Shown: piece after piece, positions 1 through 64,000 of the stretch
How the letters are laid out: each line of letters opens with the position of its first letter
Position numbering within the stretch: position 1 is the first letter of the stretch
NCBI RefSeq assembly: GCF_947489715.1
Contig: NZ_CANLER010000003.1
Span: 62,001 to 126,000 of the forward strand
Reading direction: 5' to 3'
Origin: an uncultured Roseovarius sp.
GTDB lineage: Bacteria > Pseudomonadota > Alphaproteobacteria > Rhodobacterales > Rhodobacteraceae
DNA length: 64,000 nucleotides
Notes under the pieces: model-generated
Databases searched by the model: none
Told to the model about the DNA's origin: nothing
The model's input: the letters and a program-made list of their open reading frames with translations, nothing else
Program-made: the position numbers and the translations under genes

Positions 1-178
1 GAGCCCAGGGGGCCGCGCCCGTCGCCCAAAAAGCCTGCGCCGTTGCATCAACCAACTCATGCTGTTGAGCCAGTTATGCCTGTCGGAATGATGCCACAGC
101 GATTAGTGCAGCAAATGCAACGCCTACCAATTTCCACCACTCACGAATTAGATCAATCGAAATCTGGAGGTTAAGCTG

Positions 179-1423
179 ATGACAATGACGACTGGGTTTT
201 TAGGAAGACGAGACTTCCTGAAGACAGGTGCGACGTTTCTGACGGCGAGTTCCGCTGCACTGGCGGCGACAGGCTCTAGTGCAGCGCCGGAATTTCCCGA
301 TAATATGCTCTATCCAGGTGTGGAGGATGAAGCTTACGGCAGCCCGTCACCCTACGAGTCCGACGTCGTACGCAAAATTTTTCCCCAAAACGAAAAATCG
401 ACCCTGACGGCATCGTTCACGCCGCTGCATGTCCCAAAAGGTATCATCACGCCATCAGGGCTTCATTTCGGCGCTCACCATTCGGGTGTGGCCGAGGTTG
501 ACCCGGAAACCCATGAATTATTTATACACGGCATGACGGATCGGCCGCTGAAATTCACCGCGCGCGACCTCATGCGATACCCCCTGTCCGGAGGGATCAA
601 CTTCCTCGAATGCGGGGGAAATAGTGCACCGCAAGGCTATCACCGCGAAGCGCAGCAAATGCCGATGCAATATCTTCATGGGCTTGTGTCAGGATCTGAA
701 TGGATCGGTGTTCCGGTCAGGCTGCTGCTGCAGGAGGCAGGCCTGGGCCCGCGCGCCAAGTGGGTCATCGCCGAAGGTGCCGACGCCGGTTCCCTTGCGC
801 GCAGCATCCCGCTGCAAAAGCTGATGGATGATGCCATTATAGCGCTCTATCAAAACGGTGAGCGGCTAAGGCCTGCGCAGGGTTATCCCATGCGTCTGTT
901 CCTGCCGGGCTGGGAAGGGAACACCAGCGTCAAGTGGCTCAGACGCCTCGAGGTTACCGACCGGCCCGCCTACACCCGTGAGGAAAGCCGCCACTATTCC
1001 GAAACCCTGGCTGATGGCTCGATCGAAGGCTTCAGCATGTATATGGGGGTCAAATCGGTGATCACCCATCCGTCGGCAGGACAGGCCCTGCCGGACAAGG
1101 GATACTACCAGGTGCACGGATTGGCGTGGTCGGGATTTGGGAAAATCTCCAAGGTCGAAGTATCCGACGACGGGGGCGAGAATTGGGTGCCCGCCAATAT
1201 TGAAGGGCCGGTTCTGAGCAAATCACTGACGCGCTTTACCTTGCCCTGGCACTGGGACGGTAAACCGGTCCGCCTGAAAAGCCGCGCCATCGACGAACAG
1301 GGCAATGTTCAGCCAACTCATGAGGCCTGGAAAAGCAGGTATTTCGAGGGAAGCCGCAATCATTACAACGCAATCCAGACCTGGTTCATCGATGCACAGG
1401 GAGCCATCTCAAATGTCTTCTAG
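179..1423 (+). CDS. soxC: SoxC-type sulfite/sulfane dehydrogenase, molybdopterin oxidoreductase with Tat signal
   Basis: RRDFLKTGATFL Tat-like N-terminus; FLECGGNS and molybdopterin/dimerisation domain sequence as in the SoxC/sulfite oxidase family. Confidence 0.9.
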   Translation: MTMTTGFLGRRDFLKTGATFLTASSAALAATGSSAAPEFPDNMLYPGVEDEAYGSPSPYESDVVRKIFPQNEKSTLTASFTPLHVPKGIITPSGLHFGAHHSGVAEVDPETHELFIHGMTDRPLKFTARDLMRYPLSGGINFLECGGNSAPQGYHREAQQMPMQYLHGLVSGSEWIGVPVRLLLQEAGLGPRAKWVIAEGADAGSLARSIPLQKLMDDAIIALYQNGERLRPAQGYPMRLFLPGWEGNTSVKWLRRLEVTDRPAYTREESRHYSETLADGSIEGFSMYMGVKSVITHPSAGQALPDKGYYQVHGLAWSGFGKISKVEVSDDGGENWVPANIEGPVLSKSLTRFTLPWHWDGKPVRLKSRAIDEQGNVQPTHEAWKSRYFEGSRNHYNAIQTWFIDAQGAISNVF

Positions 1424-1958
1424 GAAACAAATCTTACACGTGATCGCCATTGGATTTCTCGCGGCAAACAGGGTCGCTGCTGAAGATACGCCGGCCCTGG
1501 GACAAACCATCCCGATAGAAGAACTGGCAGGCCTCAGCACAACGGTCTACCCAGACGGTGAAGGGCTGCCGCCGGGCAGCGGCACAGTTCAGGCAGGCAA
1601 GGTTGTCTACGAGGATCAGTGCTCGGTCTGCCACGGTGCAAACGGGGAAGGTAACATGAACATGTACATCCCGATCCTTGCAGGCACGGGCAAACCCGAC
1701 CACGGCTTTCACTGGTCGACGGGCCATTCCTGGCCCTATGCGACAAGCCTCTTCGAATACATTCGCACCGCCATGCCCCCTTTCAATCCCAAGGAGCTAA
1801 GTACAGAAGAGGTCTATGCGGTCACCGCATACATTCTCCACATGAATGGATTCCTGCCAGAAGACGGAGAAGTGGGCAAGAGCACGCTTCCGGACATCAG
1901 GATGCCTTCACAGGATTATACCAGCAGCAAATGGGAGAAAGAGGAAAGCCAGTACTGA
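1413..1958 (+). CDS. c-type cytochrome, SoxD-like monohaem partner of SoxC
   Basis: CSVCH (CxxCH) haem motif, signal-like N-terminus, start overlaps the soxC 3' end; the ORF-track start at 1305 is probably too early. Confidence 0.8.
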   Translation: MSSRKQILHVIAIGFLAANRVAAEDTPALGQTIPIEELAGLSTTVYPDGEGLPPGSGTVQAGKVVYEDQCSVCHGANGEGNMNMYIPILAGTGKPDHGFHWSTGHSWPYATSLFEYIRTAMPPFNPKELSTEEVYAVTAYILHMNGFLPEDGEVGKSTLPDIRMPSQDYTSSKWEKEESQY

Positions 1959-2032
1959 TCCTGGCATCAAAATGACGGATCACCGTCGCCTCGGACACTT
2001 CTACGTTTTCAACCAATTTAGGAGGCACCTTC

Positions 2033-2776
2033 ATGCTTGAAGGTAAAACAGCTCTTGTCACAGGCGGGTCCAGCGGCATTGGCTTTGCATCAGCCAAGAT
2101 GCTGAAAGACAATGGCGCGCGTGTCGCAATCACCGGAACAAACACCGAGAAACTCCACTCTGCCCGAAAGATGCTAGGCGATGGCACCATCGCGATCCAG
2201 GCGGATGTCAGCAAACTGGATGATCTGGACCGGATGCAATCCGAGTTGCGGCAGGCCTTTGGCAAGCTGGATATCTTCTTTGCCAACGCGGGCGTTGCCT
2301 TCAACACGCCACTCGGGAAAACTGATGAAGCGATGTATTACCGGATGATGGATGTGAACGTGAAAGGCACATTCTTTTCGATCCAGTCCGTCCTCCCACT
2401 GATGCCCGAAGGGGCCTCAATCATCCTGAATACGTCATGGCTGAACCAGATCGGAACACCAAACAAAGCGTTGCTGTCGGCTTCAAAAGCAGCGGTACGT
2501 TCTTTTGCGCGTGTCATGTCGGCTGAGCTCTTGGATCGAGGCATTCGTGTGAACTGCGTAAGTCCAGGCACTATCGAGACACCGATACATCGTGGACCAA
2601 ATGAATCCGACGAACACTTTTGCGCCTATGTAGAGCGGGTTGGACAACAAGTGCCAGTGGGCCGCATGGGCAAGCCGGAGGATATCGCGGCCGCGGTTCT
2701 GTTTCTGGCAAGCGATGCGTCCAGCTACATGCTGGGCGCTGAAATGGTCATCGACGGCGGCCGCGCTGAACTCTGA
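2033..2776 (+). CDS. SDR family oxidoreductase
   Basis: TGGSSGIG cofactor motif, SASKAA region, AEMVIDGG C-terminus; AGGAGG RBS upstream. Confidence 0.9.
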   Translation: MLEGKTALVTGGSSGIGFASAKMLKDNGARVAITGTNTEKLHSARKMLGDGTIAIQADVSKLDDLDRMQSELRQAFGKLDIFFANAGVAFNTPLGKTDEAMYYRMMDVNVKGTFFSIQSVLPLMPEGASIILNTSWLNQIGTPNKALLSASKAAVRSFARVMSAELLDRGIRVNCVSPGTIETPIHRGPNESDEHFCAYVERVGQQVPVGRMGKPEDIAAAVLFLASDASSYMLGAEMVIDGGRAEL

Positions 2777-2837
2777 ATTGCCGCCGGACAGCTCAGGAAT
2801 AATAAAAAAGCGCGAACAATCTTGAAATGGCGGGACC

Positions 2838-3191
2838 ATGACGAGCACCATTCTATATCTTCTGAGATCCGATTTTATCGACGCCCGAGCGGGCAACACA
2901 GCGTTCTATTGCCCCCAATGCCTTTTGGTCGAAGGGTTTTTGTCAGTCTTCCCGCATGTTCGCCAGAACCTCGATATACGATACGTTGATTTTGATCGGC
3001 CACGGGGCGACATGACAAGATATGTCAGTGACAATCAGTCCTGCCCTCAACTCGTATTCCCCGATGGCGATGACAGGCATTCTGTTGGGCACAGCACGTC
3101 CGGGATATCTCCCGCACGCCGGATCGAAAATGTGCAACACATTCTCGTCTATCTTGTAATGCGTTTCGATCTGCCCCAACCGCATCCCTAG
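2838..3191 (+). CDS. DUF3088-like thioredoxin-fold protein
   Basis: N-terminal ...YCPQC motif and overall resemblance to the DUF3088 family. Confidence 0.55.
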   Translation: MTSTILYLLRSDFIDARAGNTAFYCPQCLLVEGFLSVFPHVRQNLDIRYVDFDRPRGDMTRYVSDNQSCPQLVFPDGDDRHSVGHSTSGISPARRIENVQHILVYLVMRFDLPQPHP

Positions 3192-3308
3192 GACACGACC
3201 CCTTACTCCCGTCCCTATTTGGGGTCATGGCGTTGGTGACGACCAAAGCCAATGCCAATGCCAGAGCGTGGTCCGGCCAAATTTCAAATTATGAGATATC
3301 TTCTTTAC

Positions 3309-3320
3309 AAAACTAGTTTT
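3309..3320. promoter_or_regulatory. Perfect 12-bp palindrome AAAACTAGTTTT upstream of arsR-family gene
   Basis: direct reading of sequence. Confidence 0.5.
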
Positions 3321-3329
3321 ATAGTTATA

Positions 3330-3348
3330 TTGTTGACTATGTCAACAA
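3330..3348. promoter_or_regulatory. Perfect inverted repeat TTGTTGAC-TAT-GTCAACAA spanning the proposed arsR start codon
   Basis: 8-bp arms, 3-nt spacer, overlaps ATG at 3339. Confidence 0.55.
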
Positions 3349-3656
3349 AAACACAAGAATCACGTGCTCTCGCAGCTTTAGGCCATGATGCCCGGCTTGC
3401 CATTTTCCGACTGTTGGTACGGAAAGGGTATGATGGTTTGCGCGTGGGCGAAATCGGTCAGCTTTTGGATCTGGCACCTTCAACCTTGGCACATCATCTC
3501 GCAGCGCTGGTAGACGCGGGGCTTGTGGTGCAGGAAAAGCAAGGTCGCGAAGTGTTCAACAAGGCGGATTTCACGGTGATGCATCACCTCGTGACGTTTC
3601 TGACATCAGAATGCTGCGAGGGACTTCCCGCTGCAGCAAAGGAGGATGCAGCATGA
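3339..3656 (+). CDS. ArsR/SmtB-family HTH transcriptional regulator
   Basis: winged-helix signature (LAPSTLAHHLAALVDAGLV), C-terminal SECC cysteine pair; start trimmed from 3252. Confidence 0.85.
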   Translation: MSTKTQESRALAALGHDARLAIFRLLVRKGYDGLRVGEIGQLLDLAPSTLAHHLAALVDAGLVVQEKQGREVFNKADFTVMHHLVTFLTSECCEGLPAAAKEDAA

Positions 3657-3711
3657 TACAGTGTATGCATTTTTCTTAACCCTAAACAACTATTAAACTG
3701 GATAATTAGTT

Positions 3712-4761
3712 ATGGCTAGCACCTCAGAACACCTGCCGCGGCGCCGGGATGCGCTCCGCCAGTTTCTCAGTGATCAGCGCGTGTGGCTCATCTCCGCGCT
3801 GATCCTTGCAGCGCTTGCGATCTTCGATACGTCGCAGGCCGTCGAAAGCACCAACTTCGCAGTGGCTGCGCTCCTGCACGTAGCGCCCTATCTCATGTTC
3901 TCAATCGGCGTTGCCGCCTGGGCCGGAGCAACAGGCGCAGACAACCTGATAGCCAAAGCGTTCACGGGCGCCCCGTTGGTGATGATCCTTCTGGGTGCCA
4001 TCGCAGGCGGCCTGTCGCCGTTTTGTTCCTGCGGCGTGATCCCATTGATCGCCGCACTGCTGGCAATGGGCGTGCCCTTGTCAGCCGTCATGGCGTTCTG
4101 GCTCGCCTCTCCCATCATGGACCCGTCCATGTTCTTTCTGACCGCGGGCGTTTTGGGGGCGAAATTTGCAATCGCCAAAACCATCGCAGCGGTGGGGCTG
4201 GGCGTCTTCGGCGGCACCGTTGTCCATTTGCTGAGCCGGGGTGGCGCGTTGAGCGATCCGCTGCGTGACGGCGTTGGCAACGGCGGCTGTGGCGGGTCCA
4301 AAGTGCGCGCCCCGAAACCGGTTATGTGGAAATTCTGGACCGATGGCGAACGACGCACAAAGTTTGCCAAGACGGCTTGGAGCACGACACTTTTTCTCGC
4401 AAAATGGCTGTTCCTGGCCTTCCTTCTGGAAAGCCTGATGCTGGCCTGGATCCCTGCGGAAACGGTGACCAAAGCCCTCGGTGGCACCGGTGTGATACCG
4501 ATTATCACGGCAACTCTCGTCGGCGTTCCGGCTTACCTGAATGGCTACGCAGCGCTGCCGCTGGTCGGTGGTCTTATCGAACAGGGTATGGCACCGGGTG
4601 CTGGGCTGGCCTTCTTGGTGGCCGGTGGCGTCACCTCGATCCCTGCGGCCATGGCCGTGTGGGCATTGGCAAAGCCCAGGGTTTTTGTGCTTTACCTTGG
4701 GCTGTCTCTGAGCGGGGCATTTGCCGTCGGCATGCTCTTCCAGCTCTGGCAGTCAATCTAA
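3712..4761 (+). CDS. ArsP/DUF318-type permease
   Basis: FCSCGVIPL motif, multiple TM segments, downstream of ArsR regulator. Confidence 0.8.
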   Translation: MASTSEHLPRRRDALRQFLSDQRVWLISALILAALAIFDTSQAVESTNFAVAALLHVAPYLMFSIGVAAWAGATGADNLIAKAFTGAPLVMILLGAIAGGLSPFCSCGVIPLIAALLAMGVPLSAVMAFWLASPIMDPSMFFLTAGVLGAKFAIAKTIAAVGLGVFGGTVVHLLSRGGALSDPLRDGVGNGGCGGSKVRAPKPVMWKFWTDGERRTKFAKTAWSTTLFLAKWLFLAFLLESLMLAWIPAETVTKALGGTGVIPIITATLVGVPAYLNGYAALPLVGGLIEQGMAPGAGLAFLVAGGVTSIPAAMAVWALAKPRVFVLYLGLSLSGAFAVGMLFQLWQSI

Positions 4762-4769
4762 CAGACCAA

Positions 4770-4800
4770 ACGGCCCGGGCACTGAATGTGTCCGGGCCGT
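4770..4800 (+). terminator. Strong hairpin ACGGCCCGG...CCGGGCCGT after permease (no T-run)
   Basis: perfect 9-bp stem with 13-nt loop. Confidence 0.55.
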
Positions 4801-4854
4801 ATCAGGCTTCAAAGTCAGAGTCGTTCTAACCTCTGCAAATCACGGAGGATAATA

Positions 4855-5035
4855 ATGACATTTTCATCGGATTTCTTGGGTGGGCATGATTACCTCAAAA
4901 CAAATGCAACATTCCTAACAGAGATCTCGGTCGCCTTGGCTGTTACAAAGCTTCAGCTGCACCGAAAATGCATAACAAAATGCTCTATGCTGCGCGCGAT
5001 CTGCTCCCAATGTGTACGGAATGAAGTAGGAGATC
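4855..5035 (+). pseudogene. Decayed 5' fragment of a second soxC-like gene
   Basis: MTFSSDFLGGHDYLKTNATFLTEISVALAV aligns with SoxC MTMTTGFLGRRDFLKTGATFLTASSAALAA; after a frame change ASAAPKMHNKMLYA matches the SoxC SSAAPEFPDNMLYP region. Confidence 0.75.
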
Positions 5036-5412
5036 TGACTGCTAGCTGATGCCTCGCCAATGACCAGAAAACCGTCCGCCCTAACGGGGTTCGGAATTGG
5101 CCAGGTGCTAGATGCATCAATGTCCGCTCCGGCGACTTGCATTGCATCGCAGTAGTTGGCGTACCGCGCCTGCCAAGCAGTGCTGCATCAGCAAACATTG
5201 GTTGAGTGAGCGATGGCAAATTCCGGCCCCTTGCCCTTCGGCTCAAGTTCGATAAGAGGCGAGAATTCTAGAACCGGCCGTTCGCTTCATGCGCGGCAAA
5301 ATTGCGGTTTGAGCCCAAATTCACTGATGCTGCGCCACGTATGAACGCCACCTCATCCGCTTTGGGCCGCAGATATCCATGGAGTGATTGGCCGTATTGT
5401 CGAGTGCGTTGC

Positions 5413-5790
5413 CTATTTAGGCAACATGAAGAATTCTTCGCGGACGATTTTGTCTCCTTCGACGGTATAAACTGCAACCTCCCGCAGTGTCATCTTGCGA
5501 CCTGTCGCCTTCTGAGTCACCTCCGCCTCGAAGCGCACTCCAAATCGGTTGGGCGGGTGAACATAGGGCCCGTCCGCCTTGAGCGAATGAATGTCGTGTG
5601 TTGCCGCCCAATCTCCACGTTTTGCCTTGATCGCACCGCGACCCTTGGCGATCCGCACATCGCGCCCGGGTGGCACAACTGCCTCAACCGACTCTGCGTT
5701 TTCGGCATAGCTCTGGTCAACATGCTCAATTCCGCGACCATCCCGCATTGCCTGAACGAATTCCTGACCGAATTTGACAAGGTCTTCCAT
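5413..5790 (-). CDS. NTF2/SnoaL-like domain protein
   Basis: small alpha+beta cone-type sequence (VTQKATGRKMTLREVAVYTVEGDKIVREEFFM); start trimmed to ATG at 5790. Confidence 0.65.
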   Translation of the reverse strand: MEDLVKFGQEFVQAMRDGRGIEHVDQSYAENAESVEAVVPPGRDVRIAKGRGAIKAKRGDWAATHDIHSLKADGPYVHPPNRFGVRFEAEVTQKATGRKMTLREVAVYTVEGDKIVREEFFMLPK

Positions 5791-6044
5791 ACGAGCCCTC
5801 CTTTGCATTGCCAACAAGTGTAGCTCGGCTTTCGGATGCCTGACTTGACCAGGATCAAGATTCTCGACTGCTCGTTGCCCTCGCAACACTCTGCTAGTGC
5901 TCGCAAGCGAGTGCATTTATCAGCCGATGTCGCTGCGCTGCGCATAAACGACCGTTTCGAGAGGCTGCGAAGCAGCGTCTATCTGAGCCTGTCTTAGCCC
6001 CGTAAAACTGTGCCACTATTTGTGTGTCACAGGAGGGATTGGAG

Positions 6045-6332
6045 ATGGCTCGAAAGCGGTATTCAGATGAGGACGCGCTGAGGCTGTAGCGTGAGATAGA
6101 CGTGCATCTGCATGATGGTTTGGATGTTGTGAGCGCGTGCCGCAAGGCAGGGATTTCGGACAAGACTTATTACTATTGGCGCAAGAAGTTTGGCGGCATG
6201 GGGCGACCTCAATTGACGGAGATGAGAGCGCTGCAAAAGGAGAATGATCGGCTGAAGAAGATTGTCGCTGACTTGCAACTCGACAAGGTGATCCTGAAGG
6301 AGAGCCTGGATCATTTAAAGCCGAAGGCCTGA
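6045..6332 (+). pseudogene. IS3 orfA (HTH_21-like), interrupted by in-frame TAG at 6087-6089
   Basis: MARKRYSDEDALRL*REIDVHLHDGLDVVSACRKAGISDKTYYYWRKKFGG in one frame. Confidence 0.8.
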
Positions 6333-7185
6333 CGCGGGAACAGCTTCGTCAGGCTGTCATTCACACCCGGCAAAAACTGGATACATCCGAGCGCCGGACC
6401 TGCGCGGTGCTTGGCGTGGCGCGATCCAGTCTGAGATACCAACCCAAGCTAGCAAATGATGATGCATTGCGCCTAGCGATGATCCGTCTGGCCAAGCAAT
6501 ATGGTTGGTATGGCTACCGGAAGGTGACCGCGCTGTTGCGGATGGAAGGCTGGCAAGTCAATCACAAGAAGGTCGAACGTTTGTGGGGCGAAGAAGGCCT
6601 GCAACTTCCCCATCGCCATAAGAAACGACGGCGGCTTTATCACCAAGACAGCTCTGTCATTAGGCTGCGTCCGACGCACCCCAACCACATTTGGGCCATC
6701 GACTTTGTGCATGACAAGTTGAGCAACGGGCGCAGCTACAAATGCTGACAGTGCTGGATGAGTACACCCGCGAAGCACTTTGCGTGGCTGTCAGGCCCAG
6801 GATGAACGCAAATGATGTTTTAGACGCATTGCACCCGCTGCTCATGAAGCACGGCAAGCCGGAATTCATCCGGTCTGATAACGGCCCCGAGTTCATAGCT
6901 GCGCATCTGCAGGATTGGTTGAAGAAGGTCGGCATCCAGCCAATGCAAATCTATCCAGGCTCGCCTTGGGAGAACGGATACAACGAGCGATTCAACGGAA
7001 CCTTAAGACGAGAAGTGCTGAATGCCGAGTGGTTCCACAGCACGAAACAGGCGCAGGTCGCCATCAATGTTTGGCTCAGGCAATACAACCGGGTCAGACC
7101 TCACCACGCATTAAACATGCGTCCACCAGTACCTGAAACCTTATTAGAGAAACCTCAAATCAGTGGTACCGAAACAGGGGGCTAG
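6328..7185 (+). pseudogene. IS3 orfB integrase/transposase with 1-bp deletion near 6742
   Basis: HIWAIDFVHDKLSNGRSYK | MLTVLDEYTREALCV...IRSDNGPEF...NGYNERFNGTLRRE split over two frames. Confidence 0.85.
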
Positions 7186-7553
7186 ACACCGTATCGAATT
7201 GTTCCACCTGTGCTGCTTTTCGCTGCTATAACTTCGAGCGCAAAGCGGACTTTACAACTTAGAAGCCGGACGTCCGTTTCGTCCGCAGAGTCGTCGTTGG
7301 GACAGATTTTGCCTGACTGATTGCGTCGGATGACAGCTCAGATTCCTTTGCTGACGTGATGACAAGGGTGAGCGCCGGACCGTGGGATTGCGCGGCAAGA
7401 TATCAGCGTGGCCATTAACACACGCCAAGCCCCTCTTTCATCATCAAAGATTGCCGCAAGAAAGCTAGGTTTCGCCTAAAGGCACTTTGGTGTGTTCATG
7501 CTAAAGGTCCGTCAGGCCAACATCTTTGATCATACGCAGAAGGGTTTTAGTTA

Positions 7554-7977
7554 ATGCATCCTACCGAAAAGACCGTCCGCCAGTTTCATGAATCTTGGGA
7601 TGTGCGCGACCCGGACCGAGGTGCGGAAGTAATCGCGGATGATTGCGACTTCGAAGATATTGCTCGCGGCGAAAAACTTCCCGGGAAGGACGCTTATAAA
7701 GAGGATTACTTTCGCTGGCGCGAAGCGTTTCCGGATGGGCTTTGCAAGGTTGAGAACGTCATGGTTAGCCAATGCGGAGAATGGGCTACGGTGGAGTTTC
7801 GCAACACCGGCACACACAGGGACACTTCGATCAAGCCTTGGGGATTTCCCAGCCACAGGCAAACGAGCCGAGGTTCGGTACTGCTCGGTGATGCGCGTCA
7901 AGGATGGGATGGTGGTCGAGGGGCGTGACTATTACGACAGCGCCACAATCGCGCGGCAGTTGGGTCTGGTTGATTAA
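7554..7977 (+). pseudogene. SnoaL/NTF2-like (ester cyclase-like) gene, frameshifted within a CA run near 7812-7818
   Basis: frame 1 ...VEFRNTGTH then frame 2 TGTLRSSLGDFPATGKRAEVRYCSVMRVKDGMVVEGRDYYDSATIARQLGLVD. Confidence 0.7.
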
Positions 7978-8067
7978 GGCGATCCGCAAATGAAAAAATC
8001 ACGCTGCTATTCGTCTCACGATAGCTCCCTACAAAAGTCTGATCTGCCAGGAACCTTCGTCTTGAGA

Positions 8068-8526
8068 CTAAGACGAGTCTTGCAGGCGTTTCCTTAGCAG
8101 TCCGACGACCTCTTGCGCGGTCGCGATATCATCTGACGACAGGCCTTTGGAAAGATCATTCACCCATGGAACCTGCAACGCTATCGCCGCATCGAACAGT
8201 TTTTGACCTTTCGGTGTGAGTACAACAAGTTGCGCGCGTTTGTGATGCGGGTTTGGCTGGAACTCGACAATGCTTTCTTTTTCCAGCTCATTCACGATGC
8301 GTTGAACGCCCTGCCGATGAACCCCCATCGTGCGCGCATGCCACGCCACCGATTCCGGTCGGTCTGCATAGGCGATGGCACCAAGGATCTGCCAGCGCGC
8401 ACTGGTCAATCCAAGATCGGCAACCAGCCGATCACCGGCAAGCTGTAACCGGCCATTCAGTCGAAACACATCCAGAATAAGCGCTGTCACCGCCTCTCCG
8501 GCCTCCGTCCATTTTTCATCTGTCAT
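8068..8526 (-). CDS. MarR-family transcriptional regulator
   Basis: winged helix (MGVHRQGVQRIVNELEKESIVEFQPNPHHKRAQLVVLTPKGQ). Confidence 0.9.
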   Translation of the reverse strand: MTDEKWTEAGEAVTALILDVFRLNGRLQLAGDRLVADLGLTSARWQILGAIAYADRPESVAWHARTMGVHRQGVQRIVNELEKESIVEFQPNPHHKRAQLVVLTPKGQKLFDAAIALQVPWVNDLSKGLSSDDIATAQEVVGLLRKRLQDSS

Positions 8527-8543
8527 TTCTGGTTGATATTAAG

Positions 8544-8561
8544 TTGACAATACATTGTCAA
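8544..8561. promoter_or_regulatory. Perfect inverted repeat TTGACAAT-AC-ATTGTCAA in the MarR/monooxygenase divergent promoter; partial site TTGACAACATGAC at 8581
   Basis: direct reading; position typical of a MarR operator. Confidence 0.7.
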
Positions 8562-8626
8562 TATGATTAACCGATCATAATTGACAACATGACACCAATT
8601 AAACACCCACTCACGGAGCAATACAG

Positions 8627-8995
8627 ATGGTCAAGTTCGAACCCCTCGATCCAAAATTTCCAATTGAACAGCAGCTGGGCGTCGAGGCCGGGCCCGTTGT
8701 TCTGGTCAACCTGTTCACGATTGACCCGGCGGATCACGACGCGCTGATTGCGGCGTGGAAAGATGACGCGCTCTTCATGAAAAAGCAGCCGGGCTACATC
8801 AGCACGCAGATGCACAAAGCCATCGGCGATAGCGGCATGTACCTGAACTACGCCATCTGGGACTCGGTGGCCGACTTTCGCACGGCATTCTCGAACCCGG
8901 AGTTTCAGGAAGCGCTCAGCCATTACCCATCCAGCGCTGTCACCGCGCCGCATCTTTTCGAAAAGATCGCCGTATCAAACTGCTGCACAGCCTAA
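8627..8995 (+). CDS. Antibiotic biosynthesis monooxygenase (ABM) family protein
   Basis: VVLVNLFTIDPADHDALIAAWKDDALFMKKQPGYISTQMHKAIG; RBS upstream. Confidence 0.85.
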   Translation: MVKFEPLDPKFPIEQQLGVEAGPVVLVNLFTIDPADHDALIAAWKDDALFMKKQPGYISTQMHKAIGDSGMYLNYAIWDSVADFRTAFSNPEFQEALSHYPSSAVTAPHLFEKIAVSNCCTA

Positions 8996-9034
8996 CGGGG
9001 TCTTCTGCAACAAACCAAACTGGAGGGATCAACA

Positions 9035-10120
9035 ATGAAAACACGCATTCACGCAATTGCAGGGGGCATCGGTTTCCTGATGATCCTTCTTTTCTGGACG
9101 TCCACGGCAATCAGCGAGCTGTTTGCAAGCCACGAGACGATTGCGGCCGTCAAGGGATTAATCCTGAAAGGCATGTTCATCCTGATCCCGGCGATGGCAA
9201 TTGCGGGCGGTTCCGGCACCGTGATGGGTAAGAACCGCACGGACGCAAAGGCGGTTGCAAAGAAGAAACGCATGCCTCTTATCGCCATGAACGGGTTGCT
9301 GATCCTGCTGCCCTCGGCGTGGTTTCTGGCAGGCAAGGCCGCTGCCGGGGAGTTCGACACAATATTCTACACCGTTCAGATGGTTGAGCTGGTCGCCGGG
9401 GCTGCGAACCTCACCATGATGGGCCTGAACATCCGCGATGGTCTTACCATGACGGGTCGGATCGGTGGCTCAGGCACTCCACCTGCGAACCCGCATCAGC
9501 CCGTGATCGAAGAGCGCCCGGGCGGGCCGCTGGTGGCAAAATCCCCTCCCCGGCTCACGGACACCACAGGAGAAGAACTCGAAACTCAGCCTGTCATCGC
9601 TTTGTGTCGCTGCGGGCAGTCGAAGAAAAAGCCTTACTGTGATGGATCGCATAACGATATCGGTTTTACGACCGACCCTTCGGCGGATCGCACACCCGAT
9701 GGCGTGAAGGTCTTTGGCGGCAAGCAGATTGATGTGCATTACAACCGACTGCTTTGCTCTCACGCAGGGGAATGCGGCGCACGGTTGAAGGCCGTCTTTG
9801 ACAGCACGCGTGACCCCTGGATCGTGCCTGACAATGCGACCCCGGACCAGATCAGAGATGTTGTCGAAACATGCCCGTCCGGCGCGCTTTCCTGGAGTGA
9901 ACCGGGAAGACCGGCGCAGCATGTCGTCGGGGGCGCACCGGGGATAACGATTGAAGGCAACGGGCCTTATCGCGTCACGCGGATCCCGCTGGCTTCCGGT
10001 ATCCAGGCTGAGGGTGCGTCACCCGACAAATATGTCCTTTGCCGCTGCGGCGCTTCAAAAAACAAACCGTTTTGCGATGGATCACATGCGGACATTGGCT
10101 GGACCGACCGATCAACCTGA
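9035..10120 (+). CDS. Membrane-anchored iron-sulfur protein: N-terminal TM region + CDGSH + Fer4_19-like domain + second CDGSH
   Basis: CRCGQSKKKPYCDGSH and CRCGASKNKPFCDGSH; cysteine pattern LLCSHAGECGARL...VVETCPSGAL; several N-terminal hydrophobic helices. Confidence 0.85.
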   Translation: MKTRIHAIAGGIGFLMILLFWTSTAISELFASHETIAAVKGLILKGMFILIPAMAIAGGSGTVMGKNRTDAKAVAKKKRMPLIAMNGLLILLPSAWFLAGKAAAGEFDTIFYTVQMVELVAGAANLTMMGLNIRDGLTMTGRIGGSGTPPANPHQPVIEERPGGPLVAKSPPRLTDTTGEELETQPVIALCRCGQSKKKPYCDGSHNDIGFTTDPSADRTPDGVKVFGGKQIDVHYNRLLCSHAGECGARLKAVFDSTRDPWIVPDNATPDQIRDVVETCPSGALSWSEPGRPAQHVVGGAPGITIEGNGPYRVTRIPLASGIQAEGASPDKYVLCRCGASKNKPFCDGSHADIGWTDRST

Positions 10121-10142
10121 ACACCCCAATAGGAACGATCCC

Positions 10143-10676
10143 ATGAAAAGCACATCTGAGAAATACGGAACGGTTGCGGTCACGATCCACTGGCTGAGCG
10201 CCGTGCTGATCCTGGCGCAACTAGGATCGGGCTTTCGGGCTGCATCCATGGTCGACAGCGCGGCAAAAGAAGCAATTTTGACGTTTCATGCGCCCCTGGG
10301 GATCGTCATCCTGGTCCTGACGATTGCACGACTTCTCTGGTGGAAATTTGCCGACAGAAAGCCGGACCCGGTTGCAGGCGATCCGGCCTGGCAAACAGGC
10401 GCAGCCAAAGCGGTCCATGTGCTGTTCTACATCGTCATCATTGGCATGGTGGCCAGTGGCATCGGCATGATGGTCGCATCGGGCGCGGGCGAAATTTTGT
10501 CCGGCGCAGTAGACGCTCCGCTGCCTGATTTTTCAAAAGTCCTGCCACGCGCCCCCCACGGCCTCGGCGCTCGTTTGATGGTCGGCCTTCTGGTGTTTCA
10601 TGCCGGCGCGGCGCTCTACCACCACTTCATCAAGAAGGACGGGCTGATTTGGCGAATGTGGTACGGCGCAAACTGA
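10143..10676 (+). CDS. Cytochrome b561 family protein
   Basis: MKSTSEKYGTVAVTIHWLSAVLILAQLGSGF, conserved His in TM helices; start trimmed to 10143. Confidence 0.85.
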   Translation: MKSTSEKYGTVAVTIHWLSAVLILAQLGSGFRAASMVDSAAKEAILTFHAPLGIVILVLTIARLLWWKFADRKPDPVAGDPAWQTGAAKAVHVLFYIVIIGMVASGIGMMVASGAGEILSGAVDAPLPDFSKVLPRAPHGLGARLMVGLLVFHAGAALYHHFIKKDGLIWRMWYGAN

Positions 10677-10728
10677 ATCGCGCCACCCATTTGCCAGACA
10701 GAATCCAAGACGAAACCGCAAGAAGGCA

Positions 10729-11625
10729 TTGAACGCTGTGACTGACACTTCTTCAACAGACAGATCATTTTTGCACGGCCATTCCGAAGGTGGGGTCTGG
10801 GACAAGGCTGGCGCCCCCACGGGGCAAGACGCGTGGCGCCCCCTAGACCTCGGCCAAGGCGTTTATGCACTGGAAGTCGACGGTGGAAACCCGGGCGGCA
10901 CGATCGGGATGCTTGTCGGGGACGAAAGCTCTGTCCTGATTGACAACGGTTTGGAAAAATCGGCAGCCGTGACCGTGGCGGCGACAGAAAAGCTGGCGGG
11001 TGGCCCGATTGACTATCTGATCAGCACGCACTTGCATGCCGATCACGTCGGGTGCAACGCAACCTATGCCGCTGCGGGCACCACGATCATCTCGCACGTA
11101 GACACGCGCCGCCTGCTAAGCGTCGATGATACCTTCGACAAGGCAGGCTTGCCCGTGCTGACATTCAGTGATCGCGCCACAATCCATTTAAATGGCCTGA
11201 CACTGGAATTGATCCCTTTTGCCAACGCACACACGCTGAGCGACACGATTGTCCATTTTGTCGAGGCCAATATCATCCACACGGGTGATTTGTTTTTCAA
11301 CAAGATCTATCCCTTCATGGATTTGGACAATGGCGGCAATATCGACGGCTTTATCGCGGCCCAAAGACAGATCATCGACATGGCCAACGATGACACCGTG
11401 ATCATCGCGGGTCACGGACCCATCGGCAACAAGGCAGAGATGCAGACGGCTGTAGATCTGCTGCTCGCGATCAAAGCCACGATGAAACCTCTGATCGAAC
11501 AGGGCATGTCTATGGAAGATGTCCTTCAGGAAAACCCATTGTCAGTTTTCGAGCATTTGGCCTGGTTTCACATCACCACCGAGCGCATGACCAAGATCAT
11601 CTACCATTTGCTGACCGAAGGATAA
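10729..11625 (+). CDS. MBL-fold metallo-hydrolase
   Basis: STHLHADHVGCN (HxHxDH), HTGDLF, GHGPIGN motifs; probable TTG start. Confidence 0.85.
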   Translation: MNAVTDTSSTDRSFLHGHSEGGVWDKAGAPTGQDAWRPLDLGQGVYALEVDGGNPGGTIGMLVGDESSVLIDNGLEKSAAVTVAATEKLAGGPIDYLISTHLHADHVGCNATYAAAGTTIISHVDTRRLLSVDDTFDKAGLPVLTFSDRATIHLNGLTLELIPFANAHTLSDTIVHFVEANIIHTGDLFFNKIYPFMDLDNGGNIDGFIAAQRQIIDMANDDTVIIAGHGPIGNKAEMQTAVDLLLAIKATMKPLIEQGMSMEDVLQENPLSVFEHLAWFHITTERMTKIIYHLLTEG

Positions 11626-12181
11626 TGCCGCGCGTATCGGTTCATCGGTGCTGAACATGCAGGTCGCAAACCCCGCAATCAGACTTTGGCAAAGCCAACG
11701 AAAACAAAAAACGCCGCACATGCGGCCCCCACACCAACTGCAATATGCCTGTCTTCGTTCACCGGCAAAACAACACGACCAGTGACACGCCTCTGAGTTT
11801 GGCACAGTTTGGGGCGGAGCCCGGTTTTCGCAGCATTGCCGTTCTTTATCCTTGGGCATCAGCCGCCGGGAAACCTCGCTACCTATATGACCTCAACAGC
11901 GATCCGGCCCCTCGCGCAAAACTGAAAGATTTGGCTGACATTCTTGCAGGCACAAACGCCGGGGAATTTGGAATTTTGGATCGCTAATCAGCGCGTTCCT
12001 GACAACGGAAGAGATCGGTGGACGCGCGCCACTTCCTTTCGATCCGACCGACCCCGGCCCGTGGGTAATTCCATGAAAGGGCTTCTTCCAATCCAACAAG
12101 ACTATCGCTCTCATAATCCTCTGATCGACCGCCGTTGTTATCAAATCCTTATTCCCTTACGACACAGAAGGATCATGCCCG

Positions 12182-12667
12182 TTGGAGGCAAATGTGAAAC
12201 ACCAAATATCCTTTGCCCGATTGCAGACGGTCGATGCCAGAGACATCATCACCCATATGTCTGATCCTCGCGTTGCGGCGCATATGCCACTGCTTACCTC
12301 GGCCTGGGATGACGCTACCGTTGCCAAATTTCTGACCACCAAGGAAGCGTATTGGCAGCGTGACGGTCTCGGGCATTGGGCCATTCTGGCAAACACTGAA
12401 TATGTCGGTTGGGGCGGTTTCCAAAAGGAAGGTGATGAGTGGGATTATGGGTTGGTTCTCAAGCCAAAGGCGTTTGGCTTGGGCACGCAGATTTCCAGAA
12501 AAGCCATCGAATTTGCCATCGCCGACCAGCGCATTCCCTTCGTGACGTTCCTTCTGCCACCCTCACGCAAAAAGCTTGGCGCGCTCCGGCGGTTTGGGGC
12601 AGAATTCGTCGGCGAGGTTGAATATGACGGCAAGGCGTTTCTCAAGTACCGGCTTGAAACAGGATGA
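12182..12667 (+). CDS. GNAT-family N-acetyltransferase
   Basis: GLGTQISRKAIEFAIADQRI acyl-CoA binding-like region. Confidence 0.75.
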   Translation: MEANVKHQISFARLQTVDARDIITHMSDPRVAAHMPLLTSAWDDATVAKFLTTKEAYWQRDGLGHWAILANTEYVGWGGFQKEGDEWDYGLVLKPKAFGLGTQISRKAIEFAIADQRIPFVTFLLPPSRKKLGALRRFGAEFVGEVEYDGKAFLKYRLETG

Positions 12668-12718
12668 ACACTTCGCCCCGCATTGGAACCCCTGTCCGAT
12701 AGCCATGCTGGCCCCGTA

Positions 12719-12800
12719 GCGGCCCAAAACGTACGTCCCGTACGCCCACATGTGAAATCACCCGGAATTCCGTACGTTTTGGCCGTACAGTCCGTACGGA
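12719..12800. repeat. CGTACG-rich structured spacer between convergent genes (four CGTACG hexamers plus long inverted repeat)
   Basis: CGGCC(C)AAAACGTACG ... CGTACGTTTTGGCCG inverted repeat; TCCGTACGGA palindrome at 12791-12800. Confidence 0.6.
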
Positions 12801-12828
12801 GTATACGTTTTTCGCGCTTGCAGCATGA

Positions 12829-13599
12829 TCAGCCGGCCAATCCGCGCCGGATCAGGTTCAACCCCCCGATCAGCAAGACCGCCAGCGTGGCCTTTTTGAA
12901 CGTGCTCTGGTCGATCCGGTCCTGTATCCGGAATCCGATCGCCATCCCCAAAACCGCCGTCGGGATCAGTGCCAGCGACAGCGGCAATGTCTCGGCCCGC
13001 AACACGCCCGATCCCCAATGTGCCGCGACCAGCGTCACCGATCCCAGCCCGTAAATCACGCCCTGTATTCTAATTTGCTCTTTCTTTTCAGTATCTAATG
13101 CTGTCAGCATCGCAACGGTTGGCGGCCCCCAAATACCGGAGATTCCCCCCATGAATCCGGTCACGCCACCAATCGCCACCTGTGTACGGCGCCCGGGGTG
13201 CCCCGGCAGCCGCAGACGTATTCCCTGGATTTGCAGGGTGATGAACAACGTGATCAGCACACCAATGACCAGCAGCAATAGCCATCCCGGCACAAGCGGC
13301 ACCAGTTGCGCGCTCAGCATCATCACGACAAAGCCCGCAAGCAGGAACACCCTGAATTTATTGAGAGATTCAATGGCCGCCCGCGGTCCCTGCCGCAATG
13401 CCTGCCAGCCATTGGTGATCAGTGTCGGCATGATCATTCCGGCCAGCGCCACCTCTGCCGTCGCAAACGATCCCAGCCCCGACACCAGAACCGTCGGCAT
13501 CGCAAATCCCACGACACCCTTGATCAGACCTCCTAATATACTGATTAGGAAGGCAAAAATCAGTATGGCGGGTGAGGTGATGCCGAAAAAAAGATCCAT
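12829..13599 (-). CDS. Sulfite exporter TauE/SafE (TSUP) family protein
   Basis: GGLIKGVVGFAMPTVLVSGLGSF, multiple TM helices. Confidence 0.85.
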   Translation of the reverse strand: MDLFFGITSPAILIFAFLISILGGLIKGVVGFAMPTVLVSGLGSFATAEVALAGMIMPTLITNGWQALRQGPRAAIESLNKFRVFLLAGFVVMMLSAQLVPLVPGWLLLLVIGVLITLFITLQIQGIRLRLPGHPGRRTQVAIGGVTGFMGGISGIWGPPTVAMLTALDTEKKEQIRIQGVIYGLGSVTLVAAHWGSGVLRAETLPLSLALIPTAVLGMAIGFRIQDRIDQSTFKKATLAVLLIGGLNLIRRGLAG

Positions 13600-13747
13600 G
13601 ATCCTCTTTTAGCACCTTGACGCATCGCTGCACCGCAATAATTCACTGGGTAATTTTGCGTCAAAATGCAGCGCTCAAAGGCATTAATGTTGCGCTGCAC
13701 CTGCAAAATGTCCTAGGAAGGGCAGCGAAAATAAGGGGATATGATTC

Positions 13748-15433
13748 ATGGCGCATGATGGACAGGATATCGCAATGGCGGAAACGGTAATTCTTGAGGA
13801 TCTTCTGACGCTTACGGGTGCCGCGATTGCTCCGGCCGAGGCCGTGCTGACCGCCGCAAAGGACAAGCTGAACGAAATCACGGTGGTCGATGGCCGGGTT
13901 TCAGGTGCAGCAATTGAAGAAAATCAATGCGCCGTCCACGGTCTTGCCTGGCTTGCCACCTATGTCGAGTCTCTGCGCCAGATGCAAAACTGGGCCAACC
14001 GTCTGAATGAGCAAGGAAAATTCGGCGAAACCGAGCAGCTTATCCACCAGATCGCCTTTGGAGAATACCTGCACCATATCGCCGGCGGTATCCCGATGAA
14101 TCAGGGCGAAGTCGTGCGCCTGCAAGAGATGGGCCTTGGCTGGGATGCGCTGAGCGGCTTCCAATGTACCGAGGTGCAAACCCTTATGGCCAAAGGAAAT
14201 TCCCAGGCTGCACGTATGCGCCTGGTCGCCCTGATGCAGGAACAATCCGCCAATATCACCGTCGGTTTCTCTGGCCTCGAAGAAGAGCTTGAGATGATCC
14301 GCGAGCAATTCCGCCGTTTCGCAGTCGAAAAGGTTGAACCCTTCGCGCATGATTGGCATCTGAAGGACGAGCTCATCCCGATGGAAATCATCGAAGAGCT
14401 TGCGGAAATGGGCGTTTTTGGTCTGACAATCCCCGAAGAACACGGCGGTTTCGGTCTCTCCAAAGCGTCGATGGTCGTGGTCAGCGAAGAGTTGAGCCGT
14501 GGCTATATCGGCGTCGGTTCGCTTGGCACCCGCAGCGAGATTGCAGCCGAGTTGATCCTGTGTGGCGGCACCGATGAGCAGAAGGCCAACTGGCTGCCAA
14601 AACTCTCCAGCGCCGAAATTCTGCCGACTGCTGTCTTTACCGAACCCAACACCGGTTCGGACCTTGGCAGCCTGCGCACACGTGCCGTAAAAGACGGAAA
14701 TGATTACAAAATCACCGGCAACAAGACTTGGATCACCCATGCGGCACGTACCCATGTGATGACCCTGCTGGCGCGCACCGATCCCGACAGCAAAGATCAC
14801 CGCGGCCTCAGCATGTTCCTGGCTGAAAAGACGCCTGGCACCGATGAGGCACCGTTCCCGACCGAGGGCATGACCGGCGGCGAGATCGAGGTGCTGGGCT
14901 ATCGCGGCATGAAGGAATACGAGCTTGGGTTCGACAATTTCGAAGTCAAAGGGGAAAACCTGCTGGGCGGGGAAGAAGGCAAAGGTTTCAAGCAACTGAT
15001 GGAAACCTTCGAATCCGCCCGGATCCAGACCGCCGCCCGCGCCATCGGCGTGGCACAATCGGCGCTGGATGTATCGATGCAATATGCCATCGACCGCAAG
15101 CAATTCGGCAAAAGCCTGATTGAATTTCCCCGTGTTGCCAGCAAGTTAGCGATGATGGCAGTTGAAATCATGATTGCCCGGCAGCTGACCTATTTCAGCG
15201 CGTGGGAAAAGGATCACGGCCACCGCTGCGACCTTGAGGCAGGGATGGCGAAACTGCTGGGTGCCCGCGTCGCCTGGGCCGCTGCCGATAACGGTTTGCA
15301 GATCCACGGTGGCAACGGATTCGCGATGGAATACAAGATCAGCCGCATCCTGTGTGACGCTCGCATCCTCAACATCTTCGAAGGTGCCGCTGAGATTCAG
15401 GCGCAGGTTATCGCGCGGCGTCTGCTGGGCTAA
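13748..15433 (+). CDS. mcd: (2S)-methylsuccinyl-CoA dehydrogenase (acyl-CoA dehydrogenase with extended N-terminus)
   Basis: ACAD signature sequence (FTEPNTGSDLGSL, QIHGGNGFAMEYKISRILCDARILNIFEGAAEIQAQVI) with ~150-aa N-terminal extension typical of Mcd. Confidence 0.8.
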   Translation: MAHDGQDIAMAETVILEDLLTLTGAAIAPAEAVLTAAKDKLNEITVVDGRVSGAAIEENQCAVHGLAWLATYVESLRQMQNWANRLNEQGKFGETEQLIHQIAFGEYLHHIAGGIPMNQGEVVRLQEMGLGWDALSGFQCTEVQTLMAKGNSQAARMRLVALMQEQSANITVGFSGLEEELEMIREQFRRFAVEKVEPFAHDWHLKDELIPMEIIEELAEMGVFGLTIPEEHGGFGLSKASMVVVSEELSRGYIGVGSLGTRSEIAAELILCGGTDEQKANWLPKLSSAEILPTAVFTEPNTGSDLGSLRTRAVKDGNDYKITGNKTWITHAARTHVMTLLARTDPDSKDHRGLSMFLAEKTPGTDEAPFPTEGMTGGEIEVLGYRGMKEYELGFDNFEVKGENLLGGEEGKGFKQLMETFESARIQTAARAIGVAQSALDVSMQYAIDRKQFGKSLIEFPRVASKLAMMAVEIMIARQLTYFSAWEKDHGHRCDLEAGMAKLLGARVAWAAADNGLQIHGGNGFAMEYKISRILCDARILNIFEGAAEIQAQVIARRLLG

Positions 15434-15443
15434 CCCCCTGAAA

Positions 15444-16166
15444 TCAAGTCTGTTCTGCGGCCCCGATCGTCACTTCGATCGGGGGTAATCCATCAATCGC
15501 TCCGCTCAGAATGTCACCTGGCTGAACCGGCCCGACACCGGCAGGGGTACCGGTATAGATCAGGTCACCTGGGCGCAGATGATAGAAGCCTGACAAGTGC
15601 GCGATGATTTCAGACACGGACCAGACCATATCGGACAGCGCCGCATCCTGAACAGGTTTGCCATTCAGATTGAGAGTGATCCGCTGCGCCCCCACCGCCC
15701 CGAAATCAGCCGCCGGTATCAAAGGGGCTAAAATCGCGGCGTTCTCGAAATCCTTGCCCAGATCCCACGGTCGGCGCTTGTCTTTGGCAGCGCTTTGCAG
15801 GTCACGACGGGTCAGATCAATGCCACAACCATAGCCCCAGACAGAGGCCATCGCCTCACCCTTGCTTACCTGAAACGCGGGGGCACCAATGGCCACGACG
15901 AATTCCATCTCGTAATGGCAATCCTGCGTGCCCGGCGGATAGGGAATGGTGCTACCGGACGGGCAAAGGGCATGCGCAGATTTTGTGAAGTAGAACGGCG
16001 CTTCGCGGTCGACCTCGTTGCCCATTTCGGCGGCGTGAGCAGCATAGTTGCGGCCCACACAAAAGATCCGGCGTACCGGGAAAACCTGCTCGCTTCCCAG
16101 GATTAAAGCAACAGGATTGGGGGGCGCCGGGAAAATGGGCGTGGGGGGCATAGAGACCTCGTGCAT
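15444..16166 (-). CDS. Fumarylacetoacetate hydrolase family protein (fumarylpyruvate hydrolase-like)
   Basis: RIFCVGRNYAAHAAEMG, PGDLIYTGTPAGVGPVQPGD. Confidence 0.85.
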   Translation of the reverse strand: MHEVSMPPTPIFPAPPNPVALILGSEQVFPVRRIFCVGRNYAAHAAEMGNEVDREAPFYFTKSAHALCPSGSTIPYPPGTQDCHYEMEFVVAIGAPAFQVSKGEAMASVWGYGCGIDLTRRDLQSAAKDKRRPWDLGKDFENAAILAPLIPAADFGAVGAQRITLNLNGKPVQDAALSDMVWSVSEIIAHLSGFYHLRPGDLIYTGTPAGVGPVQPGDILSGAIDGLPPIEVTIGAAEQT

Positions 16167-16260
16167 AAAGGTTTTCCTCTTATGCGACTTGAACCGGGCG
16201 CTGTCAAAGCGGGCGGATGACCCTATGGCCAAGCACCAGGGATTGTCCTAGACCATCCCC

Positions 16261-16953
16261 ATGAAAATTAGCCGCTACGCCATCTTTTACACGCCTGCAT
16301 CCGGTGCCTTGGCCGATTTCGGCGCGGGCTGGCTGGGTTGGGACGTGGTGGCACGCGTCACGCCGCCCGCACCGCAAATCCCGGACCTGCCGCTTAGCCA
16401 GGACGAGATCACTAAAACCCCACGCAAATACGGGTTTCACGGTACGATCAAACCACCCTTTCGACTTGCCGCTGATCAAGATACGCGCGGGTTGCGCGAC
16501 GCGCTTGCCGATTTCTGCGCAACCCGAGCGCCCGTGACCCTTGAGGCGATGGAGCTGGTGCAGTTGGGTCGATTTCTGGCGCTGGTGCCAGTTGGTAAAA
16601 CACAGGCCCTGAACGCGCTCGCTGCGGATACGGTTCGCTATTTTGACCAATTTCGCGCGCCGATGGACGCCTCGGAGCTTGCCCGGCGTCAGGCATCCCA
16701 TCTCAGCCCGCGACAAGACGCTCTGTTGCGTGAATGGGGTTATCCTTACGTGTTGGAAGAGTTCCGCTTTCACCTCACGCTGACAAGTAAATTGCCAAGG
16801 GCCAAGGCAGCCCAGCTACGCGCGCTGCTTGCTCCGCTGCTCACACCACTGATACCCAAACCTTTCAGGATCGACGCGCTTAGCCTGATGGGCGAAGGCG
16901 AGGATGGCATGTTTCACCTGATCGACCGCATCCCGCTTTCCGCCCCGGCCTGA
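16261..16953 (+). CDS. DUF1045 / phosphonate-metabolism associated protein
   Basis: RYAIFYTPASGALADFGAGWLGWD; TPRKYGFHGTIKPPF; FRFHLTLT 2H-type motifs. Confidence 0.8.
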   Translation: MKISRYAIFYTPASGALADFGAGWLGWDVVARVTPPAPQIPDLPLSQDEITKTPRKYGFHGTIKPPFRLAADQDTRGLRDALADFCATRAPVTLEAMELVQLGRFLALVPVGKTQALNALAADTVRYFDQFRAPMDASELARRQASHLSPRQDALLREWGYPYVLEEFRFHLTLTSKLPRAKAAQLRALLAPLLTPLIPKPFRIDALSLMGEGEDGMFHLIDRIPLSAPA

Positions 16954-17022
16954 ACGGGCAAGTTTGCGCTGGCCCCGCGCGCGATCCTTGCAGGCTCTAA
17001 ACCGCAGGCGTATGCAGCATGC

Positions 17023-17571
17023 ATGACCCGTACTGCCACCAAGCGACTGACTAAATCCGACTGGCTGATGACTGGCCTAAACGCCGTCGTCGATGCCGGG
17101 CCCGAGGCGCTGAAAGCCGAACCACTGGCGCGCCGTTTGGGCACAACAAAGGGGTCATTCTACTGGCATTTCTCGGATGTTCCGGCCTTTCACGCTGCGC
17201 TTCTTGCCGCGTGGGAGATGGAAGCCACCGGCGACATACGTGCCGCAGTGGCCGAGGAAACAACGCCAGTGGCACGCCTCAGACGGCTGGGGCAGGCTAT
17301 GGTTGAAAGATCAGCAAATCATACTGCAGATCCATCAATCCGGGCATGGGCACGCAGCAGCAAGCTGGCCGAGCAGGCCGTGGCGCGCGTCGATGCACGG
17401 CGTCTGACCTATGTGCAGGAATTGCTGTCGGATCTAGATATCGGCAACCCGGAAATGGCGCGTATAATCTATGCTGCCAGCATTGGCATGGAAGATTTGG
17501 CACAAACTGAAACAGGCGAAAATGCCAGTACGATGGGTTCGCTCGTTGATCTGGTTCTGGCCTTGAGGTAA
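17023..17571 (+). CDS. TetR/AcrR-family transcriptional regulator
   Basis: ALKAEPLARRLGTTKGSFYWHFSD HTH. Confidence 0.85.
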   Translation: MTRTATKRLTKSDWLMTGLNAVVDAGPEALKAEPLARRLGTTKGSFYWHFSDVPAFHAALLAAWEMEATGDIRAAVAEETTPVARLRRLGQAMVERSANHTADPSIRAWARSSKLAEQAVARVDARRLTYVQELLSDLDIGNPEMARIIYAASIGMEDLAQTETGENASTMGSLVDLVLALR

Positions 17572-17577
17572 GCGAAA

Positions 17578-17970
17578 ATGAGGATTTTTCTAGCAGTGCT
17601 GGCCCTTCTGGCTCTTGTGAATTGCCGAGGTGATGAAACAGTCGCGCAATATGGCGGTGCAGATATTGAATGGAAGCTGATCACGCTTAACGGCGATCCA
17701 TTTCCGGCGCGCGCAACGTTACAGTTGGGCCCGGATGGAAAGATAACTGGTCAAGCGTCCTGCAACCGTTATTTCGGGACGCAAACCGCTCCATATCCCT
17801 GGTTTTCGGTTAAGAATGTCGGGGCCACCCGCCTCGCCTGCCCTGCTCTGGATCAGGAAACCATCTACCTGACCGCCTTGTCTGAAATGACACTTTCGGA
17901 AGTGGCCGGTGACACGCTGATCCTCAGCAACGATGCCGGCCGCGAAATGCTTTTCAAAGCGATACAGTAG
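17578..17970 (+). CDS. META-domain lipoprotein-like protein
   Basis: short hydrophobic N-terminus with Cys; GQASCNRYFG and LACPALDQE motifs. Confidence 0.75.
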   Translation: MRIFLAVLALLALVNCRGDETVAQYGGADIEWKLITLNGDPFPARATLQLGPDGKITGQASCNRYFGTQTAPYPWFSVKNVGATRLACPALDQETIYLTALSEMTLSEVAGDTLILSNDAGREMLFKAIQ

Positions 17971-18041
17971 ACCGCGCAATAGGTAGACGCCAATTCCCCT
18001 GATCTATAGCCTGTGTGGCTATTGGAGTAAGAGAATTTCAC

Positions 18042-18407
18042 ATGCGGTATTACAGGTTATTTGCGGATCACGTGGGCGAAAGCCATTGGAAAAATGTCGA
18101 CGTCACTTTGCGCGAGCGTGTCTTTGCGCCGCCCGCTAAACAGATCGAGATCTCCGAACCGGAGGCCGCGACACAGACCATGTTCCTGAGGCTCCGCAGT
18201 GGATGGGATGAACCTATCCACCCAACCCCCGTGCGGCAAAAGCTAGTTTGCCTTACCGGATCGGTTGAGGTGACAGCAAGCGATGGCGACACCCGGATAA
18301 TCGCGCGTGGTGACGTTTGGCATATGGAGGACCACACCGGTAAGGGCCACCATACAAAAGTCACAAGTGAAGAGGATTTCGAAGCTGTCATCATTCAGTT
18401 TGACTAA
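18042..18407 (+). CDS. Cupin-domain protein
   Basis: QKLVCLTGSVEVTASDGDTRIIARGDVWHMEDHTGKGH. Confidence 0.7.
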   Translation: MRYYRLFADHVGESHWKNVDVTLRERVFAPPAKQIEISEPEAATQTMFLRLRSGWDEPIHPTPVRQKLVCLTGSVEVTASDGDTRIIARGDVWHMEDHTGKGHHTKVTSEEDFEAVIIQFD

Positions 18408-18422
18408 GGGGGCGGCAATTAC

Positions 18423-19160
18423 CTAACCGCTCTCCATCATCTTCCGATGCCGGTCGACAAAACGCTGGCGCGCCTCGGGCAAGGGTTTATTGCCCATTTC
18501 ATGCGCCAGATGTTGCCGCAGAAAATGACCCGTGACGGTAAAGCCCTGAGCTATTTCGATGTCTGGTGCAGGGCCGTGCCCCATCAGGCAGGACGGCAAT
18601 GGCAACAGCCGGTCTGCCCATTCGCCCGCCCCGGCGCGCGACACCGCCCGCCCGGTACGCGGCGAGACATAGCTCAGATCGTTGGCCGCTGCGCCCTTGA
18701 CCGCACAGGTCGAAAGGTCAAGCCCAAACCCCAAATCATCCAGCAGCGCCAGTTCCCATTGCAGATAGGCCAGCGGCCAGACATCCCCCTGCCCCAACAG
18801 GTCCAACAACGCCTCGGTCCGTTCATAAAGCGCGGGATGCGCCTCGCGTTCGGGCAAGGCAAAAAGCAACAGCGCCGTGACGGCATTCAACCCCGCAAGT
18901 GACAACCGATCGCCCATGGACGCCGCAGCCCGTGACCGCAACAACTCGGGCTGGAACGCGCCAAGGTGATCTTCAAGCCGCGCGCGCCATGCCAAATCCA
19001 GCTGCGCGCCGGGTTGCAGCACCGGGGCCATCTTGCGCGACGCCCCGCTGCGGACCACACCTGCATGGCGCCCGTGCGCGGGCGTAAAGACCTCGATAAT
19101 CACTGAGGTCTCGCCATGTGTCCGGCTGGACAGCAATATGCCCTGGTCGCGCCACTCCAT
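18423..19160 (-). CDS. recO: DNA repair protein RecO
   Basis: [43 protein letters not shown]. Confidence 0.9.
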
Positions 19161-19222
19161 TCCCGGCCTCCGCTGCGATAGCCGTGATAGGACATCAAAT
19201 TGCGTGGCGAGCCAAGAGCTTC

Positions 19223-20164
19223 TTATCGCTGGATATCCGCAAATCCTGGTGTCCCAGCATCCTCGGGATGATCCGCCAGATGTTTCTGTTTGATCTGCTC
19301 AGAAGTATCGCGCGATCCGTCATGGCTCCATCCCGGCGGGGCCACTGCATACATCAGCCTGTCACGCCAACTGAGTCCCGGCTGGCGCAGGTCACGGGAA
19401 ATCCCGACCCATTCGTGAAACGCCACACGGATCGGGTTGAACGTACCCAGATTGCGCACCAGCCCGTAATCGACCTTTTCCGCATCTAATTCCGGCACAA
19501 AAGTACCAAACATCTTGTCCCAGATGATGAAAACCCCGGCGTAATTCGCATCTAGATAGCGCGGGTTGCGACCATGATGCACCCTGTGGTGGCTGGGTGT
19601 GTTCATCACCGCCTCGAACCAGCGCGGCATCCTGCCAATTGCTTCGGTATGAATCCAGAACTGGTAGATCAGGTTCAGCCCACCGCAAAACAGCACCATG
19701 GCAGGATGGAATCCCAGCAGGATCAAGGGCGCGCGCACGACCATCATGAAGGTAAAATACCCCGTCCAGGTCTGCCGCAGCGCCGTGGTCAGGTTATAAT
19801 GCTGGCTAGAGTGGTGGTTCACATGGCTGGCCCAGACCCAGCGGATACGATGGCCGAACCGATGCACCCAGTAATAGCGCAGGTCATCCAACACGAAACA
19901 CAAGGCCACAACCCAAAGCGATGTGCCCAAATCAAGCGGCGTGATCGCCCAAAGCACCATGAAAAACCCATAGGCGATGAACCCCAGCAGGATGGAAGAG
20001 GCGACATTCCCCGCACCCATCACAAGCGAGGTCAGCGCATCGCGCGTCTCGTACCGGCCGCCGCGCCCCTTGATCACGATCCATGCCAGCTCCGCCAGGA
20101 TGGCAGCGATGAAAAACGGTACCGCCCATTGAGTGACTTCGGGGTATGTCAGCATGTCGCTCAT
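19223..20164 (-). CDS. Sterol desaturase / fatty acid hydroxylase family protein
   Basis: histidine clusters [22 protein letters not shown]. Confidence 0.9.
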
Positions 20165-20553
20165 GCGAATTCCTTCATCAGGTTGACCCAGATTGCGGCT
20201 TCTTCGGCCTCAAGCGTTAGCCGGATGCGCGGAGCCGTGTAATCAGGCAACGTTATACATAGCCCGTTGCCGGTTCGTTCGATCCTTGCATCGGTCAGGT
20301 AGCGCGCTGTAGTATCGGCCCCCATCGGCCAGACAATGCCGCGCCCTTGCGAGGCATCAACCAGCGCTGCGCTGTGGTTCTGGCAAAGAGTAATACGCGT
20401 GGGCACATCCTCCGGGAATTCGCGCAACCACGCGGCTTTTGCCGCAGCTTCGTTGTCGAACCGTGCGGGTTTCGACAGACCAAGAAAATGCAACAGAACC
20501 GCGATTCCCACGATCCCGATGATCACCAATGGCAGCAAGATGGTCAGTGGCAT
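20161..20553 (-). CDS. Conserved hypothetical membrane-anchored protein
   Basis: ORF overlapping the start of the desaturase gene; N-terminal TM. Confidence 0.6.
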   Translation of the reverse strand: MPLTILLPLVIIGIVGIAVLLHFLGLSKPARFDNEAAAKAAWLREFPEDVPTRITLCQNHSAALVDASQGRGIVWPMGADTTARYLTDARIERTGNGLCITLPDYTAPRIRLTLEAEEAAIWVNLMKEFA

Positions 20554-20732
20554 GGCCCCTCCGTTACGGGCAGATTAGCCAACGCCGGGACCAGATTGTC
20601 AAAGATGGCGTTACGTCACACGCAGGACCAATGCCACACCCGGCTTGATTCCGATGGCAAGGTTTCACCCGCCATTCTCAAACTCCGGGCCTTCTCGCCC
20701 ATAACAGGTATCCGCCTGGTCTTATTGAATGC

Positions 20733-21095
20733 GTGTCGCATATGGCTTACCTGACCGGTATGAGCCGAGACATGAGAAATCTGATCGAACGGCAGATTCA
20801 AAAGGCGCGCCTGGAAGGCAGGCTTGATGGTCTGGAGGGTGAGGGCAAGCCTTTGCCGGAACATCCTGAAGAGGCCTATGTAAGCACTGCAGATGCCGCC
20901 GGGTTCCGCGTGATGGCGGAAGCTGGTGTCGTTCCCGAAGAAATCCAGATCAAAAAATTGATAACTGCACAACGTGAGTATCTTGCATCGCTAACGGATG
21001 AAGCCGCGCGAAAGACAGCAATGGCCGAGCTTGCCAAACTGGAAATGCGCTATGGTATTGCCACAGAAGCGCGAAAACGGTTCATGAAAGAATAG
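20733..21095 (+). CDS. DUF1992 (DnaJ-homologue C28-like) protein
   Basis: MRNLIERQIQKARLEGRLDGLEGEGKPL. Confidence 0.8.
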   Translation: MSHMAYLTGMSRDMRNLIERQIQKARLEGRLDGLEGEGKPLPEHPEEAYVSTADAAGFRVMAEAGVVPEEIQIKKLITAQREYLASLTDEAARKTAMAELAKLEMRYGIATEARKRFMKE

Positions 21096-21146
21096 GCGCC
21101 GGCGGACAGCGACGATCGAGAACATCGCTCCGCGCCAAGATTCAGC

Positions 21147-21713
21147 TCAAGCGTGCCCCGCATCTGCGGACAAGGCCAGCGGATTGATCCCCAGCTTGTT
21201 CAGCGCCGCCTCCCACTTGTCTATATCGGCGGTGTTGAAAACCAGATCGGCATCGGCCTCACAGGTCAGCCAGCCGTTCTGCGCGATCTCACCTTCAAGC
21301 TGTCCGGGTCCCCAACCGGCATAGCCAAGCGCCATTACAACCTGTCCGGGGCCGCGCCCTTCGGCCATGTCCTCAAGAATATCCATCGTCGCGGTCATGG
21401 CGAAATCATCGTTCACGTCCAGTGTCGAAATCACGGATTGATAGCCATGTTCATGCAGCACGAATCCGCGACCATGTTCGACCGGCCCACCGAAATGCAC
21501 CGGCAGGTCCCGCGCACCTGGGCCGCTCTTGATAGAAAGCTGTTCCAGCAGATCGCGCAGGCGCAGATCGCTTGTAGGTTTGTTGACAACCAATCCCATC
21601 GCGCCCTCATCGGAATGGGCGCACATGAATACGACAGAATGGGCAAAGCGCGGGTCCTGCATGCCCGGCATGGCAATCAGCAACTTGCCGTTCAGGTCAA
21701 TCTCTTGGGTCAA
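21147..21713 (-). CDS. YqgE/AlgH family protein
   Basis: LNGKLLIAMPGMQDPRFAHSVVFMCAHSDEGAMGLVVNKP. Confidence 0.9.
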   Translation of the reverse strand: MTQEIDLNGKLLIAMPGMQDPRFAHSVVFMCAHSDEGAMGLVVNKPTSDLRLRDLLEQLSIKSGPGARDLPVHFGGPVEHGRGFVLHEHGYQSVISTLDVNDDFAMTATMDILEDMAEGRGPGQVVMALGYAGWGPGQLEGEIAQNGWLTCEADADLVFNTADIDKWEAALNKLGINPLALSADAGHA

Positions 21714-21865
21714 TCAGCGGCTCCTTTGGGGCTACCCTATCCCATTGGCTACCCCGAAGAATGGGCGTTCAATCACCGTACTTCAAGCGTATGATCAGAG
21801 TCACACACAATTTTCTCGCCTTAAAGTGAGTTGGCATTTCAACGCTTATGACCCATTTGGAACGT

Positions 21866-22675
21866 ATGAAAAGATTCGCAATCGGCCTTCTTCTGTCAGC
21901 AGCAACGCTGTTTTCACTTCCTCTTTCTGCCCAGCAGGGTGGCGATGTCCTAGATGCGCGCATCCTGACAGGGTGGCAACGGGCAGATGGCAAACATGTT
22001 GCCGCGCTGCATATTACGCTGAATGACGGCTGGAAAACTTATTGGCGCGCGCCGGGCGATGCGGGTATCCCACCGCAATTCGTCTGGTCCGGATCGCGCA
22101 ACCTGTCCGATGTCGCGGTCAGTTGGCCCACGCCCAAGCGCATCCTGCAAAGTGGCGTGCAAACCATAGGCTATGAAGATGCACTGACATTGCCGCTGAC
22201 GCTGACGCCCGCAAAAAAAGGCAAACCCATTACCTTAGCCGGAGAAGTCATCATCGGTGTCTGCAAGGATGTCTGTATCCCCATGACCCTGAAACTGTCG
22301 CAGGACCTGCCCGCCGGTCGGACCAAACCTGACGCACGTATTGTCGCGGCGCTGGCCGACCGGCCCTATACTGCGGCTGAAGCTAACGTCGGCCGTGTGG
22401 CCTGTCGCATCTCGCCCCTGACCGATGGCCTAAGCCTGCGGGCCGAGGTTGATCTGCCCCAAACCGGAGGCTCTGAACTGGCTGTGATTGAAACCGCAAA
22501 TCCGCAAATTTGGGTGGCGCAATCGAAAACCACCCGTCAGGGCGGTCGCCTGATCGCCGAAACCGAACTGTATCACGTCGAGGGTCGCAGCTTCGCGTTG
22601 GACCGCTCGGGCCTGCGCATTACCGTTCTGGGTAAGAAACACGCGGTGGAAATTCAGGGCTGCCCGGCCGGCTGA
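21866..22675 (+). CDS. Secreted protein with DsbD N-terminal-like domain
   Basis: signal peptide; LNDGWKTYWRAPGDAGIPP..., GVCKDVCIPM. Confidence 0.8.
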   Translation: MKRFAIGLLLSAATLFSLPLSAQQGGDVLDARILTGWQRADGKHVAALHITLNDGWKTYWRAPGDAGIPPQFVWSGSRNLSDVAVSWPTPKRILQSGVQTIGYEDALTLPLTLTPAKKGKPITLAGEVIIGVCKDVCIPMTLKLSQDLPAGRTKPDARIVAALADRPYTAAEANVGRVACRISPLTDGLSLRAEVDLPQTGGSELAVIETANPQIWVAQSKTTRQGGRLIAETELYHVEGRSFALDRSGLRITVLGKKHAVEIQGCPAG

Positions 22676-25600
22676 ACCCGTTTGGTTCTTTGGGCAACGG
22701 CCAGCACCACGTAGAGCAGCAACACCAGTATCGCCGACCCCGCGATGAAAACCACCAGCGCCGCCAGCATGGGCGAAAGGTCTATCAATCCGGGCCAAAG
22801 CCTTGTGAACGCGGCAGGAATCCGACCGAAAATCATTGTCATGCCCATTGTCGTTCCCAGCCAGAGGATCACGGCACCCACGCCCAACATCATCGCCAGC
22901 TTCACGCGGCGCGCCCGAAACCGCAGCCCGGTACGAAGCGCGTCAAACTTGCGGCTGACGTCACGCTGCATCGCCAGAAGCGTGGGCACCACGATCAGAA
23001 CCATCACCATGCCAAAAGCCAGACCATAGACCAGCGTGATCACTGTCGGTTTGATGAATTGCGCCTGCTGCGAACGCTCGAACATCAGTGGCATCAGCCC
23101 CAGAACAGTGGTCAGCGTGGTCAGCATCACCGGGCGCAACCGGTCCGCCGCCCCATCGATGATTGACGGGATCAACCCGCGATCCTTGGCATAGTCGTCA
23201 ATCGTGGTGACCAGCACGATGGAATCGTTGATGATGATTCCTGTCATCCCTAACAGCCCCACGACCGAGAACATGCTCAGCGGCACGTCCCACTGGTAAT
23301 GGCCATAGATTGTCCCGACCAGACCAAAGGGAATGACCGCCATCACCACCAGAGGTCGTGTCCAACTGGAAAAGACCCAGGCTAGCACCAGGTAAATGCC
23401 GGTCAGGGTCAGGATCAGCCCCAACCGCGCATCATTAAGGAAATCGTCTTCCTGTTCGCTCAAACCCGATAACTGCCATTCCACCTGCAAATCGCTGGCG
23501 ATCTTCGGCAGTATTTCCCCTTCCAGCGCCTGCATCACCGCCACGGCGCGGGCAGGGTCATCCTCGGAGATATCACCCGTCACGTTGATCAGGCGCACAC
23601 CGTTTTCCCGCCGCACCGTGGAAAACCCATTACGCCGTTCGACACTGACGATATCGGCAAGCGGTACATAGGTACCCTCGGGCGTGCGCAGCTGCATCCG
23701 TTCCATGAAATCCGCGGTCAATTCGCCCTCGGGCAGTTCTACCCGGATCTCGGCACTGCGCGGCCCCAGCGGATAGGTCGCAGCCTCGATCCCGTTCAGC
23801 CGGTTACGCAACACACGCCCAAGACTGTCGATGGTAAAGCCAAGCGCATTGCCCTGCGCGGTCAGCTCAAGGATCAGCTCTTCCTTGTCATAGGCCAGAT
23901 TATCCTCAACACCAGTGACCTCGGGGAACCGCAGCAGCGCCTCCTTCAGCGCCTCGGACGCGAATTTCAGATCATCCGCTGTAGCGCCAAAAAATTCCAC
24001 ATCCAGCGCGTCTCCGCCGGGGCCGGACCGCCAGCCCTTGAAGCTGACCGTTTCGACCAACGGATGATGCTGCACACGTTCCTGCAAATCGGCGGCAAAG
24101 GTGAAACTCGAATAGGGCCGCAGATCGGCATCAATCAGCTCGATCGCGATACCTCCCAATTGATCGGGATCCTTGGTATCAGCGCCGGCCAGACCGTAAC
24201 CGGAATTGCCCCCCACCTGCGCCATGACAAAGGATAGCGGATTGGTGCCATAGGTTTCGGTATATTCGTCAGCCAACTCCTGTGTGGCGCGCTGCATCTC
24301 GCGCATCATCTCCAGCGTATCGGCACGGGCCGCGCCTGGGGCCATCGCGAAGTTACCGGTCACGCTGCCACGTTCGGGCGCATTGAAAAACCGCCATTTC
24401 ACATCACCCGTAATGAATAACGACACTTGGCTGGCCAAGATCAAAAGTATCAGCGCAAAGACCGGATACCGCGCCCAGACGACCCCAGCCATGAAGGGAC
24501 GAAACAAGCGCTCGCGTACCCAGACAAAACCGGTATTCACCGTCCGGCTGGGCCAGTCATACCAATTCCGATCGCCGGATTTGCGCAGGGCATGCGCCAT
24601 GTGATTGGGCAAGATCAGGAAGCATTCCATTAGGCTGGCCAGCAACACAGCGATCACTGTGAACGGGATATCCACGATCAGGTCACCGAACCGTCCGCCC
24701 ACGGCAGTCAGTCCAAAAAATGCAATCAGCGTCGTCAGCGTTGCGGCAAAGACTGGCAGCGCCATCCGGTGCGCAGCGCGCTCGGCGGCCTCAACAGGAC
24801 TTTCGCCATATTTTCGAACCCGCGCATCGGCATGCTCGCCCACCACGATGGCATCATCCACGACGATCCCCAGCGTGATGATCAGCGCGAAAAGCGAGAT
24901 CATGTTGATCGTCAGCCCGCCGATATACATCAGTGAGATCGCTGCGAGCATCGCCACCGGAATACCCGCGGCCACCCAGAAGGCGGTGCGCGCATTCAGA
25001 AACAGAAACAGCAGTCCCACAACCAGCGCCAACCCGGTCAGCCCGTTCTCCATCAACATATTCAACCGGCTGGAAATCCGCTCCGACCGGGTCCGGATGA
25101 GCTTGACTTCGACCCCCTCGGGCAGGGATTCGGCCATTTCGCGGGCCACGTCCTCGACCCGGCCCTGAATTTCGATGGCATCACCCCGCGCCGACCGGTC
25201 GACGCGGATCGACATCGCGGGTTCTTCGCCGACAAAATAGCTGCGCTTGCTGGCGATCCCTTTGATGCGGACACTGGCAACATCGCCCACGGTCAGCTTT
25301 GATCCATCCGGGTTCGACCGCAGCACAATCGCCGACAGTTGATCCGGGTCACGCTTTTCGACGCCAGTACGCACACGGGTGTTGGCTCCGGTCACATCCC
25401 CCGCCGGGTCGGCATCGACCTCCCCCGCCACGGCGGCGGCAATCTCGGCAAATGTCACGTCATGGGCGATCAGGTTGGCCGAGGGCACTTCGATGATCGT
25501 TTCGGGCGCAGACACCCCGCGCACCGTGGTCCGGGTCACACCCACGTCAAAAAGGCGCACAACCAATTCGTCGGCAAACTGGCCGAGCTGCGCAGTGGCC

Positions 25601-26061
25601 ACCGGCCCGGTGATCACCACGTCGGTGACCCGATCACGCCACGCACCACGGCGTACCTCGGGTTCTTCGATATCCTCGGGCAGGGTCGTGGTCAGGTCTA
25701 CGGCGGTCTGAACATCGTCGGCGGCGCGCGCCATGTCCCAGCCTGGCTCGAACTCCAGTTGAAGATTGGCTCGACCCTCACGACTGGTGGCTTCGCTGCC
25801 CGTCACACCCTCGACCGAAAGCAATGCAGGCTCAAGCACCTGAACGATAGCGGCATCCACATCTTCGGCCCCGGCACCTTCCCATTCAACCGTGACACTG
25901 ACATTGTCGATGATCACATCGGGAAAGAACTGCGCCCGCATCCGAGGTAACGCCGCCATACCAAGCACGATCAGAACCACCAGAAGCAGGTTGGCGGCGG
26001 TCTTGTGCCGTGTGAAGTAAGAGAGCAGCCCGCCGGCAACCATCGGGACACCGCGGGCCAT
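22654..26061 (-). CDS. Efflux RND transporter permease
   Basis: 1135 aa, AcrB/MMPL-type architecture; adjacent adaptor. Confidence 0.9.
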   Translation of the reverse strand: MARGVPMVAGGLLSYFTRHKTAANLLLVVLIVLGMAALPRMRAQFFPDVIIDNVSVTVEWEGAGAEDVDAAIVQVLEPALLSVEGVTGSEATSREGRANLQLEFEPGWDMARAADDVQTAVDLTTTLPEDIEEPEVRRGAWRDRVTDVVITGPVATAQLGQFADELVVRLFDVGVTRTTVRGVSAPETIIEVPSANLIAHDVTFAEIAAAVAGEVDADPAGDVTGANTRVRTGVEKRDPDQLSAIVLRSNPDGSKLTVGDVASVRIKGIASKRSYFVGEEPAMSIRVDRSARGDAIEIQGRVEDVAREMAESLPEGVEVKLIRTRSERISSRLNMLMENGLTGLALVVGLLFLFLNARTAFWVAAGIPVAMLAAISLMYIGGLTINMISLFALIITLGIVVDDAIVVGEHADARVRKYGESPVEAAERAAHRMALPVFAATLTTLIAFFGLTAVGGRFGDLIVDIPFTVIAVLLASLMECFLILPNHMAHALRKSGDRNWYDWPSRTVNTGFVWVRERLFRPFMAGVVWARYPVFALILLILASQVSLFITGDVKWRFFNAPERGSVTGNFAMAPGAARADTLEMMREMQRATQELADEYTETYGTNPLSFVMAQVGGNSGYGLAGADTKDPDQLGGIAIELIDADLRPYSSFTFAADLQERVQHHPLVETVSFKGWRSGPGGDALDVEFFGATADDLKFASEALKEALLRFPEVTGVEDNLAYDKEELILELTAQGNALGFTIDSLGRVLRNRLNGIEAATYPLGPRSAEIRVELPEGELTADFMERMQLRTPEGTYVPLADIVSVERRNGFSTVRRENGVRLINVTGDISEDDPARAVAVMQALEGEILPKIASDLQVEWQLSGLSEQEDDFLNDARLGLILTLTGIYLVLAWVFSSWTRPLVVMAVIPFGLVGTIYGHYQWDVPLSMFSVVGLLGMTGIIINDSIVLVTTIDDYAKDRGLIPSIIDGAADRLRPVMLTTLTTVLGLMPLMFERSQQAQFIKPTVITLVYGLAFGMVMVLIVVPTLLAMQRDVSRKFDALRTGLRFRARRVKLAMMLGVGAVILWLGTTMGMTMIFGRIPAAFTRLWPGLIDLSPMLAALVVFIAGSAILVLLLYVVLAVAQRTKRVQPAGQP

Positions 26062-26064
26062 CCG

Positions 26065-27531
26065 TCAGCCCCCCATGCGGCCTTCCAGCCGCTTGACCAT
26101 GCGCGCCGGCACTCGTGGTTCTGCCAGTTGCCCTAGCAACCGGATCTTGACCGCCTCAGGCATGTCTGTGCTGCCTTCGACAAAGGCCACCAGCCGGGCA
26201 CGGCGGTCTTCACTCAGTTCCAGCATTTCGCTTGCGCTGGCAGCATCATCCGCCTCGTTGCGCAGGGGCCGCACCTTAATGCCTGCCCCCAGAAGCGGTG
26301 ACCGCTGACTGACGATCTCGCGCCCTTCCAACATTTCGCCACGCACCAGAATGTCATCGCCCTGACGACGCATCAACCGTACCTCAAGCGCCTCAAGCCG
26401 ATCCTCACCCAAAAGCGCCAGCACCCGCCCATCGGGGCCAAGCGCCGAGGCCGGCAGCCGCACGATCCGGTCCAGTGGCGGCTCTTCGATTGTCACGGTA
26501 ACGAAATCGCCGGGTTTCATGCCGGTCGCGCCGGTCAGTCGCGCAAAGATCAACCGTCCGGTCTGGCCTTCACCCACAATCGCGCTGTCGCGGCTGATCA
26601 CGCCCTTGACCTGCAGGTCGATGCCAAAGACATCCAGCGTCACCGTCACGGGCGCCCGGATCAGCAGACCCTCTTCATTCAAAAGCCGCAGATATTGTGG
26701 GGTCGAGACACGGAACGCGACCTCCAGCTTGTTGCCATCGACCAGCTTGGCAAGTTGTTCATTGGCGGCTACGAGACCGCCTTGCACGACCGAAACGTCG
26801 CTCAAGGTACCCGCGAACCCCGCGGTAATCCGAGTGTCATTCAGGCGCCGCTGCGCTTCGGCCTGGGCAATTTCGGCCCGCGCCATCCGCGTGGCAGCCT
26901 GATCGACCCGTGCTTCGGCCTGAGCCAGCGATTGCCAACTGCCCAGCACAGCCTGACGCGCCTGGGCTGCGGCCAGTTCAGCAGTTTCAACGGCAGCGGC
27001 GGTACCCACGCCGCGCTCTTCCAAATCCAGTTGACGACGATAGGCCCGCGCCCGCAATTCGGATTGATCTTCCGCAGCGGCCAATTCTTCCTGCGCAAGT
27101 TTCAAGGCACGATCCGCCTCACGGCTTTCATCACGCGCGTCCAGCAGATCGCTTGCCGCACGGTCCAGCGCCGATTGCGCATCCGCCGGGTCGACACGCG
27201 CCAGTAACTGCCCGGCCGCCACCTGACCGCCTTCCACAAAATCCTCGGCCAGTTCGACCAACGTACCGCTGGCCTTGGCGCGGACTTCAAGCGTGCGACG
27301 GCTTTCGACCTCGCCAAAGGCGCGCAGAACCGGCGTCACTTCCTGTTCTACCGCTGTGACCACATTGACAGCAAAAACCCGTTCGCGCCGTTCAAGCGCC
27401 TCGGGCTCACTTGCCATCCGCTCCTGCACCGCACTGAAAATTGAGTAGCCCGCATAGCTCAGCAGGCCCAATGTCAGCGACAAAAGGAACAATCCGGTCA
27501 GGCTGTGACGCAAAAACCGCATGAACTTCAA
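26065..27531 (-). CDS. Efflux RND transporter periplasmic adaptor (HlyD/MFP family)
   Basis: lipoyl/coiled-coil architecture; upstream of permease. Confidence 0.9.
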   Translation of the reverse strand: MKFMRFLRHSLTGLFLLSLTLGLLSYAGYSIFSAVQERMASEPEALERRERVFAVNVVTAVEQEVTPVLRAFGEVESRRTLEVRAKASGTLVELAEDFVEGGQVAAGQLLARVDPADAQSALDRAASDLLDARDESREADRALKLAQEELAAAEDQSELRARAYRRQLDLEERGVGTAAAVETAELAAAQARQAVLGSWQSLAQAEARVDQAATRMARAEIAQAEAQRRLNDTRITAGFAGTLSDVSVVQGGLVAANEQLAKLVDGNKLEVAFRVSTPQYLRLLNEEGLLIRAPVTVTLDVFGIDLQVKGVISRDSAIVGEGQTGRLIFARLTGATGMKPGDFVTVTIEEPPLDRIVRLPASALGPDGRVLALLGEDRLEALEVRLMRRQGDDILVRGEMLEGREIVSQRSPLLGAGIKVRPLRNEADDAASASEMLELSEDRRARLVAFVEGSTDMPEAVKIRLLGQLAEPRVPARMVKRLEGRMGG

Positions 27532-27618
27532 ACCCTTGCTGGGTCCCGGTAAAGGACCTGACTAATGTAATCCTACCATGTGAAATGCCAAGGCTTTAGG
27601 GTTTTACGCACAATTTCG

Positions 27619-28161
27619 TCATTTCCGGCGCTGATGTTCGTCCAGCCGTGGCATGATTTCCACAAAATTGCAGGGCCGGTGGCGGTAATCCAGTTGATAT
27701 TTCAGGATTTCATCCCACGCATCCTTACACGCGCCCGGGCTGCCCGGTAGCGCAAACAGATAGGTACCCCCGGCCACGCCACCCGTAGCTCGCGACTGTA
27801 CCGCAGAGGTGCCGATCTTCTGCATGCTGACGATGGTAAATACCGTGCCAAAGGCATCAATTTCTTTTTCATAGACATCGCGATGCGCTTCGACACTCAC
27901 ATCACGACCCGTCAAGCCCGTACCGCCGGTTGAGATCACCACATCAATACCGTCATCCGCGACCCAGTCGCGCAATTGGCCCGCTATATCCGCCCGCTCG
28001 TCACGGATGATTTTGCGGTCCGCCAGCAGATGCCCGGCTTCGGAAATCCGGTCCACAAGCACCTGGCCCGACCGGTCATCCGCCATTTCACGGCTATCGC
28101 TGACGGTCAGCACTGCGATACGCACGGGGATGAATTCTTTGTTTTCGTCAATTTTGGACAT
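27619..28161 (-). CDS. moaB: Molybdenum cofactor biosynthesis protein B
   Basis: VLTVSDSREMADDRSGQVL; ISTGGTGLTGRDV; FALPGSPGACKDAWDEIL. Confidence 0.9.
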   Translation of the reverse strand: MSKIDENKEFIPVRIAVLTVSDSREMADDRSGQVLVDRISEAGHLLADRKIIRDERADIAGQLRDWVADDGIDVVISTGGTGLTGRDVSVEAHRDVYEKEIDAFGTVFTIVSMQKIGTSAVQSRATGGVAGGTYLFALPGSPGACKDAWDEILKYQLDYRHRPCNFVEIMPRLDEHQRRK

Positions 28162-28164
28162 ACG

Positions 28165-28785
28165 CTACGCCCTTTCCAGAAATGCCAATCGCGCCGCCAG
28201 CGCAGTGAAAATCGCGGCGCAAGCCAATCCCAACCCGCGCGCAAAGCGTGGCCCTGTCAGGCGGTTCCGCATCTGCCCTGCAAACACGCCGACACCGCCA
28301 TTGATCAACATCCCACCAAGGGCAAGCACCAACCCAAAGATCAGGAATTGTCCAAGAATGCTGCCCTGCGCGGGATCGACAAATTGCGGCAGAAAGGCCA
28401 ACACGAAAAGGATCACCTTGGGATTCAGCAAATTGACGACCATCCCGTCCAGAAAGGCCCGGCGTACACTCAGCGGTCGCACATCGGCACTTTCAACCGG
28501 ACCGGCCCGCAGCGCGCCCCAGGCAAGCCACAGCAGATAGCCCACGCCGATCCAGCGGATTACATCGAAGACCCAGGGAAAAGCCGCGACAACGGCCCCC
28601 AGGCCAAGCCCCGCAAGCGTCACATGCACCATACCCCCGGTCGAGATACCTGCACTGGCCGCCACCGCTGCCTTTGGCCCAGATCGCAAACCCAGTCCAA
28701 GGCAGAACATCATATCAGCACCGGGGCTGAGGTTCAGCGCCAATCCCGCCGGGATGAACGCCATCAGGGTCCAGAATTCGACCAT
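28165..28785 (-). CDS. LysE-family translocator
   Basis: PGADMMFCLGLGLRSG...LNPKVILFVLAFLPQF. Confidence 0.9.
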   Translation of the reverse strand: MVEFWTLMAFIPAGLALNLSPGADMMFCLGLGLRSGPKAAVAASAGISTGGMVHVTLAGLGLGAVVAAFPWVFDVIRWIGVGYLLWLAWGALRAGPVESADVRPLSVRRAFLDGMVVNLLNPKVILFVLAFLPQFVDPAQGSILGQFLIFGLVLALGGMLINGGVGVFAGQMRNRLTGPRFARGLGLACAAIFTALAARLAFLERA

Positions 28786-28786
28786 T

Positions 28787-29380
28787 TTATACCTCGAACC
28801 AGTTTGGCGTCGGGCCTAGATTTACCACCTTGGTTTGCCCGATCTGCCCGGTCTTGCCCCAGCTGTCATGGATATGCCCGCAGACGGCCAATCCGGGCTG
28901 TATTCGTTCAATCGCCTCAAATATCGCCGTCGACCCGACTGAGATGCCGCCTGAGGTCAGATCGGCCACGCCTTTGGGTGGCGAATGCACGATCAGAATA
29001 TCCGCACTCTCACAGCGCGAGAGCATCTCAGCCGCGTGCATCTCGGTCAGATCGCAGGACCAATCGCCAAATGGGGTCGTCGGCACGCCGTATCCCAGGC
29101 CAAAAAGGCGAATGCTACCAATTTCAGTTCCGCCGCCATGCAGCACCGTGGTGCCATCATGCGCGGCAACCTTCAGCTCATCGGCACTTTCGGCATTACC
29201 CGGCACCACGACCATTGGCGAGTTGATACCCGACAGCAAGTTCATCGCCTCGGGCAGATTCTGGCGCATGTTGCAGAAATCGCCAGCGCCGATCACCAGA
29301 TCAGCGTCAGCGCTGGCCGCGACCAACGTCTCGGCCCGATGGCGCGCATGATGCAGATCGGAAAAAGCGAGAATTTTCAT
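28787..29380 (-). CDS. Metallophosphoesterase
   Basis: FSDLHHARHRAE, GAGDFCN, PGNAES, CGHIHDSWG. Confidence 0.9.
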   Translation of the reverse strand: MKILAFSDLHHARHRAETLVAASADADLVIGAGDFCNMRQNLPEAMNLLSGINSPMVVVPGNAESADELKVAAHDGTTVLHGGGTEIGSIRLFGLGYGVPTTPFGDWSCDLTEMHAAEMLSRCESADILIVHSPPKGVADLTSGGISVGSTAIFEAIERIQPGLAVCGHIHDSWGKTGQIGQTKVVNLGPTPNWFEV

Positions 29381-30156
29381 GTATCGGTCCTCAATCGCGC
29401 CTGCAACGCCAACAGATCGGCCCAGGCCTCGCGCTTGGCGTGCGGGCTACGTAACAGGTAGGCCGGATGGAACATTGGTAGGCAAGGCGCTCCATAGGCT
29501 TGATCCCAGTTCCCCCGCAGCCGGGTAATGCCACGTTTTCCAAGCCCCGCCTGGCAGCTGATATTGCCCATCAGCACCAAGACTTTCGGTTTAATCAACT
29601 CCACATGCCGCGCGACAAAGGGAAGCAACATTGCAATCTCTTCCGGTTTCGGATCGCGGTTTTGCGGTGGCCGCCAAGGCAGCACGTTCGTAATGTAGAC
29701 GGCCCGCTCGACCGGATCCGCGCTGCGCGACATGTCAATCGCCGCCAGCATCTTGTCCAGCAGCTGCCCGGCGCGACCGACGAAGGGTCGGCCTTCACGA
29801 TCCTCGTCGCGGCCCGGTGCCTCACCGATGATCATCACACGCGCTGCAGAGTTGCCATCGGCGAAAACCAGATTGCGGGCGCCTCGTTTCAGCTCACAAT
29901 GCTCAAACGCCGCCATAGCAGACCGCAGCGCGTCCAAATCACCTGCGCCTTGCGCCAACGCACGCGCCTCGTTCACCGCGTCGGGTTTCGTTTCATTTCG
30001 CGGGGCAGAAGGCGTATCAGCCTGCACTGGCTTGGCTGGTTTATCTGGCACCTCGTAGCGATTGACCGGCACGTCACCAATCGCCTCGGTCGCGCCAAGT
30101 TCGACCTGCCAGTCCAGCAAAGCCTTCGCCGTGTGAAAATCCAATGCCGATTCCAT
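29377..30156 (-). CDS. Uracil-DNA glycosylase (4Fe-4S type family)
   Basis: IGEAPGRDEDREGRPFVGRAGQLLD; MFHPAYLLR. Confidence 0.9.
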   Translation of the reverse strand: MESALDFHTAKALLDWQVELGATEAIGDVPVNRYEVPDKPAKPVQADTPSAPRNETKPDAVNEARALAQGAGDLDALRSAMAAFEHCELKRGARNLVFADGNSAARVMIIGEAPGRDEDREGRPFVGRAGQLLDKMLAAIDMSRSADPVERAVYITNVLPWRPPQNRDPKPEEIAMLLPFVARHVELIKPKVLVLMGNISCQAGLGKRGITRLRGNWDQAYGAPCLPMFHPAYLLRSPHAKREAWADLLALQARLRTDT

Positions 30157-30280
30157 GGCCGCAGCCTAGACCTTGCGCGCGGTAGGTGAAAGCAATCACT
30201 CTGCTCGGACCGGGTTGCAACATTTACGCTGCACGACAAGACGGGTTCAGGTCGGCACCTTCGCGCCTCGGCCGTTTCGT

Positions 30281-31651
30281 TCAGTAACTGTACTCGGCGT
30301 AAATCCGGTCTAAGTCACCATTCCAATCACCGTGATAATGCTCCAATAGCTCATCCGCCGGCACCTTACCGCTTTCGACACTTTCCTTGAGCGCGTTCAG
30401 GAAATGAGTTTCATCCGGCACCAACCCGCCTGCGCCGCTACGGGCACGCGCAGTCAATCCGGCCTCCGAGATCGCCACCGTTTCGCGGGCCAGGTCATGC
30501 ATGTTGATATTTCCCACCTGCGCCTGCAACGCGCTTTCGCTGGCGGCAACGCGCAGCGCCTCGCGGGTCTCAGCATCCCAGCTCTTGCACAGATCCCAGG
30601 CAGCATCGAGCGAGGATTGATCATACATCAATCCGACCCAGAAAGCAGGCAGCGCGCAGAGGCGTCGCCATGGGCCGCCATCGGCCCCGCGCATCTCCAT
30701 GAATTTCTTGATTCGCGCCTCGGGGAACGTTGTGGTCAGATGATCCGCCCAATCGCTCAGCGTCGGTTTCTCACCGGGCAGCGCAGGCAGCTCTCCTTTC
30801 AGGAAATCACGGAACGACATGCCCAACGCGTCGACATATTGCCCGTCGCGATAGACAAAATACATCGGCACATCCAATGCATAGTCGGCATATTGCTCGA
30901 ACCCGAATCCGTCTTCGAAGACAAAAGGCAGCATGCCTGTCCGATCCGCATCCAGATCACGCCAGACCCGGCTGCGCCAAGATTTGTGCCCGTTGGGTTT
31001 GCCGTCGAAAAACGGTGAGTTGGCAAAAAGCGCGGTTGCGACCGGCTGTAACGCCAGCGCCACGCGCAGTTTTTGCACCATGTCAGCTTCGGACGAAAAA
31101 TCCAGATTGACCTGTACCGTGCAGGTCCTGCGCATCATCGACCGCCCCATCGTACCGACTTTCTGCATGTAGGCGTCCATCAGCTTGTAACGGCCCTTGG
31201 GCATCATCGGCATCTGTTCATGCGACCATTGCGGCGCCGCCCCCAGACCGATGAACCCGACCCCAACCTTGTCGGCAATATCCTTGACGTCACGCAGATG
31301 GGCGTTCACCTCGTCGCAGGTCTCGTGAATGGTCTCGACCGGCGCGCCCGACAGTTCCAGCTGCCCACCCGGCTCAAGCGAGACATTGGCACCGTCTTTT
31401 TCCAGCCCGATCAGCTTGCCGCCTTCCTCCAGCGGTGCCCAGCCATGCCCGTCGCGCAGACCTTCCAGCACCGCCAGGACACTGCGTTCTCCATCGTAGG
31501 GGATGGGCTTCAACGTATCGCGACAATAACCGAATTTCTCATGCTCGGTGCCGATACGCCAATCGTCTTTTGGCTTACAGCCGCTCTCCAGATAGCCCGC
31601 CAATTGATCATGGCTTTCGATCGGCCCGCCGCCGGATTGAGGGATAGACAT
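30281..31651 (-). CDS. gshA: Glutamate--cysteine ligase (class II/plant type)
   Basis: GTEHEKFGY; EPGGQLELSGAP; MMRRTCTVQVNLDF; start trimmed. Confidence 0.85.
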   Translation of the reverse strand: MSIPQSGGGPIESHDQLAGYLESGCKPKDDWRIGTEHEKFGYCRDTLKPIPYDGERSVLAVLEGLRDGHGWAPLEEGGKLIGLEKDGANVSLEPGGQLELSGAPVETIHETCDEVNAHLRDVKDIADKVGVGFIGLGAAPQWSHEQMPMMPKGRYKLMDAYMQKVGTMGRSMMRRTCTVQVNLDFSSEADMVQKLRVALALQPVATALFANSPFFDGKPNGHKSWRSRVWRDLDADRTGMLPFVFEDGFGFEQYADYALDVPMYFVYRDGQYVDALGMSFRDFLKGELPALPGEKPTLSDWADHLTTTFPEARIKKFMEMRGADGGPWRRLCALPAFWVGLMYDQSSLDAAWDLCKSWDAETREALRVAASESALQAQVGNINMHDLARETVAISEAGLTARARSGAGGLVPDETHFLNALKESVESGKVPADELLEHYHGDWNGDLDRIYAEYSY

Positions 31652-31809
31652 GATGCAAGCTCCTGCGCGTAGGTAGAAGCGCCAGTGGTGAAACGGTTGC
31701 ACGGAGGTGTCAAGCAAGGATTGCCCCGAATTGCGCACGTAAATTTGATGTGTTTTTTATTGAGCCTTAAGTCCGCGACAGTATTTCTCGCTTTAGAAAG
31801 GGGCATACC

Positions 31810-32328
31810 ATGCGCACAAAAATCACCCATCTCGCCCGGTCACGACGCCAGTTCATCACGTCAGGAATGGCCTTCATCCTGGCAGGCATTTCCAGCAGTT
31901 CCGTGCAGGCGCGCGGCGGTGGCGGCGACGCTGTACGGGATCGGCAGGAACGCACGCGCAGCAATGCACGGCGCGGGTTCACGCAACAGCAATTTCTGGC
32001 CATGTCCCGCAGCGAACTTTTCAGAAACAGCCGGGCACAAGGCATTTTCATCAATGGGTTCTCGCAAGAAATGTCGGTCACCATGTTTGAGATGGCAGTG
32101 GCCAATATTGCACGAACCCGGTCACTGGTGCAGCGCCTGCAAGACATCCCGCAAACCCCGCAACGTCGGTCGTTGCTGACCCGCGAAATGCAGTTTGCAC
32201 AGCAGGAATTTGAGGAGTTCTGGGGGCTTTCTTCACAAAAGCAAAAACGAAAAACCTATTATGAAACTGTTTCAAAATGGGCCGGTAAACCAAGCGAAGG
32301 CGCGCTTGAATTCAGATATACGGGCTGA
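31810..32328 (+). CDS. Hypothetical secreted protein
   Basis: intact ORF with signal-like N-terminus and RBS-like spacing. Confidence 0.55.
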   Translation: MRTKITHLARSRRQFITSGMAFILAGISSSSVQARGGGGDAVRDRQERTRSNARRGFTQQQFLAMSRSELFRNSRAQGIFINGFSQEMSVTMFEMAVANIARTRSLVQRLQDIPQTPQRRSLLTREMQFAQQEFEEFWGLSSQKQKRKTYYETVSKWAGKPSEGALEFRYTG

Positions 32329-32359
32329 TCTGAACAGGCTGACCTCTTCGACATAGTCA

Positions 32360-32878
32360 TCAGTGCAAAACAGCCGGGTTCGGCGCCCGCTGCCAGATCA
32401 CGACCGGAAATGCAGCACCCTGCTTCATATGTTTCAGCATATGCTCGGTCCGGATTCCCGGCAGGCTGGCAAAGGCATCAAACAACGCCTCGGCGCCTTC
32501 GGCGTTCAGCGGCACATGCAGATCGGCCTGCCCTGGCTGGCTTAGCACCCAATGCGGTGGCTTGCCGGTCGGATCAAGGATCAGGCTGGTCATTTCGCGC
32601 AGCGCTACAACGCCGCCACTCAGGGGGCCAAAATAGGCCACGGCCCCCTCGTCCACATGCACCACGCCGGGACCACCGCGACCTGACCGGAACCGCCCGC
32701 GCTGCACACCGGTAATCAACAGCACCGCGCCCAGCACCAACACCATATAACCCAGCCAATGCAACAGGGCGCCGGTGCCAAAGGCCCAGTATGCGCCAAG
32801 CACCAATACGCCGATCGCCACCAACACCTCGCGCCAACGCCAGATCGCCTGTCGCGCCTCGGGTCGCACAAAGCTCAT
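32360..32878 (-). CDS. Hypothetical membrane protein
   Basis: two N-terminal TM segments; overlaps rsmE end. Confidence 0.65.
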   Translation of the reverse strand: MSFVRPEARQAIWRWREVLVAIGVLVLGAYWAFGTGALLHWLGYMVLVLGAVLLITGVQRGRFRSGRGGPGVVHVDEGAVAYFGPLSGGVVALREMTSLILDPTGKPPHWVLSQPGQADLHVPLNAEGAEALFDAFASLPGIRTEHMLKHMKQGAAFPVVIWQRAPNPAVLH

Positions 32879-33600
32879 GACCAGTCTCCCAATGCCTGCT
32901 GCCAAAGGGTCATCGCCGCCACCGCTGCCGTGTCTGCCCGCAGAATGCGCGGCCCAAGACTGACAGCCTGCGAATAGGGCAATTCGCGCAGCCTTGCTCG
33001 CTCCACCTCCGAAAATCCACCTTCAGGACCAATCAGTATCGCCCACTTGTCGCCGCCAGCCCCGTTCAGAGCTTCTGCGGCCCCGGCCAACGCCTCGTCA
33101 CAGAACATCAGGTGCCGGTCATCGGGCCAATCATCCAGTAGCCGCGACAATTTCTGCAATTCACGCACCTCGGGCACAAAGGTGCCGCCACATTGCTCAG
33201 CGGCCTCAATCGCATGGGCCTGCAACCGATCCTGCCGAATACGTTCAGCATTGGTAAAATTTGTCTGCACCGGGCAGATGCACCGTGCGCCCAGTTCGGC
33301 CGCTTTTTCGACGATGAAATCCGTCCGTGCCTTCTTGATCGGCGCAAACATCAGCCAAAGATCAGGCGGTAACTGCAGATCTCGTGATTGTGCGCCAACC
33401 GCCAATACGCCGCCGCGTTTTCCGGCCTCGGCCACCTCAGCCTGCCATTCACCATCGCGCCCGTTGAACAGCGCCACTGCATCTCCGACTGACAATCGCA
33501 TCACCCCAAAAAGATAATGGGCCTGATCCCGGTTCAGAGGAACCGATTGCCCTTGCCCCAGCGGGTGCTCTACATAAAGTCTGATCTTCGCAGTCGCCAT
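32875..33600 (-). CDS. rsmE: 16S rRNA (uracil(1498)-N(3))-methyltransferase
   Basis: LIGPEGGFSEVERARL; SLGPRILRADTAAVAAM. Confidence 0.9.
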   Translation of the reverse strand: MATAKIRLYVEHPLGQGQSVPLNRDQAHYLFGVMRLSVGDAVALFNGRDGEWQAEVAEAGKRGGVLAVGAQSRDLQLPPDLWLMFAPIKKARTDFIVEKAAELGARCICPVQTNFTNAERIRQDRLQAHAIEAAEQCGGTFVPEVRELQKLSRLLDDWPDDRHLMFCDEALAGAAEALNGAGGDKWAILIGPEGGFSEVERARLRELPYSQAVSLGPRILRADTAAVAAMTLWQQALGDWS

Positions 33601-33611
33601 GAGGCCAACAT

Positions 33612-34577
33612 ATGATCGACACCGATAAGACACCAGAGGCCGAAGGTCAGGTTGCTGACGCCTATCGCGACAATTGGGTGGATCGGCTAGCACCCCCGGC
33701 CACGAGGCCATACTTGCGGCTGTCACGCGCAGATCGGCCCATTGGCACATGGCTGCTGCTGTTGCCTTGCTGGTGGGGCCTCCTGCTGGCAATGCTCTAT
33801 GATGGTCAGGCGCGGGTTTTCGATCTGTGGATCTTTGCGGGGTGCGCCATCGGCGCGTTCCTGATGCGCGGCGCGGGCTGCACGTGGAACGACATTACCG
33901 ATCGGCATATCGATGGCTCGGTCGCACGCACCGCCTCGCGGCCCATTCCGTCAGGACAAGTCAGCGTCAGAGCTGCGCTGATCTGGCTGGCGGCGCAGGC
34001 GCTGGTGTCCTTCGCAATCCTCTTGACCTTCAACATCGCGGCCATCGGACTGGGTGTTCTGTCGCTTGTGCCGGTCGCAATCTATCCTTTTGCCAAACGT
34101 TTCACCTGGTGGCCGCAGGTGTTTCTGGGCATCGCTTTCAACTGGGGCGCGCTTCTGGCATGGACCGCCCATACCGGTGCGCTGCAATGGCCCGCAGTCA
34201 TTTTGTATCTGGCGGGCATCGTCTGGACGCTGTTCTATGACACGATCTATGCCCATCAGGATGCCGAGGATGACGCCCTGATCGGGGTAAAATCCACCGC
34301 CCGCCTGTTTGGGGAAAACTCTCCCAAATGGTTGCGCTGGTTTTTGGTACTGACGGTCACGCTGATGGCGCTGGCAGTGATGCTGACGACGATTGATGGG
34401 CACTTCGCTGCCGTTCTGGTGGCACTTTGCGGTCCCTGGGCGCTTGGCTGGCATTTGCAGTGGCAACTCAGACGTCTCGACATCAAGGACACAGGCATCT
34501 TGCTGAAACTCTTCCGGTCAAACCGAGATGCCGGTTTGCTGCCCTTGCCGTTTTTCGCCGTCGCCCTGTTCCTTTGA
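33612..34577 (+). CDS. ubiA: 4-hydroxybenzoate octaprenyltransferase
   Basis: RGAGCTWNDITDRHIDGSVARTASRPIPSG; YAHQDAEDD. Confidence 0.9.
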   Translation: MIDTDKTPEAEGQVADAYRDNWVDRLAPPATRPYLRLSRADRPIGTWLLLLPCWWGLLLAMLYDGQARVFDLWIFAGCAIGAFLMRGAGCTWNDITDRHIDGSVARTASRPIPSGQVSVRAALIWLAAQALVSFAILLTFNIAAIGLGVLSLVPVAIYPFAKRFTWWPQVFLGIAFNWGALLAWTAHTGALQWPAVILYLAGIVWTLFYDTIYAHQDAEDDALIGVKSTARLFGENSPKWLRWFLVLTVTLMALAVMLTTIDGHFAAVLVALCGPWALGWHLQWQLRRLDIKDTGILLKLFRSNRDAGLLPLPFFAVALFL

Positions 34578-34638
34578 TTGAACTCAGTCGCGCACAGGCA
34601 TAAACACGGTATGGGAACAATAACTTACCGGCAAAAAC

Positions 34639-36561
34639 ATGCGCCTGTCTGCCATCTTTGCAATCACTGCGAGCTTTGTTGTCGCGGCAGCACTGTGTCT
34701 GGTTGCAGCAGGGTTTTCCGTAAAAGTGATCGAGGAAAGCGCCCGCAACACCGTTCGAGACACGCTTGACGCCAATGATCTGGTCTGGTCCGAGGTTGAC
34801 GCCAACGGACTTCAGGTTTTTCTGGGCGGCACTGCCCCCACCGAAGCGCTGCGTTTCAAGGCTTTGTCGATTGCAGGAACGGTTGTCGATGCCGCGCGGG
34901 TGATCGACCAGATGGACGTAGCCGATAGCGCCGATATTGCACCGCCCGCGTTTTCGGTTGAAATCCTGCGCAACGACAGCGGCATATCCCTTATCGGCCT
35001 GATTCCCGCCGCCACGGATCGAGAAGGATTGCTTTCCGACATCGTAGATGCCGCCGACGGATCCGAGGTGACTGACCTGCTGGAGGCCGCAGATTATCCT
35101 CCTCCCGACACATGGGACAATGCCCTCGACTATGCCGTGCGCGCGCTCAGCGATCTGCCACGATCCAAAATTTCGGTCGCCGCGAACCGCGTTGAAATTA
35201 CCGCGATGGTCGATACGGCTGCGCAGAAAAACAAGATTGAAACCAACCTTTCGCGCAAAATCCCTGATGACATACGACTTGCGTTGGATATCTCGTCGCC
35301 ACGCCCGGTCATCACGCCCTTTACGCTCAGGTTCCTGATTTTGGACGGACAGGCGCGGTTCGATGCCTGTTCGGCCGATACCGAGGTTGCACGCAATGCC
35401 ATCCTGTCGGCGGCCATGAAATCCGGCCTGCGCTACGAGGCTGATTGTACAATCGGCCTGGGCGTACCCTCACCGCAATGGGGTAAGGCTGCCGCGCAAT
35501 CCATTGCTGCCCTGGGTCAACTGGGCGGCGGCAGCGTGACGTTTTCCGATGCCGACATCACCCTTGTGGCTGCACAGGGCATTGCCGAAAACCGGTTTGA
35601 CGACGTGATCGGCGCGCTGGAAACCTCCTTGCCGGATGTATTTGCGCTGCATGCCGTGCTGCCACCGCCGCCGGACGAAGCGGTGCAGATCACCCCCGAA
35701 TTCGTCGCCACGCTTTCCCCGGAAGGGCTGGTTCAGATCCGGGGCCGTGTCGGGAACGAAATGACGCGCGATACGGTCAACAGCTTCGCCAAAGCGCGCT
35801 TTACCTCGGATAGCGTCCACAACACCGCCCGGATCGCCGGGGGATTGCCTCAGGATTGGCCGACCCGGATTCTTACTGGTCTCGAGGCGCTATCTTACCT
35901 GTCCAACGGTGCGGTAACCGTGACGCCGGACATGGTGGAAGTGTCCGGCAATACCGGACAAAAAGGCGCCAAGACGATGATCGCGCAGTTTCTGTCGGAT
36001 AAGCTGGGCGACGCAGAAGAATTCTCCATCGACGTGACCTACAGCAAAGCCCTCGATCCGGTGGCCAGCATCCCGACCCCGGATGAATGCGAAGCGCTGA
36101 TCGCCACCGTCTTGAGCGAGCGGAAGATTAATTTCGAACCCGGATCGGCAACAATCGACGAAAGCGGTGCGTCGATCATGGATGACATCGCCGAAATTCT
36201 GAAAAAATGCGGCGAATTGCGGATGGAAATCGGCGGACATACCGATAGCCAGGGGCGTGAGATCATGAACCAGCAACTCAGCCAGTCGCGGGCGCGTTCA
36301 GTGCTGAGCGCCCTGCGCGACCGCCGCGTTCTGACCTCTGCCTTGACGGCAAAGGGATATGGCGAAAGCGTCCCAATTGCCGATAATGACACCGAAGAGG
36401 GTCGCGAGGCCAACCGCCGCATCGAATTCAAACTGATCCGTCCGGAGCCGATCAAAGAGCGCAAGACAGGCCTTGAAAGCTTGGAAGAAGAAGCCTTGGA
36501 CACAGTCGATCCCGACGCTGCAGATCAAAATCAGGAAGACACACCAGATGAACAGAACTGA
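34639..36561 (+). CDS. OmpA-family protein with BON-like repeats
   Basis: C-terminal MEIGGHTDSQGREIMNQQLSQSRARSV...GYGESVPIADN; repeated BON-like segments. Confidence 0.85.
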   Translation: MRLSAIFAITASFVVAAALCLVAAGFSVKVIEESARNTVRDTLDANDLVWSEVDANGLQVFLGGTAPTEALRFKALSIAGTVVDAARVIDQMDVADSADIAPPAFSVEILRNDSGISLIGLIPAATDREGLLSDIVDAADGSEVTDLLEAADYPPPDTWDNALDYAVRALSDLPRSKISVAANRVEITAMVDTAAQKNKIETNLSRKIPDDIRLALDISSPRPVITPFTLRFLILDGQARFDACSADTEVARNAILSAAMKSGLRYEADCTIGLGVPSPQWGKAAAQSIAALGQLGGGSVTFSDADITLVAAQGIAENRFDDVIGALETSLPDVFALHAVLPPPPDEAVQITPEFVATLSPEGLVQIRGRVGNEMTRDTVNSFAKARFTSDSVHNTARIAGGLPQDWPTRILTGLEALSYLSNGAVTVTPDMVEVSGNTGQKGAKTMIAQFLSDKLGDAEEFSIDVTYSKALDPVASIPTPDECEALIATVLSERKINFEPGSATIDESGASIMDDIAEILKKCGELRMEIGGHTDSQGREIMNQQLSQSRARSVLSALRDRRVLTSALTAKGYGESVPIADNDTEEGREANRRIEFKLIRPEPIKERKTGLESLEEEALDTVDPDAADQNQEDTPDEQN

Positions 36562-36880
36562 GTTTATCATTGCCACGGCGATCGTCCTCTTTGTGGCCTT
36601 CTGCCTGGGTTGGTTTGCCAATTGGCTCATCCATCGCTTCATTCGTGTCGCGGGCTCGGATGTGGGTGAGCTTGAGAAGATGGCACAGGAATTGCACGAG
36701 GCCGAGGAAACCCGTGATCAGGCCATCACCTACCTGCAACAACGCGAAGCAGAATTGACAAATCAGCTTAGCCAGACAGAGGCCGAACTGTCCGCGACGA
36801 TGGACGGGCTGCGGGAAGCCCGTCGCGAAGCAGAAGACCTGCGTGGAAATCTCGAGCGCATGAGTCAGACCGGATCCTGA
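36548..36880 (+). CDS. Hypothetical single-TM coiled-coil protein
   Basis: ORF overlapping OmpA gene 3' end; TM + heptad-rich C-terminus. Confidence 0.65.
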   Translation: MNRTEFIIATAIVLFVAFCLGWFANWLIHRFIRVAGSDVGELEKMAQELHEAEETRDQAITYLQQREAELTNQLSQTEAELSATMDGLREARREAEDLRGNLERMSQTGS

Positions 36881-36906
36881 TCTTTCAAATAAATTCCTGT
36901 TTAATG

Positions 36907-36987
36907 GAGCGCCTTCGGCGCGCTTGATCTCTCGTTGTCCGGCTTCGCCGTCCGCCTCGGGGTGCCTGCCTTGGATGTGCCGCACCC
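36907..36987 (+). repeat. Dispersed gene-end element type 2, copy A
   Basis: core GATCTCTCGTTGTCCGGCTTCGCCGTCCGCCTCGGGGTGCCTGCC (36926-36970) matches 41/45 to the reverse complement of 54199-54243. Confidence 0.7.
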
Positions 36988-37078
36988 ATCGAATTTTGTT
37001 TGGTTAGGAAATGTTTGGATTGCTTTCAGCGGGTGTATTTTGGAACGGTGAAGACGGCGGCGCTTACCTTACGCTTGG

Positions 37079-37168
37079 CACACAGGGGTTTGGGGTGAAA
37101 CCCCAAGGGCTGCGCGCCCTGAGCGCATCACTCGAATGTGTGAGCGTACGCGAACTCCGTCAGGGAAC
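37079..37168 (+). repeat. Dispersed gene-end element type 1, copy A (two hairpins)
   Basis: CACACAGG...TTGGGG-TGAAA-CCCCAA, AGGGC-TGCGC-GCCCT, ...GTGAGCG..GCGAACTCC..; shared with 40839-40938. Confidence 0.75.
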
Positions 37169-37174
37169 AGCCGC

Positions 37175-38035
37175 TTAGCGCGTAGCCTTCAACCAATCGA
37201 CAAACACTGCAATATCTGGATTGGCCAGCGCCCCCGGAGCATAAGCCAGAAAGTATCCATAATTCTCTAGCGCCGTAGCGGATAATCGGAAAAGCCGCCC
37301 GGCATCAATCTCTGGCCGTATCAAAGCGTCATTCAGCGCCACACCCTGCCCGTCCATGACCGCCTGAACCCGGACATTCGGGTCGGGGATAATCAGCGCC
37401 TCAGAATCACCTTTGAAGTCGAGATTTGCGACGTCAAACCATTCCGACCAGGCATTGCTGTCATCCCTGTCTCTCAGCAGGGTCAGTTGCTGAAACGCGC
37501 CCGTCAAACCAAGTTCATCGACCAGTTTGGCCGCTCTGGCGTCACCCGTGGGCCATGCCGGAAAGGGTAGAAGTGGCTCTACCATCATATCGTTCCATTG
37601 CCCCCGCCCCCAACGGATCGCCAGATCAACCCCTTCACCCTGCAAATCAATCAGGTTGACCATCGGCTGCACCCGCAACCGAATATCCGGGTGGGCCGAC
37701 ATGAACTGCATCAAACGCGGCGACAGCCAGCGCGACGCGAAATAGGTCGACATCCCGATGGTCAATATGCGGTCGTGGCGCAACCCTGCGATCTTTTGTT
37801 CAATGGCTTCAAAGGCCGACTGCGCTGTCCCCAGTAATTGCTGCCCTTGCTCTGTCAACGCAATACCCCTCGGCAACCGCTGAAACAGGGTGAATCCCAA
37901 TTCCTGCTCCAATTGCTTGATCTGATAGCTGACCGCACCTTTGGTCAGGTTCAATTCTTCCGCCGCCGCAGAAAAACTGCGGTTTCGGGCAACCACCGAG
38001 AAGACCCTGAGGGAATCGTAATGACGAAAGCGCAT
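37175..38035 (-). CDS. LysR-family transcriptional regulator (GcvA-like)
   Basis: FSVVARNRSFSAAAEELNLTKGAVSYQIKQLEQELG. Confidence 0.9.
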   Translation of the reverse strand: MRFRHYDSLRVFSVVARNRSFSAAAEELNLTKGAVSYQIKQLEQELGFTLFQRLPRGIALTEQGQQLLGTAQSAFEAIEQKIAGLRHDRILTIGMSTYFASRWLSPRLMQFMSAHPDIRLRVQPMVNLIDLQGEGVDLAIRWGRGQWNDMMVEPLLPFPAWPTGDARAAKLVDELGLTGAFQQLTLLRDRDDSNAWSEWFDVANLDFKGDSEALIIPDPNVRVQAVMDGQGVALNDALIRPEIDAGRLFRLSATALENYGYFLAYAPGALANPDIAVFVDWLKATR

Positions 38036-38161
38036 CGTTATCGTCTAAATTTATTGAACTTAAAGTGCAAATCATTTGATTTGCGTGGTGCTCACATTCC
38101 ATGAAAATATGGCTTCAATAAAATTATCTAAGAACCAGCTATCTCAAAAGGGTCAACAAGG

Positions 38162-39703
38162 TTGAACACGATTGATACCCAACCGCGCCCGAAACGAAGG
38201 CGGCGCAATCCGCGCCGCGCGCCACCCGCACCGCATTATTCCAACCACCGACCCAAAAGGCGCATTCCGGTCTACGAAATTCTGGATGAAGAAAGTCTGG
38301 TACGGCTTGAAACCCAAGCCGATTGGATACTCGATCAGATCGGCATCGAAATTCGCGATGACGATACGGCATTGGCGCTGTTCCGTAAGGCCGGAGCACG
38401 GGTTGACGGCACCCGCGTATGTTTTGATCCGGGCCATGCCCGTTCCATCTGCGCCACGGCACCGACAACGTTCAAACTGCATGGCCGCAACCCAGATCAC
38501 ACTGTCACCCTGGGCGGTGACCACGTTGTCCTGATGCCCGGCTATGGTTCTCCATTTGTCACCGACCTCGAACAGGGGCGGCGCTATGGCACGCTTGCCG
38601 ACTTCCAGAACTTCGTGAAGCTTACCTTCCTTTCTCCCTATCTGCACCATTCCGGCGGCACAGTGTGCGAACCTTGCGATATTCCGGTGAATAAACGCCA
38701 TCTCGACATGGTGATGGCCCATCTGTGCTATTCGACCAAACCCTTCATGGGCGGTGTCACATCCCCTGAACGCGCCCGCGACAGTATCGCGATGTCACAG
38801 GTGGTTTTTGGCAAGGACTTCACCAAGAAAAACGCTGTCATTCAGGGCAATATCAACGTCAATTCCCCATTGGTTTATGACGGAACCATGAGCCGCGCGC
38901 TCAGGGTCTATGCGGCAGCCAATCAATGCGTTGCGGTCTCACCCGCCATCTTTGGCGGTGCTATGGGCCCGCTCGGACCTGCCGCCACCGCCGCACAGAC
39001 CTTGGCCGAAGGGATGGTGGGGATCGCTCTGGCCCAACTGGTTCGCCCAGGATGCCCCTGCGTGCTGGGCTCCTTCCACTCTGCGATGAATCTCAAGACC
39101 GGCGCGCTCAGCTTTGGCGCGCCCGAATCCAACCTTGCCACTTTTGCCTTTGCCCAACTGGGTCGCCGCCTGAATGTCCCGATCCGCCCCGGCGGTGGTC
39201 AGATCACCTCTGCCAATACCCCCGATGGTCAGGCCATGCAGGACAGCACCGCGGCGATGTGGGCCACATTGCTCGCGGGCGCCAATCAGGTTTGGCACGC
39301 GGCCGGCTGGCTCGAGGGCGGATTGACCATGTCTTACGAGAAGTTCGTGATGGACCTCGACCATTGCGGGATGATGCTGAAACTGTTGCAAGGCATTCCC
39401 ACCAATGACGAAGCCTTGGGTCGCGACGCCTATCTCGAGGTTCAGCCCGGCGAAAACTTCCTGTCGACCGCCCACACGATGCGCCATTACGCCGAGGCCA
39501 ACTACCTCTCGGATTTGCCAGATGCGGGACCGTTTGAGACCTGGCAGGAAAACGGCAGACTCTCGGCTGCAGAACGCGCCTCTTTCCGCTGGAAGGAAAT
39601 GCTGGAAGCGTACGAGCAACCGGCGATGGACGACAGCACGTTCGACGCGCTCACGGATTTCGTCGCCCGCCGCAAATCCGAAATGCCCGACAAATGGTAC
39701 TGA
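38162..39703 (+). CDS. Trimethylamine methyltransferase (MttB) superfamily protein, no in-frame UAG
   Basis: 513 aa uninterrupted; MttB-family sequence throughout (e.g. PFMGGVTSPERARDSI, GGGQITSANTPDGQAMQDSTAAMWATLLAGANQVWHAAGWLEGG). Confidence 0.85.
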   Translation: MNTIDTQPRPKRRRRNPRRAPPAPHYSNHRPKRRIPVYEILDEESLVRLETQADWILDQIGIEIRDDDTALALFRKAGARVDGTRVCFDPGHARSICATAPTTFKLHGRNPDHTVTLGGDHVVLMPGYGSPFVTDLEQGRRYGTLADFQNFVKLTFLSPYLHHSGGTVCEPCDIPVNKRHLDMVMAHLCYSTKPFMGGVTSPERARDSIAMSQVVFGKDFTKKNAVIQGNINVNSPLVYDGTMSRALRVYAAANQCVAVSPAIFGGAMGPLGPAATAAQTLAEGMVGIALAQLVRPGCPCVLGSFHSAMNLKTGALSFGAPESNLATFAFAQLGRRLNVPIRPGGGQITSANTPDGQAMQDSTAAMWATLLAGANQVWHAAGWLEGGLTMSYEKFVMDLDHCGMMLKLLQGIPTNDEALGRDAYLEVQPGENFLSTAHTMRHYAEANYLSDLPDAGPFETWQENGRLSAAERASFRWKEMLEAYEQPAMDDSTFDALTDFVARRKSEMPDKWY

Positions 39704-39721
39704 CAACAGGGAGAAACCAAA

Positions 39722-40813
39722 ATGACCGAAGAACTCAGCCGAACCTCGGCTCTGGCCGACCGCCACCGCGCCCTTGGATCGGGGTTGGAAGATTGGAACG
39801 GCATGGGCACCGCCTGGAGCTATTCGAGCGATCCCAATGACGAACACGATGCGGTGCGCGAACGCGCCGGCATGTTCGATATGTCACCCCTGAAAAAGGT
39901 CTTTGTCCGCGGCCCCGATTCGATGACCGTGCTGGATCACGCAACCACCCGCGATCTGACCCGCCTTGCCCCCGGCCAGGCCGCGTATCTCTCGGTAATG
40001 ACCGAGGATGGCAAACTGGCCGATGATGCAATCGTCTCCAATAACGGCGATGACGAATGGATGATCGTACATGGCTCTGGTCAGACATTGCAGATGCTTG
40101 AAGCTTCGTCCGAGGGTCGCGACGTAACACTCACGCTTGACGACGATCTGCACGACATCTCGGTGCAGGGGCCAAAGTCGCTCGACATCCTCAACCCGCA
40201 TTGCTCGATCGACCTCGGTCAGATGAAGTATTTCCACCACGCACCGGCAGAACTGTTTGGCTACCCCGTCCGCCTCTCACGCACCGGCTATTCCGGCGAA
40301 CGCGGCTACGAGGTTTTCGCCGACAAGGCATATGTGACCGACATCTGGGACAAGCTGGTCGACGCGGGTGTCATGCCCTGCTCTTTCACCGCGCTCGACA
40401 AGGTCCGGATCGAGGCCGGATTGCTGTTTTACGACTACGACATGACCTCTGTTCATACCCCATGGGAAGTCGGGCTTGGCTTCACGGTGAACGCTTCCAA
40501 AACCAGTTTCCGCGGCCGCGAGGCCCTGATGGCCACTAAAGGACACGAGAAGCTGCGCAATGTCGGGCTGGTGATCGACCATGAAGACATGGTTGCGGGT
40601 GGCGAGGAACTCTCCCTGAACGGCACCAATGTCGGCACGATCAACAGCCCCTGCTATTCACACCGGATGGACAAGTCCCTTGCCCTGGCACATGTGAAAC
40701 CAGATGTGGCCGACGGCACCGTGCTACGGGTGCAGGGTGACGGTATCGACACCACCGCCACGGTCTCCTCCCTGCCGTTCTATGACCCGGGCAAAACCCG
40801 CACCCACGCCTGA
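39722..40813 (+). CDS. GcvT-like aminomethyltransferase family protein
   Basis: FDMSPLKKVFVRGPDSMTVLDHATTRDL; RLSRTGYSGERGYEVF; GLGFTVN; 18 bp downstream of the mttB-like gene. Confidence 0.9.
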   Translation: MTEELSRTSALADRHRALGSGLEDWNGMGTAWSYSSDPNDEHDAVRERAGMFDMSPLKKVFVRGPDSMTVLDHATTRDLTRLAPGQAAYLSVMTEDGKLADDAIVSNNGDDEWMIVHGSGQTLQMLEASSEGRDVTLTLDDDLHDISVQGPKSLDILNPHCSIDLGQMKYFHHAPAELFGYPVRLSRTGYSGERGYEVFADKAYVTDIWDKLVDAGVMPCSFTALDKVRIEAGLLFYDYDMTSVHTPWEVGLGFTVNASKTSFRGREALMATKGHEKLRNVGLVIDHEDMVAGGEELSLNGTNVGTINSPCYSHRMDKSLALAHVKPDVADGTVLRVQGDGIDTTATVSSLPFYDPGKTRTHA

Positions 40814-40838
40814 CCTTACAAACCGCATCGGGTTACAA

Positions 40839-40938
40839 CACACAGGATGCGGCCCGGGGTTTGGGGGCGTCCCCAAGGCCTGCGTGGCCTGAACGCGAAG
40901 CTGAAAGGCGTGAGCGTCAGCGAACTCCTGTCAGGAAC
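40839..40938 (+). repeat. Dispersed gene-end element type 1, copy B (two hairpins; 3' end overlaps acpS C-terminal codons)
   Basis: CACACAGG...TTGGGG-GCGT-CCCCAA, AGGCC-TGCGT-GGCCT, ...GTGAGCGTCAGCGAACTCC. Confidence 0.75.
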
Positions 40939-41341
40939 CGCCCGACAAGGCGCGCGCCTCGATCACCACAAAGGCCTGCGCCCAGGGGTGATCATCGGTC
41001 AGCGTCACATGAATGATTGCCTCATGCCCCGCCGGTGTCATCTCGGTCAGACGCTCCGCTGCCCAGCCGGTCACGGTCATCACCGGCTGGCCGGTCTCAA
41101 GGTTCGAAACCGCCATGTCCTTCCAGGATATCCCCATGCGCAGCCCGGTCCCCAGAGCCTTGGAACAAGCCTCTTTCGCCGCCCAGCGTTTCGCATAGGT
41201 GCCGGCCACATCCTTGCGCCGCTCAGCCTTGTGCTGCTCAATCTCGGTGAAGACCCGGTTGCGAAACCGATCGCCAAACCGCTCCAGCGTCCCCGCGATC
41301 CGTTCTATATTCGCCAGATCGGTACCAACACCCAGGATCAT
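40931..41341 (-). CDS. acpS: Holo-ACP synthase
   Basis: [52 protein letters not shown]. Confidence 0.9.
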
Positions 41342-41958
41342 TTCGAAACGGCCGACCGGATCAGCGCCAATCCACCGGTGGCGAAAAGCACCGCACTTGC
41401 CCCCTCGACCCAGCGGCGACACCGGCGATAGACGGCCATCATGCCGCCCATCGAAAAGACCAGTGAATAGCTGAAATTGTTGAAAAACGCGACGACTACA
41501 CAAACCAGCGTGGTCACCACGACCGACAACACCGTATCGTTCGGGTCCAGCCCCATCGACAAGGCCGCCATCCAGGCAATCACCGATTTCGGGTTCGACA
41601 GGTTCAGGATCACGCCACGCCAGAACCAGCGTCCGGCGGCAATTTCAGTCACCGGTGCGTCACCGGGCTGCATCGCCGACCGTCCCGATTGCCAGGCCAG
41701 CCATAGCAGGTAACACCCGCCCAGAACCTTGAGGGCCATCAGCAACCAGACCGAGGCCTGCAGCACCGCCCCCATCCCCGTGGCAGCCAGCACGCCCCAG
41801 AACACCAACGCAACGCTCAGGCCCAGCCCATAGACGATACTGGCTCGCCGACCATAGCGCATGGCAATCGCGGCATTCGAAATATTGGCAGGCCCCGGGG
41901 AGGCCGCAATCACCCAGAACGCAACACCCACCGCAAGCAATGTCGTCAGATCAACCAT
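41338..41958 (-). CDS. LysE-family translocator
   Basis: [22 protein letters not shown]...[18 protein letters not shown]. Confidence 0.85.
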
Positions 41959-41960
41959 TT

Positions 41961-42584
41961 CTACCCCTCCAGCCGCGCCGTCAGAATCTTGATACTTGCC
42001 GCCCCGAAAAGAGCGGCAAAAAGCCCGTCAAACCAGCGCCGCGCCCGAGCGTATCCCCGGGCAATACGCGGCGCGGAAAACAGCACACCATATCCGAAGA
42101 ACACCAGCATCGACACCGCGATCAGCATCGCAAACAACTGCCAGACCTGCGCCATGCCCGCCCCCGCAGGCAGCGCAATAGCGTAAATCGCCCCCCAGGA
42201 CAGGATCGCCTTGGGATTGGTCACATGCAATAGCATCCCCTTGAAAAAAAGCCGCCGCAGATCATCTGCGCCCGGCGCCGCCGACAGGTCTTCCGGTCGC
42301 ACTGCCCGGCGCAAAGATTTCACCGCCAGATACAGCAGATACGCCGCGCCCGCATAGCGCACCAGTTCGAAAACCCAGACATTGGCCAGCATGACCGCAC
42401 CGATACCCAAGGCGGCGGCGATGCCCCAACTGGCCGACCCGCAGACGATGCCCCCTGCGATGGTCAGGCCCGCCATGCGCCCGGCCTGCATCGCCGTGCC
42501 GGATATGGCCAGCGTTGCCGGGCCGGGGCTGCCACCGGCAACAGCCCAGCCGACAAGGATCAGCAACGTTTCATATCCCGTCAT
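41961..42584 (-). CDS. LysE-family translocator
   Basis: GGSPGPATLAISGTAMQAG...HVTNPKAILSWGAIYAI. Confidence 0.85.
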   Translation of the reverse strand: MTGYETLLILVGWAVAGGSPGPATLAISGTAMQAGRMAGLTIAGGIVCGSASWGIAAALGIGAVMLANVWVFELVRYAGAAYLLYLAVKSLRRAVRPEDLSAAPGADDLRRLFFKGMLLHVTNPKAILSWGAIYAIALPAGAGMAQVWQLFAMLIAVSMLVFFGYGVLFSAPRIARGYARARRWFDGLFAALFGAASIKILTARLEG

Positions 42585-42603
42585 TGCACCCGTCCTCCGC
42601 GGC

Positions 42604-43041
42604 CTAACCCCGGCTTTGCCGCTTCAACTCGTTGCGCGCGCCCATCCAGAAAAACAGCCGCGCACCGACCACGAAGAAAACCGCCATGATGACCGTGATG
42701 GTGCTGAGCGCCGCGAACCCAACTGGCGTCAGGAACTGACCCAAACCACCGGGAAAGGCTGACATGAAGAACGCGGCGAAAGCCATCGTGATCCCCAGGC
42801 CGACAAAACCGAAAAGCGCCGATTGCTGCCAGGCCCAGCTGCCCTTGGGTGTCTCTCCCTGGGCCTTGGCGAAATCTACGCCTTCCAGCATCGTCACCAG
42901 AATGATCGGCACCACCGTCGCCCCCGATGAGCGCAGGTTGAAATTGAAGAACTTTCCAGCCAAGTAAAGAAGCAGCGAAATGCCAATCAGGATCAGCGCA
43001 TAGCGCATGACAAATCGGGACCATTTAACCGAATAGGACAT
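42604..43041 (-). CDS. ABZJ_00895-like membrane protein
   Basis: multi-TM 145 aa; overlaps pdxJ stop. Confidence 0.6.
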   Translation of the reverse strand: MSYSVKWSRFVMRYALILIGISLLLYLAGKFFNFNLRSSGATVVPIILVTMLEGVDFAKAQGETPKGSWAWQQSALFGFVGLGITMAFAAFFMSAFPGGLGQFLTPVGFAALSTITVIMAVFFVVGARLFFWMGARNELKRQSRG

Positions 43042-43808
43042 CAGCCTGCCGCCTTCAACTCAGCACGCTCCTCGTCCATCAGGCGGCGCATCTCGGCGAT
43101 GGCCGGCTGCAACCCGCGGAAAATGGCCTCACCAATAATGAAATGCCCGATATTGAGCTCGCGCACCTCGGGGAAAGCCGCAACCGGCTTGACCGTGTCA
43201 TAGGTCAGCCCGTGCCCCACATGCACTTCCAGCCCCAGCGAGTGGCCAAAGCGCGACATCTCGCGCAGCGCTTCCAGTTCACGGTCGCGGTCATCAAGAC
43301 GCCCCTCGTGATGGGCATCGCAATAGGCCCCGGAATGCAGCTCGATCACCTGCGCGCCGATCCGGTGCGCAGCCTCGATCTGGCGTTTATCGGCGGCGAT
43401 GAAGATCGACACCCGGCACCCAACCTCGCGCAGCGGCGCGATGAAATGCGCCAGCTTGTTTTCCTCACGCGCCACTTCCAACCCACCCTCGGTGGTGCGT
43501 TCCTCGCGCTTTTCCGGCACGATGCAGACCGCGTGCGGTTTGTGGCGCAGGGCAATTTTCTGCATCTCGTCCGTCGCAGCCATCTCGAAATTTAGCGGGA
43601 CGCTCAGCGCGTCCATCAGCCGGTCGATATCAGCGTCACTGATATGACGGCGATCTTCGCGCAGATGCGCGGTGATTCCGTCCGCACCCGCCTCTTCGGC
43701 CAGCTTGGCCGCGCGCAACGGGTCGGGCGTATCGCCGCCACGCGCATTGCGCACCGTGGCCACATGATCAATGTTTACGCCCAGGCGCAGTTTTTCCGAT
43801 AACGACAT
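43041..43808 (-). CDS. pdxJ: Pyridoxine 5'-phosphate synthase
   Basis: LRLGVNIDHVATVRNARGGDTPDPLRAA; GHGLTYDTVKP; ELNIGHFIIGEAIFRGL. Confidence 0.95.
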   Translation of the reverse strand: MSLSEKLRLGVNIDHVATVRNARGGDTPDPLRAAKLAEEAGADGITAHLREDRRHISDADIDRLMDALSVPLNFEMAATDEMQKIALRHKPHAVCIVPEKREERTTEGGLEVAREENKLAHFIAPLREVGCRVSIFIAADKRQIEAAHRIGAQVIELHSGAYCDAHHEGRLDDRDRELEALREMSRFGHSLGLEVHVGHGLTYDTVKPVAAFPEVRELNIGHFIIGEAIFRGLQPAIAEMRRLMDEERAELKAAG

Positions 43809-43844
43809 TTTGACCCTCTGATCTTCTTGCGACTCAGCGCCAGA

Positions 43845-44510
43845 CTATTCGGCTTTTGTCTTGCCGTCAGCCTTGGCGGCGGCTTTTTCTTTCAAGGCCA
43901 GTAATTTGGCTTTCAGCCGCCCCTTGCGACGATTCTGATAGGCCTGAATGACCGGCAGGCTGGTGTAATAGCAGATCAACCCGCAGATCAGCCCCGGAAT
44001 GATCCCGCCCACCATGTAGGGAAAGAACACCTCGTCATAGAAAATCTTCAATTCGGTCCAATGGGCGGTGTCCTCGGTGAACATCGCGAAAAAGTTCTCT
44101 TTCAGGTCGCGACCGGCATTGACGAATTTCTCACCCAGAGAGCTGTGGATCTCTTCGGCTGCCGGCACGTTGCGCATGCCCAGCAGGAAATGCCCGGTCT
44201 GCAAGGACGAGGCGCCAATAAACAAAAAGGTCAGCGGATTACCGAAAAACGTTGCCAGCAGCGACGCCACGATATTGCCGCGCAGAATGAACGCCACAAA
44301 AGCGGCCAGAAAGAAATGCAGCCCGAAAAACGGCGTGAAGGTCACGAATACACCCGCAAAAATACCGCGCGCGATCCGATGTGGCGGATCAGGCAGTCGC
44401 CACAACCGATGGCGGACATAGAGAAACGCACGCGACCATCCGGTGCGCGGCCAGAGAAATTCTGCCACGGCCCGCCAGATCGGACGTTTGTTTCTACGCT
44501 TGAAGACCAC
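43845..44510 (-). CDS. DUF2062 domain protein
   Basis: IARGIFAGVFVTFTPFFGLHFFLAAFVAFILRGN. Confidence 0.85.
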   Translation of the reverse strand: MVFKRRNKRPIWRAVAEFLWPRTGWSRAFLYVRHRLWRLPDPPHRIARGIFAGVFVTFTPFFGLHFFLAAFVAFILRGNIVASLLATFFGNPLTFLFIGASSLQTGHFLLGMRNVPAAEEIHSSLGEKFVNAGRDLKENFFAMFTEDTAHWTELKIFYDEVFFPYMVGGIIPGLICGLICYYTSLPVIQAYQNRRKGRLKAKLLALKEKAAAKADGKTKAE

Positions 44511-44519
44511 CAGGGACTC

Positions 44520-46661
44520 CTAGTTTTGATTTGTCTGCGGCCCCCCGGACCGGGTGGGATCGCGGTGTCGTTCGATTGCGGCAACATCACTTTCGGCATC
44601 CAGTGCCGAGATCAAACGGTGCAGATGTTCAGCATCTCTTAGCTCAACATCTATCAGCAACCGGTAAAAATCCGGCTTCCGATCCACAAAATTCAAATCT
44701 GAAATATTGGCCTTCTGTTCACCTATCAAGGTACAAATGCGCCCCAAGACACCGGCATCATTGCCTATTGTGATATCAAGGGTAACACCATAAACCGCAG
44801 GATGAGTGCCGCCGTGCCAATGCAAGTCTAACCAGCGCTGCGGCTGGTCGTCAAATGCCGACAGCGATTCGCAATCAATCGCATGCACAACCACACCCTG
44901 ACCCCGGTAGGTGATGCCAACGATCCGCTCGCCCGGCAGCGGCTGACAACAGGGGGCACGGTCAAAACTCTGATCCGCCGCCAGACCGATCACGGCCAGA
45001 TCAAGGGCCACCTCGTCACCGTTATCCGGTGCAAGGTCGGGATAGATCGCATTCAGCACATTCTGCGCCGTCAGCTCAGCACTGCCCAGCCGGGCCAGCA
45101 ACTCATCCGGCTCGCTCAGACGCAGGGTCCGGGCGGCGGCTTCCAACGCCTTGTCGGTTGCTTTCTTGCCGACATGTTCAAATGCCGCCCGCGCCAATTC
45201 GCGACCCAGTTTGATGAACCGGTCGCGGTCCTGTTCGCGCAGCGCCCGGCGAATGGCCGAACGCGCCTTGCCGGTGGTGGCGATATCCAGCCATGTGGGC
45301 TGCGGGATCTGACCTTCGGCGGTGATCACGTCAACCGACTGGCCGTTTTTGATCCGGGTCCACAGCGGCACGCGCATCCCGTCGATCTTGGCGCCCACAC
45401 AGGCATGGCCGATGCGCGTGTGAATCGCATAGGCGAAATCAATCGGCGTGGCCCCGCGCGGCAACTTGACAACATCGCCCTTGGGCGTAAAGCAGAACAC
45501 CTTGTCCGCATACATCTCGAGCTTCACCGCCTCGAGGAATTCGTGATGATCCTCCTCGGCGTCAAACTGTTCCGTCAGCGCTGAAATCCACTTGACCGGA
45601 TCAACCGCAAAGGGGTTTTCGCTGCGCACCCCGTCACGATAGGACCAATGCGCCGCGACACCGGTTTCAGCCACATCATGCATCTGCCGGGTTCTGATCT
45701 GCACTTCGACACGCTTGCCGTCACGGCCGCTGACCGTGGTGTGGATGCTGCGATACCCGTTCGATTTCGGTTGGCTGATGTAATCCTTGAACCGCCCCGG
45801 CACCGCGCGCCAGCGTTGATGGATTGCCCCCAGCACCGAATAGCAGTCATGTTCGCTTTCGGTGATGATACGGAACCCGTAGATGTCCGACAGGCGGCTG
45901 AACCCCAGTTCCTTCTCCTGCATCTTGCGCCAGACCGAATAGGGCTTCTTGGCGCGGCCCAGCACATCGGCCTCGATCCCCGCCTTCGCGATTTCGTGAC
46001 GCATATCCCCGGTGATCTTCTCGACCACGTCACCGGTTTCTTTCTGCAAGGTGATGAACCGCCGGATGATCGACGCGCGCGCATCCGGGTTCAGCACCCG
46101 GAACGCCAGGTCTTCCAACTCTTCGCGCATCCACTGCATGCCCATCCGGCCCGCCAGCGGCGCGAAGATATCCATCGTCTCGCGCGCTTTCTTCAGCTGC
46201 TTTTCCGGCCGCATCGCCTTGATCGTGCGCATGTTGTGCAACCGGTCCGCCAGTTTGACCAGAATGACCCGCATATCCTTGGACATGGCCATAAAGAGCT
46301 TGCGAAAGTTTTCCGCCTGCTGGGTCTCGGTACTGCTCAACTGCAGGTTGGTCAGCTTGGTAACCCCATCGACCAGATCGGCGATCTCGCTACCGAATCG
46401 CTCGGACACCGTCGCGTAAGAGGCGCGGGTATCTTCGATGGTGTCATGCAAAAGCGCCGTGACGATGGTTGCGTCATCTAGTCGCTGTTCGGCCAGAACC
46501 GCCGCCACGGCGATCGGGTGGCTGAAATACGCCTCCCCCGAATGGCGGTACTGCCCTTCGTGCATCTCGCGGCCATATTCGTAGGCCGCGCTGATCAGTT
46601 TTTCATCTGTTTTGGGGTTGTAGGTGCGTACCAGCGCGATCAGGTCTTCTTGGGCGATCAT
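44520..46661 (-). CDS. Bifunctional (p)ppGpp synthetase/hydrolase (RelA/SpoT)
   Basis: HD (LLHDTIEDT), synthetase (YGFRIITESEHDCYSVLGAIHQRW), TGS and ACT regions. Confidence 0.95.
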   Translation of the reverse strand: MIAQEDLIALVRTYNPKTDEKLISAAYEYGREMHEGQYRHSGEAYFSHPIAVAAVLAEQRLDDATIVTALLHDTIEDTRASYATVSERFGSEIADLVDGVTKLTNLQLSSTETQQAENFRKLFMAMSKDMRVILVKLADRLHNMRTIKAMRPEKQLKKARETMDIFAPLAGRMGMQWMREELEDLAFRVLNPDARASIIRRFITLQKETGDVVEKITGDMRHEIAKAGIEADVLGRAKKPYSVWRKMQEKELGFSRLSDIYGFRIITESEHDCYSVLGAIHQRWRAVPGRFKDYISQPKSNGYRSIHTTVSGRDGKRVEVQIRTRQMHDVAETGVAAHWSYRDGVRSENPFAVDPVKWISALTEQFDAEEDHHEFLEAVKLEMYADKVFCFTPKGDVVKLPRGATPIDFAYAIHTRIGHACVGAKIDGMRVPLWTRIKNGQSVDVITAEGQIPQPTWLDIATTGKARSAIRRALREQDRDRFIKLGRELARAAFEHVGKKATDKALEAAARTLRLSEPDELLARLGSAELTAQNVLNAIYPDLAPDNGDEVALDLAVIGLAADQSFDRAPCCQPLPGERIVGITYRGQGVVVHAIDCESLSAFDDQPQRWLDLHWHGGTHPAVYGVTLDITIGNDAGVLGRICTLIGEQKANISDLNFVDRKPDFYRLLIDVELRDAEHLHRLISALDAESDVAAIERHRDPTRSGGPQTNQN

Positions 46662-46694
46662 ACGCTGCGCATCCCCGGGGCTGTGGGGTCAGGT

Positions 46695-47048
46695 TCAGCC
46701 CTGACCCTGCGCTTCCATCAGTGCCCGAAGCAGTTTTTCCTCGGACATGTCGTCATCGGCGGGCTTGTCGGCCTCACCACCCATCAACAGGGCCATCGAA
46801 TCCTCTTCGGGTTCGTCGACTTCGATCTGGGTCTGGTTCGATTCGATCAGACGCTCGCGCAGCTCATCGGCGGATTGGGTTTCGTCGGCGATCTCGCGCA
46901 GACTGACAACAGGGTTCTTGTCGTTGTCACGCTCAACGGTGATAGGCGCACCGGCGGAAATCTCGCGCGCCCGGTGGGCGGCAAGCATCACCAGGTCAAA
47001 CCGGTTAGGGACCTTGTCAACGCAGTCTTCTGTGGTCACGCGGGCCAT
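46695..47048 (-). CDS. rpoZ: RNA polymerase omega subunit
   Basis: [33 protein letters not shown]. Confidence 0.95.
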
Positions 47049-47130
47049 GGGAACTCCGATCCAGCAATCAATAGAAGCCCGGTATTTAAGGCCTGCACGC
47101 TGGTTTTACAAGCACAGAATCACCGGGGGC

Positions 47131-47697
47131 TCACAGCGCGACGACCTCGGATTTATCCTTCTCCGGCAGCGCGGCCAGCATCTGCGCCACGCTCAGGTTC
47201 AGGACAGGATGACACCACTCAGGCGCGATCTCCGCAAGCGGCACCAGCACAAAGGCCCGGTCCTGCAAACGCGGATGCGGCAGGATCAGCCGATCCGGGG
47301 TTTTGACCGTCTGCTGATCCGGCGGCAAGCTGCGCCATGTGGTATGGGTGTCGATATCGGGATGCACCAATTGCCCCGCCGCGATCAGATCCAGATCCAG
47401 CGTGCGCCGACCCCATCTTTCAACCCGTTCCCGGCCAAATTGGGCTTCGGTTGCGTGCAATTTCTGCAGGAAATTCTCAACCGGCCCCCGGTACGCGACC
47501 TGCGCCGCCGCATTGACATAATCCGGCCCCGCACCGGGCGGAAAACACGGCGTGCTATAAAACCGGCTAACGGTCTTGATTTCGATGCCTGCACGCTCCA
47601 GTTGCTGCAGCGCAGCACGCAGGGTCAGCGCCGGAGGCCCAACCTGGGATGGCAGGTTGCCGCCCAAAGCTATCAACAATTGTTGATCATTTCCCAC
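47131..47697 (-). CDS. folK: 2-amino-4-hydroxy-6-hydroxymethyldihydropteridine diphosphokinase
   Basis: LIALGGNLPSQVG; RWGRRTLDLDLIAAG; LPHPRLQDRAFVLVPLAEIAP. Confidence 0.9.
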   Translation of the reverse strand: MGNDQQLLIALGGNLPSQVGPPALTLRAALQQLERAGIEIKTVSRFYSTPCFPPGAGPDYVNAAAQVAYRGPVENFLQKLHATEAQFGRERVERWGRRTLDLDLIAAGQLVHPDIDTHTTWRSLPPDQQTVKTPDRLILPHPRLQDRAFVLVPLAEIAPEWCHPVLNLSVAQMLAALPEKDKSEVVAL

Positions 47698-47743
47698 CGT
47701 AAACCTATCCTTCTGAGTGACCGTGAGGCCTTGCCTTCTTGGC

Positions 47744-47759
47744 TAAACTACTTAGTTTA
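47744..47759. promoter_or_regulatory. Perfect inverted repeat TAAACTA-CT-TAGTTTA in the folK/NYN divergent intergenic region
   Basis: direct reading. Confidence 0.5.
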
Positions 47760-47839
47760 CGGTCTAGTTCTGGTCGTTCCCAACCACTCACCTAAAGAAC
47801 ACCACGATCAGGGCAAGTTAATTCGGAAGGACATTTGAG

Positions 47840-48412
47840 ATGTTTTACAAGGACGAACGGCTGGCGCTGTTCATCGATGGCTCGAATTTATACGCCGCTG
47901 CAAAATCGCTGGGCTTCGACATCGACTACAAACTGCTGCGGGCAGAATTTATGCGCCGCGGCAAGTTGCTGCGCGCATTTTATTATACCGCGCTTCTGGA
48001 GAATGACGAGTATTCACCGATCCGCCCGCTGGTGGACTGGTTGAATTATAACGGCTTCTCGATGGTCACCAAGCCAGCCAAGGAATATACCGACAGCCAG
48101 GGCCGCCGTAAGGTCAAGGGCAACATGGATATCGAACTCGCCGTGGACGCGATGGAACTCGCCCCGCGGGTCGATCATATCGTGCTCTTTTCCGGCGATG
48201 GCGACTTCCGGCCGCTGGTGGAAAGTCTGCAACGCCAAGGTGTGCGTGTCTCGGTGGTGTCGACCATCCGCAGCCAGCCGCCGATGATCTCGGACGACCT
48301 GCGCAGGCAGGCCGATAACTTCATCGAACTTGAAGATCTCCGCGACGTCATCGGACGCCCGCCGCGCGAACCGTCCCCCGACCGGGAAGAGGCCTTCGCC
48401 GCCAGCAAGTAA
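47840..48412 (+). CDS. NYN-domain (LabA/DUF88-like) protein
   Basis: LALFIDGSNLYAAAKSLGFDIDY; KGNMDIELAVDAMELA; VLFSGDGDFRPLVESLQRQGVRV. Confidence 0.9.
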   Translation: MFYKDERLALFIDGSNLYAAAKSLGFDIDYKLLRAEFMRRGKLLRAFYYTALLENDEYSPIRPLVDWLNYNGFSMVTKPAKEYTDSQGRRKVKGNMDIELAVDAMELAPRVDHIVLFSGDGDFRPLVESLQRQGVRVSVVSTIRSQPPMISDDLRRQADNFIELEDLRDVIGRPPREPSPDREEAFAASK

Positions 48413-48420
48413 CACCACAG

Positions 48421-48448
48421 AAACCGGGGCCAAGCGTCTCGGTTTTTT
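48421..48448 (+). terminator. Probable Rho-independent terminator after NYN gene
   Basis: AAACCG...CGGTTTTTT with imperfect inner stem and T-run. Confidence 0.5.
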
Positions 48449-48667
48449 GTTGATCCGCACCCGGTCGGCCCTGAACCTTCGGCCTGAGTTTGAGCGGGGC
48501 CTCCTTGTCGGCCCGTTCGGCAAGACCGCGGATCGGAAGTTTGAAATGGCAGGTCGGCTATTTTATCCTCTCTGACGCAGGCATTTTTCAGCGCCCGCCA
48601 ACCAGATCATCCGAAAATCTCGACGCCGTGCGCTGCAAGGTCCGTCCGTTCTGTTATTCCCTCGCTT

Positions 48668-48722
48668 TGCCGACCTGATTACCGACGCAATACCGACGTT
48701 ATACCGACGTGATACAGATCGC
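48668..48722. repeat. Tandem 11-bp repeat array (consensus ATACCGACNNN)
   Basis: TGCCGACCTGA/TTACCGACGCA/ATACCGACGTT/ATACCGACGTG/ATACAGATCGC. Confidence 0.75.
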
Positions 48723-48844
48723 GGTTTTGCCTGTTAACGCTGGCTCTATCAGCTGATTCGCCCATGCCCGGCGGTTGCGGCGTTAACTTGCCATACATTT
48801 TCAGGATTTCAGACAAGGGCTGGAACGGCTAGTTCGGAACCATT

Positions 48845-49360
48845 ATGTCGACTATCAGACACCGACAGGAGCGCCGGATGACGCCGGATCAGATCGCCCA
48901 ACTACCCTACCGGCCCTGTGTGGGCGTGATGCTCGTCAACAACGACGGACATGTCTTTGTTGGCCAGCGGATCGACAATGACGCCGCTGCCTGGCAAATG
49001 CCCCAGGGCGGTATAGACCCCGGTGAGGCACCGCGTGACGCTGCACTACGTGAGCTTTGGGAAGAAACCGGCGTGCCCGCCGACCTTGTCACCATTGAGG
49101 CCGAAACCGATGGCTGGGTCCCCTACGATCTGCCACTTGAACTGGTGCCGCGCATATGGAAAGGGCGTTTTCGCGGGCAGGAGCAGAAATGGTTTCTACT
49201 GCGTTTTCAGGGGCTTGACGCGGATGTGAATATCTCCACCGATCACCCCGAATTTTCCGAATGGCGCTGGCTGCCGCCCGAAGACCTGGTCGACAATATC
49301 GTACCGTTCAAACGGGACGTCTACATCAGCGTTCTGAAACAGTTTGGAGAGTTGCTATGA
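48845..49360 (+). CDS. rppH: RNA pyrophosphohydrolase (Nudix)
   Basis: [23 protein letters not shown]; Nudix box [23 protein letters not shown]; start may be 48878. Confidence 0.9.
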
Positions 49361-49836
49361 AATCCGCCCTGCTCACGACTGTCCTTACCTGCCTGACCGG
49401 ACCGGCGCTGGCGCTGTCCTGCCTCCCCCCGAATGTCGCCACGACCTATTCGGAGGTGGCCGCATCAGACAAGAGCTACGCGGTCGTGCATGGCACACTC
49501 AGCTTTGACAAATCAAAACTGCCCGAAGTTGACCTGAACCATCAGGACCAGATCCCACCGCATGTGGACATCAAAGCGCAACTCAGCGGTAAATCCCTGT
49601 CCAAAGCCGGTTTTGAGGCCAAATTCGACCGGCCCATAACCTTGCGGGCCGTTTGCTTTGGTCCCTGGTGCGGCCAGCCTGTGTCAGGTGAAGAATATCT
49701 TTCGTTTCTTGAACAAACCGATGATGGCTACATCCTGTCGGTCACCCCATGCGGTGACTATGACTTTGTCGACCCCACGCCCGAGATGCTCGACAAGGTC
49801 ACCCAATGTTTCAAGGGTGATGTCTGCACGCCGTGA
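49357..49836 (+). CDS. Hypothetical secreted protein
   Basis: signal peptide [20 protein letters not shown]; overlaps rppH stop. Confidence 0.7.
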
Positions 49837-50136
49837 ACTAGGGCACATATGCACGTCTGCGCTGGCGCGTGAAGGCTAAAGCAATTGTTAAGGGATACTG
49901 GCGTAATCTCTGCCTCGGACAAGGCGCCTTTGTCACGCTTTCTGCAAGACTGCGCAGCGAATCAGGTGCGGATGACCTCCAGTAGCCTTTGCAAATCGCA
50001 CCTCCAACAAGCTCAACAGGTTGCCACAAAGCCGCCTCGCCATTTCTGGGGAGTTAAAATCCGCGAATACGAAAGAAAATCTTAACATGTTATAGTTGTA
50101 TTAACTTTTCATTAACCCCCGTTAACGAGGCTAGAC

Positions 50137-50346
50137 ATGCAAAACGAATGGATACTCGACGTTCTTGCCGATCTTAAGACATTTGCCCAGCAAAATGGGT
50201 TGGGTGTTTTGGCCGAACAGTTGGATGATACACAACTGGTGGCCGCGAGCGAGCTAGCGTTGACTGGGGAAGGACAGACAGTAGATGAACGCGGCCCCGC
50301 CTATGCGGCTGGATATAATATTGGAGGCCTTGGAAGGCGCCTCTGA
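50137..50346 (+). CDS. Small protein (69 aa) overlapping the 5' end of luxR
   Basis: ATG start after TTAAC-rich promoter region; ORF with acidic/hydrophobic composition. Confidence 0.55.
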   Translation: MQNEWILDVLADLKTFAQQNGLGVLAEQLDDTQLVAASELALTGEGQTVDERGPAYAAGYNIGGLGRRL

Positions 50347-51010
50347 ACTTAGCGAGCTTCAAACAGCAATTGAAAACCTTCGCGATCATTTCAAAGTAGA
50401 TCATATGGTTTACCACTGGGTCAGTGGTGCTGGCGATCAATATGGATGTGGCACCTACTCCAAGGAATGGGTCCAGAGATATCTTGAAAAAGAATACGTC
50501 CGCATCGACCCTGTAATCCAGGGATGCTATCAGCGATTTCACCCGGTCGACTGGAAGCGGCTGGATTGGTCGACCAAGGCAGCCCGTGCTTTTCAGCAAG
50601 AAGCGATCAAGTATGACATTGGAAACCAAGGGTTTTCCGTACCGGTGCGCGGCCCGAACGGACAATTCGCCCTGTTCACCGTCAGCCACCATTGCGACGA
50701 TGATGTTTGGGAAGCTTTCACCGAGGCCCACCGGCGCGATCTCATCCTGATCGCGCATTACTTCAACCAAAAAGCACTGGATTTCGAACCCGACCGCAAA
50801 CCCGAAACCGCCCAGTCGCTGTCACCACGCGAGATTGACGCGATCACTTTACTCGCGATGGGCTACAGCCGTGCGCAGGTCGCCGAGACGCTGAACATCT
50901 CGGAACATACGCTTCGGGTCTATATCGAATCCGCACGTTTCAAACTGGGGGCCATGAACACCGTGCACGCCGTCGCCCGCGCTCTCAGCCGCGGCCTGAT
51001 CGTGATCTGA
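50285..51010 (+). CDS. LuxR-family AHL-responsive regulator
   Basis: autoinducer-binding domain (VDHMVYHWVSG...YDIGNQGFSVPVRGPNGQFALFTVS) and LuxR HTH (LSPREIDAITLLAMGYSRAQVAETLNISEHTLRVYIESARFKLGAMNTVHAVARAL); start may be 50303. Confidence 0.9.
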   Translation: MNAAPPMRLDIILEALEGASELSELQTAIENLRDHFKVDHMVYHWVSGAGDQYGCGTYSKEWVQRYLEKEYVRIDPVIQGCYQRFHPVDWKRLDWSTKAARAFQQEAIKYDIGNQGFSVPVRGPNGQFALFTVSHHCDDDVWEAFTEAHRRDLILIAHYFNQKALDFEPDRKPETAQSLSPREIDAITLLAMGYSRAQVAETLNISEHTLRVYIESARFKLGAMNTVHAVARALSRGLIVI

Positions 51011-51174
51011 TCCCCCGGCCGAACACTCAAAAACCTGCATAACAGAATCGGTAGCCCGACAGGGCCTGCCGGTTTTCAGTTGCCCGAAAGTGTTAACGTA
51101 TCGCCCGCCCGTCGGATCAGCCGTTAACCAGCTCCCCCCATCTTTGGTGTCGAAAACCAGAAAAGGGGAAGCTC

Positions 51175-51861
51175 ATGCTACGCTACATCTACGGAAACGA
51201 CCTGCACAAACATCCGCTCCTGTCCGAGACCATGTTCAAGGATCGCGCGGATCAGTTCAAAACCCGGCTGGGTTGGGAGGTCAGCGTGGATGAGAGCGGC
51301 TCCGAGCGCGACGAATATGACAGTCTGAACCCGCTCTACGTGATCTGGGAAAACGAAGACGGCACCCACGGCGGGTCGATGCGCCTGCTGCCGACGACCG
51401 GCCCCACCATGGTGAACGATCATTTCAACCATATCAACGATGGCGGACATATCGTCAGCCCTCTGATCTGGGAATGCACCCGGTTTTGCCTGTCGCGCGG
51501 CGCAAGTTCTCAGGTTGCCGCTGCCCTGATGCTGGCGGGCGGAGAGATCATGCACAACTTTGCCATCAAGCATTACGTCGGCGTTTTTGATGCACGCATG
51601 GTGCGGATTTATCGTGCCATCGGCTCCTCGCCCGAGATTGTGGGCGCGCAAGGCGAAGGCCGTGACCGGATCAGTGTTGGCCTTTGGGAATTCACCGATG
51701 AGGCGCGGGCAAAGGTCGCGAAACGTGCAGGCATCACGCCCGAGATGTCGGAAGAATGGTTCCAGGCCAGCTTTGGCCCCAATGCCCCGGGTCATCCCTA
51801 TCGCCAAATGGCGCACGCCCTGGTGACACCGACGATGCCCCTGGGCCGTGCAACCGCCTGA
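51175..51861 (+). CDS. Acyl-homoserine-lactone synthase (LuxI family)
   Basis: MFKDRADQFKTRLGWEV; DEYDSLNPLYVIWENEDGTHGGSMRLLPTTGPTMVNDHF; WECTRFCLS. Confidence 0.9.
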   Translation: MLRYIYGNDLHKHPLLSETMFKDRADQFKTRLGWEVSVDESGSERDEYDSLNPLYVIWENEDGTHGGSMRLLPTTGPTMVNDHFNHINDGGHIVSPLIWECTRFCLSRGASSQVAAALMLAGGEIMHNFAIKHYVGVFDARMVRIYRAIGSSPEIVGAQGEGRDRISVGLWEFTDEARAKVAKRAGITPEMSEEWFQASFGPNAPGHPYRQMAHALVTPTMPLGRATA

Positions 51862-51912
51862 TCTTCTTTTCTAGCTCTGGCCTCTGACAAGGCGCGACTG
51901 TAGGGTCGCGTC

Positions 51913-53436
51913 ATGTCTCATTCCACCCTCACATTTTCCCATGATCAGGCCGATGCCCATGACCGCATCACCGAGGCACTGCGCAGTGCCGGCATTGATC
52001 TGGACGAGGGGCTTTTGACCCCACCACGGGACGGCAAGGACAGCGTCATGGCGGTGGTTGGCAAGGCCGGATCGGGCAAAACCCTTTTGCTGGCCGCGCT
52101 TTACCGGGCCTTGGAAGAAACCGGCGTTGACGTGGTTTCCGGCGATTACGAAGGCCGCCGCCGCAAGGACCGCCGCACCCTGGCAATCCTTGCCCCCACC
52201 AACAAAGCCGCCAGTGTGCTCAGGATGCGCGGTGTGCCCGCCACCACCATCCACCGCATCCTCTACACGCCCGTCTATGACCCGGAATACGAAAAGATCG
52301 CTGAATGGCTGGCAGGCCAGGGCGACCGTCCTGAAATCGATGGTTTGACCGATCTGGCGCTTGACCGGGCGCATGCGTTTTTCCAGACGAACAAATCCAT
52401 CCCCGGTGCCCTGGCGGCCGCCGGTCTGCGTGGGTCGGATTTCATCACCGGTTGGAAACGCCGCGAAGAGCCGCTGGATGTGGGCTTTGTCGATGAGGCC
52501 TCGATGCTGGATGACAAGCAGTTCGAAGATCTCCAGGAAATCTTCCCCACACTCCTGCTTTTTGGCGACCCGGCACAACTGGCCCCGGTGAACCAGTCCG
52601 GCTCGATGGTCTTTGACGCCCTGCCTGACACGTCCAAGCTGATCCTCCACCGCGTCCACCGTCAGGATGCCGACAACCCCATTCTCGATCTGGCCCATGC
52701 TCTGGCCGATCCGGATGTCGATTTTAACGCCTTTGAGCGCCTGATCGAAGATGCCGCACGCCGCGATGACCGAGTGGTTCTGGCCCAGCGGGTCGAGGTT
52801 GACCTGATGGCACGCAGCCCCGTGCTGGTCTGGCGCAACGTCACGCGCATACGCCTGATCAACGCCTTCCGCGCGGTTTATGGCGCGCCAGAGACCGAGC
52901 TTCTGGAAGGCGAGCCACTGATTTGCGACGGCATCGAACTGCCCCTGAAGCACCGCAAGAAACGGCTCGACCTCGAAGCCCGCGGGCTGATCAAGGGCGC
53001 GCAGGTGATCTATCTCGGCCCCGGTCGCAAACCCGGATTCTCACGCCTGCACGTCATCGGCGCCGAAGATCCGCAGGTCAGCGCTGCCAGCATCGTCAAG
53101 ATCGAGAAGCCGGATGAGGAAGAACCCTTCATCCCCTTCGCCGCCCGCATGGGCGCCACCTTCCTTCACGGTGCCGCCGTGACCATCCACAAAGCGCAGG
53201 GCAGCCAGTGGAAGGATGTACAGGTGTTCGCCCCCGATCTTTACGCCGCCTCACGTATGGGCCGCACAGAAGCCGGACAGCCGCTATGGAAACGTCTTGC
53301 CTATGTCGCCATCACCCGCGCCGAAGAGCGATTGCATTGGGTTGTGCGCAACCGCCTGTCGAAACCCAGTCAGGAGCTACGCATTGACGATCTGCGCGTG
53401 GCACCGGCACCTTTGGAACTGGAGGCTGAAATATGA
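51913..53436 (+). CDS. ATP-dependent RecD-like DNA helicase
   Basis: VVGKAGSGKTLLLAAL Walker A; VDEASMLDD; GDPAQLAPV; IHKAQGSQW; YVAITRAEERL. Confidence 0.9.
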   Translation: MSHSTLTFSHDQADAHDRITEALRSAGIDLDEGLLTPPRDGKDSVMAVVGKAGSGKTLLLAALYRALEETGVDVVSGDYEGRRRKDRRTLAILAPTNKAASVLRMRGVPATTIHRILYTPVYDPEYEKIAEWLAGQGDRPEIDGLTDLALDRAHAFFQTNKSIPGALAAAGLRGSDFITGWKRREEPLDVGFVDEASMLDDKQFEDLQEIFPTLLLFGDPAQLAPVNQSGSMVFDALPDTSKLILHRVHRQDADNPILDLAHALADPDVDFNAFERLIEDAARRDDRVVLAQRVEVDLMARSPVLVWRNVTRIRLINAFRAVYGAPETELLEGEPLICDGIELPLKHRKKRLDLEARGLIKGAQVIYLGPGRKPGFSRLHVIGAEDPQVSAASIVKIEKPDEEEPFIPFAARMGATFLHGAAVTIHKAQGSQWKDVQVFAPDLYAASRMGRTEAGQPLWKRLAYVAITRAEERLHWVVRNRLSKPSQELRIDDLRVAPAPLELEAEI

Positions 53437-54167
53437 AATCCATCCTGATCACCGGGGCAAGCTCTGGCATCGGCGCTGCAACGGCGGCAAAATTCATCGA
53501 AGACGGGTGGCTGGTGGGCCTGCTGGCGCGCCGCTCAGATAAACTGAAGGCGTTGACGGAAGGGCATGAAAACGCCATTCCGCTGGTGGCGGATGTGACA
53601 GATGCCGATGCGATGCAGGCCGCATTCAATGGCTTCGCTCAGCAAACCGGGCGCCTTGACGTGCTTTTCAACAACGCCGGCATGTTCGGCCCCTCCGGTC
53701 CCATCGACGAAATCCCGGTCGACGCGTTTGACGAGGTCATGAACATCAATATCCGCGGGATGTTCATCGCCGCACGCTTCGCTTTTGCGCAGATGCGCGG
53801 CCAATCTCCCCAGGGCGGCAGGATCATCAATAACGGGTCACTTTCGGCCCATAATCCCCGCCCCGGATCGGTCTGCTACACCACGTCGAAACACGCCATT
53901 ACCGGTCTGACCCGTACGCTGTCACTTGATGGCCGCGCCTATGACATCGCCTGCGGCCAGATCGACATCGGCAATGCCCGGACCGAATTGGTAGACGATC
54001 TGAACAAACGCGCGCAAGCCGCCAATCCGGATCAACCGCTGATGCCAATGATGAATGTCGATGATGCAGCGCGTTCGGTTCTGCACATGGCCCAGATGCC
54101 CGCAAGCGCCAATGTGCAATTCATGACCGTCATGGCAACCAAGATGCCCTATATCGGGCGCGGCTGA
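53433..54167 (+). CDS. SDR family oxidoreductase
   Basis: TGASSGIGAATA; NNAG; YTTSKHA. Confidence 0.9.
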   Translation: MKSILITGASSGIGAATAAKFIEDGWLVGLLARRSDKLKALTEGHENAIPLVADVTDADAMQAAFNGFAQQTGRLDVLFNNAGMFGPSGPIDEIPVDAFDEVMNINIRGMFIAARFAFAQMRGQSPQGGRIINNGSLSAHNPRPGSVCYTTSKHAITGLTRTLSLDGRAYDIACGQIDIGNARTELVDDLNKRAQAANPDQPLMPMMNVDDAARSVLHMAQMPASANVQFMTVMATKMPYIGRG

Positions 54168-54180
54168 TCACAACGCCAGC

Positions 54181-54268
54181 GGTGCATGTCACATCGGCGG
54201 CAAGCACCCCGAGAAGGACGGCGAAGCCGGACGACGAGAGATCGGGCGTGCGCGCCAGCGCACTCAAT
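54181..54268 (-). repeat. Dispersed gene-end element type 2, copy B
   Basis: reverse complement core GATCTCTCGTCGTCCGGCTTCGCCGTCCTTCTCGGGGTGCTTGCC (54199-54243) preceded by hairpin GTGCGC-TGGC-GCGCAC. Confidence 0.7.
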
Positions 54269-54282
54269 TTGACAACAGAAGA

Positions 54283-55041
54283 CTATCCGCGCCGCAGCAT
54301 CTGGAAGGCCGCAGCCGCACCCCAGCCCGCGGCGATGGCAATCGCCAGCGACATCAGCCCGTAGATCATCGGCTGTTCGCGCGAAAGATTATACAACCAG
54401 CGTTCCAGACCCACCTTGCGCACGTCGATCTTGGTCTCGAATTCCGACACGACATACCCATTGCGCGTCAGGAAAATCCGCGTGGCATAATCCCCCTCGG
54501 TCAGGTTTGACGGAAGCTGGATAGAGGTGCGGAAAAGCGTCTGCTGATCCAGCGCCACAGCGCCTTCCAGCAATTGGTAAGACCTGTTTTTCTTGCGTAT
54601 CCGGATCACCGCCTGGGAAAAGCTCTGAGGGTTCGACACATTGGGCGACGCGCCCACAAGACGGATCGCCTTGGGGATGGAAATCCGGTGCCTCAGATCT
54701 TCGATCTGCGCCAGCACCTCTTTCAGCGGTCCGGTGGTGGCCACCGCATAGAAACTGGGGGCCTCTTTCACCTCGACGGAATCGGTATTGACCCAGATGC
54801 CCAGCTTCTTTTCCTTGCGGCGCACGGTCAGGGGCGCCGATGGCCCGGCAATGGTCACAATCACCTCAAGAGGTTCATCCAGGATCGGCCCCTCGCGCTT
54901 GACCGCCCCAAAAACCAGCAGTTCCGAGCCATCGAAATTGGCGGTGATGGCAACCTCATCCGCGCTCAGTCCCAGCACCACCTCTTCCGCGCGAAGGGGC
55001 AGCGCCGCAAGACAGAGAAGGATCAGAAGCCGCAGCATCAA
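54283..55041 (-). CDS. TIGR02186 family membrane protein
   Basis: EEVVLGLSADEVAITANFDGSELLVFGAVKREGPI; N-terminal signal and C-terminal TM. Confidence 0.85.
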   Translation of the reverse strand: MMLRLLILLCLAALPLRAEEVVLGLSADEVAITANFDGSELLVFGAVKREGPILDEPLEVIVTIAGPSAPLTVRRKEKKLGIWVNTDSVEVKEAPSFYAVATTGPLKEVLAQIEDLRHRISIPKAIRLVGASPNVSNPQSFSQAVIRIRKKNRSYQLLEGAVALDQQTLFRTSIQLPSNLTEGDYATRIFLTRNGYVVSEFETKIDVRKVGLERWLYNLSREQPMIYGLMSLAIAIAAGWGAAAAFQMLRRG

Positions 55042-55952
55042 TGCCCCCCGCCTGCGCCAATGGAATACAGTTCGGACGGCATGATCAGCAGATCAAGCGC
55101 CAGCTTGAAGCAGACCACCAGCACCATCAGGGCCAGCAGGATGCGCAACTGTTCCGCCGGCAGCTTGGTGCCGATCCGCGTGCCCACCTGCGCGCCGATG
55201 ACACCACCAATCAGCAACAGCACCGCAAGCGCCACGTCGACCGTGTAGTTGGTGGTCGCGTGCAGCATGGTTGTGAAACCGGTCACGAAAATGATCTGGA
55301 ACAGCGATGTGCCGACAACAACCTTGGTGGGCATGCCCAGAAGATAGATCATCGCGGGCACCATGATGAACCCGCCACCAACCCCCATGATCGCCGCCAG
55401 AACACCAACGCAAACACCAACGACCAGCGGCGGTATCACACTGATATAAAGCCCCGATGTCCGGAACCGCATCTTCAGGGGCAGCCCGTGTATCCAGTTG
55501 TGCTTCTTGCGCTTGGGGGCTTTGCCGGACCGGGTGTTGCGAATGGCGTTCAGACTTTCAATGAACATCATCCCGCCGATGATGCCCAGAAAGACCACGT
55601 AACACAGCTTGACCAGCAGATCGACCTGGCCCAGCGACTTCAGATAGTTGAAGACAACCACCCCCATCGCCGCGCCGATCAGACCCCCGATCAGCAGCAC
55701 CGTGCCCATCCTCAGGTCCACCGTCTTTCGCCTCAGATGCGCCAGCACGCCGGAAAAGGACGAGGCGACGATCTGGTTCGCCTCGGTCGCCACCGCCACC
55801 GCGGGCGGAATACCGATGAAAAACAACAGCGGCGTCATCAGAAAGCCGCCACCAACCCCAAACATGCCCGATAAAACACCGACCAGCCCGCCAAGTCCAA
55901 GCAGCAGGAACGCGTTGACCGAAACTTCGGCTATGGGGAGGTAGATTTGCAT
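55038..55952 (-). CDS. TSUP (TauE/SafE) family transporter
   Basis: GGLVGVLSGMFGVGGGFLMTPLL; IMGVGGGFIMVPAMIYLLGM; start trimmed from 56024. Confidence 0.9.
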   Translation of the reverse strand: MQIYLPIAEVSVNAFLLLGLGGLVGVLSGMFGVGGGFLMTPLLFFIGIPPAVAVATEANQIVASSFSGVLAHLRRKTVDLRMGTVLLIGGLIGAAMGVVVFNYLKSLGQVDLLVKLCYVVFLGIIGGMMFIESLNAIRNTRSGKAPKRKKHNWIHGLPLKMRFRTSGLYISVIPPLVVGVCVGVLAAIMGVGGGFIMVPAMIYLLGMPTKVVVGTSLFQIIFVTGFTTMLHATTNYTVDVALAVLLLIGGVIGAQVGTRIGTKLPAEQLRILLALMVLVVCFKLALDLLIMPSELYSIGAGGGH

Positions 55953-56087
55953 GGGCTGTCCTAGCGCCATGTGTGCCTTGAATGCAAGATGCCAGACCCG
56001 GTGATTCACCGCAGGCCTGATCAATTTTCCGAAACTGGACTTATTTGCGGGTCGATCTGGACCGCAACCATCTCAACCAGCGAGACA

Positions 56088-56723
56088 TCAGATTTTTTCC
56101 GTTGCCAGTTTGAACGCAGCAAAGGTGAAAAATACCCCCAGCCCGGCCTCGATCCAGCGGCGCCCAGCGGCATAAGCTCGGCGCACAGGGGCTGCTGACA
56201 GGGCCAGGGCCCATGCCCCATGACAGAGGAATGAGATCGCCGCCGCACCAACAACGAACAACGCGATGATGCCCACCCCTGCCCCCTCGACCGCCCCGAT
56301 CGAAGCAATTGCCAGCCAGAACGCGATCGCCTTGGGATTGCTGACTTGCAACAGGTATCCACGCAGGAAATGGCGCAGTCCCGACCGGCGCTCGGTGATG
56401 ACCTCCTGAAACGCGGGCGGGTTCAAGGCCCGGCGGAACGCGCCGTAAGCCAGGTAAAGCAGGTAAAGCGCCCCGATCAGCCGCATCAGGCTCATCGCCC
56501 AGGCCGCCTGTGACAGGATCAGACCGACCCCCAACATGGTCAGCAGGTTGATCGTCATGCTGCCGACCGCGATCCCCAACGTTGCCATCAGCGCGGGCGC
56601 ACGCCCCTGTGAGGTGGCAACGCCGATCAGCATCGCGACCGATGGCCCGGGCGAGGATGCTCCGACCAGAAGGATAGCATAGGCGGCGATGAAACCGGGC
56701 AGGTACGGGGCAAGATCGACCAT
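56088..56723 (-). CDS. LysE-family translocator
   Basis: GASSPGPSVAMLIGVATSQGRAPAL...QVSNPKAIAFWLAIASI; start trimmed. Confidence 0.85.
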   Translation of the reverse strand: MVDLAPYLPGFIAAYAILLVGASSPGPSVAMLIGVATSQGRAPALMATLGIAVGSMTINLLTMLGVGLILSQAAWAMSLMRLIGALYLLYLAYGAFRRALNPPAFQEVITERRSGLRHFLRGYLLQVSNPKAIAFWLAIASIGAVEGAGVGIIALFVVGAAAISFLCHGAWALALSAAPVRRAYAAGRRWIEAGLGVFFTFAAFKLATEKI

Positions 56724-56826
56724 GAAAATCTCCGAAACATTCAGCGCCACGGGCGCATTGGGGGCCACCTTAGCGAAACCTGCTGACAAAATGCTTCGGT
56801 ATCGGTCGAACTATCAAAGAAAGCCG

Positions 56827-57246
56827 TCACAACGGTGTCTTCTGCAAGATCAGGGCATCTACCTGCCCGCCATCCGGCCTGCGATAGTAACACGCGCGAC
56901 AGGCGACCTCGGCATAGCCTTCAGCCAGGTAGAGCGCCCGTGCGGCGGCATTGTCGCGCGCCACTTCCAGAAAAGACATGTTGGCACCTTGCGCGCCCGC
57001 CGCCGTTTCATACGCCCGCAAACAGGCGCGTCCCAACCCCTGCCGCCGCAGGTCCGGATCGGTGGCAAGGGTCAACAGCTCGACCTCGTCCGCGATCACA
57101 CGACCCAGCGCAAAGGCGCGCGCATCGCCCACGGTAAAAACGCGGCTGCTGCTCATCAAGTCGGTGAATTCCCGTGCGGACCACGCCCGCCCCTGCCCCT
57201 CAAAAGCACGCGCATGCAGGCTGGCCATTTCGTCAGGCGTTATCAT
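56827..57246 (-). CDS. rimI: Ribosomal-protein-alanine acetyltransferase-like GNAT
   Basis: LATDPDLRRQGLGRACLRAYE; FLEVARDNAAARALYLAEGYAEVACRACYYRRPDG; adjacent to tsaB. Confidence 0.85.
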   Translation of the reverse strand: MITPDEMASLHARAFEGQGRAWSAREFTDLMSSSRVFTVGDARAFALGRVIADEVELLTLATDPDLRRQGLGRACLRAYETAAGAQGANMSFLEVARDNAAARALYLAEGYAEVACRACYYRRPDGGQVDALILQKTPL

Positions 57247-57902
57247 TCAGGAAGGATTACCGGGGCCATGTCCCGCGCAGGCGCGGCATCTGCGGGCTTC
57301 AGATACATCGGCGCGGGGGGTGTCGTGCTCTGCTGCCACCGTGTTGCCGCCAATCGTGCCACCGCTGATCCAGGCGCATAGCGCGCAGGTGCCGTGTCCG
57401 CGTCCAGATGGCTCGCGACCGCCTCGGCGGCAGATCCGACGCAGGTCAGGCCCGGTTGCCGCCAGTCGGCGGGGATCTCGGCGATTTCGGTCAGATGCGG
57501 GGTAATGTCGGCCTTGGTCGACCAGCCCTGCACATAGGATTGCTCGCGCGGCGCCGCAAGGCAGCTCAGCACCGGTCCATCCGTGCCCAGTGCGACGGCC
57601 TCCAAAAGGCTCACGCCGACCGCCGGGATCTCCAGCGCCAGCGCCAGGCCCCGCACGGCCGAGACAGAAATACGAATGCCGGTGAAATTACCGGGGCCGA
57701 TGCCCACCCCGATTGCGTCCAGATCGCGCCATGTGGCGCCACCACGCTCCAACATGCTTTCCAAAAGGGGAAACAGGGCCTCGCCCTGCCCACGCGCCAT
57801 TTCCTCGTAGACATCGGCCAGCACCGTGTCGCCCTGCAACAGCACAGCGCTGATATAGGGGCCCGACGTATCGAACCCCGCAATCAGGGGGGACGTGCCC
57901 AT
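57243..57902 (-). CDS. tsaB: tRNA threonylcarbamoyladenosine biosynthesis protein TsaB
   Basis: GFDTSGPYISAVLLQGDTVLAD; IGVGIGPGNFTGIRISVSAVRGLALAL. Confidence 0.9.
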   Translation of the reverse strand: MGTSPLIAGFDTSGPYISAVLLQGDTVLADVYEEMARGQGEALFPLLESMLERGGATWRDLDAIGVGIGPGNFTGIRISVSAVRGLALALEIPAVGVSLLEAVALGTDGPVLSCLAAPREQSYVQGWSTKADITPHLTEIAEIPADWRQPGLTCVGSAAEAVASHLDADTAPARYAPGSAVARLAATRWQQSTTPPAPMYLKPADAAPARDMAPVILPE

Positions 57903-57905
57903 TGG

Positions 57906-58469
57906 TCAGACGCCGACGGGGCGCACTTCGGTGACTTCGGGGATGTAGTGCCGCAGCAGGTTTTCGATCCCCATCTTCAGCGTGATGGTGGATGACGGGC
58001 AGCCAGCGCACGCGCCCTGCATATGCAGGTAGACCACGCCGCGCTCGAAGCCGTGAAAGGTGATGTCGCCACCATCCTGCGCAACGGCAGGGCGCACGCG
58101 GGTATCCAGCAGTTCTTTGATCTGGCCCACGATCTCGGCATCCTCACCGGTATGCTCGGCATGGCCTGACGGTGCCGCGCTGGCCCCGATCATGATCGGC
58201 TTGCCCGATTGGAAGTGCTCCATGATCGCGCCAAGGATGGCGGGTTTGACATGGTCCCACTCGGTTTCGTCCGATTTGGTCACGGTCACGAAGTCATTGC
58301 CGAAAAACACGCCGGTCACGCCCTGCACCTTGAAGATGCGCGCCGCCAGCGGCGATTGCTCGGCCCCGTCAGCGGTGGGGAAATCGGCAGTACCTGTTTC
58401 CAGCACGGTCTGGCCGGGCAGGAATTTTAGCGTCGCCGGGTTGGGCGTGGATTCGGTTTGAATAAACAT
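57906..58469 (-). CDS. NifU-family Fe-S cluster scaffold protein
   Basis: FIQTESTPNPATLKFLPGQTV; VYLHMQGACAGCPSSTITLKMGIENLLR. Confidence 0.9.
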   Translation of the reverse strand: MFIQTESTPNPATLKFLPGQTVLETGTADFPTADGAEQSPLAARIFKVQGVTGVFFGNDFVTVTKSDETEWDHVKPAILGAIMEHFQSGKPIMIGASAAPSGHAEHTGEDAEIVGQIKELLDTRVRPAVAQDGGDITFHGFERGVVYLHMQGACAGCPSSTITLKMGIENLLRHYIPEVTEVRPVGV

Positions 58470-58557
58470 GGGGCAGCACCTTTCGCGTCTGCAACCGATA
58501 TGCGCCTGCGCGGGGCGCAAGTCAAGGTTTGGAACGATTCTAAACTGACAGGAGTTG

Positions 58558-59013
58558 TCAGGTGATGGCTTCCAGCCGTTCCTTGCTCAGGTCACCGGGC
58601 ACGATGGTGATCGGAATGGTCAAAGAGCCGGAGTTGCGCGACAATTGCGTCACCAGCGGGCCGGGGCCTTTTTTGTCGGTGCCCGCACCCAGCACCAGAA
58701 CACCGATTTCGCCGTCTTGCTGCACCTGCGACATGATCTCGGTCACGGGTTCACCCTCGCGGATCACCAGCTCGGGGTCGACGCCCTGCTTGTCACGCAT
58801 CCACTTGGCAAAGACCTCGAAATGCACCTCGATGCGTTCGCGGGCCTCTTCGCGCATGATGTCTCCGACACCGATCCAGTGGTTGAATTCCTCGGGCGGG
58901 ATCACCGCCAGCACCGCAACACCACCCCCGGTATGGGCAGCCCGCATCGCGGCAAAACGCATCGCGTTCAGGCATTCACGGCTGTCGTCAAGAACAACTA
59001 GAAACTTGCGCAT
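58558..59013 (-). CDS. Universal stress protein
   Basis: FLVVLDDSRECLNAMRFAAMRAA; GVLVLGAGTDKKGPGPLVTQL. Confidence 0.85.
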   Translation of the reverse strand: MRKFLVVLDDSRECLNAMRFAAMRAAHTGGGVAVLAVIPPEEFNHWIGVGDIMREEARERIEVHFEVFAKWMRDKQGVDPELVIREGEPVTEIMSQVQQDGEIGVLVLGAGTDKKGPGPLVTQLSRNSGSLTIPITIVPGDLSKERLEAIT

Positions 59014-59080
59014 GGTCTGGCCCTCCTACTCAGCGTGCCACTATGACGGGTATTGAGACAGGGGGCAAGATGGCTCAGCG

Positions 59081-59677
59081 CTATTCCACCTGCACACCGG
59101 CCGCCGCCATGCCGTCCATCGCCGCGGCCAGCGATCCATCCAGATCAATCGCCCGGCACAGCCCGTCGCGGACGGTGACCGCATAGCCCAGCCTTGCCGC
59201 ATCCACGGCCGAGAAATTGACACAGAAATCCGTCGCCAGCCCAACCATCGTCAGCCGATCAATCCCCCGCGTCTGCAAATACCCGTGCAGGCCCGTGGGC
59301 GTTTCATGGTCATTCTCGAAAAACGCCGAATAGCTGTCGATCTGCGGATTATAGCCCTTGCGCACGATCATATCCGCCCGGTCGGTGTTGAGCCCGTCGT
59401 GAAATGCCGCCCCGGCGCTGCCCTGAATGCAATGGTCGGGCCACAGAACCTGCGTGCCATAGGGCATCTCCACCGTCCCGAAAGGGTCCAGCCCCGCATG
59501 CGAGGACGCGAAGGAGGAATGCCCCGCCGGGTGCCAGTCCTGGGTCAGGATCACCGCGTCAAAATCGCCCATCAGCGCATTGATCCCGGGCACGATCTCA
59601 TCCCCGCCCGCCACCGCCAGCGCCCCACCGGGGCAGAAATCATTTTGCACATCTATCACGATCAACGCATGGGTCAT
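59081..59677 (-). CDS. pncA: Nicotinamidase
   Basis: ALIVIDVQNDFCPGGALAVAGGDEIVPGIN; DHCIQGS; GLATDFCVNFSAVDA. Confidence 0.9.
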   Translation of the reverse strand: MTHALIVIDVQNDFCPGGALAVAGGDEIVPGINALMGDFDAVILTQDWHPAGHSSFASSHAGLDPFGTVEMPYGTQVLWPDHCIQGSAGAAFHDGLNTDRADMIVRKGYNPQIDSYSAFFENDHETPTGLHGYLQTRGIDRLTMVGLATDFCVNFSAVDAARLGYAVTVRDGLCRAIDLDGSLAAAMDGMAAAGVQVE

Positions 59678-59777
59678 GGGCAGCTCTCCTTTGGCCTCCA
59701 TGCCTACCTGCGCGCCCCGGCCTGCGTCAATCTCTCCCTCTTGCCGGGGGCAGGTGAAAGGCGTAAATCGCGGCCCC

Positions 59778-60692
59778 ATGTATACCATCGCCGCGCTATA
59801 TCACTTCACCCGCTTTGACGACCCCGCCAGCCTGCAGGGACCATTGCTGGATCTGTGCAAGGCCGAGGATATCCGCGGCATCCTCCTGATCGCGTCCGAA
59901 GGCGTCAACGGCACTATCGCCGGGTCACGCAAGGGCATCGACAAGGTTCTGGCCCATCTGCGCGCCCTGCCCGGCTGCACCGATCTCGAGCACAAGGAAA
60001 GCACCGCGGACACGCAACCTTTTGGCCGCCTGCGCGTGCGCCTGAAGAAAGAGATCGTGACCATGGGCCAGCCCGATGTCGATCCGCAGGCAAAGGTCGG
60101 CCATTATGTCGACCCCACCGACTGGAACGAACTGATCACCAGCCCCGATGTCGCCGTCATCGACACGCGCAACGATTACGAGGTCGCCATCGGCACGTTC
60201 CAGGGCGCCATCGACCCCGAAACCGCCAGCTTTCGCGACTTCCCCGCCTGGTGGGAAGAGAACAAGCACCGCTTCCACAACAAGCGCATCGCCATGTTCT
60301 GCACCGGCGGCATCCGGTGTGAGAAATCCACCAACTACCTGCTGGGTCAGGGGGTCGAGGATGTTTATCACCTCAAGGGCGGCATCCTGAAATATCTCGA
60401 AGAGGTGCCCGAGGCGCAAAGCACCTGGCAAGGCGATTGCTTTGTTTTCGACGGGCGCGTCTCGGTCGGGCATGGGCTGAAGGAAGGCCCGCACCAGCTC
60501 TGCTATGCCTGTCGCCGACCCGTCCTGCCCGCCGACATGACCCGCCCGGAATACGAACACGGCGTCTCATGCCACCACTGCGCGGATGAGACCAGCGAAG
60601 ACGACAAAAACCGCTTTCGCGAACGCCAGAAACAGATCGCCCTCTCCGAGGCGCGCGGTGAAAAGCACATGCAAAACCTGCCGGGCAACTGA
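59778..60692 (+). CDS. trhO: Rhodanese-related tRNA uridine hydroxylase (TrhO/YceA, UPF0176)
   Basis: GVNGTIAGSRKGID; DTRNDYEVAIGTFQGAIDP; FCTGGIRCEKSTNYLLGQG; CYACRRP. Confidence 0.9.
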   Translation: MYTIAALYHFTRFDDPASLQGPLLDLCKAEDIRGILLIASEGVNGTIAGSRKGIDKVLAHLRALPGCTDLEHKESTADTQPFGRLRVRLKKEIVTMGQPDVDPQAKVGHYVDPTDWNELITSPDVAVIDTRNDYEVAIGTFQGAIDPETASFRDFPAWWEENKHRFHNKRIAMFCTGGIRCEKSTNYLLGQGVEDVYHLKGGILKYLEEVPEAQSTWQGDCFVFDGRVSVGHGLKEGPHQLCYACRRPVLPADMTRPEYEHGVSCHHCADETSEDDKNRFRERQKQIALSEARGEKHMQNLPGN

Positions 60693-60704
60693 CCTTTTTC
60701 CCGA

Positions 60705-61922
60705 TCAGGCCGGTGCGGCGACCCGGGTTCTTGTGCGCATCAATATCACCAGCATGATCGCGATATTGAGGACATTCCACAAAATCCCGTTGATGAAGGC
60801 CATGCCGTAATCCCCGGTCAGGTCATAGATCCACCCGGACATCCAGCCGCCGATCGCCATACCCAGAATGGTCATCATCAGCACGAAGCCCACGCGCCGC
60901 CCGGCCTCTTCGCTGGGCATGTATTCACGCACCACGACCGCATAGCTGGGCACGATACCGCCCTGCGCCAGCCCGAAGATCGCACTGACCAGATAGAGCG
61001 AGACCAGCCCCCCCGCCGGCAGGTAGAGAAACAGAGCCAGACATTGCAGCGCCGATCCGATCAGCACCGTCTTCACCCCGCCCAGCCAGTCGGCCAGAAA
61101 CCCCGAGGCCAGCCGGGAAATCACACCGCAGATCAGCATCAGCGACAGCATTTGTCCGCCAATGCCCGCCGAATACCCCAGATCGACGCAGAAACTGACG
61201 ATATGGACCTGCGGCATGGACATCGCCACGCAACAGCCGATCCCGGCAAGGCCCAGCAGGATCATCAGCGCGCCGGGCCGAATGCCCGCCGCCCGTGCCC
61301 GCGACTGTGAAATCTCATCCGATCTTGCCGCCGCCGCCAGCGGCAGTTTGCGTTTCAGGACCAATGCCAACGGGATCATGCCCAGCACTGTCACCGCCGC
61401 CAGCACCCAGTAGACACCGCGCCAGCCGTAATCCTCCAGCACGCCGGATAGGATCAGCGGCCAGATCGCACCTGACAGGTAATTCCCGCTGGCCGTGATC
61501 GCCACCGCGATGCCGCGCCGGCGTAAAAACCATTGCGACACATCCGCCATCAGCGGCCCGAATCCCGCTGCCGCGCCAAACCCGATGATCATCTGCATCA
61601 GCGACAAGACCCAGACCGACCCGCTATTTGCCGCCAGCACGAACCCGGTGCACAGCACCACGCCCGCACCGATAATCGCCTTGGTCGCGCCCACCGCATC
61701 GACCATCCGCCCGATGCCCATATTGCCCAGCGCAAAGCCGATCATTGTCAGCGTGTAGGGCAGGGATACATCGCCCCGGCTCACGCCGAACTCGGCCTGC
61801 ACCGCAGGCATGATCAACACGATCACCCAGATGCCCGCACTGCATATCACCGCGATCAGCAGCGACACGGTCATGCGCGCCCAGGCATATTGGCTGTCAA
61901 GAATATCCGCGCCGTCGGTCAT
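60705..61922 (-). CDS. MFS transporter
   Basis: 12-TM pattern; start trimmed. Confidence 0.9.
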   Translation of the reverse strand: MTDGADILDSQYAWARMTVSLLIAVICSAGIWVIVLIMPAVQAEFGVSRGDVSLPYTLTMIGFALGNMGIGRMVDAVGATKAIIGAGVVLCTGFVLAANSGSVWVLSLMQMIIGFGAAAGFGPLMADVSQWFLRRRGIAVAITASGNYLSGAIWPLILSGVLEDYGWRGVYWVLAAVTVLGMIPLALVLKRKLPLAAAARSDEISQSRARAAGIRPGALMILLGLAGIGCCVAMSMPQVHIVSFCVDLGYSAGIGGQMLSLMLICGVISRLASGFLADWLGGVKTVLIGSALQCLALFLYLPAGGLVSLYLVSAIFGLAQGGIVPSYAVVVREYMPSEEAGRRVGFVLMMTILGMAIGGWMSGWIYDLTGDYGMAFINGILWNVLNIAIMLVILMRTRTRVAAPA

Positions 61923-61977
61923 GGACGCGACGTTAGGGGCGAACCGCACGGCTGTACACGCCCATTCGTCAGCCAGG

Positions 61978-62910
61978 CTATTTCCGTGAAACGCCGCGCC
62001 GCCCCAGCACGCGGTTCAGCAACCGCCCGTCGGTGATCATCAAGCCCAGGGCGATCAACCCAAATCCATATACCGCCTCACTGCCCAGCCGCTCGTCAAG
62101 AAACGCATAGCCCAGGCCAACCGCAATCGGTGGGATCAACAGGGTCACCAGCATCAGGTTGGCCGATCCCGCCCGGACAAGAATTTCAAAATAAAGCAGA
62201 TAGGCCACGGCGGTCGATAGAATGGCCACGGCAAACAGGCTGGCCCAGATCTCCGGCGACAAGTTGAAAGATGGCGCGCCGTCCACAACAAAGGCCACCG
62301 GCAACATCAGGATGGTGCTGCCGATCAACATCCCGCAGGCATTCATGATCGGCGGATATCCCGACAGGAAACGTTTCCCCCAGACACCTGCGAATGAATA
62401 GGACAGCGCCGCCCCCAATATAGCGAGCTGACCAAGATTTCTGGGGTCGAAATTTGTAAGCGCCTCAAGCCCCATGATGACAGCGACGCCCAGCACACCG
62501 AACAAGGCCCCGATGATCTTGCGCGCCGTCAGCGGTTCATCGACCAGCAGAATGCCCGCAACAACCGCCCCAAAGACCGCGGTGGTACCATTCAGGATGG
62601 ATGCCAGACCGCTCCCGATCGTCGTTTGACCCCAAAAGATCAACGAGAACGGGATCGCATTGTTCAGCGCACCCATGACCAGATAGCAGGCCCAGGCGCT
62701 GGCAGAGGTCGGGATCTTGATGCCTTTCCACCAGACGACCAGCAAAAGTGCCGGAACCGCCCAGAATACGCGGTGCAGCGTAATCGTAAGCGGCGGCACC
62801 TCGCGCAACGCGATCTCTGCAAAAAAGAAGGACCCGCCCCACACCGTTGCCAATCCAAGCAAAAGCGCGCCAGAGGTCAGATCAATCGATGGGGTTTCAA
62901 CCTGTTTCAT
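61978..62910 (-). CDS. DMT-superfamily (EamA) transporter
   Basis: two EamA-like repeats; TTVWGGSFFFAEIALREVPPL-like N-terminus, LLIPPIAVGLGYAFLDERL. Confidence 0.9.
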   Translation of the reverse strand: MKQVETPSIDLTSGALLLGLATVWGGSFFFAEIALREVPPLTITLHRVFWAVPALLLVVWWKGIKIPTSASAWACYLVMGALNNAIPFSLIFWGQTTIGSGLASILNGTTAVFGAVVAGILLVDEPLTARKIIGALFGVLGVAVIMGLEALTNFDPRNLGQLAILGAALSYSFAGVWGKRFLSGYPPIMNACGMLIGSTILMLPVAFVVDGAPSFNLSPEIWASLFAVAILSTAVAYLLYFEILVRAGSANLMLVTLLIPPIAVGLGYAFLDERLGSEAVYGFGLIALGLMITDGRLLNRVLGRRGVSRK

Positions 62911-63066
62911 TCAGGCGTCGTCGCACAGTCGGCTCAACATCGCGACCCGTTTCTTGCGCAAGATGAGCATCCCTGGACATTTTCGAAGCGATCCTCTCCC
63001 ACCCGTCACAGGCCAGAAGCGGCGTTCCGGCGCGCGGTCTGTTAATCCGGCAAAACACCGATTTTC

Positions 63067-63110
63067 ATACCGACGTAATACCGACAAAATACCGACGTTA
63101 TACCGACAAG
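63067..63110. repeat. Tandem 11-bp repeat array, four exact-period units ATACCGACNNN
   Basis: ATACCGACGTA/ATACCGACAAA/ATACCGACGTT/ATACCGACAAG. Confidence 0.85.
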
Positions 63111-63235
63111 GGTTTTTGAGGAATTTCAGCGCGTTAACCTGATTCTCCGCACGATTGAAATACGGCCGCGCCGTGGCGGTTAAAACCCCGCCGGTTCTTG
63201 CGTCGATTTTCGATCTGGAGGACACCCTTCCGGGG

Positions 63236-64000
63236 TCACTCCGATCGGTTTACGAACCCCGCCCGCCCGATGCTCTCATAGGCCTCGAAACCTGCCCGTT
63301 TGGCATCCTTGGGTGAATAGATATTGCGCAGATCGGCCAGCCGCGGCGCGTTCATCTTTTTCGCGATCCGCTTCAGATCAAGCGCCCGGAACTCGTTCCA
63401 TTCGGTCAAAATCACCAATAAATCTGCATTATTAGCGCATTTATACGGGTCTTCCTGCCAACTGACACCGGGCAGCAGCGCCTCACCTTCGTGCTTGCCC
63501 TGCGGGTCGGTCACCCGCACCCGGGCACCGCCCCCCACAAGCGCCGGAATGATCGTCAGGCTGGGGGCATCGCGCATGTCGTCGGTGTTGGGCTTGAACG
63601 TCACGCCCAGCACCCCGATCAGCTTGCCATTGAAGGATCCGTCGCAGAGATCCAGCAACTTGTCGATCATTCGACGCTTGATCTCTTCATTGACGCCGAT
63701 CACCGTTTCAGTGATCTGCATCGGCAGGCCATGCTCTTGCCCGATCCGGGCCAAAGCCTTGGTATCCTTGGGAAAACAGCTCCCGCCATATCCCGGCCCG
63801 GCATGCAGGAATTTGTTGCCGATGCGTCCATCCAACCCCATGCCATGGCTCACCTGCTTCACATCCGCGCCGGTGCGCTCGCACAAAGCGGCGATCTCAT
63901 TGATGAACGTAATCTTGGTCGCCAGATAGGCATTGGCCGCATATTTGATCATCTCGGCACTTTCCAGACCCGTGGTGATGATCGGAAAATCCCGCAGGTA
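63236..64000 (-). CDS. ugd: UDP-glucose 6-dehydrogenase, 5' end beyond the window
   Basis: ITTGLESAEMIKYAANAYLATKITFINEIAALCE; GPGYGGSCFPKDTKAL; GVTFKPNTDDMRDAPSL; frame stays open to window edge. Confidence 0.9.
   Translation of the reverse strand, partial: YLRDFPIITTGLESAEMIKYAANAYLATKITFINEIAALCERTGADVKQVSHGMGLDGRIGNKFLHAGPGYGGSCFPKDTKALARIGQEHGLPMQITETVIGVNEEIKRRMIDKLLDLCDGSFNGKLIGVLGVTFKPNTDDMRDAPSLTIIPALVGGGARVRVTDPQGKHEGEALLPGVSWQEDPYKCANNADLLVILTEWNEFRALDLKRIAKKMNAPRLADLRNIYSPKDAKRAGFEAYESIGRAGFVNRSE

What the first reader, a model, noticed from the sequence alone, without database searches (positions are those of the whole stretch)
63038..63140. Second 11-bp repeat array with matching flanks, 14 kb away
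Four perfect-period units (ATACCGACGTA/AAA/GTT/AAG). The flanks also resemble the 48.7-kb copy: TCTGTTAATCC upstream (TCTGTTATTCC in the other copy), a T-rich stretch and GTTAAC downstream. The shared layout over ~100 bp suggests a dispersed non-coding element. It is 160 bp upstream of the DMT transporter start but in opposite orientation relative to the neighbouring gene, compared with the first copy.
Basis: partly seen in the sequence, partly recalled or inferred. Interest (0 to 1): 0.68.

Follow-up and report, generated by a model that had tools for sequence, protein, structure and literature searches.

The report
Dispersed intergenic heptamer-array repeat of roseobacters
The short repeat is one of about 75 copies of a non-coding DNA element scattered between genes of this marine bacterium; each carries a row of identical 7-letter sites exactly one helix turn apart that are kept almost unchanged by evolution, so they are probably docking sites for an unidentified DNA-binding protein.

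Summary
TACCGAC-N4-TACCGAC occurs 148 times in this genome and never in the reversed control, which is about 75 arrays. Around half belong to a ~118-bp element at window 63031-63150: left CGCACGCCCTGTTAA box, 3-4 heptamers, right GTTAACC-GATTC box. It has no RNA structure and no inverted terminal repeats.

The element is patchy across Rhodobacteraceae: 42 of 80 congeners match a relaxed pattern, about 26 of them with 25 or more matches, against 28 of 397 genomes across the family. Arrays are nearly always intergenic and favour gene 3' sides (62 convergent, 13 divergent), with no preference for the transcribed strand. One array is a derived insertion (~250 bp, in two sister species only). After insertion, heptamers differ at 1% of positions between sisters, linkers at 16% and left flanks at 29%. 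Spacing is strictly 4 bp (15 of 15 pairs in sequence not chosen for arrays).

That geometry is the one OmpR/PhoB-family response regulators bind, but the protein is unidentified. Best reading: a mobile intergenic repeat carrying selected binding platforms for a lineage-specific, tandem-binding protein. The second window copy sits at a synteny breakpoint (NYN|ispH). I found no published description in the held papers.

The parts
63031..63150 (+). Full-length class A dispersed element containing the array
   Evidence: BLAST of window 62950-63240 against the own genome gives 40 hits, about 25 spanning ~118 bp at 74-90% identity with common ends at query 81-92 and 196-203; column information falls to zero outside these ends in 35 copies
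63032..63048 (+). Left conserved box, consensus CGCACGCCCTGTTAACC
   Evidence: alignments; recurs in other genera
63056..63062 (+). Degenerate heptamer CACCGAT, 12 bp before the first perfect unit
   Evidence: sequence; conserved as ACCGAT in class A copies
63067..63110 (+). Array of four 11-bp units, A-TACCGAC-N4 frame
63133..63145 (+). Right conserved box GTTAACC..GATTC
   Evidence: within the window GTTAAC-N(1-25)-GATTC occurs only beside the two arrays
48679..48718 (+). Second array: three perfect units plus one decayed (ATACAGAT); class B copy
48733..48759 (+). Class B right box GTTAAC-N16-GATTC of the second copy
61978..62910 (-). EamA/DMT transporter gene, start 156 bp from the array (neighbour, not part of the element)
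   Evidence: family named from the sequence, no domain search run
63236..64000 (-). UDP-glucose/GDP-mannose dehydrogenase-type gene, 3' end 125 bp from the array (neighbour; runs off the window)
   Evidence: homologues in most congeners; family named from the sequence
47840..48412 (+). NYN-domain gene left of the second array (neighbour); next to ispH in relatives, split here
48845..49360 (+). RppH-like Nudix gene right of the second array (neighbour)

Best explanation
A non-coding, mobile (copy-spreading) intergenic repeat whose core is a row of 2-5 TACCGAC heptamers held exactly 11 bp apart. Shown: dispersal, intergenic 3'-side location, derived insertion at one site, strict spacing, and conservation of heptamers but not linkers after insertion. 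Inferred: the row is a one-faced landing platform on which a head-to-tail DNA-binding protein with OmpR/PhoB-like geometry assembles cooperatively. That protein is lineage-specific, which would explain why close relatives carry either tens of arrays or none. The element spreads by an unknown route and survives where it does not cut promoters. Heptamers stay perfect because they are bound (host-level selection on sites, or only intact arrays taking part in copy exchange). Recombination between copies can rearrange the chromosome, as suggested by the array at 48.7 kb lying at a synteny breakpoint.
For: 148 pattern matches against 0 reversed. ~118-bp family with sharp ends. Many-or-few distribution in the genus and family. 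Sister species G015 and G463, with regions fetched by flanking genes and not by array: arrays present at 7 of 7 sites, heptamers 2/189 changed, linkers 13/80, left flank 240/821 (Fisher 4e-6 heptamer against linker). At site 306, 12 other species have a 17-121 bp gap and no array, while only G015 and G463 carry a ~250-bp insertion. Adjacent-heptamer spacing is 4 bp in 15 of 15 pairs in unselected DNA, with no inverted pairs. Context 62 convergent/80 tandem/13 divergent against background 30/102/44, P=4e-7. Orthologous array positions between G000 and G007 and across genera. 7-bp motifs with a strict 4-bp spacer, bound more tightly as 3-4 tandem repeats, are described for PhoP of the OmpR/PhoB family (PMC4832192).
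Against: No binding protein was identified and no binding was measured. No gene was shown to co-occur with the arrays. No target-site duplication or transposase was found. Bare arrays without the flanking boxes also occur, so element and array may have separate histories. Orthologous positions between distant species fit vertical descent better than recent mobility. Sequence exchange between copies could keep heptamers uniform without selection at each site.
Confidence: 0.55

Rival explanations
1. Purely selfish non-autonomous mobile element: the heptamer row is the recognition (arm-type) site of the transposase or integrase that copies it, with no host role.
For: Copies within a genome share their own dialect of linkers and flanks (G000 AAAA/GTTA/GTAA, G007 GCGA/GTCA), the sign of recent within-genome spread; patchy distribution; derived insertion; avoidance of divergent promoter regions.
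Against: Heptamers are conserved at fixed orthologous sites long after insertion, also in bare arrays (L304/L362); no transposase or autonomous copy found beside paired arrays; no terminal inverted repeats; not found in phages or plasmids.
Confidence: 0.25
2. Classical regulon: promoter operators of an OmpR/PhoB-family response regulator.
For: Exact 7+4 bp direct-repeat geometry (PMC4832192); some arrays lie ~95-200 bp upstream of conserved genes (yajC, purM, pheT).
Against: Only 13 of 155 arrays lie between divergent genes and 62 between convergent genes; no orientation relative to transcription (43:37); neighbours are unrelated housekeeping genes; the Rhodobacter CenR motif is TGA-N8-TGA, a different sequence and spacing (PMC9275681).
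Confidence: 0.1
3. RNA-level element (terminator, Rho-loading, or translational repeat like TAACTGA).
For: Located at gene 3' ends; heptamer repeats in another lineage were proposed to act after transcription (PMC4679880).
Against: No RNA structure (z -0.23; no covariation); no Rfam match; equal use of sense and antisense orientation.
Confidence: 0.06
4. Replication-polarised or evenly spaced chromosome-organising signal (KOPS-, Chi- or matS-like).
For: Runs of one orientation in parts of G007 and G000 contig 1; spacing slightly more even than random in these two.
Against: No even spacing in G331 or G031 and strand runs near expectation there; absent from close relatives.
Confidence: 0.04

Closest known systems
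OmpR/PhoB-family response-regulator binding sites (pho box CTGTCAT-N4-CTGTCAT; M. tuberculosis PhoP sites)
   Same: 7-bp direct repeats with a strict 4-bp spacer, 11-bp period, sometimes 3-4 in a row (PMC4832192)
   Different: Different heptamer; arrays sit mostly 3' of genes, not at promoters; carried by a dispersed element; no regulator identified
TAACTGA intergenic direct repeats of marine Beggiatoaceae (PMC4679880)
   Same: Dispersed sets of 2-6 copies of one heptamer between genes, patchy across distant taxa, no functional theme
   Different: Most there lie just upstream of start codons; here 3'-biased, a different heptamer, strict 4-bp linkers, inside a larger element with flanking boxes
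REP/ERIC/MITE-type dispersed intergenic repeats (own knowledge)
   Same: ~120-bp, non-coding, tens of copies, intergenic, 3'-side biased, gained by insertion
   Different: No palindrome, hairpin or terminal inverted repeats; core is a direct heptamer array
Plasmid iterons and parC repeats (11-bp direct repeats; own knowledge)
   Same: Head-to-tail repeats of about one helix turn
   Different: Tens of chromosomal loci rather than one origin or centromere; no rep or par genes seen at the arrays

Membership tests
OmpR/PhoB response-regulator operator | Direct 7-bp motifs with strict 4-bp spacer | tested here: met
   15 of 15 adjacent pairs in unselected DNA have 4 bp; no inverted pairs
OmpR/PhoB response-regulator operator | Location in promoters of regulated genes | tested here: not met
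   62 convergent, 13 divergent; significant depletion of divergent gaps
OmpR/PhoB response-regulator operator | Bound by a cognate regulator | not testable with these tools
   needs EMSA, pull-down or ChIP
MITE (non-autonomous DNA transposon) | Terminal inverted repeats | tested here: not met
   ends CCGCACGCCC... and ...GATTCTC are not complementary; GTTAAC boxes are in direct orientation
MITE (non-autonomous DNA transposon) | Target-site duplication | tested here: inconclusive
   intergenic flanks too diverged at the one empty site; no common duplication seen by eye
MITE (non-autonomous DNA transposon) | Presence/absence at orthologous sites | tested here: met
   site 306: filled in G015 and G463, empty in 12 other species
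REP/ERIC palindromic repeats | Hairpin-forming palindrome | tested here: not met
   fold z -0.23, consensus fold -2.4 kcal/mol without covariation
CenR (CenKR) sites of Rhodobacter | TGA-N8-TGA motif | tested here: not met
   motif read in PMC9275681; TACCGAC-N4 differs in sequence and period
KOPS/Chi-like polar chromosome signal | Replichore strand bias | tested here: inconclusive
   weak runs in G007 and G000 contig 1, none in G331 or G031

The most novel reading that the evidence does not exclude
A horizontally acquired, genome-wide array system: a lineage-specific tandem-binding protein with ~20-110 dispersed 3'-side landing platforms that shapes the nucleoid or insulates neighbouring transcription units, spread on a mobile non-coding carrier and kept by selection at each site.
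Probability: 0.15. Interest if true: 0.8.

Novelty: new variant of a known kind. Interest (0 to 1): 0.55.

Why it matters
Roseobacters are heavily studied marine bacteria, yet no description of this abundant element turned up in the literature held here. It pairs mobile-repeat behaviour with binding-site-like conservation, so one pull-down with a 60-bp array could link an unknown protein to dozens of loci at once. It also offers natural contrasts, since close relatives have many arrays or none, and it marks chromosome breakpoints.

Tried and rejected
RNA structure and Rfam: nothing. Replichore polarity and even spacing: not general. CenR sites: wrong motif. Phage or plasmid origin: no element matches; viral-contig pattern hits are nearly all unrelated, often AT-rich repeats, with one Rhodobacterales-like exception, L334. 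Autonomous partner between paired inverted arrays in G000 and G007: only ordinary genes. IS110 next to arrays in G015 lies beside a different repeat and not in the element. Recurrent neighbouring gene family as candidate regulator: none. Pairwise flank similarity of the two window copies as proof: not significant alone. Terminal inverted repeats: absent. The planned 14-site G015 query was pasted short and covered 9 sites.

Full report
WHAT IS THERE. Window 63067-63110 holds four exact 11-bp units, each a TACCGAC heptamer followed by a 4-bp linker. A second array (three perfect units and one decayed) is at 48680-48718. Both lie between genes: NYN-domain gene / RppH-like Nudix gene, and DMT transporter / nucleotide-sugar dehydrogenase. 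Gene names here come from reading the translations; no domain search was run.

GENOME-WIDE FAMILY. In the 5.03-Mb genome, TACCGAC-N4-TACCGAC occurs 148 times and the reversed control 0 times. The first 100 matches form 51 arrays, so about 75 arrays in total (extrapolated). BLAST of the window copy gives 40 hits, about 25 of them spanning ~118 bp at 74-90% identity. Aligning 35 copies in register shows conservation beginning at a CCGCACGCCCTGTTAACC box, running through the array, and ending after GTTAACC-GATTC; information drops to zero outside. A class B right arm has GTTAACCA-N~12-GATTC. The box-array-box layout recurs in other genera. Within the window GTTAAC-N(1-25)-GATTC occurs only beside the two arrays. 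Bare arrays without boxes also exist. The two window copies alone would not have proved shared flanks: shuffles match them often.

DISTRIBUTION. 42 of 80 congeners match the relaxed pattern at least once. About 26 have 25 or more matches; the rest have a few at most. The closest relatives by the genes compared, G026 and G483, have 0 and 2 matches. In the family 28 of 397 genomes match. None of 24 other families in the class sample matched. Named hosts include Roseovarius, Salinihabitans, Sulfitobacter, Shimia and Pseudooceanicola; hits outside Rhodobacterales look unrelated. G463 contig C2 (120,630 bp) equals the length of a Roseovarius sp. record (NZ_JAUCYU010000016.1), so the window genome is most likely Roseovarius in the GTDB sense (inference). 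A crude three-gene tree shows several array-rich clades interleaved with array-free ones.

LOCATION. In G000 46 of 47 scored arrays are intergenic. Over G000, G007, G015 and named genomes the gene context is 62 convergent, 80 tandem, 13 divergent, with 7 scored as inside a predicted gene. Background gaps of 80 bp or more are 30/102/44, P=4e-7. Sense and antisense orientation in tandem gaps are equal (43:37). This argues against promoter operators and against strand-specific RNA signals, and fits an insertion tolerated at 3' sides. Gene calls are from my own codon-usage predictor, so individual assignments are approximate.

EVOLUTION. Arrays occupy orthologous positions in the same orientation between G000 and G007 (about 8-9 sites, including pheT, purM, yajC, livG/livH and ychF; chance expectation about 0.6, my estimate, P about 2e-7) and sometimes across genera. 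In the sister species G015 and G463, where the second genome was sampled through flanking genes, all seven comparable sites carry arrays; heptamers differ at 2 of 189 positions, linkers at 13 of 80, left flanks at 240 of 821. One site differs by exactly one 11-bp unit. At site 306, twelve other species, some rich in arrays elsewhere, have a short gap without an array, so the ~250-bp filled state of G015 and G463 is a gain. Each genome has its own linker and flank dialect, which means copies spread or exchange within genomes. Exchange could keep heptamers uniform, but only if something discards imperfect heptamers, so specific recognition is implied either way.

REARRANGEMENT. The order NYN-ispH is kept in at least 17 congeners, and Salinihabitans has NYN-array-ispH. 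In G000 the two genes are apart and each half carries an array (window 48.7 kb; L045). phoB and ychF flank one array in G007 but are apart in G000, each with its own array (gene names read from the sequence). The simplest reading is recombination between copies. This is two cases without a control for how often array-free gene pairs are split.

MECHANISM. Adjacent heptamers are 4 bp apart in 15 of 15 cases in sequence not selected for arrays, with no inverted pairs. Direct 7-bp motifs with a strict 4-bp spacer, bound more tightly as three or four in a row, are the known mode of M. tuberculosis PhoP and resemble PhoB sites (PMC4832192). I therefore propose a tandem-binding protein. The protein is not identified, and the CenR motif of Rhodobacter does not fit (PMC9275681). 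RNA structure is absent and Rfam has no match. Replication polarity and even spacing are not general. No recombinase, phage or plasmid carrier was found.

NOVELTY. Exact array sequences and relevant term combinations returned no paper describing this element; the library is limited to open-licence PMC papers. The nearest published parallel is the TAACTGA heptamer repeats of Beggiatoaceae (PMC4679880), which differ in position and layout. I call this a new variant of the dispersed intergenic repeat.

Noticed in passing
window 48412-48845; L045; L091; L150-L176: The NYN-ispH gene order, conserved in congeners, is broken in this genome with an array at each broken end.
   Followed up: partly
L050, L059 (G000); L273 (G007): phoB and ychF flank one array in G007 but are at separate loci in G000, each with its own array: a second likely array-associated rearrangement.
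   Followed up: partly
L261-L298 (G007), e.g. L268: In G007 most elements carry an extra upstream module of CGTACGAAAC/GTTTCGTACG units; a separate dispersed family with ATTTTCGTACGAAAAT palindromes also occurs without TACCGAC arrays.
   Followed up: partly
L321:2867-3802, L322:2376-3311 (G015): Identical IS110-type transposase genes sit close to arrays, apparently inserted beside GTAGGGTGGGT...ACCCACCCTAC repeats, another dispersed repeat.
   Followed up: partly
L118, L073, L093 (Sulfitobacter): Bare arrays abut start codons (argC-like; glutamine-synthetase-like), so some may touch translation or promoters.
   Followed up: no
L334: One viral contig (GC 0.62) carries a Rhodobacterales-type array; possibly a prophage of a roseobacter.
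   Followed up: no
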